Shown piece after piece: positions 1 to 43,824 of a stretch of 43,824 nt of DNA. The notes under the pieces were generated by a model. That model ran no database searches. It was not told the origin of the DNA and saw only the letters and a program-made list of their open reading frames with translations. Source of the stretch: Dehalococcoidales bacterium (GTDB taxonomy: Bacteria; Chloroflexota; Dehalococcoidia; Dehalococcoidales; JAFGLR01); NCBI GenBank assembly GCA_016927955.1, contig JAFGLR010000012.1, positions 1 through 43,824 of the forward strand, written 5' to 3'. Within the stretch, counting starts at the first letter, position 1; every line of letters begins with the position of its first letter. The translations under genes were made by a program, and so were the position numbers.

Positions 1-1
1 C

Positions 2-460
2 GGTCTTTTCCCCGATGAAGAATACAACCGGCAGCGTAAGTTGCTTGAAATGGAACTGGAATCGCTGGTAGTGCCCGGCGCTAATGCCGCCGAAGAGGCC
101 GGTAAGTTGATTATGAACCTTAAAGATTTATGGGCTGAGGCAAAATTAGAGGAACAGCGAAAACTATTACTAACCATGCTGGATGCAATTTATGTCGATG
201 CCAAACAGACTAAATCCGTTGTCGCCATAAAACCAAAACCGCCCTTCATACCGATATTTCAAGTGGCGGTAACCAAGGGCGGTTCCAGTATTCATATCAT
301 CAACGAGCCTCTCCGAACTCAATCGGGAAGCCCGTCCGTGTTTCTGGTGGAGACGGGGGAGGGTCGAACTATACCCGCACAGCGTTTTATCGGAGCGTGG
401 TTGGATAGTTATGTCAAATACACACAATCCGAATCACCTTTAGTGAAGCTAAGGGTTTAA
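2..460 (+). CDS. C-terminal part of serine recombinase-like protein (5' truncated by window)
   Basis: Open frame continues to the window edge (GLFPDEEYNRQRKLLEMELESL...LKDLWAEAKLEEQRKLLLTMLDAIYVD), typical of the coiled-coil/C-terminal region of large serine recombinases. Confidence 0.6.
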   Translation, partial: GLFPDEEYNRQRKLLEMELESLVVPGANAAEEAGKLIMNLKDLWAEAKLEEQRKLLLTMLDAIYVDAKQTKSVVAIKPKPPFIPIFQVAVTKGGSSIHIINEPLRTQSGSPSVFLVETGEGRTIPAQRFIGAWLDSYVKYTQSESPLVKLRV

Positions 461-520
461 TTAGCCGAACTTTTAAGACCAGTTTCGATCATATTAGTAA
501 TCCGTTATGCCGTTTTAACT

Positions 521-1666
521 CTAAATAAGCTTATTTAAAAATTTATCGTGGTCTTTCCAGTTGCCTTGCTTGTAATAAACTTTGTTAGCGGCAATGTCTT
601 TAAGTACCGATACGATATTTTCAAAATCCGGCAGGTATATACCGGCAGCGTCCTTTGAGGTATCGATTGCTTTCGAAATAGCCTCTGCCGCCATTATTCC
701 GCTCTTTACTGCCAGACCTACGCCGCCCCCACCGAACCATATCTTAGCATTACCGACTCTGCCGACATCGCTCGGCTTAACCAGTCCGGCAGCATTGCCT
801 ACCAGCAGCACGTTACCTTTTGCGGGAATCAACCGGCCGCTCAGTACCTCATCGAGTAATAGCACCATCGTAGTCCCGGCACTCCACATCGGTTTTGTCT
901 CCGGGTTAAAACCGAACATTTTATACATAGTCTGCTTTGCTAAGTCCGCAGATTCTTTTACCGACCTTGCGGAGGCATCGACATCGATATGGAAGCAGCC
1001 TTTTTTATGTACGATATGGAACATATCTTTTTGCGGGGCGTCGAATTCAAATGTGTAAGCATACTTTCTATCCAACGGTGATAGTGCCGCCGGATAAAAT
1101 TCCTGGATACTTGCGAGAGTATGAAATTTGAGGTCGGGGTAAAGTCTTCTCCTGATAGTAGACATCGCACCGTCGGCACCGACGACAAATCCAGCATGTA
1201 TCTCTTGATTTTCTCCCCGCCTGCTGATTTTTACGATTACTCCGTCACCCTCCTGGATAACATCGGTAACTAGTGTCTCATCCCATAGTTCGGCTCCGGC
1301 TGATTTAGCTTTCAAATTCATCCAGTAATCGCATTCCGTGCTGAACATATGGGGGCAGAGTTGCGGCTCTTCTTGCGGTTCATGTCCGTACTCCGTAGGT
1401 TTCATCCCTCTTGCGAGGTAATAAATATGGGGCGGGTCGGTTAAAACCCAGTCGGGAGTGGGACCGAACTCTCTGGCAACAAGAGTACGGGTCATATTAT
1501 CCGGGAAACGGCGCAGACACGATTTATAACGCGGGGGCTTCGCTTTCTCCAGTAATAAAGTCCGTAACCCACGCTGAGCACAATTCTTTGCTGCTGCTGA
1601 CCCGCCGGGACCAGCACCGATAACAACTACGTCAGCTGTGTGTACGTCCCTGTTCGTGTGTTTCAT
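521..1666 (-). CDS. FAD-dependent oxidoreductase, geranylgeranyl reductase-like family
   Basis: ORF 381 aa; N-terminal ADVVVIGAGPGGSAAAKNCAQRG FAD motif, VVGADGAMSTIRR, GNAAGLVKP. Confidence 0.8.
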   Translation of the reverse strand: MKHTNRDVHTADVVVIGAGPGGSAAAKNCAQRGLRTLLLEKAKPPRYKSCLRRFPDNMTRTLVAREFGPTPDWVLTDPPHIYYLARGMKPTEYGHEPQEEPQLCPHMFSTECDYWMNLKAKSAGAELWDETLVTDVIQEGDGVIVKISRRGENQEIHAGFVVGADGAMSTIRRRLYPDLKFHTLASIQEFYPAALSPLDRKYAYTFEFDAPQKDMFHIVHKKGCFHIDVDASARSVKESADLAKQTMYKMFGFNPETKPMWSAGTTMVLLLDEVLSGRLIPAKGNVLLVGNAAGLVKPSDVGRVGNAKIWFGGGGVGLAVKSGIMAAEAISKAIDTSKDAAGIYLPDFENIVSVLKDIAANKVYYKQGNWKDHDKFLNKLI

Positions 1667-1668
1667 GT

Positions 1669-2319
1669 CTATTTTTCTCCTTCTACTGACACGGGCTTAT
1701 TCTGAGGTGTTACGTATTCATACCGACCGTTAGGCATCTTTTTTATTTTCAAATTGGGATGAGGATTGAGCTTCGGGTCTTTTACTACACTCCATAATTT
1801 ATACAATTCGGGAAGAAACTCCGGCCATCTTTCCGCTTCTTCGGTAGGATGAGAACGTCCTTCTGAAGAGCCCTTTCTACTGTCGATAAATTCTTTTATC
1901 TGCTTCGCTTTTGGGCCGCGCATAATCGTTAAGAAACGGTGTTTGCAGCCATAGTCCGCCGCCGAATACATATGAACGCACAGGTCTTGATTCTCCGCAT
2001 CATTATTGAATCCCTCTAGAACGAGACAGTGCTCATAGTCTATCTCAAAAGGAAAGACGCTTACATCCAGCCACTTACCTCTGGCTCCTCCCTGCTTATT
2101 AGCATCCTGGTCGGCTACCTGCACCGCACCGATATGTCCTACTTCACCGGGTGCCACTTCCCAGTAGAAATTTTTATGGTCGGTCGGGTGCCAAAGAACA
2201 TAGCCTTTCTCCATGTTGTCCCACCACCAGTCGATCATTTCTGCAGTAACGCAGTGTAATTCATGTTCCTCATCAGCCAGGGTTATCCAGCCTTCTTTTT
2301 CCCAGGGTCGGTCAGCCAT
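1669..2319 (-). CDS. DAPG/phloretin hydrolase-like protein (putative metal-dependent C-C hydrolase)
   Basis: ORF 216 aa; TAEMIDWWWDNMEKGYVLWHPTDH resembles the conserved N-terminal motif of the PhlG/phloretin hydrolase family. Confidence 0.5.
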   Translation of the reverse strand: MADRPWEKEGWITLADEEHELHCVTAEMIDWWWDNMEKGYVLWHPTDHKNFYWEVAPGEVGHIGAVQVADQDANKQGGARGKWLDVSVFPFEIDYEHCLVLEGFNNDAENQDLCVHMYSAADYGCKHRFLTIMRGPKAKQIKEFIDSRKGSSEGRSHPTEEAERWPEFLPELYKLWSVVKDPKLNPHPNLKIKKMPNGRYEYVTPQNKPVSVEGEK

Positions 2320-2347
2320 TGTTACCTCCTAATAATGCTTCTATTAT

Positions 2348-4123
2348 CTAACGGTAAATATAGTCTCCGGCCTGATATTTAGGCGGAATAACCGGTATCT
2401 GGAGAAATGAATCGTATTTCCCTCCCGAATGTATGACGTGATTGCCCTTGTTCTCCGGCCACCACTCCAGACGTTCGAACCAGCCTTCCCTGATATAACG
2501 GCCGGCAACTACGACTTCAAGCTGCTCGTCCTTATGCCAGAGGCGGCTATAAGGATATATTTCGATATCCACCGGTACAATTTCGCCCGGTTTCAGTTTC
2601 TGTTCCCGGCGGTGCGACATAACCGGCTGGAAATCGCTCGACCATTTCGGGTCTAACTCCCGGTGGGACACTCTGATCTTACCCCAGGCCCCCGGATGCG
2701 ACTCACCCAAGACCGAAACAGGTAGCCACTTACCGTTTTTATCAAGCTTACGGACACTTATAAAAAGGTCCATCTCGTCATTGCCCTCAGCTTCGACCCA
2801 CATGTGAAGTTTCATATAACCGGTTATTTCCGTATCTTCCTCGAACTTCATCGCAAAGTTCGTCTGTCCGGTCTTACCCTCGTAACTGACTTTTGACTCT
2901 TTAACGACAGGCTCCCATGACATTGCTCCCTTTACGGCGTCGATATAGAGCTTTTTATATTGTGTCCGGGCTAGCGGAAATTCTTTTTCCGGACGGTTGG
3001 TTTGAAACTCAGATTCATACGCATCCGTCACCTCGAGGCGGACCCTCGGCGTTAACTCCCAACCGTTCCGTACATCTTTAAGATAACGGTCGAAGAATTT
3101 TTTCAGGTCTTCTAGGGAACTATTGCTGTAAGTATCCGGCCATTCGAATTCCCGGTGTGCCCTGAGCCACTTCTTCGTCGAACGAATCCGGCGGAACCCT
3201 TCCGCCGAACCGCGGCAATGAAAATGATTCCAGCAGATAGTAGTATAAACCGGTAACCTGATATTTTCCCATTTCGGTATCTTATCTTCCCAGTAGGCAT
3301 TCATCAGGGGAAATTTTTTAGACATCGCACCGACATCTTCAAGGAAACCAACTCCCGATACTGCGGCTATTACCATCGAGCCGCCTGGTCCGGGAATACC
3401 ACCCTCAAAAAAAGACTCCCGATAGATGTCTCCGGTGCCTTCCCAGGGGGCAATGCAGGCTAAATGCGGCGGTTGTTCTGCGGCAATCCGCCATTGGGTC
3501 ATGGCCACACCGGAGTTGCCAGCCATACCTACCTTGCCGTTGCACCAGTGCTGCGTGGCTATCCATTCGATAAAGTCATAGCCGTCCCGGGCATCTTGCG
3601 TACCGAACATATTCATATCGCCCTGCGAATGACCGATACCGCGGATATCCACATTGGCCACGGCATATCCCTGACGGCACCAGTAGCCGGGGTCAGCCGA
3701 CTCGAACTTGGTCATCCGGGAGATTGTTCCCGGCGGTACTCCCATTGTCTGCCACTCGGTTTCGATATCTCCGGGGCGTTTGCCGAACATACTCCACGAA
3801 AGAATTACGGGAATATTCGTCCGGTCGACCGGGCGGAAAATATCGGTATATATTACGGTACCGTCACGCAGGGTCACGGCGACATCCTGCTCGCAGATAA
3901 TCCCGGGCTCCGCGATATACGTACGCGGATTAAAGGGAGGACAAAAACTGAATCGCATCTTCGCGGTTACCGATGGTCTTCTCGCCTCCCGGTAGATGAC
4001 TTCAAATTCCTCTTCCCCGAACTTTTCCTTCTTAATTTTAGTTGCTTTCGGTCCTTCGTCATGCATAGTACCGCGTTCTTTCAATTCCGCTTCAATTTGT
4101 TTTTTTCTCTCTTCCTCGACCAT
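2348..4123 (-). CDS. CocE/NonD family hydrolase (X-Pro dipeptidyl-peptidase-like)
   Basis: ORF 591 aa; VTLRDGTVIYTDIFRP, GYAVANVDIRGIGHSQG, GKVGMAGNSGVAMTQW nucleophile elbow, C-terminal jelly-roll-like domain. Confidence 0.85.
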   Translation of the reverse strand: MVEEERKKQIEAELKERGTMHDEGPKATKIKKEKFGEEEFEVIYREARRPSVTAKMRFSFCPPFNPRTYIAEPGIICEQDVAVTLRDGTVIYTDIFRPVDRTNIPVILSWSMFGKRPGDIETEWQTMGVPPGTISRMTKFESADPGYWCRQGYAVANVDIRGIGHSQGDMNMFGTQDARDGYDFIEWIATQHWCNGKVGMAGNSGVAMTQWRIAAEQPPHLACIAPWEGTGDIYRESFFEGGIPGPGGSMVIAAVSGVGFLEDVGAMSKKFPLMNAYWEDKIPKWENIRLPVYTTICWNHFHCRGSAEGFRRIRSTKKWLRAHREFEWPDTYSNSSLEDLKKFFDRYLKDVRNGWELTPRVRLEVTDAYESEFQTNRPEKEFPLARTQYKKLYIDAVKGAMSWEPVVKESKVSYEGKTGQTNFAMKFEEDTEITGYMKLHMWVEAEGNDEMDLFISVRKLDKNGKWLPVSVLGESHPGAWGKIRVSHRELDPKWSSDFQPVMSHRREQKLKPGEIVPVDIEIYPYSRLWHKDEQLEVVVAGRYIREGWFERLEWWPENKGNHVIHSGGKYDSFLQIPVIPPKYQAGDYIYR

Positions 4124-4177
4124 TTTTTACTCCTTGCGATTTTAGTACGTTATGTAAAATTTACCCAAAGTCGATAC

Positions 4178-5521
4178 CTAATAATTACCGTATTCTTTCA
4201 CTGCTTCTATCATGGCATGCAGATTGTCAGCCGAATGGGCTTTCTCCATATGTGCCTCCCCGGTAAGTATATAGCCGCCGCCCTTCCCGCATGCTTCGAT
4301 GAGTTTACGGCAATATTCCTTAACATCCTGAGGCGTGCCGGAATATAAAAGCGAAGCCGGTACGTTACCGGAAATGCAGGCGATACCTCCCAGTACATTT
4401 TTGGCTTTGGTCATATCGGTTTTTTCAAATTGCCAGAGTACCGCACCTTCAGGAACGTCTTTTATAGTCTCTAAACGGGACTCATAATACCCTTCCGCAT
4501 ATAGCGAGACGATGAGCCCTTCGTTTACAAATGCCTCGATAGTCTTTTTTAAAGACGGCCAGTAGAAAGTCTGATACTGTTTCAAAGACATAAAAGTATC
4601 ATCACCTTTATGCAAGGGAAAACCTACTATAAGCCCCCCGGACATGTTTACACCAGCTAAGGTCTTTTTTATCTGCAAGTCGGTAATCAGGTCTAAAGCT
4701 GCCATTAGCTTATCCGGCTGTCGGTACATATCCGTCATAATGCCTTTGGTTCCTCTTAGAAAATCCCCGATAATATCGAAGGGAGCGAAAGCTATCCCTC
4801 CTTCCAAACTCGGAAACCCCGACGCCATTGCCTCACTATCAAATTCTCTGACTACGTTCATCCATTCGGCTGTCTCTTTGCCGGCATCGATAAGCTTTTG
4901 ATACATTTCCCGGACTACCGGTATAGTGAAAGGAATCAAAGCTCCCAGTAAACCGGCGGCTAATCCAAAAGTAAACAAATGAGTCGGTAATTTACGATAG
5001 GGCTCGAATATTCCGGCGACGCGGGGCATATAGGTTCTTATCCAGAAATCAGATGGGTCACTGAACAGGTCATCGTATTCGTCGGCTTTCATGTACTCAC
5101 CTTCGAGATACTGATATATAGTAACTTCCTTGGATATCCCATAGCCCGGCCATACCGTCGCTTTAGGTGATAGTATTTCCAGCGCCTTTCCGGGAAGAGC
5201 CATCCCGGGGCTATTAAAGGTATCGAAATCGAATTCGCGAAGAAATTTTAACCAAGCCGGGCAAAGCTTACTGTAGTCATACATCGCATCGTGCAGTGTT
5301 GTCCCGCTATAATAGGCAGGGTAAGCACCGACGTTAACTAAAACGGGTATTCTATCGGGCTCTTTCTGTAACCGTATGGCATCATAAATTCGGCTTACTC
5401 TGGATTTATAAGCTCGTTCAGCTTCCGCACTGATAAATTTAATACCTGCAGGAGAGAGCCATTGATTAAACCTCTGCTCCCTTTTTTCATCAGGAGTTAA
5501 CTTTTGCCAATTGGGCCCCAC
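4178..5521 (-). CDS. Uroporphyrinogen decarboxylase (URO-D) superfamily protein
   Basis: ORF 447 aa; URO-D-like C-terminal pattern (GGIACISGNVPASLLYSGTPQDVKEYCRKLIEACGKGGGYILTGEAH). Confidence 0.75.
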   Translation of the reverse strand: MGPNWQKLTPDEKREQRFNQWLSPAGIKFISAEAERAYKSRVSRIYDAIRLQKEPDRIPVLVNVGAYPAYYSGTTLHDAMYDYSKLCPAWLKFLREFDFDTFNSPGMALPGKALEILSPKATVWPGYGISKEVTIYQYLEGEYMKADEYDDLFSDPSDFWIRTYMPRVAGIFEPYRKLPTHLFTFGLAAGLLGALIPFTIPVVREMYQKLIDAGKETAEWMNVVREFDSEAMASGFPSLEGGIAFAPFDIIGDFLRGTKGIMTDMYRQPDKLMAALDLITDLQIKKTLAGVNMSGGLIVGFPLHKGDDTFMSLKQYQTFYWPSLKKTIEAFVNEGLIVSLYAEGYYESRLETIKDVPEGAVLWQFEKTDMTKAKNVLGGIACISGNVPASLLYSGTPQDVKEYCRKLIEACGKGGGYILTGEAHMEKAHSADNLHAMIEAVKEYGNY

Positions 5522-5606
5522 TTAACTAATCCTTTTTACCTATTTTAAAAACATATATTATACATACGATTTATATATGACAGATACGTTCAGTTGTCAT
5601 AATTTG

Positions 5607-7106
5607 CTATGCACTGGCCTTTTTAACGTACTCAGCCGCATTTTCCCCGGCGATACGTCCGCTGTTTAAGGCGAATCCCATAGAATTACCCGGAAATATG
5701 AATATATAACTGTCCGCATATATTGAATTAGCATCCGTTCCGGCAGCATAAAGACCGGGTATAGTATCCATATTTGCCGTTACGACTTCTGTTTTATAAT
5801 TTATTTTTATACCCCCCAAAGTGCCGTAACCGCTCAGGACGAACTTATTAGCATAATATGGAGGTTGTTTGACCGACCTGAGATAACTGGAATTTTTGTG
5901 GAATATATCATCACGGCCCGTTTCACAGGCTTTATTGTATTCATTGATAGTCTTTCGCAAGCCCGTTAAATCAATCTCCGCCTTGTCAGCCAATTCTTCC
6001 AGCGAGTCAGCCGAAAATACATCCTTACGATTGGCATAGGCTTTTTTAAACTCGGCATTAAAATTTTTAACCTTTGAGACGGGTATCATATAGTTTATCC
6101 AATCGAACCCCACCTCTTCATAATGTTTTGCGGTTGCGGCATCAAAAATACACCAGGCCAAGCGGTCCTTTTGTCGCGTAACCGCATTTCCAGTATAGGT
6201 AGGATTTCCACTGGCTTCTTCGTTCATAAAACGCTCACCCTGGACATTAACCAATAAATTAGGCTGGCTAAAAGCTGAGGATACCACTGGGTCTATCATT
6301 ATTGTTTCCCCGGGGTCTGTTGAGGGTGCGGTATGCGTACTGCAAGTTAATTCAATATTCATGCCTTCCATACCCGCGCCAGCCTCGTTGGCCATTCGGA
6401 TGCCATCCCCTACCAGACCGGGTCCCCGGAAGCTGAAAAGATCGCTTCCCAATTCATATCCGGTGAATTTCTTAACCATTTCCGAATTATCCCCGAAACC
6501 ACCGGTGGCCAGTATTACTGCTTGCGCTTTTATTTCTATTTCTTCCTTGGCTTTATCCTCCGCGATAACTCCGGTAATCCGTCCGTCTTCCTTTATGAGT
6601 TTCTTAGCCGGTGTCTCAAGGTAGAATTTAACACCGAGGTCGGCTGCATACTCGGTCATTATTTTGTTCATGGTTGATGCAGCCTGCGGCCCAGGACGGG
6701 TACCACTACTGGGCTTAACAAGGTGATGAGTAAAATACGCACCCTTGACGTAAGCGATGACATCATACCACTGGATACCTATATCTTCCAGCCAGTCTAT
6801 CGTACTGGCGGTCTTATTGATATAATCAGAAACCAATCTGGCATCAACGCGCCAGTGGGTATATTCCATCCATATTTTAAAAGCCTCTTCTTTACTTAAA
6901 GATACATTCTTCATTTTCTGTAATTTGCTATCGACGGCGAAAGGCCCCATGCCCATATTTGCCGTACCACCCGTGGTTGCCGATTTTTCGAGCACGATTA
7001 CTTTAGCTCCGCGTTCTGCAGCAGTTATCGCCGCTGCTAATCCAGCCGGACCTGCCGCCACTATAGCTACATCCGTGTTTAATTGCTTCACGTTTTCTCT
7101 CTCCAT
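5607..7106 (-). CDS. FAD-dependent oxidoreductase, fumarate reductase/KSTD-like flavoprotein
   Basis: ORF 499 aa; VAIVAAGPAGLAAAITAAERGAKVIVLEKSATTGGTANMG; C-terminal GLYAAGTDANSIYADSYIFIFPGNSMGFALNSGRIAGENAA. Confidence 0.85.
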   Translation of the reverse strand: MERENVKQLNTDVAIVAAGPAGLAAAITAAERGAKVIVLEKSATTGGTANMGMGPFAVDSKLQKMKNVSLSKEEAFKIWMEYTHWRVDARLVSDYINKTASTIDWLEDIGIQWYDVIAYVKGAYFTHHLVKPSSGTRPGPQAASTMNKIMTEYAADLGVKFYLETPAKKLIKEDGRITGVIAEDKAKEEIEIKAQAVILATGGFGDNSEMVKKFTGYELGSDLFSFRGPGLVGDGIRMANEAGAGMEGMNIELTCSTHTAPSTDPGETIMIDPVVSSAFSQPNLLVNVQGERFMNEEASGNPTYTGNAVTRQKDRLAWCIFDAATAKHYEEVGFDWINYMIPVSKVKNFNAEFKKAYANRKDVFSADSLEELADKAEIDLTGLRKTINEYNKACETGRDDIFHKNSSYLRSVKQPPYYANKFVLSGYGTLGGIKINYKTEVVTANMDTIPGLYAAGTDANSIYADSYIFIFPGNSMGFALNSGRIAGENAAEYVKKASA

Positions 7107-7130
7107 GAATATCTTACTATTTAAAATTTA

Positions 7131-8132
7131 TTATTTTTCAGGCGCTATAAAGTTGCCGTAGGGCGCAATACTGTTAGCTATCTGCTTTATCTTTTCCAAG
7201 CTATCTGAGTCTTGCCCGTAATGTTGACCTAGCCATTGTAGATGGTGTTGCACTGCCCCACAATCAAAACGCGGATAAACCGCATCCTTCTTATTCCATT
7301 TAACTCGTAATTTCCCTTCCTTAAACTTAACCTCACCTCGTACATAACAGACCGGGCACGCTACATAAGGTAAGTCTTTGGGGATCACTACCACATTCGA
7401 GTGGCAAACGGGGCACTCGACTCCGTAGTTTTCACCGACATACTTAACTTTTTCTATGGGCATGTTCATAGCCTTAGCGACATTACGTCCTAACTGTTTA
7501 GCTCTTTCAACGGCTTTTTGAAACACTTCAACCTTTCCGTATTTTTGCGGCCATCGCTTAAATAACTCGGTATAAGAAACATCCTGTATTCTTAATTCAT
7601 TAATGTGCTTGGCCGTCATATTTTTATCCTGCATCCATAAATTCCACTCTTCTAGTCCACAGAAATTCGCTTGAAATTGATCGACCAGTACACGAGTATG
7701 TTGTACAAAGATATTTACCATTGGAAGAGTTAAACTTGTCCAAGCATCATAACCGCTACCACCAATCCCGATTATGCCACCCACTTTGGTTTTCTTTAGA
7801 ATATTGATATCCGCATCAAACAAGTGGTTCATCTTTTCGTGAATACAGGCAAAATAACCATTGGCTCTGATATGGTAGCATGGTACCGCCACAATTAGGC
7901 CGGCATCCTCTAAACAGGTCTTTTTCAAGATCCAATCTACGTCGTCTTTATGAACGCATTTCCCTGTTTTCCAACAGGCATTACAGCCGGTACAGGGTTG
8001 TACTTTCAACGTCATCGCCCTGATAATTTCAGTTTCCACACCGAGTTCTGCGGCTCCCATCGCCGCCGCTATTAATAAAGTTTCGGTATTACCGTTCTTG
8101 CTGCTACATGATAGACCGATAATTTTTTTCAT
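7131..8132 (-). CDS. Flavodoxin-like iron-sulfur flavoprotein (Isf/FMN_red) with C-terminal Zn-ribbon-like domain
   Basis: ORF 333 aa; IGLSCSSKNGNTETLL, CTGCNACWKTGKC, CPVCHSNVVVIPKDLPYVACPVC. Confidence 0.8.
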   Translation of the reverse strand: MKKIIGLSCSSKNGNTETLLIAAAMGAAELGVETEIIRAMTLKVQPCTGCNACWKTGKCVHKDDVDWILKKTCLEDAGLIVAVPCYHIRANGYFACIHEKMNHLFDADINILKKTKVGGIIGIGGSGYDAWTSLTLPMVNIFVQHTRVLVDQFQANFCGLEEWNLWMQDKNMTAKHINELRIQDVSYTELFKRWPQKYGKVEVFQKAVERAKQLGRNVAKAMNMPIEKVKYVGENYGVECPVCHSNVVVIPKDLPYVACPVCYVRGEVKFKEGKLRVKWNKKDAVYPRFDCGAVQHHLQWLGQHYGQDSDSLEKIKQIANSIAPYGNFIAPEK

Positions 8133-8184
8133 TCCACAATTCCCCTTTTATTTAAAGAACGGCTATTGTATTAAGCATTCGTAA

Positions 8185-9162
8185 TTATTTATCTTTCTTT
8201 TGTTTACTAGGCGGAATAACGGGTGACTTATAAGATGCATATTTTTTTGAGAGTTCCGGTATTTTTTCTTTGTACGGGTCCAATTCTTTAATCACGTTCC
8301 CGACCTCGAAATGGTGTATTTTTTTACCTTCCAGGAACAGGTGGGATTTATCTTGTTCTTCCGGAAGAAATATCGGAATAACCTTATTCCCTTCAATTTT
8401 CAAAGTCCCTCTTACGCCGCAGGACGCACATATTATGCTACCGTCATCATCGATAACTATTGCTTTGCAGTGACACACCGGACAAACACCCTTATCTTCA
8501 CCTACGAACTTAACACTGTCATAAGGTTGTTTTGAGGCTTTCACAATATTCATCCCCAAATCTCTGGCCTTCTGCAACTCATTTTCTTTAAGTGTAATCG
8601 CCCCATCATCGGCTACGCCGCATACCTGCATCTGATCAACGACTTTAATCTCCATGGGAAAAACCATGGTATACAACAGAGGAAGGCTTAGGGTTACCCA
8701 ATCATGAGATACCGCCCCACCCACTGATATAAAAGCACCGACTCTTTTCTTGAATATTCGGTCATCAACATGAAAAGTAAAATCAAACCTTTCATCTTTG
8801 CCTTGCGATTTCTTTACCTCAGCCAGTGAAGCCACGTCGACCTTATTACCGAGTATCCTGTCACGAATGGCAATTAAGTATCCAGGTGGGGTTAGGCTAT
8901 ATACGGGAGCACTAATCAATAGAGCATCACAATCCATTATTTTTTCAAATAAAAACGGGCCGTCATCTTTATGAATACACGAACTATATCCTTTCATCAT
9001 TGCGGGACAAGGCCAGCATATATTGCAGTGATGTATTTCTAAATCAAGCATACGTATAATTTCGACTTCGGCGCCTAGCTCTTCGGCTCCCATTAACGCT
9101 TCTTTAGTCAAGATTTCACAATTTGCCATCTTTCTGCCGCAGGTTAATGCTAACAGCTTCAT
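8185..9162 (-). CDS. Flavodoxin-like iron-sulfur flavoprotein with C-terminal Zn-ribbon (paralogue 2)
   Basis: ORF 325 aa; paralogous fold, CNICWPCPAMMKGYSSC, CPVCHCKAIVIDDDGSIICASC. Confidence 0.78.
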   Translation of the reverse strand: MKLLALTCGRKMANCEILTKEALMGAEELGAEVEIIRMLDLEIHHCNICWPCPAMMKGYSSCIHKDDGPFLFEKIMDCDALLISAPVYSLTPPGYLIAIRDRILGNKVDVASLAEVKKSQGKDERFDFTFHVDDRIFKKRVGAFISVGGAVSHDWVTLSLPLLYTMVFPMEIKVVDQMQVCGVADDGAITLKENELQKARDLGMNIVKASKQPYDSVKFVGEDKGVCPVCHCKAIVIDDDGSIICASCGVRGTLKIEGNKVIPIFLPEEQDKSHLFLEGKKIHHFEVGNVIKELDPYKEKIPELSKKYASYKSPVIPPSKQKKDK

Positions 9163-9205
9163 TTAATTGTCTCCTTTAATATAAAATGCCATTAGATACC
9201 ATTAA

Positions 9206-10138
9206 TTATTCAACCGTTACCTTATCGGGTTTAATAATATTACCGTAAGTACTGTATTTCTTCTTCAATTGGTTGAAAGAAGGGTCTTTTTCGGCCCCCG
9301 CTATTTTTTTTGCCAAACTCATTATGTATTTACCATGTTCCTTAATGGCATATTCCGAAAACCTGGGATGTTCGGTCTCAAATTCATCCCAGCGTATTTG
9401 CATTTTATTATTCTTCATTTCTATCTTACCGTGTATCCAGCAAACCGGGCAGACAACATTGGGAAAATCATCGGGTACCTGTAATACATCACAATGACAA
9501 ACCGGACATGACATGGGTTTATCTTCCCCCATATACCTTACTTCTCCAATAGGTAATTGCATGGCTTGAGCTACGTTTCTGCCGAGTTGTCTGGCACGCT
9601 CCAGTGATTTTTTATGAAAATCAAATAATACGGCACCCGGGACAGGGGCGTCGTTTATTTGTATTTGGTCGACAAGTACTCTGGTGTGCTGGAGAAATCC
9701 GTTTGCGGTGACATGTCCGAGATTAGTCCAATCGGATCCAGCACCTCCTACCGTGATGATAGCTCCGACTCTGGTTTTCTTAAGAACTTCCGGATGCCGC
9801 ATCGTAGCGGGTAACATCCTATCATTAATATTCATAAATTGGCCGCAACACCGGGCATGAAATATCGGGATTCCCAGGATTAAGGCACAATCATCTATCA
9901 CCGTTTTCTGTATAATCCATTCGAGGTCGTCTTTAATCCAGCATTTGGCCGGTTTACCCGACCTCATTTCTTTTACGCAGGCCTGGCAATTGGTACAGGG
10001 CTTAACGTTTAATTCTGCCGCGTGTATTATTTCGGTTTCCACCCCTGATTCCGCTGCCCCCATCGCCGCTTCTTTTAATAATATTTCGGAATTACCGTTT
10101 TTCCTGCCGCAAGATAAGGCTACAATCTTTTTTGACAT
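9206..10138 (-). CDS. Flavodoxin-like iron-sulfur flavoprotein with C-terminal Zn-ribbon (paralogue 3)
   Basis: ORF 310 aa; CTNCQACVKEMRSGKPAKC, CPVCHCDVLQVPDDFPNVVCPVC. Confidence 0.8.
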   Translation of the reverse strand: MSKKIVALSCGRKNGNSEILLKEAAMGAAESGVETEIIHAAELNVKPCTNCQACVKEMRSGKPAKCWIKDDLEWIIQKTVIDDCALILGIPIFHARCCGQFMNINDRMLPATMRHPEVLKKTRVGAIITVGGAGSDWTNLGHVTANGFLQHTRVLVDQIQINDAPVPGAVLFDFHKKSLERARQLGRNVAQAMQLPIGEVRYMGEDKPMSCPVCHCDVLQVPDDFPNVVCPVCWIHGKIEMKNNKMQIRWDEFETEHPRFSEYAIKEHGKYIMSLAKKIAGAEKDPSFNQLKKKYSTYGNIIKPDKVTVE

Positions 10139-10190
10139 TGATATTCCCCAGTTCTTTTGTTAATTCTGATTTCTTCATGACCGTAATGAG

Positions 10191-10391
10191 TTACCATAAA
10201 GATGCCGGTAACGTAATATCTATCGCCCGTTTGGGGCACTCCATCCAGCAAATGCCGCAAAACCAGCATTCTTCTGCATAGGTCACCACCGGGATATCTT
10301 TCTCTTCATCGATGGTAAACACGTCCATCGGACACAAGTCATAACATTTTTTACAGCTAATACACTTACGATAGTCTATTTTAATCGGCAT
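10191..10391 (-). CDS. 4Fe-4S ferredoxin (2x[4Fe-4S], AprB/ferredoxin-like)
   Basis: ORF 66 aa; CISCKKCYDLCPMD and CWFCGICWMECPKRAID. Confidence 0.9.
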   Translation of the reverse strand: MPIKIDYRKCISCKKCYDLCPMDVFTIDEEKDIPVVTYAEECWFCGICWMECPKRAIDITLPASLW

Positions 10392-10392
10392 A

Positions 10393-12081
10393 TTATTTGG
10401 CCTCCTTAGCGTACTCTGGCTTCAGGTCGGGAATCTCTCTTATCTCAAGTACTTCCTTCCCGTTTTCCAGATGTTGGAACGTAAGCATGTTATCTCTCCC
10501 GGCATCACTATCCGGATAATCAGTCCGTATATAGTTGCCGCGTGATTCTTTTCTCGCTAAACAGGCTTTAATATGGGCTTCGGCTAAATCCATAATGTTA
10601 CGTACTTCCAGACAACGCATTAAGTAATGGGGGTTTTTCGCCATAACCTTCGGCAGGAAGACTCTCCTCAAAGAATTGAGCCTTCTCAGACCTTCTAAAA
10701 GCTTACCTTCGGATTTATACATCCCTACATAGCGTTCACAAATATAGCGTATTGCACATTCCAATTCGATAGGGTCGGTGCCGTCTTTCACATTGAGCGG
10801 TGCCAGAGCAACTTCTTTCTGGCCTTCGACCTGGGCTTCGTTAATATCGATATCGGTAGTTTCATTCAAATAATCCGGCATCTTAGTTGCCGTCAGTAGA
10901 CCGCTCATAATGGCCGAACCGCAACCCCCGAGACCAATGCATGCATCGCCGATAACAAAAAGCCCTTTAAGCGTAGTCTTAAACTCTTCGTCTGCAAACA
11001 AACCGCCGATGGCTGCAAAATTAATCGGTTTATTAGACTGCATTTCATATCTATGCGTCTTGGGATTGAATCCGCGGTCCTGTCCTAACTTGAGAGAAAT
11101 CAACCTCTCGTCGGCTTCAGTCACCTCCGACCTTTTATGGTAATCTTCATTAAAATGCTCTACGCTGCCGTAAATCGGCTCCCAACCGCGTTTTTCAACT
11201 TCTGAATATATCTTTGCGGTGGGAAACGGGATCTCTTCCCCTTTCCAGTTGAACCATTTACCGCGTATGCCATCCCCATGGTCCAATACCCCGAAATCAA
11301 GGGTTATATCATCCCTCATTCGATAATTCCAAGCCGTACCGATATCCATATTCACCAGGTTGGCTCCTGCCCTATAACCGGCCGCGTAACCGTCTCCGGA
11401 AACAGCCCCCGGAGCTCCGTGATACCGGAAAACGTATTTATAATACCTGGGTGTTTCCGGTTCATAACAGCGGGCAAAACCACCGGTAGCAATTATTACT
11501 GCTTTAGCTTTAATAACAAAGAATTCTCCTGTACGCGTATTGACCGCCGTCGCCCCGACAACTCTTCCCTGGTTGGTCAAGAGGTCAACTACCATGGTTC
11601 TTTCGAGTACGTTAACACCGCTCTCTCTAGCCGATTGGGCTAATTTTGGTTTAACGTCAATCCAGTGCACTCCCAGCATAATCTTGACGCCAAACCAGCC
11701 GTGGCGTACCCAGTGGTACTGTCCGTCCTCCCATTTCATCGGCAGGCCCAACTTCTCCATCTCCTCCAGACACCACCAGGCTTCTTTACCTAAAACGTAA
11801 CCTATATTGGGATTGACGAATCGGCCATCCCCGCACAGAAGATGGTGACGTCCCTGCCAGTATTTGACATAGTCCTGTAACGAAACTCCTTCGCGGGGAA
11901 AGTCCATGACATGGTCCATACCCACCCCTGAATGGCCACTTCTATCGGTCTTGGCCTTTTCAACCAGTGTGACTCTAAGGCCTAACTGGGCAGCCTTGGT
12001 AGCCGCCGGACACCCGCCGACACCTCCCCCCATCACCAGTACATCGGTATCTATCACCTTATTCGGCGTTTTTTCCCACAT
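10393..12081 (-). CDS. FAD-dependent flavoprotein of the fumarate reductase/adenylylsulfate reductase alpha (AprA-like) family
   Basis: ORF 562 aa; TDVLVMGGGVGGCPAATKAAQLGLRVTLVEKAKTDRSGHSGVGMDH; GLFVIGDACIGLGGCGSAIMSG; directly next to the ferredoxin ORF. Confidence 0.8.
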   Translation of the reverse strand: MWEKTPNKVIDTDVLVMGGGVGGCPAATKAAQLGLRVTLVEKAKTDRSGHSGVGMDHVMDFPREGVSLQDYVKYWQGRHHLLCGDGRFVNPNIGYVLGKEAWWCLEEMEKLGLPMKWEDGQYHWVRHGWFGVKIMLGVHWIDVKPKLAQSARESGVNVLERTMVVDLLTNQGRVVGATAVNTRTGEFFVIKAKAVIIATGGFARCYEPETPRYYKYVFRYHGAPGAVSGDGYAAGYRAGANLVNMDIGTAWNYRMRDDITLDFGVLDHGDGIRGKWFNWKGEEIPFPTAKIYSEVEKRGWEPIYGSVEHFNEDYHKRSEVTEADERLISLKLGQDRGFNPKTHRYEMQSNKPINFAAIGGLFADEEFKTTLKGLFVIGDACIGLGGCGSAIMSGLLTATKMPDYLNETTDIDINEAQVEGQKEVALAPLNVKDGTDPIELECAIRYICERYVGMYKSEGKLLEGLRRLNSLRRVFLPKVMAKNPHYLMRCLEVRNIMDLAEAHIKACLARKESRGNYIRTDYPDSDAGRDNMLTFQHLENGKEVLEIREIPDLKPEYAKEAK

Positions 12082-12083
12082 CG

Positions 12084-12335
12084 TTACTTTTCTCCTTGTC
12101 CGATTAGTTTCTGCCAGCGCTTTTCAACCGTCTTGTTCACCTCTTCGTATTCCCGGATGACCTGGTTTTCGAATTCCAGGTCGCCATACCTTATTGTCTT
12201 AACATATCCGGGCATCACTGCTTTCACCGCGTCACGATAGCTGACATCATTCTCATCGGCGTATTTTTTGATAAGTGTCCATAGAGGATATTCGAATTTT
12301 TCCTCAAAATGCTTATCGGATGTAGGTTCAACCAT
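12084..12335 (-). CDS. Small conserved-looking protein of unknown function, 2 nt upstream of the AprA-like gene
   Basis: ORF 83 aa with tight spacing in the operon; no family recognised. Confidence 0.55.
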   Translation of the reverse strand: MVEPTSDKHFEEKFEYPLWTLIKKYADENDVSYRDAVKAVMPGYVKTIRYGDLEFENQVIREYEEVNKTVEKRWQKLIGQGEK

Positions 12336-12387
12336 TTAATCTACTCCCTCCTTAAGAATTACTCTTATGTAATAACTCAACTTTGCT

Positions 12388-13392
12388 TTATAGTTTTTTT
12401 ACGTGTTCCTCAGTTTTGGCTGCCGGTCCGGTTTCTTTTTTTACCGTATCGATAAGCCGTTCAGTTTGTTCTCGTAAATTCAAATATTTTTTTAACGCCG
12501 ATTTGGCTTCTTTGGCTCTGCCCAACTTATTGAGGACGACAGCTTTGTTATACCAGGGATCAGGATCTTTGCTAAACCAGGGGTCGGGATCTTTGCTAAA
12601 CCAGGGGTCGGGATTTTTCGAAAGAAGCTCAATCGCTGTTTCATAAGCCGATAATGATTCCTCATACTTTCCGATATCCGCTAAAAGATTACCGATGTTA
12701 ATCCATGCCCATGGAGTAAGCCATCCTTTTAAAGCTATGGCTTTCTTATAGGCTTTCAACGCTTCTTTATCTTTTTTCATTTCCCCTAAAATATAGCCTT
12801 TGCAGTACCACGCGTCAGCATATTTAGGATTTAACTCCAGGGACTTTTCCGTTTCTCCGAGTGCCTCTTTTATTTTCCCCTGCTTCGTAAACAGGACACC
12901 TTTGTTGCAATAAAGCTCAAAGCTTTCAGGAGCTAATGATAGTGCTTTATTGTAAGCTCGCTCCGCTTTTTTATACCATTTACGAGCTGTTACAGCATCG
13001 GTCTTATAAACCTGAAATGCTATTCTTAACGCAACATTACCTAAATTTACCCACGCGTCGGAACATTTAGAATCTAAAGTTACTGCCTTATTATATGATT
13101 CTGCACCTAACGCCAGAACATCCTTTGCATTTACCGACCTGGTACAAAGACCTTTATTAAACCAGGCATCCGAGTCTTTGGAATTCAACGCTATCGCTGT
13201 ATCGTAAATATCGAAAGCTTCTTGGAACCGTCCAAGTTTTTTTAAGGCAACGCCTTTATTTACCCAGGCTTCAGCACATTCAGGATACAATATTATTATT
13301 TCGTTAAAAGTCTTTAATGCTTGAGCATATTGTCCATCTTTAAGTAATTTTAATCCCGATTCGAATAATTTTATTAATTGTTTGTCGAACAT
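12388..13392 (-). CDS. Tetratricopeptide repeat (TPR) protein
   Basis: ORF 334 aa; repeated ~34-aa units (AWVNKGVALKKLGRFQEAFDIYDTAIALNSKDSDAWFNKG...). Confidence 0.9.
   Translation of the reverse strand: MFDKQLIKLFESGLKLLKDGQYAQALKTFNEIIILYPECAEAWVNKGVALKKLGRFQEAFDIYDTAIALNSKDSDAWFNKGLCTRSVNAKDVLALGAESYNKAVTLDSKCSDAWVNLGNVALRIAFQVYKTDAVTARKWYKKAERAYNKALSLAPESFELYCNKGVLFTKQGKIKEALGETEKSLELNPKYADAWYCKGYILGEMKKDKEALKAYKKAIALKGWLTPWAWINIGNLLADIGKYEESLSAYETAIELLSKNPDPWFSKDPDPWFSKDPDPWYNKAVVLNKLGRAKEAKSALKKYLNLREQTERLIDTVKKETGPAAKTEEHVKKL
12553..12624 (-). repeat. Three tandem 24-bp units within the TPR gene (encodes NPDPWFSK/DPDPWFSK/DPDPWYNK)
   Basis: ccagggatcaggatctttgctaaa / ccaggggtcgggatctttgctaaa / ccaggggtcgggatttttcgaaag. 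Confidence 0.9.
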
Positions 13393-13409
13393 TGTAATAG
13401 TCTCTTCCT

Positions 13410-14879
13410 TTAAAATCGGTTAACAAATTCCGAGGCATTTTCTCCGGCCATTCTACCGCTATTTACCGCAAAACCCATCGTATGGCCTGGGAGAATAAAA
13501 CAATAGCTGTCTCCGTACAGGTTATTTGCGTCCGTACCGGTGGCGTAAAGACCCGGTATTACTTCATAATTTTTAGTTAATACTTCAAGCTTATGATTCA
13601 CTTTAATTCCACCCAGCGTGCCGTAGGCTCCCGGTCGCAGCTTAAAAGCATAGAAAGGCGGTTGTATAACCGGTCTGCATAAATATTTCGGTGATTTCTC
13701 AAATATTTCATCGCAGCCTGTTTCGCAAGCTTTGTTATATTCCTCAACGGTATTAACCAAGCCTTCATAATCGATATCGGTCTGCTCAGCCAGTTGCTCC
13801 AGGGAATCCGCGATATAGACTATATCCTTCCCCTGGTTAATCATTTTTTTCATTATAGCTTCGAGACTTTCGATTTTTGTTTTAGGCATAACACCGTAAA
13901 CGAGGTCTAAACCTTCCTGTTCATAATGGTCTTTTGTCGCTTTATCGATAATATTGAAAACCGTCCGGTCTTTCTGAACAGCGATAGCGTTTCCTGTAAA
14001 CGTATTATTATCCATCATCTCCTCGTTAAAAAAACGTTCCCCAAGGAGATTTACCACCAGGTTTGGTTGACGGGAAGCGATCGTTAGGTCAACCTCCTGT
14101 GTCGTTTCTCCCAAGCCTTCGGTACAAACGTAAATCATGTGCATTATCATTTCACTGGCCCCGGCTCCGGCTTCCCATGCTAATCTAATCCCATCTCCGG
14201 TACATCCCGGAATTCGGAATGACAGCATGTCCCTGCCCCAATTGAACCCTGTGTACTTTTTTATCCATTCTGGATTATCGCCAAAGCCGCCAGTGCTGAT
14301 TATCAAGGCTTTACTATTTACACGTAACTCCTCCTCGGTATTGTTGTTGTAAGCCAGCACTCCGATAACCTGATTTTGCGATTTAAGAATACTTTTTACT
14401 GTGGTTCGCAAAAACATTTTAACTCCCAGATCTCTGGCTTTAACGGTCAAACACTTAATCATATTAGCGGAGGACTGCGGTCCGACATAGCCTTCAGGAC
14501 TGGAAATCTCATGGTCGGTCATATAAGCGCCCGGATCGGTGCTGATCACATTAGCAAACTTCACGCCCATTCCCTGTAGCCAATCAATAGTGCTAGCGGA
14601 TTTATCGATATATTTTTTAGCCAGGCGGGCGTCAGCCTTCCAATGATTGTAAGTCATTAGAATTCTGAATGCTTCCCCTCGGGTTAAATTTATATTTCTC
14701 TCTTTTTGCATCTTACTTTCAACGGCAAAAAGACCGATACCCATGTTCCCGGTACCACCCGTTGTCGCGGCTTTCTCTACTACCGTAACACTCGTTCCTT
14801 TTTCAGCCGCTGCCACCGCAGCGGCCATACCGGAAGTACCCCCGCCGACCACTACGATATCCGAACTAATTTCAGCCAT
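13410..14879 (-). CDS. FAD-dependent oxidoreductase, fumarate reductase/KSTD-like flavoprotein (paralogue of 5607-7106)
   Basis: ORF track extends to 14921; MAEISSDIVVVGGGTSGMAAAVAAAEKG start preferred because GGAGGTTAAT precedes it; same C-terminal LYATGTDANNLYGDSYCFILPGHTMGFAVNSGRMAGENAS. Confidence 0.85.
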   Translation of the reverse strand: MAEISSDIVVVGGGTSGMAAAVAAAEKGTSVTVVEKAATTGGTGNMGIGLFAVESKMQKERNINLTRGEAFRILMTYNHWKADARLAKKYIDKSASTIDWLQGMGVKFANVISTDPGAYMTDHEISSPEGYVGPQSSANMIKCLTVKARDLGVKMFLRTTVKSILKSQNQVIGVLAYNNNTEEELRVNSKALIISTGGFGDNPEWIKKYTGFNWGRDMLSFRIPGCTGDGIRLAWEAGAGASEMIMHMIYVCTEGLGETTQEVDLTIASRQPNLVVNLLGERFFNEEMMDNNTFTGNAIAVQKDRTVFNIIDKATKDHYEQEGLDLVYGVMPKTKIESLEAIMKKMINQGKDIVYIADSLEQLAEQTDIDYEGLVNTVEEYNKACETGCDEIFEKSPKYLCRPVIQPPFYAFKLRPGAYGTLGGIKVNHKLEVLTKNYEVIPGLYATGTDANNLYGDSYCFILPGHTMGFAVNSGRMAGENASEFVNRF

Positions 14880-14971
14880 ATTAACCTCCAATAACAACAC
14901 TATTTTAAGTTTGCCCTGCACGGCTTAATGTAATTCCGTGTGATATGATATATTTGTTGAAAACGGCAGCG

Positions 14972-15913
14972 CTAGGGCTTCACAATATACCCATAATCGG
15001 TGTATTTTTGCAACAACTCCCGTTTTTGGCTGAACCTGTCTTTATTTTCTTCTTCGAATGCCTTTCTAGAGCGGCTACCGTCTTCAAAGTGAGCGAGATG
15101 AGCTTCAAGGGAAAAACGCGGGTATTTAATATCATGCTTATCCCATTTAACTTTCATACCGGCACCCGATACAACTATTTCCCCTCGTGTCCAGCAAACC
15201 GGGCAATATACTTCCGGCAATCTAGCCGGAACACTTAGTAAGTTACAGTGACAAACCGGACAGGCTATCTCGTATTTAATTCCGGCATATTTTACGTCAT
15301 CTATGGGAGTTATTAGTGCTCTAGCAACGTTCTTCCCCAGTTTTCTTGCTCTCGATAGAGCAGCATCCATAAATAAAACATCTCCGGCCAACGGAGCATT
15401 AATTACCTGCATCTGGTCGACAAGCTTACGGGTATGCTGCAGAAATATATTCGCTGTGGCAAAGGCCAGAGTCGTCCAATCTTCTCCCGAGCCGCCGACA
15501 GAAATTATGGCTCCGACTCTCTTTTTATTGAATATTTCCATATTGTTCATAAATATATGGTTCATTCTATCCATAACCATTTTAAGGTGACCGTTAATCT
15601 GCAAATGGTATATAGGGAAGCTTATTATCAATGCAGCTTTTTCCAGCATAGTCTTTTCTAAAACCCATTCAACATCATCATGCAGAATACATTTGTTGTC
15701 TTTAGAATCGACCCCCGGCCCGCCGCAAGCCTGGCAACCTCTGCAGGGCTGTATTTTTAAGTCCATCAACCTGATTATTTCAGAACTTATTCCAAGGCCT
15801 AACTCATCAGCACCCATCAGAGCTTCTTTTAAAAGTATTTCGCTATTACCGTTTTTCCTACCGCAGGCTAAGCCGATAATCTTATTTGCCTGCATATTAT
15901 TTTTATCATCCAT
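14972..15913 (-). CDS. Flavodoxin-like iron-sulfur flavoprotein with C-terminal Zn-ribbon (paralogue 4)
   Basis: ORF 313 aa; IGLACGRKNGNSEILL, CRGCQACGGPGVDSKDNKC, CPVCHCNLLSVPARLPEVYCPVC. Confidence 0.8.
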   Translation of the reverse strand: MDDKNNMQANKIIGLACGRKNGNSEILLKEALMGADELGLGISSEIIRLMDLKIQPCRGCQACGGPGVDSKDNKCILHDDVEWVLEKTMLEKAALIISFPIYHLQINGHLKMVMDRMNHIFMNNMEIFNKKRVGAIISVGGSGEDWTTLAFATANIFLQHTRKLVDQMQVINAPLAGDVLFMDAALSRARKLGKNVARALITPIDDVKYAGIKYEIACPVCHCNLLSVPARLPEVYCPVCWTRGEIVVSGAGMKVKWDKHDIKYPRFSLEAHLAHFEDGSRSRKAFEEENKDRFSQKRELLQKYTDYGYIVKP

Positions 15914-15914
15914 A

Positions 15915-16622
15915 CTATCCCCCCAAATAACATTTCTTTACGAGTTCGTTACCGGCTAGATAACCGGAATATCCTTCCAGACTTACACTACCGTTTTCCA
16001 GAATATATCCCCGGTTGGCTAACTTGAGTGCTATACGACAGTTCTGTTCCACCAGAATAATACTGATACCCCTGCCGTTAATATCTTTTATAATCTTACT
16101 GATCTGGCTTACCAGAATCGGAGATAGGCCTATCGTCGGTTCGTCCATCAGCAGTAAAATCGGGTCGGCCATTAAAGCCCGGCCTATCGCCAGCATTTGC
16201 TGTTGTCCCCCGCTTAATCTGCCCCCCATTTGTTTCTGTTTTTCTTTTAAAATGGGGAAGAAGTTATATATGGCTTCTAAATCTTGGCTGATTTTTTTTC
16301 TGTCTTTTCTGAGATAGGCGCCGACTTTCAGATTATCCGATACGGACATCTCCGGGAATATCTCTCTACCAGCAGGAATTTGGATGATACCAAGTTTGGT
16401 TATTTGATTAGCCTGCATTTTTTCAATTCGTTTCCCTTTAAACCATATTTCCCCGGATGCAGGTTTCTTTAATCCGGATATTGTTTTAAGTAAAGTGGTT
16501 TTTCCGGCTCCATTAGCTCCGACAATTGAAATTATCTCCCCCTCATTAACATTGAGTGAGATCCCGGATACCGCTCTCGCCTGTTCGTAATAAACGTCTA
16601 AACCTTTTATTTCCAATAACAT
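15915..16622 (-). CDS. livF: Branched-chain amino acid-type ABC transporter ATPase (LivF-like)
   Basis: ORF 235 aa; Walker A GANGAGKTT, LSGGQQQMLAIGRALMADPILLLMDEPTIGLSP. Confidence 0.9.
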   Translation of the reverse strand: MLLEIKGLDVYYEQARAVSGISLNVNEGEIISIVGANGAGKTTLLKTISGLKKPASGEIWFKGKRIEKMQANQITKLGIIQIPAGREIFPEMSVSDNLKVGAYLRKDRKKISQDLEAIYNFFPILKEKQKQMGGRLSGGQQQMLAIGRALMADPILLLMDEPTIGLSPILVSQISKIIKDINGRGISIILVEQNCRIALKLANRGYILENGSVSLEGYSGYLAGNELVKKCYLGG

Positions 16623-16623
16623 G

Positions 16624-17394
16624 CTAGTCGATTTCCTTACCTAAATAAGCTTCGATGACGCTTTCGTTCCCCTGTATTTCTTTTGGAGTACCTTCAGCTA
16701 TTTTCTGGCCGAAATTCAATACGACGATACGGTCGCACAATTTCATAACCGCTTCCATATTATGTTCAATAACGACAATCGTTATTCCTCTTTGCCTAAT
16801 TTGTTTGATTAGTTCAACCATCTGATTTATCTCATTTTGATTCATGCCGGTTGCCGGTTCATCGAGTAATAATAATCTCGGATTAGTGATTAAAGCCAAA
16901 CCGACCCCGAGCGTTCTCTGGTACCCATAGGGTAAATTCTTTGCCAGTTCATACCGAAAGCTATTCATCCCTAACTGGACCAACATTTTTTCAGCTTCCT
17001 GTCGGAAAGCCGTTTCCTCTTTTACGGCAGAAGAAAAGCGTAAGAACCTTTCGAATAAATTGGTTTTATACCTCATATGGAATCCGATAAAGATATTTTC
17101 GATTACAGGTAATTCCATAAACAACGAGGACATCTGAAAATTGCACCCAATACCGTTTTTTGCGACTTTATGGTCCGGAAAACCGGTAATATCTTTTCCT
17201 TCAAAAAATATTTTCCCCTTCGTCGGTCGAAACGCACCGTTGATCATATTCAATACAGTACTCTTACCTGCCCCATTCGGGCCGATTAGTCCCAGAATTT
17301 CATCCTTATTAACGGAAAAACTTAAGTTATCCACGGCAACCACACCGCCGAAATGTTTACTTAAGTTTGCCACTTGCAGAATCATTTTGTTCAT
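16624..17394 (-). CDS. livG: Branched-chain amino acid-type ABC transporter ATPase (LivG-like)
   Basis: ORF 256 aa; GPNGAGKST, LLLLDEPATGMNQNE, VVIEHNMEAVMKLCDRIVVLNFGQKIAEGTP. Confidence 0.9.
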   Translation of the reverse strand: MNKMILQVANLSKHFGGVVAVDNLSFSVNKDEILGLIGPNGAGKSTVLNMINGAFRPTKGKIFFEGKDITGFPDHKVAKNGIGCNFQMSSLFMELPVIENIFIGFHMRYKTNLFERFLRFSSAVKEETAFRQEAEKMLVQLGMNSFRYELAKNLPYGYQRTLGVGLALITNPRLLLLDEPATGMNQNEINQMVELIKQIRQRGITIVVIEHNMEAVMKLCDRIVVLNFGQKIAEGTPKEIQGNESVIEAYLGKEID

Positions 17395-17397
17395 CTA

Positions 17398-18390
17398 CTA
17401 CACCGTATTACTTTTGCGCGTCTTCTTTTTCATATATTTACTCTTAATCTCGCGATATTTTACAGGTAAACTCAATAGACCACTGGGAATTAGTGTAATC
17501 ACCAGGATTAAAATAATTCCGACAAATATATTCCCGAAGTTTTGAATCGGCCGCACAAGCTCAGGTAATATCGTCATTATCCCTGCTCCGAGAAACGGTC
17601 CGGCGAAAATCTGCCCGACGCCGCCCAATATGGCGTAAATCTGTATATAGACAACCTTCCATATACCGTAGGAAGCCGGTACGATGACCGTCATATAATG
17701 CGCCAGGTAACTGCCGATCAATCCGGTGATGGCGGACGAGAGGACGAATGCTATCATCTTGTACCGTAAAACATTAATTCCCAATGAGCCAGCCAGACGC
17801 CGGTTCATTCCTATCCCCGCCCATGCCCTTCCGGTCCAGGTCCGATTAAAGGTGTTAACCATCACAATAATGATGATGACGATAATTAACATTAGAAAAT
17901 AATAAGGAGTTTTATCTGCTGCGAAATCAATTTGCCAAAATGACAAATTGATTGTTTCAGGTCTGGGAATTTCGCTGATACCGACGAATCCCCCGAAATA
18001 CTGGAAATTACCGACCGCCGTCGTAAAAAGCATCCCTATCACTGCGGTTAGCATAACGAAAGAGAAGCCGGTATTTTTTAACAATGCTAAACCCAGTATG
18101 AATGCAATGACTCCGGTAATTATGAAGGTAAGAGGGAAACAGAGCCAGACGGCAACATCGAACTTAGTGGCAAGTATCGCGGAGACATAAGAACCGATGC
18201 CCCAAAAGGCGGCAACAGCCAAACTTAACATGCCCGCCCGCATTAGAAGAATGAACGCAGCCCCCAGCATGGCATTCATCATCAACGTTATAATTACATC
18301 GACGTGATAAGGCGATTTATCGACAAACGGAAATACTACAATGATAACAAGAATAAATATTAACCCAACTAATTTTAAGTTTCTTTTCAC
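17398..18390 (-). CDS. livM: Branched-chain amino acid-type ABC transporter permease (LivM-like)
   Basis: ORF 330 aa; hydrophobic, GRAWAGIGMNRRLAGSLGINVLRYKMIAFVLSSAITGLIGS. Confidence 0.88.
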   Translation of the reverse strand: MKRNLKLVGLIFILVIIVVFPFVDKSPYHVDVIITLMMNAMLGAAFILLMRAGMLSLAVAAFWGIGSYVSAILATKFDVAVWLCFPLTFIITGVIAFILGLALLKNTGFSFVMLTAVIGMLFTTAVGNFQYFGGFVGISEIPRPETINLSFWQIDFAADKTPYYFLMLIIVIIIIVMVNTFNRTWTGRAWAGIGMNRRLAGSLGINVLRYKMIAFVLSSAITGLIGSYLAHYMTVIVPASYGIWKVVYIQIYAILGGVGQIFAGPFLGAGIMTILPELVRPIQNFGNIFVGIILILVITLIPSGLLSLPVKYREIKSKYMKKKTRKSNTV

Positions 18391-19260
18391 TTACATTCCT
18401 ATATCTAAACCCTTGCCGAGTAAGCCCTGCGGCCGGAAGTATAACACTACCCCTATTACCAAGAAGATAATAGTCTGGATAATACCGCCGAGATAAAACT
18501 GTCCGAAGCTTAGCAGTTGTCCAATGACGAGCCCCCCGGCGACTGCGCCTAACAGGCTATCCATACCGCCGAGCATCCCCATCAACATCACGGTCCATAA
18601 AACATCCTGTCCCATCGAAAGTTTTATGCCGTAAACCGGAGCGATGATACCTCCCGCAAATCCTGCCAGACCGGTACCAACCGCTAGAGTAATCATATAT
18701 AGTCGGTTCGCGTTGACACCGTATAACATGGCAATGTTAGGTTTAGATGCAATGGCTCTCATAGCCCGTCCGACATTTGTTTTTTGATATACCCAGAACA
18801 AGAGCAGCGTCGCGGCCAAGCCGAGAATTATAAGGGCTATTTTATCCACTCCCATGGTGATATCCAGAAAAGTAACCTTTCCGTAAAACACCTGAGGAAT
18901 TCTCCTCGGAGTTGTACCATAAACAAATGTGCCTGCTTGACTGATAATCAGGGACAGTCCCATAGATGCAATTAATGTGGCTAAAAATTTTTCTCTGGTA
19001 AACTGCAGGCGTTGAAAAATGAGCAAATAGCTTATCAGACCGATTAGTGCAGAAACCAAAACACCGAATAAAAGAGCTAAGGGAAATGGCAGGTTCAAAC
19101 CAACCGCTGCAAACCAAGTTGCATAAGCTCCAAGGGTGAAAAACTGGCCGTATGCAAAAAATAATATCTGGTCGACGCTGGCTATTAAAACAAGTCCGGT
19201 AGCTAAAATAACGTAAACCAAACCCATCGAAAAGCCGTCAAAAACTAATTGCCCGAACAT
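18391..19260 (-). CDS. livH: Branched-chain amino acid-type ABC transporter permease (LivH-like)
   Basis: ORF 289 aa; GLVYVILATGLVLIASVDQILFFAYGQFFTLGAYATW; GRAMRAIASKPNIAMLYGVNANRLY. Confidence 0.9.
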   Translation of the reverse strand: MFGQLVFDGFSMGLVYVILATGLVLIASVDQILFFAYGQFFTLGAYATWFAAVGLNLPFPLALLFGVLVSALIGLISYLLIFQRLQFTREKFLATLIASMGLSLIISQAGTFVYGTTPRRIPQVFYGKVTFLDITMGVDKIALIILGLAATLLLFWVYQKTNVGRAMRAIASKPNIAMLYGVNANRLYMITLAVGTGLAGFAGGIIAPVYGIKLSMGQDVLWTVMLMGMLGGMDSLLGAVAGGLVIGQLLSFGQFYLGGIIQTIIFLVIGVVLYFRPQGLLGKGLDIGM

Positions 19261-19326
19261 AAGCTTATACCACCCTATTTATGCCAGAATAATAAGGAAT
19301 ATCGGTTACTTGTTCACTTGTTTTGG

Positions 19327-19362
19327 GACTCCCGATTGCGGATTAATCCGCAATCGGGAGTC
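19327..19362. promoter_or_regulatory. 36-bp perfect palindrome/hairpin between substrate-binding-protein gene and permease gene
   Basis: gactcccgattgcggattaatccgcaatcgggagtc is identical to its reverse complement; no T-tract on the minus strand. Confidence 0.85.
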
Positions 19363-19375
19363 TGAGTTGTGGTGT

Positions 19376-20626
19376 TTAATGGGCAGGAGGGCCTGAAGGC
19401 GGAGGAGCTGTCTTCAAATATTCGCTATAAGAACTCTCCGCCACTTCCAGAGTAATAGTGTCGATTAATACCGCCTTCCCGTCTATAATTTGTTTCATGT
19501 AAAAACTGGAAACTGAATCAACGGTACGGTCATTACCCAAATCCGGCCTGGCTACCATCAAATGGCTCCCTTGCGGGCTTTCCCATGCCATTCCGGCGCT
19601 CATTACAGCAGCTACCGCATCCGGGTCCACGGTGCCTGCCTTCTGCATAGCTGCCAAAACAGCCCATATCATGGTTGCCCCGGCCATATCCATAGACTCC
19701 CATTTACTGTATTTTGCGATGTAATCCTGTTTAAATGCCTCGGCTACATCGGTCAGCGCCGGTTCAAACTCAGTTGCTACGCCCAGACCGATAAATCCTT
19801 CCAAAGCTTCCGGAGTCGCCATGGCCAAGAGTTCATCCATGGCGTAGGGCTGCTGGCAGAAAATAATGCCGTCCCAACCGGAATCTCGAATCGGTTTTAT
19901 CGGGTCCAGAGTCGCTACTAACACGGCATCCGGGTTTAAGGATTTAATTTTTGACCCCAGAGAACTTAAGTCGGTTTGGGCTGGAGGATAATATTCAGGT
20001 GAAATATTCATGCCCAGGCCTGAGAGAGTGGCAACCGTAAAGCCGCCGATTATCCGTCCCAATTGCATATCCGGAAGCACCATGGTTACACTCTTTACAT
20101 CAGGATATTTATTCATAAACCATTTACCGGTAATAATCATGGCGGAATTGGTAAAATTAGTCATGAAAGTGTAATGTTTATCGGGAGTCATCGATGTGGG
20201 TATCGGTGATATGCCTGAAACGATTACCTTGTTCGGTTCCGTAATCGGTAGAATAGATTCGATAGCATCCCCTGATATAAAGTTAACTTTATCCTCAAAT
20301 ACCAGGCGGTTCGCGGCGGCGACATCCTGACTCTGGTCGTCATTATTGTCGTAGGGTATTACTTCAAGTAGATATTTCACTCCGCCGACATCCAGACCGC
20401 CCTCTTTATTAATCACCTCTGCTATTAATTGTATCTGTTTAACCCAGGAAAAACCCGGCGGACGACTGAGTGCCGAAATAAAGCCAATTTTTATTGTTTG
20501 TTTCGGGGTATTGGAAGTCGTTGTCGTTTGAGTTCCAGTTGTACTGGGGGACTTACATCCGAATATTGATACGGTCATTACCAATACCAATATCAAGACC
20601 ATTGTAAGCCAACATACTTTTTTCAT
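19376..20626 (-). CDS. livK: ABC transporter substrate-binding lipoprotein (LivK/Peripla_BP_6-like)
   Basis: ORF 416 aa; signal peptide with lipobox-like VSIFGC; IKIGFISALSRPPGFSWVKQIQLIAEVINKEGGLDVGG. Confidence 0.88.
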   Translation of the reverse strand: MKKVCWLTMVLILVLVMTVSIFGCKSPSTTGTQTTTTSNTPKQTIKIGFISALSRPPGFSWVKQIQLIAEVINKEGGLDVGGVKYLLEVIPYDNNDDQSQDVAAANRLVFEDKVNFISGDAIESILPITEPNKVIVSGISPIPTSMTPDKHYTFMTNFTNSAMIITGKWFMNKYPDVKSVTMVLPDMQLGRIIGGFTVATLSGLGMNISPEYYPPAQTDLSSLGSKIKSLNPDAVLVATLDPIKPIRDSGWDGIIFCQQPYAMDELLAMATPEALEGFIGLGVATEFEPALTDVAEAFKQDYIAKYSKWESMDMAGATMIWAVLAAMQKAGTVDPDAVAAVMSAGMAWESPQGSHLMVARPDLGNDRTVDSVSSFYMKQIIDGKAVLIDTITLEVAESSYSEYLKTAPPPSGPPAH

Positions 20627-21384
20627 CTTTTAACCCCCTTATTATTTTTATCGCTAATTATGTCTTTGGAGATTTCTTTAGCCTTCTTTACCAATTCATC
20701 TGAAAAATCAATCAGGTGCGTTGTCATCCGTTCGAAGGGACCGATAATCGTTAATGATGCCGGAACATAGTAATTATTAATCGGGGCGCTGATGCCCGCA
20801 ATCGATAAATCGGTCTCACCGAGACCCGTGGCATAACCGCGTACCCTCACCTTTTCAATTTCTTGTCTGAATTTTTTCTTGTCGGTTATCGTACGGGAAG
20901 TTAGAGGTTTTAATTCTGTATGGTCTAAAATAGTCTCCAGTTCATCGTCAGGTATTTGAGATAATAAGGCTTTTCCCATCGATCCGGACCATAAATATTC
21001 ATAGTAAGGAGGGACCCCGACAAATAAAACGTTATGTGTTCCTAAAAGCTGCTGTAATTTGATTTTTTCCATACCGACTTTTATATCAAGTGAAATAGTC
21101 TCGCCCGTAATGTGTCTCAAATCATCCATTCTGGAATAAGAACTATAGATTAGATGCTGATGAACTGAAAGCGAGTCGGAAGTAAATTTAAATAATAGGG
21201 ACCCCAAGTAATATTCTTTTCGTATTAAGTCTTGTTGTATTAATCCTATTTGTTTTAGTGTTTGAAGCAATCTATGCAAAGTGGGTTTGCTTATTTTAGT
21301 TTCCCTAGAAATATCTCTTAGTTTGTTATTGTTATTACTTATCGCGTTCAATATATTAGCTACTTTTACTACTGATTTAATCAC
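20623..21384 (-). CDS. IclR family transcriptional regulator
   Basis: ORF 253 aa; KVANILNAISNNNNKLRDISRETKISKPTLHRLLQTLKQIGLIQQD HTH, MGKALLSQIPDDELETIL, C-terminal effector domain. Confidence 0.92.
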   Translation of the reverse strand: MIKSVVKVANILNAISNNNNKLRDISRETKISKPTLHRLLQTLKQIGLIQQDLIRKEYYLGSLLFKFTSDSLSVHQHLIYSSYSRMDDLRHITGETISLDIKVGMEKIKLQQLLGTHNVLFVGVPPYYEYLWSGSMGKALLSQIPDDELETILDHTELKPLTSRTITDKKKFRQEIEKVRVRGYATGLGETDLSIAGISAPINNYYVPASLTIIGPFERMTTHLIDFSDELVKKAKEISKDIISDKNNKGVKR

Positions 21385-21458
21385 AAATATAGTCCTTTGT
21401 TTCTTAATGCGATACTAACATTATTATATTACGCTAATTTATTGAATTTTATAATTTG

Positions 21459-21545
21459 TGACAACCTTTGTCAATACCACTATTGCAAATAATAAAACGG
21501 GGTGCTATATTTAATGTGAATATTTTGAAATATATAGTATCACAT
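21459..21545. promoter_or_regulatory. Candidate operator region in the divergent IclR/hydroxyacyl-CoA dehydrogenase intergenic region
   Basis: Inverted repeats TGACAA-CCT-TTGTCA (21459-21473), ATATTT-TG-AAATAT (21520-21533) and ATGTGA-N20-TCACAT (21514-21545). Confidence 0.45.
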
Positions 21546-21628
21546 TGCGAAACTATAATTAATTATCCTAGCAAACTAAAAGGATTCTTCCGGTCATACA
21601 CGATAAAAATGCTTTTTGAGGGAAGCGT

Positions 21629-22501
21629 ATGAACATTAAAAAAGTCGGAATCGTTGGCTGTGGAATAATGGGCTCCGGAATTACTCAAGTTGTAGCCCAC
21701 AGCGGGTATAGCGTAACTGTTTTTGATATTAATGAAGCAGCTTTAAAAACGGGCTTGGAAAGTATCCGCTTCAGGCTGCAAAAGTCAGTCGATAAAGGAA
21801 AGCTCTCGATAGAGAAGAGAGAAAGTATTTTAGCCGGTATCAGAGGAACGACCGATATCTCGGATTTCGGTAATTGTGACTTTGTAATTGAAGCTGTTTT
21901 CGACAACCTAGAAATCAAGAGAAAGGTATTTTCCGAACTGGATAATATCTGCCCTAAACATGCTATTCTGGCTTCCAACGCCAGTTCTCTTTCTATTATC
22001 GATATTGCCGCAGCTACCAAACGTATGGACAAAGTGCTCGGCATGCACTTTTTTAACCCCGTGCCCGTAATGAAGTTAGTAGAAGTGGTAAAAACTATCG
22101 CCACCAGTGAAGAAACCGTTGAAATTAGTAAGGAGTTCGGCGAGAAACTAGGCAAGACTGTCGTCATCGCCCCGGATATGCCTGGCTATATCCACAACAG
22201 GCTGACCGCAGTACTGAGTATCGCCGCCATCAAGATGCTGGAGGACAAAATCGCCGGCCGGGACGATATTGATACCGCTTTAAAGCTGGGCTCGAATTTA
22301 CCGATGGGCCGTCTGGAACTGCTGGATATGGTCGGCCTGGATACTCTGTTAGAAGGATATGAAAACCTTTATCAAACGTATAAAGACCCGAAATACGCTC
22401 CCCCGTTATTACTAAAACAAATGGTAGCCGCCGGCTGGCTGGGACGTAAATCAGGCCGGGGTTTTTATATCTACGATAAAAATGGCAATAAAATAGGTTA
22501 G
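21629..22501 (+). CDS. 3-hydroxyacyl-CoA (3-hydroxybutyryl-CoA) dehydrogenase
   Basis: ORF 290 aa; VGIVGCGIMGSGITQVVAHSGYSVTVFDI; LGMHFFNPVPVMKLVEVV. Confidence 0.92.
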   Translation: MNIKKVGIVGCGIMGSGITQVVAHSGYSVTVFDINEAALKTGLESIRFRLQKSVDKGKLSIEKRESILAGIRGTTDISDFGNCDFVIEAVFDNLEIKRKVFSELDNICPKHAILASNASSLSIIDIAAATKRMDKVLGMHFFNPVPVMKLVEVVKTIATSEETVEISKEFGEKLGKTVVIAPDMPGYIHNRLTAVLSIAAIKMLEDKIAGRDDIDTALKLGSNLPMGRLELLDMVGLDTLLEGYENLYQTYKDPKYAPPLLLKQMVAAGWLGRKSGRGFYIYDKNGNKIG

Positions 22502-22552
22502 CTTAAAATACTAGATCAGTAAATAAATATTTAAAGGAGGAAAAATAAATTT

Positions 22553-23380
22553 ATGCCGGTTACACGTAGAAATTGGGTTAATGTCCCCAAACTTGCCGAT
22601 TACGAAAAAACATTTCAGGAGTATTTTCACCTCAAGAGAGAAGACGGTATCCTGCAAGTACAAATGCATTATGATAACGGCCCGGTGGTGTGGAGCTACC
22701 AGATGCACCACGCGATTTGTGAACTATGGACTACTGTCGGTCATGATAAAGAAAACGAGGTTTTGATTTTTACAGGTACAGGGGACAAATGGATTGCCCT
22801 CTACGATGAGGGTTCCTTTCATGAATTTGATGATAAACCAACATCCGACCGGTTTAACGTCCAAATTTATGATACCTTAAAGATTGTCGAGAATCTTATT
22901 TTTGATGTCGATATCCCGACGATTACCGCGTTCAACGGCCCCGGGCTGCACTGGGAAATGGGGGCATTTTCCGACCTGGCAATCTGCACCCCTGATTTTG
23001 TCCTGCGTGACGACCATTTTATCATGCCGCCCGGACACGTTCCCGGGGACGGAGATTTCATGGCCATGCAGGCTCTTATAGGAACAAAGAGAGCCAACTG
23101 GGTGGAGTATACCGGTGCCGGTTATAATGCCCAGGAATGTGTGCAAATGGGGTTCATTAACGAAATAGTCGAGAGAGAGCGGCTGCTGCCCCGTGCCTGG
23201 GAAATCGCTCGTAAGATTATGAAATCCAATCGAACCGCCCGGCGGATGACCCACCAGTTAGCCGTACGCCCCTGGCAGCGGATGATGATTGAAGATTATA
23301 AGCTACACGTGATGAGCGAAATGTATAACAAGGCACTGGAAAGAGCACCGTCAGGTTTTACTAAAATTGAAAAATATTAA
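22553..23380 (+). CDS. Crotonase superfamily protein, 6-oxocamphor hydrolase-like (putative beta-diketone hydrolase)
   Basis: ORF 275 aa; VLIFTGTGDKWI, ITAFNGPGLHWEMGAFSDLAICTPDFVLRDDHFIMPPGHVPGDGDF, with His and Asp at the positions of the H-x(8)-D pair recalled for 6-oxocamphor hydrolase. Confidence 0.7.
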   Translation: MPVTRRNWVNVPKLADYEKTFQEYFHLKREDGILQVQMHYDNGPVVWSYQMHHAICELWTTVGHDKENEVLIFTGTGDKWIALYDEGSFHEFDDKPTSDRFNVQIYDTLKIVENLIFDVDIPTITAFNGPGLHWEMGAFSDLAICTPDFVLRDDHFIMPPGHVPGDGDFMAMQALIGTKRANWVEYTGAGYNAQECVQMGFINEIVERERLLPRAWEIARKIMKSNRTARRMTHQLAVRPWQRMMIEDYKLHVMSEMYNKALERAPSGFTKIEKY

Positions 23381-23493
23381 ACCGTAATTTATTGCCGAAA
23401 TGGTGTTTTTAAGTATGGTTTAAAGAAAAGCTTTATCACTTATTTGTACGGTGTAATTTGCCGGGCAAAAGAATATTGCCAAGGAGATTCTTA

Positions 23494-23835
23494 GTGAAGA
23501 TTGTTAGAAATAATCAACTGGTGCCTTATCAAGCCAAAGGGCACTATAATATGCTCGCACAGCGTATACATAGCAAAGAAATCAGTAATTCGGAAATGCT
23601 CACAATAGGGTTATCCTGGTTTCTGCCAGGTGGAGGAGCTGAATTTAACACGGTCGGTGAGGGAATGGAGTTGGTCTATTACATTATCGAGGGTACGATG
23701 ACACTTACGACCGATAAGGAGACCGTTCCACTAAATGCGGGGGATTCCTGCCTGTTTAAACCCGGTGATGGGAGAGCTATAAAAAACGATTCTACTCACC
23801 CTGCGGCGATGTTGGTTATCGCGGCTAAAAAATAA
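23494..23835 (+). CDS. Cupin-domain protein
   Basis: ORF track starts at 23458; GTG at 23494 preferred (aaggag upstream). EGMELVYYIIEGTMTLTTDKETVPLNAGDSCLFKPGDGRAIKN. Confidence 0.75.
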   Translation: MKIVRNNQLVPYQAKGHYNMLAQRIHSKEISNSEMLTIGLSWFLPGGGAEFNTVGEGMELVYYIIEGTMTLTTDKETVPLNAGDSCLFKPGDGRAIKNDSTHPAAMLVIAAKK

Positions 23836-23884
23836 TATTTGCTCGTATAGGATAAATGGCTATTATTTTGAGGAGGGATTTAAA

Positions 23885-24670
23885 GTGAACGGTCTAACTG
23901 ATCTCTTTTCGTTAAAAGGAAAGAAAGCCGTGGTCATCGGCGGCGGAGGCGGTATCGGCAGCGCTATTGCGAAAGGTTTGGCTGCTTACGGTGCCGATAC
24001 GGTAATTGCCAGTAGAAACACGGAAACTTTAAAAACAGCAGCCGATGCTATCGAGGCCGAGATTGGGAAACGAGTACGAACCTACCAGGTTAATGTTTCC
24101 GATGAAGAAAGTGTCAAATCTCTCGTTAATCAAATCAGACAGGATATGGGTATTATCGATATTCTGGTGAATTCCCAGGGACTCAACAAGAAATTCAAGA
24201 CTACTGAAATGCCGATGGATATTTGGGATGAAATGTTCTCTGTTAATGTTAAGGGAATATTTATGTGCTGCAAAGAGTTTGGTAAGGGAATGATTGAGCA
24301 GAAATACGGCAGGATTATCAATATCGGCTCCAGCGGCGCTATTCGTGCCTCGACAGGAGATATAAGCTGCTGCTATAACTCATCCAAAGGTGCTTTGGAG
24401 TCTATGAAATTGGCACTGGCCGCCGGCTGGGCAAAATATAACATCACTGTAAATAATATTAATCCAATTTTGACGCTGACACCGGCGATGGCAACCATAT
24501 TTAAACAGGATCCGGAGAAGAAAAAATCCGTTGAGTCGCGAAACCCAATGGGCAGAATGGGGATGCCGGAAGATTGCATCGGTATGGCAGTTTTCTTTGC
24601 CTCTGAAGCCGGTTCCTTTGTGACCGGACAAACACTATACCCTGATGGAGGACTAATGATACTCCAATAG
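23885..24670 (+). CDS. Short-chain dehydrogenase/reductase (SDR)
   Basis: ORF 261 aa; VVIGGGGGIGSAIAKGLAAYGA, ILVNSQG, YNSSKGALESMKLALA; Rossmann and YxxxK motifs. Confidence 0.9.
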   Translation: MNGLTDLFSLKGKKAVVIGGGGGIGSAIAKGLAAYGADTVIASRNTETLKTAADAIEAEIGKRVRTYQVNVSDEESVKSLVNQIRQDMGIIDILVNSQGLNKKFKTTEMPMDIWDEMFSVNVKGIFMCCKEFGKGMIEQKYGRIINIGSSGAIRASTGDISCCYNSSKGALESMKLALAAGWAKYNITVNNINPILTLTPAMATIFKQDPEKKKSVESRNPMGRMGMPEDCIGMAVFFASEAGSFVTGQTLYPDGGLMILQ

Positions 24671-24967
24671 TTTGAAAAGTGCTTTTTCAGCTTTTATAGC
24701 AGCTTTTATTATTCATCATGAAACTACATTGAGCATAATTTATTAGCAATGAGATTGGGGTACTAGTCAATTTTAGGGGATATTACGGATATATAAGGTC
24801 ATTGAGGCGAAAATATATAGGGAACGTTGAGGAGACGGAATAAAAATACAAAGTTTTGACTTATCGTTTATTTTTGCACCGTATATCAGTTCTATGCCGT
24901 AAATAATATATCTTTATCTCCTATACCTTAGCGGTTTCGCTTGAAAATAGTAGAGAGGTAATAAGCC

Positions 24968-26428
24968 ATGGCCATAAAAGAGAAATTAATAGATATTGTT
25001 GGGACAACCCGTGTTACCGATGAGACGGCTAAACTGGAATCCTATACCAAAGATAAAAGTTTAAATGTCCCGGGTAGGCCCAGCTATATCGTTCAGGCGG
25101 AAAGTACCGCAGAAGTGCAAAAAATCGTTCAGCTTGCCAACACTCACAAAGTTCCGATAACCCCCTGCAGTTCCGGTATAAACTTTTACGGTAACACTAT
25201 TCCCGTTCAAGCCGGGATAATATTAGACCTAAGCAAGATGAATAAAATTATGGCTGTTGATGATAGAAACCGAATGGTACGCTTCGAACCCGGCGTTACC
25301 TGGGGACAACTACAGACGGAACTACAAAAACAGGATTTGATGGCTATCTCACCGTTGTTACCTCATCCTTTAAAATCAGCACTGACATCTCACCTGGAAA
25401 GGGAACCGAGGTTAATTCCGAAGTTCGAATACACCGATTCCCTGGTAACAATGGAAATAATATTACCTGACGGAGAGCTTTTCAGGACAGGGTCCGCCTC
25501 CGCTCCGGGATTTCCCGAGAAGAGCTTTGCCCAGGGGGTAAATCCTTCCGGTCCCGGTGACTTTATGTGGAACCGCATCTTTCAGGGTGCCCAGGGAACT
25601 TTCGGCGTCGTCACCTGGGTACAGTGTAAAATCGAATACCGACCAAAGGTGAATAAAACCTATTTCGTTCCTTTTAAAAATCTCGCCGAAGCGGCTAGTT
25701 TTATTTATAAAATTCAATGGCATGAAGTCGGTGAAGAATGTCTGCTGCTGAATAGTGTTGATTTGGCAGCTATACTCACGGAAAAATGGCCGGGCGACTT
25801 CAATAAATTAAAGACGTCACTGGCGCCGTGGACGTTAATTATGGTTTTGGGCGGCGGTAAACGGCTACCAGAACAGAAGATTGCGTATGAAGAGGATGCT
25901 CTAAAAGAGGTTGCCGGAGAATTGTCTATAGCGACATTACCTACTTCGATATCCGGTATACCGGGAATCGAACAAAAGTTACCCGATATGCTCCGCAATG
26001 CCTGGCCTGAGGCAAAGACATACTGGAAATCCGGTTATAAAGGTAGCTGCCAAGACTTTTTCTTCCTGACCAAGCTCAACGAAACCGAGAAATTCCTCCA
26101 GATAATTACTGAAATAGCTCACAAGTACGATTATCCGGCGAATGATATCGGCGTTTACATCCAGCCGATGGTATACGGCGGAGCCTGTCACTTCGAGTGT
26201 AATTTTTTCTACAATGCTGATAACGCAATGGAAGCATATACGGTTAACAAGATGTACCTGGAGGCTGCCTCCACTGTTTTAGATAAGGGTGGTTTTTTCA
26301 GCCGGCCATACGGCCCTATAGCTAATATGGTTTACAACCGGGCCGCCAGTTACACGGCGACTTTGCGAAAGCTAAAGAAAGTCCTGGACCCTAATATGGT
26401 AATGTCGCCCGGCAGGCTTTGCTTTTAA
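24968..26428 (+). CDS. FAD-binding oxidoreductase (FAD_binding_4/GlcD-VAO-like)
   Basis: ORF 486 aa; RPSYIVQAESTAEVQKIVQLANTHKVPITPCSSGINFYGNTIPVQAGIILDLSKMNKI; C-terminal LKKVLDPNMVMSPGRLCF. Confidence 0.85.
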   Translation: MAIKEKLIDIVGTTRVTDETAKLESYTKDKSLNVPGRPSYIVQAESTAEVQKIVQLANTHKVPITPCSSGINFYGNTIPVQAGIILDLSKMNKIMAVDDRNRMVRFEPGVTWGQLQTELQKQDLMAISPLLPHPLKSALTSHLEREPRLIPKFEYTDSLVTMEIILPDGELFRTGSASAPGFPEKSFAQGVNPSGPGDFMWNRIFQGAQGTFGVVTWVQCKIEYRPKVNKTYFVPFKNLAEAASFIYKIQWHEVGEECLLLNSVDLAAILTEKWPGDFNKLKTSLAPWTLIMVLGGGKRLPEQKIAYEEDALKEVAGELSIATLPTSISGIPGIEQKLPDMLRNAWPEAKTYWKSGYKGSCQDFFFLTKLNETEKFLQIITEIAHKYDYPANDIGVYIQPMVYGGACHFECNFFYNADNAMEAYTVNKMYLEAASTVLDKGGFFSRPYGPIANMVYNRAASYTATLRKLKKVLDPNMVMSPGRLCF

Positions 26429-26455
26429 TGATTACAAAAATAGGGGTACGAAATA

Positions 26456-27706
26456 ATGGATATTGAAGAATATAAACGTCACGCAAGTTTATGTGTGAGA
26501 TGTTCTTATTGTAAGTATATCGATATGAACTGGGTAAATAGCCTGAGATTCTCTCGCCAGTGCCCCATAGACACTAAATATGCCTTCAATCTTTATTCGC
26601 CCCAGGGTTTTTGTTATTCGGCTCAGGCTGAGGAGAAAGGCACTCTCGAATTTACCCCCAAGCTGATAGATGCCCTGTTTCATTGTACCCTTTGCGGCGC
26701 CTGTGATAGCCGGTGTAAACGTAATCTTGATATCGAAGTCCTGCAGGTTATCGAGACCTTAAGAGCGAGGTGTGTTGAGAAAGGTCACTTATTACCTGCC
26801 CATAAAGCGATGGCAGATAACGTACGCAAGACCGGTAACGAGTACGGTCTGCCGCCCGAGCAGAGATTCGCCTGGGTCCCTAAGAGTTATAAACCGGCAC
26901 CGGAAGCGGATATTATCTATTTCGTCGGGTGTAACGCTGCCTACAAGCAACCTGAACTGGCTGTAGCCACGGTTGAATTACTTACTAAAGCCGGTGTACC
27001 GTTCAGGCTTTTAGCCGATGAAACCTGCGACGGGAACGATATCACGGCGACCGGCCAGTTAGACCTCGCCCGCGAATTGGCAGCACATAATGTCAAAGCA
27101 ATCGAGACCTCCGGGGCGAAAACGGTTATTACAGGCAGCGCCGAATGCTATAAAAGTCTTAAAGTCGATTACCCCAAACTTCTAAAGAAATCCACCAAAG
27201 ATATGCCTTATACCGTCCTGCATATCACGGAGTATTTTTCTCAATTGATAAAAGACGGTGAGTTTACTTTTAATAATATTATACCTATGAAAGTTACTTA
27301 CCATGATTCCTGTAATTTAGGCCGTCTCAGTGAACCGTGGCAGGAATGGGAACCGAAATATGATGGGACTATTCCTCTGGGCAAGGAATGGCGGCGCGGG
27401 GACAGGGGTATTTACGATTCACCACGGGACGTTCTAAAGTCCATTCCTGCCCTGGAATTGGTGGAGATGGAACGGAACCGCAGCAACGCCTGGAGTGTCG
27501 GCAGCACCGGTGGGGTTCCTCAGGCATTCCCGGATTTTGCCCTCTGGACGGCCGGAGAGAGAGTCGAAGAGGCCATAGCTACCGGAGCTGAGGCTATTAT
27601 AACCCCCAGTCCGGCGGAAAAAGAACTCCTGCTTAAAGCGGTCGATGACAAAAAAGCGGCTATGAAAGTCTACGACATAACGGAAATAATGGTCAGGGCA
27701 TTATAG
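26456..27706 (+). CDS. (Fe-S)-binding protein with CCG domains (GlpC/HdrD/GlcF-like)
   Basis: ORF 416 aa; CVRCSYC...CP, CTLCGACDSRC, YHDSCNLGR. Confidence 0.85.
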   Translation: MDIEEYKRHASLCVRCSYCKYIDMNWVNSLRFSRQCPIDTKYAFNLYSPQGFCYSAQAEEKGTLEFTPKLIDALFHCTLCGACDSRCKRNLDIEVLQVIETLRARCVEKGHLLPAHKAMADNVRKTGNEYGLPPEQRFAWVPKSYKPAPEADIIYFVGCNAAYKQPELAVATVELLTKAGVPFRLLADETCDGNDITATGQLDLARELAAHNVKAIETSGAKTVITGSAECYKSLKVDYPKLLKKSTKDMPYTVLHITEYFSQLIKDGEFTFNNIIPMKVTYHDSCNLGRLSEPWQEWEPKYDGTIPLGKEWRRGDRGIYDSPRDVLKSIPALELVEMERNRSNAWSVGSTGGVPQAFPDFALWTAGERVEEAIATGAEAIITPSPAEKELLLKAVDDKKAAMKVYDITEIMVRAL

Positions 27707-27716
27707 GAGGTTAGTT

Positions 27717-29258
27717 ATGGCTTTACCGCAAGAAGCTTATGAGGCATTTCAATCTGTAGTAGGGACTGACTGGGTCAGTAATGACCCGGCGGTATGCGAA
27801 GCCGACCGTCCGACGGGTGGGTATAGAAGCAGCGACCCCGACCGTCCGAAAGATAATACGCCTCCTCCACAAACGAGACCGGTCTGCAGTATTCAACCGG
27901 AAACTGCTGAAGAGGTACAGGGCATCATTAAAATATGTAACCGTTATGGACTCAACTTTGTTGCATCCAGCAGTTATAATTCTAACCCGCCGGGAATCCG
28001 TCGGGAAAATCTTGTCGTAATTGACCTGAAACGTATGAGAAAACTTAAGATAGACGAGGCTAATCTGTATGCGGTCGTGGAACCCGGTGTTGCTTCCGCC
28101 CCGTTACAGGCCGAATTATTTAAACGCGGCCTTATGACATTCATGCCGTTGAGCGGCGGGCAGTGTTCCGTATTAGCTAATGCCTCTTATATGGGAGAAG
28201 GAGCGGCGTCTTATAGACTCGGCGACAGAGGCTACCGCCGCATTCTTGCTCTGGAATGGGTGACTCCGGAGGGTGAAATCGTAAAAGTCGGCTCGGTAGC
28301 TACATCAGATTCATATTTCTGGGGTGAAGGGCCGGGACCGGACCTGCGGGGTTTATTAGTTAGTTCAGGGTACGGCAGCCCGGCTAAAAAAGGCGTTATT
28401 ACCAAAATGGGTATCCGTATCTTTCCTTTCATTAAGGAGAGACTGATACCTGTGGGAGATCCTCCCACTACAACTTTAACCCTGCCGGCGAACCGGTTTA
28501 AATGGTATAATCTGGTTTTCCCAACTATGAAAACCGCCGTCGATGCTTTATATGAAATAGGAAAATGCGAGATCGGCTTATTGATGATGACGGTGCCGCC
28601 CTGGTTTTTTTCTATGGCCAAAGCCAGAGCCACCGGCCCTAATAAAAAGACGGGTTCGGCGGCCTTCTGGGACGATTGGAATAACGTTACCGGTCCCGCT
28701 GCTCGTGAAAATCCGGAACGGACAACCTGCCGGATATTGCTTTACGGCGCCGGAGCAGACAAAAGACTGGCCTACGAAGAAAACGTGCTGCTCGATATTT
28801 GTAAATCGTATGGAGGTGAAGCAAAGGCCAGCCGGGGCTTACAGGACCAGACTCATTTTATGTCTGCGGATGCCATCGTCTCCAACCTGGCCGGCGGCCG
28901 GTTTACTTCAGTAATTCTTTTTGAATCGTTGGACCATGCTCTAAAAGCGGCGGAGATAGTTAATAAGCATTCCAAGACACACGTACCGAAGATATTCGAG
29001 GATTACGGGACTACCAATTGGCTCATCCTTTATGATATAGGTCATGCCGGTAAGGAAGAAAGCCTCCGGTTTACCACCATTGAGAATGAAAGCGTACTGG
29101 GCCTGTTAATGAATGATTGCGATAAGGATTTCCTGGCCACAGGCTGTTATCCGATGTTACCTAATCCTAATATCTATGGTAAAGCCTGGGAAAACTACCC
29201 GGAAACGGAAAGGAAAATCAAACAAATTCTCGACCCTAATAACCTGGCACCTTCATAA
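27717..29258 (+). CDS. FAD-binding oxidoreductase (FAD_binding_4/GlcD-VAO-like), second copy
   Basis: ORF 513 aa; VCSIQPETAEEVQGIIKICNRYGLNFVASSSYNSNPPGIRRENLVVIDLKRMRKL; KQILDPNNLAPS C-terminus. Confidence 0.83.
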   Translation: MALPQEAYEAFQSVVGTDWVSNDPAVCEADRPTGGYRSSDPDRPKDNTPPPQTRPVCSIQPETAEEVQGIIKICNRYGLNFVASSSYNSNPPGIRRENLVVIDLKRMRKLKIDEANLYAVVEPGVASAPLQAELFKRGLMTFMPLSGGQCSVLANASYMGEGAASYRLGDRGYRRILALEWVTPEGEIVKVGSVATSDSYFWGEGPGPDLRGLLVSSGYGSPAKKGVITKMGIRIFPFIKERLIPVGDPPTTTLTLPANRFKWYNLVFPTMKTAVDALYEIGKCEIGLLMMTVPPWFFSMAKARATGPNKKTGSAAFWDDWNNVTGPAARENPERTTCRILLYGAGADKRLAYEENVLLDICKSYGGEAKASRGLQDQTHFMSADAIVSNLAGGRFTSVILFESLDHALKAAEIVNKHSKTHVPKIFEDYGTTNWLILYDIGHAGKEESLRFTTIENESVLGLLMNDCDKDFLATGCYPMLPNPNIYGKAWENYPETERKIKQILDPNNLAPS

Positions 29259-29326
29259 CTGGTAAAATAAACGTACCAAAGAAAGATTATTTGGGCGGAA
29301 AATAAATTAATTGACGAGATGGTAAT

Positions 29327-30271
29327 ATGGCTCTAGCAGATGGCGAAAAACTATTACGTAAGGTAATTATTACGGCGGCAGTTACCGGTTCCGGGCCGAT
29401 ACCGACTATGTCGGATTATTTGCCGCTGACCCCGCAGCAGATTGCTGACGATGCCGTAAATTCGTATAAAGCAGGAGCGGCGATTGTACATGTTCACGCT
29501 CGTAAACCAGAAAACGGGGAACCGACTCCGGATTTGAAAGTATTTCGTGAAATACTCGAGGATATAAAAAAAAGGTGCGACGTTATTGTATGCATTACCA
29601 CCGGGGGTGCCGGTACACCGGAACAGCGTATTGCGGTAGTACCGGAGTTTAAGCCGGAATTAGCGACACTTAATCTTGGTTCTTTAAGTAACGGTAGTAA
29701 TTTGGCCACATATGAGCGTATGAAAGCTAAGGGTTTTAAATACGCGTGGGAAGAAAAGCGCTTCGGTGAGGATAAGGTTTGGACCAATACTCATAAAATG
29801 ATACGTGATTTCAGTAAAGCCGACCGCGAAAATAATACCAAACCGGAATTGGAAGTATGGGACGCCGGCCAAATACGGGCCATAAAATGGATGCTGGAAA
29901 ACGAAATGATAGACCGGCCGCCGCATATCCAGTTCGTTATGGGGGGCCTTACAGGTATGTCCGCTAAACCTTCAATGCTTATGTATATATTACAGGAAAT
30001 CCGAGAAGAAATAGGAGCATTTACCTGGTCGGTAGCTGCCGTAGGTAAAGACCAAATACCGCTTGCCGCAGTAACCCTGGCTTTGGGCGGTAACGTTAGA
30101 GTTGGGTTGGAGGACAATCTCTATTGCGGGTACGGCAGATTAGCCAGAGGTAGCTACGAACAGGTTGAGAGAGTAGTTAAGATAGCGGAACAGTTGAGCA
30201 TAGTCCCGGCCACACCAGCGGAAGCTAGACAGATGCTCGGTCTTAAAGGAAAAGATAAAGTCGCCTTTTAA
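29327..30271 (+). CDS. BKACE family enzyme (3-keto-5-aminohexanoate cleavage / beta-keto acid cleavage, DUF849)
   Basis: ORF 314 aa; VIITAAVTGSG, AGAAIVHVHARKPENGEPTPDLKVFREILEDIKKRCDVIVCITTGG, RVGLEDNLYCGYGRLARGS. Confidence 0.92.
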   Translation: MALADGEKLLRKVIITAAVTGSGPIPTMSDYLPLTPQQIADDAVNSYKAGAAIVHVHARKPENGEPTPDLKVFREILEDIKKRCDVIVCITTGGAGTPEQRIAVVPEFKPELATLNLGSLSNGSNLATYERMKAKGFKYAWEEKRFGEDKVWTNTHKMIRDFSKADRENNTKPELEVWDAGQIRAIKWMLENEMIDRPPHIQFVMGGLTGMSAKPSMLMYILQEIREEIGAFTWSVAAVGKDQIPLAAVTLALGGNVRVGLEDNLYCGYGRLARGSYEQVERVVKIAEQLSIVPATPAEARQMLGLKGKDKVAF

Positions 30272-30478
30272 TGGCTGCGTACTATAAGAAAATAATAATA
30301 TAATACGAAAAGAAATAATTATTATCAGTGTATAGATTAACAAACCCGGATAAAAACTTAATATTGCTGGAAACATAAATACCTCGGCTGACAATTATCA
30401 AAGTCAACCGTAATCTAAGAGGAGATGCGGGAGGTTCTAGAGAATAAATTCTATAATTATCTAACAGGAGTTTATTAT

Positions 30479-31231
30479 ATGGCTGTCGAATACGAGAAAA
30501 AAGATAAAATCGCAGTTATCACCCTTAACCGGCCCGAAGTGTTAAACGCCATTAACCCCGAATTAAAGAATGAGCTTAACTCTTTCATTTTAGATTTCCG
30601 TGACGACCCTGATTTGTGGGTTGCAGTTATTTGTGGCGCCGGAAAATCATTCTGTGTTGGTGCGGACATCAAGCAAAGCAAATTTGGAACCGCAAAAAGG
30701 TCGGAGACAGACACTTTTGTACGGCCAGACCGGATTTGGAAACCCTTTATAGCGGCGATACAGGGTTACTGTCTGGGTGCCGGCCTGGAATTAGCCTTAA
30801 CTTGTGACCTAAGAATTGCCGCGGAGAATGCACGTTTCGGCCAACCCGAGGTTAACGTAGGCGTTATTCCCGCCGCCGGCGGGACCCAGCGACTGCCTCG
30901 ATTCATCCCTCGTGCGAAAGCAGCGGAACTAATACTGATGGGGCAGCCAATAGATGCCCAGGAAGCCTACCGGATTGGTCTGGTCAATAAAGTTGTACTT
31001 CCCGAACAGCTTATAACCACGGCGATGCAATGGGCAGAGACTATCTGTCAGGCCGGCCCGCTGCAGGTCGGAGCCGCCAAAGAGGCTATAATAAGAGGAT
31101 ATGACGTACCGCTGGAAGAAGGGCTCGTAATCGAGAGAGAATTACATAACCGTATTACTGCTACAGAAGATTTTAAAGAAGCCGGCCGGGCTTTCGTCGA
31201 AAAGAGAAAACCGAACTGGCAGGGTAAATAA
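30479..31231 (+). CDS. Enoyl-CoA hydratase/isomerase (crotonase)
   Basis: ORF track starts at 30425; ATG at 30479 preferred (aacaggag upstream). IAVITLNRPEVLNAINPELKNEL; FGQPEVNVGVIPAAGGTQRLPR. Confidence 0.92.
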   Translation: MAVEYEKKDKIAVITLNRPEVLNAINPELKNELNSFILDFRDDPDLWVAVICGAGKSFCVGADIKQSKFGTAKRSETDTFVRPDRIWKPFIAAIQGYCLGAGLELALTCDLRIAAENARFGQPEVNVGVIPAAGGTQRLPRFIPRAKAAELILMGQPIDAQEAYRIGLVNKVVLPEQLITTAMQWAETICQAGPLQVGAAKEAIIRGYDVPLEEGLVIERELHNRITATEDFKEAGRAFVEKRKPNWQGK

Positions 31232-31299
31232 CCCTGTTCCCTCACCAAAAGCCGGGCTAGTATAGAATACAAGGTTATATCTTCGGGAGGTATTATTTT

Positions 31300-32094
31300 A
31301 TGGATTACCAGACAATCATTTTAGAAAAATCTGACGGGATAGCTACGATAACATTAAACCGGCCCGAAAAACGTAATGCCTTTAACCCGCAACTGCTGGA
31401 CGAGTTTATTATTGCTAAGGATGATGTAGCCGCCGACCCGGCTATTAAAGTTGTTATTATCACCGGCGCCGGGAGTGGTTTCTGTTCCGGTAATGATTTT
31501 TCCGGAGATACCCCCCCGCCGGACGATATGCCAAAGTCGATGAAAATGAGACAGGCGATAATATCCCAGGAAAAACAAATGTTTGACCTGAGGAGAATAC
31601 CGAAACCAGTTATCGCCATGGTGAACGGACCGGCCATCGGGGCCGGGCTGGGCTTTTGTCTGGCTTGCGACATAATAGTAGCCTCTGAAGAAGCTATTTT
31701 TGGTTTTGGTTTTAGCAGGCTTGGTCTTCATCCTGAAGCAGGCATTACCCATCTTCTCCCACGTATTGCCGGCATAGCCAAAGCCTGCGAGCTTATCTTT
31801 TTAGGCAAGGCTATCGACGCCAGAGAAGCGGAAAGAATCGGATTAGTAAACCTTGTGGTGACTAAAGACAAGTTATTAAACACCACAAGGGAACTCGCAA
31901 CAAGTTTGGCGAAAGGCCCTACCATTGCCATCGGACTGGCAAAGATATCCCTCTACCAATCCTGGGGTGAAGGTTTCAAGTCCGCTTTAGAGAACGAAGC
32001 CAGGGCTAACGCCATTTGTGTTACCACAGAGGATTATCAAGAAGCCGTCAAAGCATTTCGTGAAAAAAGACCGCCGGTGTTTCAGGGTAAATAA
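31300..32094 (+). CDS. Enoyl-CoA hydratase/isomerase (crotonase)
   Basis: ORF 264 aa; IATITLNRPEKRNAFNPQLLDEF; GAGLGFCLACDIIVASEEAIFGFGFSRLGLHPEAG. Confidence 0.9.
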   Translation: MDYQTIILEKSDGIATITLNRPEKRNAFNPQLLDEFIIAKDDVAADPAIKVVIITGAGSGFCSGNDFSGDTPPPDDMPKSMKMRQAIISQEKQMFDLRRIPKPVIAMVNGPAIGAGLGFCLACDIIVASEEAIFGFGFSRLGLHPEAGITHLLPRIAGIAKACELIFLGKAIDAREAERIGLVNLVVTKDKLLNTTRELATSLAKGPTIAIGLAKISLYQSWGEGFKSALENEARANAICVTTEDYQEAVKAFREKRPPVFQGK

Positions 32095-32137
32095 TACTCG
32101 GTTAAAGCAAAAGAAATAGATAATACCGGAGGTTAAT

Positions 32138-33088
32138 ATGAGTGAAAGGGAAATCAAACGAGTTGCCATCATAGGGGCCGGGCAGATGGGTAGTGGTATC
32201 AGTGTGGAATTTGCCCGTTACGGTTACGATGTTACTTTACAGGATATCAAAGAGGAAGCCCTGAAACATGCAATGAAAAATATCCGTGCCGACTTAGATT
32301 TAATGGTAGAAACGGAATTAATCAGGGATAATGAGGCGGCAGTAGCTTTATCTAAAATAATAACGACCCTAAATATAGCCGACGCGGTGAAAGACGCCGA
32401 CCATATTGTCGAAGCGGTATCAGAGAATTTAACCCTAAAACAACAGGTTTTTGCCCAGCTTGATGAGCTTTGTGCCCCGGATGTTACGTTGGCAACCAAC
32501 TCTTCTACAATGAGGGTTGATGACTGTGCGGCCAACGTTAAACACCATCCGGAGCGAATTCTAATTACTCACTACTGGTATCCAGCCCCCTTTATACCGC
32601 TGGTTGAAGTTATCGGCGGGAAAAGAACCAATCCGCTCTATCTGGAAAAACTGGCAAAAGTCTTACGCAGTATGCATAAAAGAGTCGTTCTGCAAAAGCT
32701 CGAACTACCTACCGGGCCAGCTGGATGGGGTAATGCCCTTCAACATCCTATCGAAAATGTTGCCCGTAAGTTTGTCGATGATACAGGTTGCGATCCGACG
32801 ATTGTTGATGAATTAATCCGTTTCGGCTTCGGCCGCCGTATACCCTTCACCGGTATCTTTATGCGTTATGATATCATCGGTCTGGATTTCTTTTATAATA
32901 ACGCCAAGGCACGCGGCGGGGAGATATGGCAACAAATTAAAGAAAGAGTCGAGCGTGGCGAAACCGGTGTTAAGAGCGGCAAAGGCTTTTATGATTGGCC
33001 GGACGATACGGCAAAGCAGTTTGCTCGTAATTACAACATCGAGCTTATTAATCTGATGAAACAGGATATCCAAAGGGGAGACATTTAA
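32138..33088 (+). CDS. 3-hydroxyacyl-CoA dehydrogenase
   Basis: ORF 316 aa; VAIIGAGQMGSGISVEFARYGYDVTLQDI. Confidence 0.9.
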   Translation: MSEREIKRVAIIGAGQMGSGISVEFARYGYDVTLQDIKEEALKHAMKNIRADLDLMVETELIRDNEAAVALSKIITTLNIADAVKDADHIVEAVSENLTLKQQVFAQLDELCAPDVTLATNSSTMRVDDCAANVKHHPERILITHYWYPAPFIPLVEVIGGKRTNPLYLEKLAKVLRSMHKRVVLQKLELPTGPAGWGNALQHPIENVARKFVDDTGCDPTIVDELIRFGFGRRIPFTGIFMRYDIIGLDFFYNNAKARGGEIWQQIKERVERGETGVKSGKGFYDWPDDTAKQFARNYNIELINLMKQDIQRGDI

Positions 33089-33178
33089 AGATTCCTAAAC
33101 TATACCATTATTCTTATTCAGATGTGGTGACGTCTAAAACAGAATCATAAACGGCTAACGTTGAAAATAAGTTAGGGG

Positions 33179-34651
33179 GTGGTGTTCTTGAAAACGGCTA
33201 AGCAGTATATTGACAGCTTGAGTAAATTACATTCCAACATTTACTTATTAGGAAAGAAAGTGAACGATTGGGTTAACAACCCGATTATCCGGCCTTCAAT
33301 AAATGCCGTCGCTATGACATATAAAATTGCCGGCGAATCGGAGAATGCAGACTTAGCAACAACTTCTTCGAATTTTACCGGACAAAAGACTAACAGATTC
33401 AATTCGTTATTCATGAGTACGGAAGCCCTGGTCAAAAAGATAAAGATGCAGCGGCTATTAGGACAGCGAACTGCTTGCTGTTTCCAGAGATGCGTCGGGA
33501 TGGACGCGATTAATGCCGTTTACAGTACCACTTACGAAATCGACCAGAAATACAAGGCAGAATACCATAATCGTTTTAAAGCATGGCTTAAATACGTTCA
33601 GGAAAACGATTTATGCGTGGCCGGAGCGATGACAGATGTTAAAGGGAACCGAGGTATTGCTCCCAGTGAGCAGGCCGATCCGGATATGTTCATTCGTGTT
33701 GTTGAGAGGCGTAAAGACGGCATAGTCATCAGGGGAGCTAAAGCCAGCCAGACCGGTTCCGCCAACGCGCACGAACAGCTACTTATGCCGACTCTAAGGA
33801 TGCGTGAGGCGGATAAAGATTACGCCGTAAGCTGTGCCGTACCCACCGATGCGGAGGGCGTCATACTAATTTACGGGCGGCAGTCATGCGATACCAGAAA
33901 ACTTGAAGACGGAGATATCGATGTAGGCAACTTCAATTTCGGCGGTCAAGAGACGCTGACTATTTATGATAATGTATTCGTTCCCTGGGAAAGAGTCTTT
34001 ATGTGCGGCGAGTATGATTTCAGTATCATGATGGTGGAAAGATTTGCGGCTTATCACCGGCAGAGTTACGGCGGCTGCAAGCCCGGCATCGGAGATGTGT
34101 TAATCGGTGCGGCAGCCTCGATGGCAGATTATAACGGCACACGTAAAGCCGCTCATATAAAAGAAAAACTCGGGGAGATTATACATCTGTGCGAGACGAT
34201 GTATTCCTGCGGCCTGGCCTGTTCCTATGAAGGCAAGCAGACACTGGCCGGTAATTTCCAGGTAGATACGCTGCTGGCGAACATTTGTAAGCATAACGTG
34301 ACCCGTTTTCCGTACGAAATGTGCCGTTTAGCGGAAGATATTTCCGGCGGACTGTTGGTTACATTACCTTCGGAAGCGGACCTCAGGCATCCGCAAATAG
34401 GAAGTTATGTCGATAAATATCTCAGAGGCGTGGCGGATATACCTACTGAGGCACGTTTCAGGATGCTTACTTTGATACACGCTATGGCTTTCGGACTAAC
34501 GGCACCCAGTTACCGTACCGAATCGCTGCACGGCGCCGGTTCCCCGCAAGCGCAAAAAATCATGATTGAGCGGGAAACCGATATGGCAGCCAAGCAAAAG
34601 TTCGCCCGGAGTATTTCCGGGATCGATGAAAGAGAAGACCCGTACGCTTAA
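33179..34651 (+). CDS. abfD: 4-hydroxybutyryl-CoA dehydratase / vinylacetyl-CoA isomerase-like (4-HPA 3-hydroxylase superfamily)
   Basis: ORF 490 aa; CFQRCVGMDA, ENDLCVAGAMTDVKG, YHRQSYGGCK and LHGAGSPQAQKIMI match the AbfD pattern, including all [4Fe-4S] ligands (C-x3-C and H-x6-C). Confidence 0.88.
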   Translation: MVFLKTAKQYIDSLSKLHSNIYLLGKKVNDWVNNPIIRPSINAVAMTYKIAGESENADLATTSSNFTGQKTNRFNSLFMSTEALVKKIKMQRLLGQRTACCFQRCVGMDAINAVYSTTYEIDQKYKAEYHNRFKAWLKYVQENDLCVAGAMTDVKGNRGIAPSEQADPDMFIRVVERRKDGIVIRGAKASQTGSANAHEQLLMPTLRMREADKDYAVSCAVPTDAEGVILIYGRQSCDTRKLEDGDIDVGNFNFGGQETLTIYDNVFVPWERVFMCGEYDFSIMMVERFAAYHRQSYGGCKPGIGDVLIGAAASMADYNGTRKAAHIKEKLGEIIHLCETMYSCGLACSYEGKQTLAGNFQVDTLLANICKHNVTRFPYEMCRLAEDISGGLLVTLPSEADLRHPQIGSYVDKYLRGVADIPTEARFRMLTLIHAMAFGLTAPSYRTESLHGAGSPQAQKIMIERETDMAAKQKFARSISGIDEREDPYA

Positions 34652-34673
34652 TTATTGAAAGGAGAAATGGAAA

Positions 34674-35864
34674 ATGCCGTATTTTTTTAGTCCAAAAGTT
34701 CTTTTTGGCAGCGGTATGCTGAAAAGATTCGGCTCTGAAATAGAAGGTAGAGGTACTAAAGCCACGATTATAACCGATAAAGTCATGGCTGCCTCAGCTA
34801 CCCCGATTGTGGAAGTTGTTAAAGCCGCCGAGTATGAGGTCAATATCTGGGACGGGGCGAACCGGGAACCTTCGGTAGATCTGGCAGTCGAAGCCAGCCA
34901 AGTTCTTAAAGAACATAATCCCCAGCTAATATTAGCCTTTGGCGGCGGCTCGGTTATCGATGCCGCCAAAGCCGCCTGGGTTTTATATGAAAGGCCAGAA
35001 ATGACCGGGTCGGACTTAGTAGCGGTAAACCCACGCAGCAAACTGAATTTGAGGAAAAAAGCGAAATTTGTGGCCGTTCCCACCACCAGCGGCACCGGTT
35101 CGGATGCCACTTGGGCAATTGTCGTGACTGATACGGCGAACCACCGTAAAATCGGGTTCGCCAATGCGGAAATATTACCCGATATTACCTTGCTGGTACC
35201 GGAATTTACCGCGGGCATGCCCAAAATATTAACGGCAAGTACCGGTATGGACGTGCTCGGTCACGCCATCGATGGTTTAACCGCCCGGCAGCAGACTGAT
35301 TTCAGCGACGGTATGTGCCTCCAGGCGATGAAACTGACTTTCGAATGGCTGCCCAAAGCCTGTGCCGATGGAAGCGATTTAATCGCCAGAGGTAAGATGC
35401 AGAACGCCGCAACTATAGCCGGTATCGGCTTCGGCAACAGTAATACTTCTTTAAGTCACGCTCTCGGACATGCTTTAGGGTCGGTCTTTAATCTTCCTCA
35501 CGGCAGGTCGATAGGTGTAGCCCTGACTTATTCAATTGACTTTATAGCTACAAATCCTGCGATTGCCAATGCACCTAATCCGTTGGTACAACTGGGTTTA
35601 GCCGCCAGATTTGCCGGTATTAACGCTAGCTCCGACGCAGATGCGGCAAAAAAGATTGTCGCTAAGATAAAGGAATTACAAAAAGAAATCAGCGAACCTT
35701 TGTGCTTAAAAGACCTCGGTATAACCGAGGACCAAATGAAACCAAAGTTAGATAGTTTAGTCGTACTGGCGGCGAAAGACGTTAATATGTATTCAAGCCC
35801 CTGCGAGTGTAAAGAAGAACAACTGAAGCAACTCTTTATGAATATTTGGCAGGGCAAAACATAG
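34674..35864 (+). CDS. Iron-containing alcohol dehydrogenase
   Basis: ORF 396 aa; AFGGGSVIDAAKA, VPTTSGTGSDAT, GMDVLGHAIDG, SLSHALGHALGSVFNLPHG. Confidence 0.92.
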   Translation: MPYFFSPKVLFGSGMLKRFGSEIEGRGTKATIITDKVMAASATPIVEVVKAAEYEVNIWDGANREPSVDLAVEASQVLKEHNPQLILAFGGGSVIDAAKAAWVLYERPEMTGSDLVAVNPRSKLNLRKKAKFVAVPTTSGTGSDATWAIVVTDTANHRKIGFANAEILPDITLLVPEFTAGMPKILTASTGMDVLGHAIDGLTARQQTDFSDGMCLQAMKLTFEWLPKACADGSDLIARGKMQNAATIAGIGFGNSNTSLSHALGHALGSVFNLPHGRSIGVALTYSIDFIATNPAIANAPNPLVQLGLAARFAGINASSDADAAKKIVAKIKELQKEISEPLCLKDLGITEDQMKPKLDSLVVLAAKDVNMYSSPCECKEEQLKQLFMNIWQGKT

Positions 35865-36412
35865 CAATTCGTAACGCATAAACGCATAAACTGATTAGTT
35901 AAAAAACGTAGACTGGATGACGGCGGAAACTATTAATAAGAACTAATCTCAATTCTCGATAAGTTATAGTCCCTTATAACAACTATGCGGTCAAACTGAG
36001 AGTTGACACGCTTCATTTTAATAGTATCAGGGGAACAAAGACACTCGTTATAACAAATGACCAGCCGTTGGTTGAGAGCCGAAATTTAACATAGATGAAA
36101 AGATTGAATACGGGCTACCTGATATCTCCTCTAAAAAACCGGGACAACGATACTATAATTTTTCGATTTGCCAAACAATGGTTATATTTCCCAAAAAGGT
36201 AATGGATAAAACCGTATTACCCTGAAGCTGGTTTAACCCATGGAATTGATTTCTAAAAAGACTTCTTTCTGGAATAAATATTCGCACTAATATATAATAT
36301 GGTCTAATATTAACTCCTTCATAAAGCAGAAAAATCGCGTTATCTTTTCGACCACACTTTTTGGGTAGCAGACCGGTAATGCAATAATATTTCAGTCAGA
36401 GGGGAACAACTA

Positions 36413-37132
36413 ATGCATCTCAATCGGATAACGATTTCATCACAGGAATTTCCTACCAGGGATTTTTACCCTTTTAACTTGAGCATCCTGCAAAATACCG
36501 ACAGTATCTCCTTTACTCGTCCGGTAACTTTCTTCGTAGGGGAAAACGGGACCGGAAAATCCACCCTGTTAAAAGCCATTTGTCGCCGGTGTCATATACA
36601 TATCTGGGAGGATACCGAGCACAATCGCTACCAGTATAATTCTTATGAAGATGAACTTTATAAATATATTGAGATAGATTGGGTTAATGGTTCCGTGCCG
36701 GGTACATTCTTTGCATCTCAAATATTTCAGGACTTTGCCCGTTTTTTGGATGAATGGGCTTGTGCTAGCCCGGGAATACTGCCTTATTTCGGTGGTAACT
36801 CTCTATTGGCGCAGTCTCATGGACAATCCTTATTAGCTTTTTTTAAAGCTCGCTATAAAATCAAGGGACTCTACTTTCTGGATGAACCAGAAACCGCTCT
36901 TTCGCCGAAGAGTCAGATTAAGTTGCTACAGATTCTGAAAAATAATAGTAAAGCCGGCCAAGCCCAGTTTATTATTAGTACCCATTCACCCATTTTGCTA
37001 GCCTTTCCGGAAGCGACGATATACAGTTTTGACAAGACGTCGGTGGAAACGATCAGCTATAAAGATACAGAAATGTACCACCTCTATAAGGATTTTATTA
37101 ATAACCCTGAGGAATATCTGGAAAAGCTTTAA
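36413..37132 (+). CDS. AAA (ABC-type, OLD-like) ATPase
   Basis: ORF 239 aa; FFVGENGTGKSTLLKAICR Walker A, YFLDEPETALSP Walker B, ISTHSPILLAFP. Confidence 0.88.
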   Translation: MHLNRITISSQEFPTRDFYPFNLSILQNTDSISFTRPVTFFVGENGTGKSTLLKAICRRCHIHIWEDTEHNRYQYNSYEDELYKYIEIDWVNGSVPGTFFASQIFQDFARFLDEWACASPGILPYFGGNSLLAQSHGQSLLAFFKARYKIKGLYFLDEPETALSPKSQIKLLQILKNNSKAGQAQFIISTHSPILLAFPEATIYSFDKTSVETISYKDTEMYHLYKDFINNPEEYLEKL

Positions 37133-37305
37133 GCCAATACCGCGGTTTTCCCAGACATATCCGGGTCATCGCGAAAATCCAATATCGAGGCGGTTAATTC
37201 CTTGCTTAATTCAGGATTGATTGCATTTAATACTTCGGGCCGGTTAAGAGTGATAACTGCGATTTTGCCTTTTTTTTCTTAATCAACAGCCATGTGAATA
37301 CTCCT
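37133..37305 (-). pseudogene. Truncated, stop-containing fragment of a crotonase gene (5' end, with its RBS), paralogue of 30479-31231
   Basis: Reverse complement reads ctgttaggagtattcacATG then MAVD*EKKGKIAVITLNRPEVLNAINPELSKELTASILDFRDDPDM; intact copy reads MAVEYEKKDKIAVITLNRPEVLNAINPELKNELNSFILDFRDDPDL. Confidence 0.9.
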
Positions 37306-37758
37306 AACAGGTAATTATATAATTTATTCTCTTGAGCCTACCCCGTTTTTAACCTTATTTGCGGTTGGCTTAGATTATTATTAGCCAAGGTCTTTATATG
37401 TCTGTTAAATTTGTTTATATAGGCAAATCTATATCTAGATATTCTTGTTAATATTCATATAATAATTCTTATTTCTTTTTATAATGGTTGACTAATGATC
37501 AGTATATGTTTAGGCGATATTTTATAAGTATAGAAATGCAAATATACCGGTGTTTATTGAAGGGTAATATATTTTTAGAAAAATAGTAGTCTTTTTAGAA
37601 AGCACTTCCGTGAGCTGAAACCAGTCTCGAAATAGTACAGTTTTTTTCTATTACCTTTTTGGAAAATATTTGTTACGTTTGTTACGCATAAAACCTGGCA
37701 ATATCTTTTAGACTTCTTCTTAAGCCTATCAAATTTCGAGGCAGCTCAATCTAGATCG

Positions 37759-38664
37759 TCAAGACTGTTCGTAATATGACCAATCTTTACTATTCAAGGA
37801 ATTCGTCTCTAAGTTAATATAATATTCCATCCCGAATTTGAAGTACCCATGAGGAAGCGGATTTCTTGCCAAAGGATTATGTATGAAAATGAAATTATCA
37901 CCCATTCTTTTGGGCTTGTTAAAGAGATCTGTTCTTGAATATAGAATACCACTTAATCCATCGTAATTTTGGTTGAGAAATAAATCGGTTGGAACCGAGC
38001 TAGTATTATAGCGATAAATCTTGTCCCTATATTGATAACTCCAATAAGGCTTTACACCCGCTCTTTTACTAATAGTTACCTGTGGATCACCAAACGGAAG
38101 GACTGCTTTTAATATTCGCGGTATATCAGTTTCCATTATCGCCTGTTTTATCTTACATGAGTTTAATGCAATAACGTACACGTCGTTAGACGAAATGGAG
38201 TTGTTTTTAAGATATGACTTATATTTCTCAAACTTATCCGCTATAGCACTGCAATATCTGAGAGTAATTTCTTCATCTGGAACTTTTACGGCCGTCATTA
38301 ATGGCATCTCGTGTACTCTATCTTTATTGTCCGAAATGCCTTCAGAAGGAGTGACAGCTTCTAAGTATATAGAATTACAAGGATTGAGGATTTTTATATC
38401 AGGACCTTTAGCATATGTGAGCCTTGGGCATACGCTACAAGACTTTTCAAGTAGCGTACAAGTAAGATACATTTCCCAAAAGCGAGCTGGAAAATCTTCA
38501 GATAGCTTCTGTGGAAAATCTTTGTCCGCGTATTCATGATATCGATTCCATAAATGTTCCATAAAATTTTTACCAGAAAATATTTCAGGCCGCGTACAAT
38601 CGCGAACCATAAGATAAGTAGTATCTTTGGAATTTATTGTGTCTCTAAATAGTTTACTATTCAT
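37759..38664 (-). CDS. Hypothetical protein with possible PD-(D/E)XK nuclease-like core
   Basis: ORF 301 aa; FPARFWEMYLTCTLLEKS...GPDIKILNPCNSIYLEAVTPSEG resembles an E...D-x(n)-E core. Confidence 0.5.
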   Translation of the reverse strand: MNSKLFRDTINSKDTTYLMVRDCTRPEIFSGKNFMEHLWNRYHEYADKDFPQKLSEDFPARFWEMYLTCTLLEKSCSVCPRLTYAKGPDIKILNPCNSIYLEAVTPSEGISDNKDRVHEMPLMTAVKVPDEEITLRYCSAIADKFEKYKSYLKNNSISSNDVYVIALNSCKIKQAIMETDIPRILKAVLPFGDPQVTISKRAGVKPYWSYQYRDKIYRYNTSSVPTDLFLNQNYDGLSGILYSRTDLFNKPKRMGDNFIFIHNPLARNPLPHGYFKFGMEYYINLETNSLNSKDWSYYEQS

Positions 38665-38991
38665 AATTCGATTATTTCCCCATTTTCATGGCTGTCTATT
38701 ATAGAAATATCGTACTTATTTAAGTTTAACTACTTTGATAAAACGTAGGAATTACCTGTAAAAGTCCATACCGACAATTGAATATCGTTTTAATATTCAT
38801 GCAACGTCATAACCAAAATTTGCTAAGAAAGAGGACTTTCGGATTATGCCAATTATACACCCGATAGGGAGATTAGACAATATATACCTTTTTGGTAATT
38901 TGTCATTTGTATAAAGAAAAACACGATGAAATGAAAAATTAAGCCCGATTATGACAATGATGTAGATAGGCAAAATACAAATACCCAGGGT

Positions 38992-40347
38992 TTAACTACC
39001 AAATGGGCAACGTGAAACCCACCTAATTACCTCATCAAGATATATCTTGTCATAAACTGTATGAGCATAAAATTTCGAGGAAAGATCACTCGGAGCGCCT
39101 GGCATGAGTAGATTATTCTCTGCATCCAATCCGCACCAAAAAAGTAATGCAGCGAGGATCTCTTGCACATCGCCGGGCGCAATGTCTTTCCAGTTTTCCG
39201 GCGTCCGATTTCTAATCGCTCGTGCTAAAATAATTTCTCTACCAAGCTCACCACATGTTCTTTCGAGGATACCATATTCCTTAGCCTTATCAGAGAGCTT
39301 GTTGATACTTCCCATGACCTGCTGAAGTATGCCGGTCATTTCGGTGATTATTTGCTTACCGACCTGGGTTACTACGTCTTCAGCCGTTTTACCTTCTTCT
39401 GAAATTCGTTCCACGGCCTTTTTTGCCATCATATCCATCGTGCCGGTTGCCGATTGCGCCGTCTTGTCAACCGCTTTTACCGCAACATTCTGCAGGGCAC
39501 CAATAGTATTGGAAACCTTATCCCGCTCTTTAAAAAGTTCCTTGATCTGGTTTCCGAACAAATCCGCAGTCGCTTTTCCATTTTCAATTTGTTTGGTGAG
39601 TTGTTCCAACGCTTTGACTTGAGAACCAAACTTTTCCAGGGTATCAGCTACGTCCTGCGGCGGAACGCCGATTTTATTTAATATACGGTCCCATTGTAAT
39701 AGGTCCGCCTCTTTTACTCCCCGGGCAAGTATTCTCTCCGTAGCTTCGATGGAATCAATGCGGGCTTTTGATTTCGTTTCAGCGACTTTTGCCTTAGTTT
39801 GCCAGAGTTCGATTTCGGCCTTCGCTTTCTCGGCCGCGCTACCGGCAATCTTTACGTCCTCTTCGAAAAAAGCGACAGTCTGGTACAGGTCAACTTTCTG
39901 GAAAAATACCGGAATGGCTTCTTTCGGCAGTATTCCTTGGTTCTCCGCTATGTTATTAATAACTTCCCTCAACTTGGACAGTTCGGAGGTGCCAAAGCCC
40001 AGTCCTTCAACTTCCTTAACCATGATGAGTAGCTCCTGTTTCTCTTTCAGTTTACCGTCGAGTTTATTCTCTGCCTCGCTTTTTGTTGTGATGTTTTTAT
40101 CCAAAGCAACCAGCTTGTGCTCCGAATTTTCGATTTGCTGTTGTTTCTCATTATAGTGCTTGTCCGCCGCCTCACACTTCTGGGATATCTCCTTTAACCG
40201 CCCGGTTACTGATGCCGTCGCCTTGGCCAGAGCCGAGTAAAACGGCCCCTTGGAACTTGAGTATTCATGATACACCTCCTCCAGGGCAGCCGGATCATTA
40301 GATGCCCCTATTAGTTTTTCATAGATAGTCTCGGTTAGTGTAACCAT
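38992..40347 (-). CDS. Long coiled-coil protein of unknown function
   Basis: ORF 451 aa with heptad-rich, charged segments; RBS AAGGAGGTGTCTTAAG before ATG. Confidence 0.75.
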   Translation of the reverse strand: MVTLTETIYEKLIGASNDPAALEEVYHEYSSSKGPFYSALAKATASVTGRLKEISQKCEAADKHYNEKQQQIENSEHKLVALDKNITTKSEAENKLDGKLKEKQELLIMVKEVEGLGFGTSELSKLREVINNIAENQGILPKEAIPVFFQKVDLYQTVAFFEEDVKIAGSAAEKAKAEIELWQTKAKVAETKSKARIDSIEATERILARGVKEADLLQWDRILNKIGVPPQDVADTLEKFGSQVKALEQLTKQIENGKATADLFGNQIKELFKERDKVSNTIGALQNVAVKAVDKTAQSATGTMDMMAKKAVERISEEGKTAEDVVTQVGKQIITEMTGILQQVMGSINKLSDKAKEYGILERTCGELGREIILARAIRNRTPENWKDIAPGDVQEILAALLFWCGLDAENNLLMPGAPSDLSSKFYAHTVYDKIYLDEVIRWVSRCPFGS

Positions 40348-40379
40348 CTTAAGACACCTCCTTACTTTGTCTACGTGTA

Positions 40380-40408
40380 CACATAATGCAAAACTTGGGG
40401 TTTGTCAA
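40380..40408 (-). promoter_or_regulatory. Candidate sigma70-type promoter for the coiled-coil gene, with GTGTACAC palindrome at the -10
   Basis: Minus strand TTGACA (40408-40403), 17-nt spacer, TATGTG (40385-40380); GTGTACAC at 40375-40382. Confidence 0.45.
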
Positions 40409-40432
40409 CAGGGGTCATAGTCCAGATTGGTA

Positions 40433-40459
40433 GTCCAGGTGAAATAGCCTCACCTGGAC
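40433..40459. repeat. Inverted repeat, 10-bp stem
   Basis: GTCCAGGTGA-AATAGCC-TCACCTGGAC. Confidence 0.75.
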
Positions 40460-40538
40460 CGTATTTCGTACCCTTAAAGCAATTAGCGGACGACCGGATA
40501 TCCGGTAGGCAGAAACCCCGGTATACGGAAAGTTACGC

Positions 40539-41009
40539 TTAATCCTGCGTAAGTCTGGAGATTATCTTTGTCATCTCCCTCGAGATTTCCGCGGCTAATG
40601 TCAGGTATGCCCCTAACCCCTGCCCGATTGGGTCCACTACATCACCGTTATCACCGGCAAACTCTTTAAGAGTGAAAACCCTATCAGGGGGAAGACCTTT
40701 CTTTATTCGTCCGGTCATAACCAGTATTAGGTCAGCCCATTGTAACAGGACCGGCGTAACCCGCTTCGGTCGATGTGAGGCGAGTAAATCTTCACCGTAT
40801 TTTAGCCGGATGACTTCTCTGGCTTCTTTACTGGCACAGTTTGAAGTAAGACTATCATAAGCTGCTGAGTCTATTTCAAACCGGTCAAGTCGGCCGGCTA
40901 TTTTTAGCCCTTGCTCCATAATAACCTTCGCCATGGGAGAACGGCAGGTGTTCCCGCTGCATAAGAATAGAATTCGCATCTTACCACCGGGTTTATTATC
41001 AATATTCAT
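40539..41009 (-). CDS. Low-molecular-weight protein tyrosine phosphatase-like / ArsC-like protein
   Basis: ORF 156 aa; RILFLCSGNTCRSPMA (CX5R), VVDPIGQ; start may be the internal Met at 40979. Confidence 0.85.
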   Translation of the reverse strand: MNIDNKPGGKMRILFLCSGNTCRSPMAKVIMEQGLKIAGRLDRFEIDSAAYDSLTSNCASKEAREVIRLKYGEDLLASHRPKRVTPVLLQWADLILVMTGRIKKGLPPDRVFTLKEFAGDNGDVVDPIGQGLGAYLTLAAEISREMTKIISRLTQD

Positions 41010-41125
41010 GGTTTAATTCCCCAAACTAAAGTACCGGCTCCGGTTCGTGCGGGTCTTTTACGCAGTAACTGCAGACTTAAAAATGTTGTTTCCCAGCGCT
41101 TGCACCGGCGCTTTAGTTTACACCC

Positions 41126-41145
41126 TTTACCCTGTACAGGGTAAA
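41126..41145. promoter_or_regulatory. 20-bp perfect palindrome (candidate operator or recombination-related site)
   Basis: TTTACCCTGTACAGGGTAAA; flanked by AGTTTACAC (41115-41123) and GTGTAAAAAACT (from 41158). Confidence 0.6.
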
Positions 41146-41301
41146 TACTTTCCGACAGTGTAAAAAACTGTTTCTGAACCAGGTGGTGAACCGGATGTTG
41201 TACCGAAAGATAAAATTTTTTGTACTTCGCCTGGAACGGATAGTTGGACCTTTAGCAACAAATCATGAACCACTATATCCTGAATCATTACCACAAGGGT
41301 A

Positions 41302-41331
41302 TTGACATTAACTTCCTATTTCTTTTATCAT
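41302..41331 (+). promoter_or_regulatory. Candidate sigma70-type promoter for the Mom-like/recombinase module
   Basis: TTGACA (41302-41307), 18-nt spacer, TATCAT (41326-41331). Confidence 0.5.
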
Positions 41332-41363
41332 TATCTTAATTGAATAAGGTAAGTTATTTTTAT

Positions 41364-41423
41364 CCTTAAGCTCCGTAAGGGCTCTTAAAAGCCCGGCAGC
41401 AGCTAAGTATCTCGGTAACGAGA
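41364..41423 (+). ncRNA. Unassigned structured leader RNA
   Basis: GGGCT-cttaaa-AGCCC (41379-41394), alternative CCTTA/TAAGG (41364-41380), and TCTCG-GTAA-CGAGA GNRA hairpin (41410-41423). Confidence 0.45.
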
Positions 41424-41476
41424 GGGCACCGGATAAAGCAAGCGTAAAGCTATGTTTTATCCGGTGCCCTTTTTTA
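41424..41476 (+). terminator. Intrinsic terminator/attenuator just upstream of the Mom-like ORF
   Basis: GGGCACCGGATAAA ... TTTATCCGGTGCCC (14-bp stem, 41424-41469) followed by a T-tract. Confidence 0.85.
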
Positions 41477-41495
41477 TTGTCTGAGGAACGGAATT

Positions 41496-42242
41496 ATGGA
41501 AAACGGAATTAATCCCTGGGAGAAGAGAATAACAGGCGCCGCGGGTGTGATCGGCAGCACAGCATCTACCCAAGATGAAGGATGCGGTTCGAATCCGACA
41601 GCGGCGCTCCACGAAATTATAGTAAAACCAATACCAAAAATAGCGGCTAAGAAACTCCTCGAACGCGAGCATTATCTCCATTCCTTGCCCGGCGGTACGA
41701 AGCTTTCCTTCGGTATCTTTCTGAATAACAGGCTTCTAGGGGCCGTAACTTTCGGGGTTGGACCATTTTTGGCTTATCGTCTCGTAAAAGAAGCTACACC
41801 GGAAGATTGCATTTGCCTGACTCGACTATGGTTATCCGACGAATTGCCTTCTAACAGCGAATCACGCATTTTGGGAATTCTAAACCGGTACTTGCACCGT
41901 TATACTGACCTGAAATTCATAATTGCATATAGCGATCCGTCGGCAAAACATGTCGGTACGGTTTATCAAGCTGGCGGTTGGCTTTACACAGGGCTTTCGT
42001 CAAGCATGCCTTTATATAATGTCGGTGATGGTAGACCCCGTCATTCCCGAACATTAGCTCATTCTCTAGGTTCCCATTCGATTCGTTACCTCTCACAACA
42101 TGGTCTTTATGTAAAACTGGTTGCTCAGCTACCAAAGCACCGCTATATCAAGTTTTTAGATGATTCCTGGCGGTGCCGTCTGTTAGTGCCAGTACTCCCC
42201 TACCCTAAGAGAGAAAAGGTCGTTTCAAATGAAATTAACTGA
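41496..42242 (+). CDS. Mom-like (phage Mu DNA-modification-like) GNAT-fold protein
   Basis: ORF 248 aa; LLEREHYLHSLPGGTKLSFGIFLNNRLLGAVTFGVGP...LTRLWLSDELPSNSESRILGILNRYLHR...AYSDPSAKHVGTVYQAGGWLYTG...PKHRYIKFLD. Confidence 0.65.
   Translation: MENGINPWEKRITGAAGVIGSTASTQDEGCGSNPTAALHEIIVKPIPKIAAKKLLEREHYLHSLPGGTKLSFGIFLNNRLLGAVTFGVGPFLAYRLVKEATPEDCICLTRLWLSDELPSNSESRILGILNRYLHRYTDLKFIIAYSDPSAKHVGTVYQAGGWLYTGLSSSMPLYNVGDGRPRHSRTLAHSLGSHSIRYLSQHGLYVKLVAQLPKHRYIKFLDDSWRCRLLVPVLPYPKREKVVSNEIN
41536..41611 (+). tRNA. tRNA-Gly(CCC)-like sequence (non-canonical or pseudo-tRNA) inside the 5' part of the Mom-like ORF
   Basis: 7-bp acceptor GCGCCGC/GCGGCGC, 4-bp D-stem GTGT/GCAC with GG in loop, anticodon loop TACCCAA, GGTTCGAATCC T-arm, U73 + CCA encoded; lacks U8, A14, U33 and has a bulged A in the T-stem. 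Confidence 0.7.
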
Positions 42243-42864
42243 TCTGGAAATCGAAAGGCTTAAAGAGGCTCCCTGGAATGCCAACCAGATGGATGAGGCT
42301 ATGCTATCCCGGCTAAAAGAAAGCATTAAGCGTTACGGTATTGTGGAAAACATGGTGGTCCGCCCTATCGATAATGAGCGTTACGAGGTACTCTCCGGTA
42401 ACCAGCGGTTGAAAGTACTTAAAGAAGCCGGCATAAAACAATTGCCTTGTGTAACCGTTAATCTGGATGATGCTAATGCCCGCTTGCTGGCACAGGCACT
42501 CAATCATATCCATGGCCAGGACGATCTGGGGCTCAGGGCGGAATTACTCCAGCAGGTATTAGAGACAATGGAGAAAGAGGATATTCTTTCACTGCTCCCG
42601 GAAACGGCACAAAGTCTTAATAGGATGGCTGCAATGGGCAAAGAAACCGTCGCCGAGTACTTAATAAAGTGGCAAAAAGCCCAGTCGGCTCGATTGAGGC
42701 ATTTACAGTTCCAGTTGACCCAATATCAACTGGCAGTTGTTGAAGAGGTACTGGCAGATTTTCTACCGGTAGCAAAACAAAAGCCGGGTAATAATCCTAA
42801 CACCCGGGGGACTGCCCTTTATTTACTCTGCCAAAATTACCTGGATTCAAGGAGGGGATTATGA
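42229..42864 (+). CDS. ParB-like N-terminal (ParB/Sulfiredoxin) domain protein
   Basis: ORF 211 aa; LKEAPWNANQMDEAMLSRLKESIKRYGIVENMVVRPIDNERYEVLSGNQRLKVLKEAGIKQLPCV. Confidence 0.9.
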   Translation: MKLTDLEIERLKEAPWNANQMDEAMLSRLKESIKRYGIVENMVVRPIDNERYEVLSGNQRLKVLKEAGIKQLPCVTVNLDDANARLLAQALNHIHGQDDLGLRAELLQQVLETMEKEDILSLLPETAQSLNRMAAMGKETVAEYLIKWQKAQSARLRHLQFQLTQYQLAVVEEVLADFLPVAKQKPGNNPNTRGTALYLLCQNYLDSRRGL

Positions 42865-43079
42865 GTGAGAGCATCAATGTAGATAACAAGCTACCGTTAT
42901 GCCCTATCTGTGGGGAGCAACTGTTGGTCAGGTTAGCCCGAGGCCGTAAGTCGGGCAAGCCTTTTATTATGTTGCTGTGTGCGAAAGACGGCCGCCACTA
43001 CCGCGCTTTCATTACCTACGCACCCTATGTGAAAACAATAATCGAAAAAATGGAAGCTTTAAAGCATGAGTCCCGGTAA
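42861..43079 (+). CDS. Small CPxC zinc-binding-like protein
   Basis: ORF 72 aa; LCPICGEQLLVRL...LLCAKDGRHYRAF; ATGA overlap with the previous stop. Confidence 0.6.
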   Translation: MSESINVDNKLPLCPICGEQLLVRLARGRKSGKPFIMLLCAKDGRHYRAFITYAPYVKTIIEKMEALKHESR

Positions 43080-43272
43080 GAAGAAAAAAATACTAGATTC
43101 CCTGTTGACACGTATACGCGCTTCGTATACACTGTCCAACACAAAAGACGGTAATTATGAAGAAGTGGATGAGGTAATGGTCAGACAATTCTTAAATACT
43201 CTGGCGGAAATTTCCCTGGCTATCGCTTCTCGAAAAAAGGTGGCTAATACCACTACGGAGAATACCTGCTGA
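43066..43272 (+). CDS. Small protein of unknown function
   Basis: ORF 68 aa overlapping both neighbours (14 nt upstream; TGATG junction downstream). Confidence 0.5.
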   Translation: MSPGKKKKILDSLLTRIRASYTLSNTKDGNYEEVDEVMVRQFLNTLAEISLAIASRKKVANTTTENTC

Positions 43273-43824
43273 TGAGAGCTGTTGCATACCTCCGGGTCTC
43301 CAGCCTCTCTCAGGTCGAAGGGCATTCTTTGGACGCTCAGGAACGGCTTTTCTATGAGGCCTGTAAACATAAAGGCTGGGAACCCGTTAAGGTCTACCGG
43401 GAAGAAGGCAAGTCGGCCCACGTCGATGCCATCGCCCGCCGTCCGGTATTCCGACAGCTCCTGGATGACGCCGGGAAAAAGCAATTCGATGTCGTGGTAG
43501 TACATACCCTCGATCGCTGGGCCAGAAATCTCCGTATCTCTTTAGAGGCCATAAGGATACTGGAGCAGTCTAATGTCGGTCTGGTTTCGATTACCGAAAA
43601 GATTGACTGGTCTACCCCTGAGGGACGCCTTACCGCCCATATGCTCGGGATACTGGCTCAATATTATAGCGATTCCTTAGGGACTCATGTCAGAAAGGGT
43701 TTAGAGCAACGGGCTGTCGAAGGTAAACATACCGGCGGTATCCCTTTTGGTTACGAGAGTTGCTGGATCGAAGGCGACAAGGGAGAGAAAAGACGCCGAT
43801 GCGAGCCGGAGCACCCGGGCGGTA
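43272..43824 (+). CDS. Large serine recombinase, N-terminal resolvase and start of recombinase domain (truncated by window end)
   Basis: Translation MRAVAYLRVSSLSQVEGHSLDAQERLFYEACKHKGWEPVKVYREEGKSAHVDAIARRPVFRQLLDDAGKKQFDVVVVHTLDRWARN...GRLTAHMLGILAQYYSDSLGTHVRKGLEQRAVEGKHTGGIPFGY. Confidence 0.95.
   Translation, partial: MRAVAYLRVSSLSQVEGHSLDAQERLFYEACKHKGWEPVKVYREEGKSAHVDAIARRPVFRQLLDDAGKKQFDVVVVHTLDRWARNLRISLEAIRILEQSNVGLVSITEKIDWSTPEGRLTAHMLGILAQYYSDSLGTHVRKGLEQRAVEGKHTGGIPFGYESCWIEGDKGEKRRRCEPEHPGG

Follow-up and report, generated by a model that had tools for sequence, protein, structure and literature searches.

Why should the 5' end of a gene for the DNA-modifying enzyme Mom contain what appears to be a glycine tRNA, and is that element real, conserved and in any way connected to the function of the enzyme? 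The question was raised by an initial annotation of a 43,824 nt stretch of DNA from a Dehalococcoidales bacterium (GCA_016927955.1, contig JAFGLR010000012.1, positions 1 to 43,824; hereafter the window). This proposed that the element could be a dedicated, non-translating glycyl-tRNA donor encoded in cis with Mom or, alternatively, a tRNA-derived integration scar. The features relevant to this question are as follows.

41421..41478 (+), strong intrinsic-terminator-like hairpin with a T-run, between a promoter-like site and mom; a possible attenuator of mom
41496..42242 (+), mom ORF, with its ATG at 41496 and GAGGA upstream; residues 1-40 (element-encoded) are of low confidence and residues 41-238 are the Mom/GNAT domain
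41536..41611 (+), tRNA-Gly-like element (76 nt), read in frame as codons 14-39 of the mom ORF
41536..41542 (+), 5' strand of the acceptor stem, GCGCCGC, pairing with 41601-41607; the first three pairs, GCG/CGC, are nearly invariant across the family
41569..41571 (+), CCC at the anticodon position in the loop TACCCAA (U33 replaced by A)
41598..41598 (+), bulged A in the 3' strand of the T-stem, a hallmark of the family
41608..41611 (+), discriminator U73 and encoded CCA
41616..42209 (+), Mom domain (PF25680)
42229..42864 (+), ParB-like gene
43272..43823 (+), N-terminal part of a serine recombinase, at the contig end, consistent with an ssrA-island-type integration module

The sequence was first examined for the structural features claimed, and each was confirmed. 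The acceptor stem is a perfect 7 bp, the T-arm is TGCGG-TTCGAAT-CCG(A)CA with the bulged A at 41598, and G replaces U8. Generic methods, however, did not report the element: it was missed by ARAGORN at default thresholds, by Rfam at gathering scores, by Rfam on 41300-41700 up to E=10, where the low-scoring hits (Atu_C8, MIR535 and a flavivirus element) are chance, and by the Rfam tRNA model on the whole genome up to E=1. Its single-sequence folding energy is also weak evidence (z=-2.0). When the ARAGORN threshold was lowered to 85%, the element was called as tRNA-Gly(CCC).

The ORF in which it lies encodes a true Mom protein (PF25680, E=6e-53, 179.9 bits against a cut-off of 27.1, positions 2-202 of 202). 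AlphaFold gives residues 1-40 a confidence near 60-67 and the Mom domain 97 from residue 41 on. The predicted fold matches the solved phage Mu Mom (PDB 8BV8, E=5e-16), after which the nearest solved folds are acetyltransferase-type GNATs and not Fem-type enzymes. Serine 123, in an NSES motif, aligns with catalytic S124 of Mu Mom, which is mutated to alanine in the inactive mutant 8BV8, and S or T is present here in 59 of 59 aligned Mom proteins. The N-terminal 'NPWEKR' of the window protein resembles the Mom C-terminal 'PYPKR'. Also in the window, an ORF at 37759-38664 (- strand) has similarity to the PD-T7-1 and PD-T7-5 anti-phage defence proteins (PADLOC E about 1e-13 to 1e-14), with an AAA ATPase gene nearby at 36413-37132.

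The element itself is not without precedent. A 76 bp 'tRNA-Gly-like' locus was described in the first 150 bp of mom in 16 Dehalococcoides ssrA genomic islands, the copies of which were aligned and folded, and in one marine fosmid (McMurdie et al. 2011, PMC3146451). It has a 'DCC' anticodon and is often annotated as a pseudo-tRNA; the authors used it as a primer target and proposed no function. The window looks like the same kind of integration module (serine recombinase, ParB, Mom). That paper does not report the element outside these islands and the fosmid, and the link to Mom across phages and phyla, the loss of translation features and a donor role are not in it. No later treatment was found in the literature searched, which included no bioRxiv set and few subscription journals.

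To determine whether the element is general, Mom homologs were collected from viral contigs, bacterial genomes, phages and plasmids. A hand-written cloverleaf scanner found it in 26 of 141 Mom loci, and was replaced by a covariance model built from 23 homologous elements (R1), the E-values of which are rough. R1 gives the window element 82 bits; although the model was trained on it, untrained mom-linked elements score 66-79 bits. The absence of a covariance score, which the initial annotation had considered would count against its reading, therefore holds for the generic Rfam tRNA model but not for a family-specific one; in a sample of 12 element-bearing loci only one reached the Rfam tRNA gathering score. 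R1 found 78 hits in 140 loci, all on the mom strand, and 76 of these lie at a mom gene. Two covariance-model hits (loci L134:3655-3728 and L060:5111-5186) are not next to the identified Mom gene.

On a tree of 91 diverse Mom sequences, 68 carry the element, 21 at the 5' end and 47 at the 3' end, and 23 lack it. The 5' form is one group, and the element also appears within the Mu-like clade. In Chloroflexi, Actinomycetota, Acetobacteraceae and Armatimonadota it precedes the Mom domain, whereas in most element-bearing phages and in several other phyla it overlaps the last codons or stop of mom. ARAGORN calls tRNA-Gly there in some loci, and Salinibacter phage B2_17 has an annotated tRNA-Gly just after mom. 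Psychrobacter phage vB_PmaS_Y8A, reported as having no tRNA genes, carries two D-arm-less elements in tandem directly after mom (locus L174:1805-1945), and a viral contig with two mom genes has one element for each (L141:1025-1101 and L141:2478-2554). A ParB-like gene is a frequent neighbor of mom, downstream in islands and upstream in phages (L174:540-1151; L181:620-1150), suggesting a ParB-Mom functional pair. The sequences without the element include phage Mu, in which none was found within the stretch examined, and a large group of related AT-rich viral Mom genes also lacks it (L066, L085, L103, L122, L131). It cannot therefore be obligatory for all Mom proteins.

The specificity of the association was tested in both directions. 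In 61 related genomes the nine best R1 hits (63-86 bits) lie next to the nine full Mom genes, while the next hits have no Mom near them and look like ordinary tRNA-Gly genes. In a sample of 301 genomes of the phylum, five elements not used for training also lay beside Mom. Conversely, a pattern for the bulged T-arm and acceptor end, containing no protein information, was scanned over viral contigs, and 76 of 80 listed hits and 38 of 40 further hits (114 of 120) have Mom within 400 nt on the same strand. The matching pattern for a canonical tRNA-Gly T-arm gave 1 of 80 loci. Of the four exceptions in the first batch, one is cut by the contig end just after a Mom-like C-terminus, two lie near a contig end, and one has Mom 1320 nt away. 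As the bulged pattern was written from mom-linked elements this was not a blind search, but it shows that this RNA family is rarely found elsewhere.

Selection acts on the RNA. In the plain MAFFT alignment of 23 elements, 95.4% of cells pair and 13 of 20 pairs change on both sides. The covariation score is 0.562 against 0.161 in shuffles (0 of 500 shuffles as high) and at most 0.142 when partners are slid. Acceptor pairs 1-3 never vary in that set, while pairs 4-7 vary freely. This covariation contradicts the alternative offered by the initial annotation, an integration (att) scar or captured host tRNA fragment retained as a harmless N- or C-terminal extension of Mom. Although many mobile elements integrate in tRNA genes and the window element lies near a serine recombinase, the best-matching host tRNA-Gly agrees at only 52 positions in a gapped alignment and shares no 3' block beyond the generic GGTTCGAATCC. 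Furthermore, the Dehalococcoides islands integrate at ssrA (PMC3146451), and in phages the element is found inside the gene cluster, for example beside terminase genes, and not at attachment ends. The scar is rejected.

The features retained and lost were compared over 70 distinct elements. G1-C72 is present in 68, C2-G71 in 68, G3-C70 in 64, U73 in 67 and CC in the anticodon loop in 68; G1-C72, C2-G71, U73, C35 and C36 belong to the bacterial glycine identity set read by glycyl-tRNA synthetase, GlyRS (PMC9976931). U73 is kept although 17 of 70 elements do not encode CCA. In contrast, U33 is kept in only 21 of 51 seven-nt loops and 15 loops have six nt, T55 is kept in 25 of 70, and the T-stem carries an extra base at the same place in 66 of 70, an A in 62. 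Short forms of about 66-70 nt lack the D-arm. Canonical tRNA-Gly genes processed in the same way (33 in total) gave 28 of 29 for U33, 33 of 33 for T55 and 1 of 33 for the bulge. The RNA-first set repeats the pattern (U33 24 of 67, CC 94 of 101). The window element keeps T54-T55 but has A33 and the bulge. These losses argue against decoding, and so against a decoy or replacement tRNA-Gly carried by phages to counter tRNA-targeting defence or glycine-codon shortage and linked to mom only as a neighboring counter-defence gene. Phages do seem often to carry tRNAs, and defences that attack tRNAs are likely to exist, but the linkage to Mom is nearly exclusive and within about 160 nt, and the element also occurs in island-borne mom genes. 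This explanation is considered very unlikely.

The same stretch is also read as protein. All 23 distinct 5' elements are free of stops in the mom frame, while 12 and 15 have stops in the other two frames, and start codons lie upstream in every 5' locus, within 2-44 nt in most and often with a good ribosome site. However, the frame used relative to the RNA differs between lineages, such that all three frames are used, and eight 3' elements run past the mom stop. A conserved peptide therefore does not explain the conservation; the RNA is the conserved object, usually kept compatible with translation of Mom. That it is kept inside an open reading frame could also point to a role as part of the mRNA, as a cis-acting tRNA mimic which Mom, GlyRS or a tRNA-processing enzyme binds or cuts, so tuning the amount of a toxic enzyme, without the RNA ever being a glycine donor. 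Expression of mom appears to be tightly regulated in phage Mu, and in the window (41302-41478) a strong promoter-like site (TTGACA-18-TATCAT) is followed by the very stable terminator-like hairpin just before mom, although such hairpins are shared only with the nearest relative. The position of the element, at the 5' end in one Mom clade and the 3' end in others, would be odd for a leader-type regulator, and U73 and C35/C36 stay nearly fixed while other paired bases change freely. A purely cis-regulatory role is not excluded, but is thought unlikely.

The best explanation is that the element is a dedicated, non-translating tRNA-Gly encoded within the gene of the enzyme it serves, as the initial annotation had suggested. 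Every prediction of this idea that could be computed was borne out, but in the absence of RNA, charging or modification data it remains an inference, to which we assign a probability of about 0.66. In this model the transcript is read either as mom mRNA or, after tRNA-type processing, as a small tRNA. Host GlyRS would charge it, while the T-stem bulge and the altered T- and anticodon loops would keep it from EF-Tu and the ribosome. Mom would then transfer glycine from it to N6 of adenine in DNA. The known Mom product, N6-carbamoylmethyl-adenine, is an N6-glycinamide-type adenine (Swinton 1983, cited in PMC3146451), and has exactly the atoms of adenine plus one glycyl residue (C2H3NO). We infer on chemical grounds that acylation of N6 by glycine, followed by a Smiles-type attack of the glycine amine on C6 through a five-membered ring, would give this product without any other nitrogen source. 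A review names an acyl-CoA such as glycyl-CoA as the donor (PMC7824862), although glycyl-CoA does not appear to be an established metabolite. Mom proteins without the element, such as that of Mu, which is of the same protein family and shares the catalytic serine, would presumably use host tRNA-Gly.

There are parallels for the separate parts of this model. Staphylococcus aureus has non-proteinogenic tRNA-Gly used for cell-wall cross-bridges, which can be charged and has altered elements to escape translation (PMC9976931), and the partner Fem enzymes are GNAT-fold transferases (PMC12945691). Those tRNAs appear to be stand-alone genes and the acceptor is a peptidoglycan precursor, whereas here the RNA lies inside the coding frame of its partner and the proposed acceptor is a DNA base. 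Gly-tRNA-dependent GNAT-fold transferases such as Orf11 in BD-12 biosynthesis also transfer glycine from Gly-tRNA, but these are double-GNAT Fem-like proteins with a small-molecule acceptor, and no private tRNA is described (PMC12945691). More tentatively, as the one transcript would be both the mRNA for Mom and the precursor of its private glycyl-tRNA, excising the tRNA may consume the message and so balance enzyme against donor.

The donor and chemistry of the Mom modification, the product of which was described in 1983, appear to have stayed open. A private glycyl-tRNA would answer both and, if the donor step is shown, this would be a new kind of DNA modification, adding DNA to the short list of acceptors of tRNA-borne amino acids. 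The element marks many phage genomes as testable carriers. A private glycyl-tRNA would also give a clear case of a tRNA kept inside the coding frame of the enzyme it serves, with both readings under selection.
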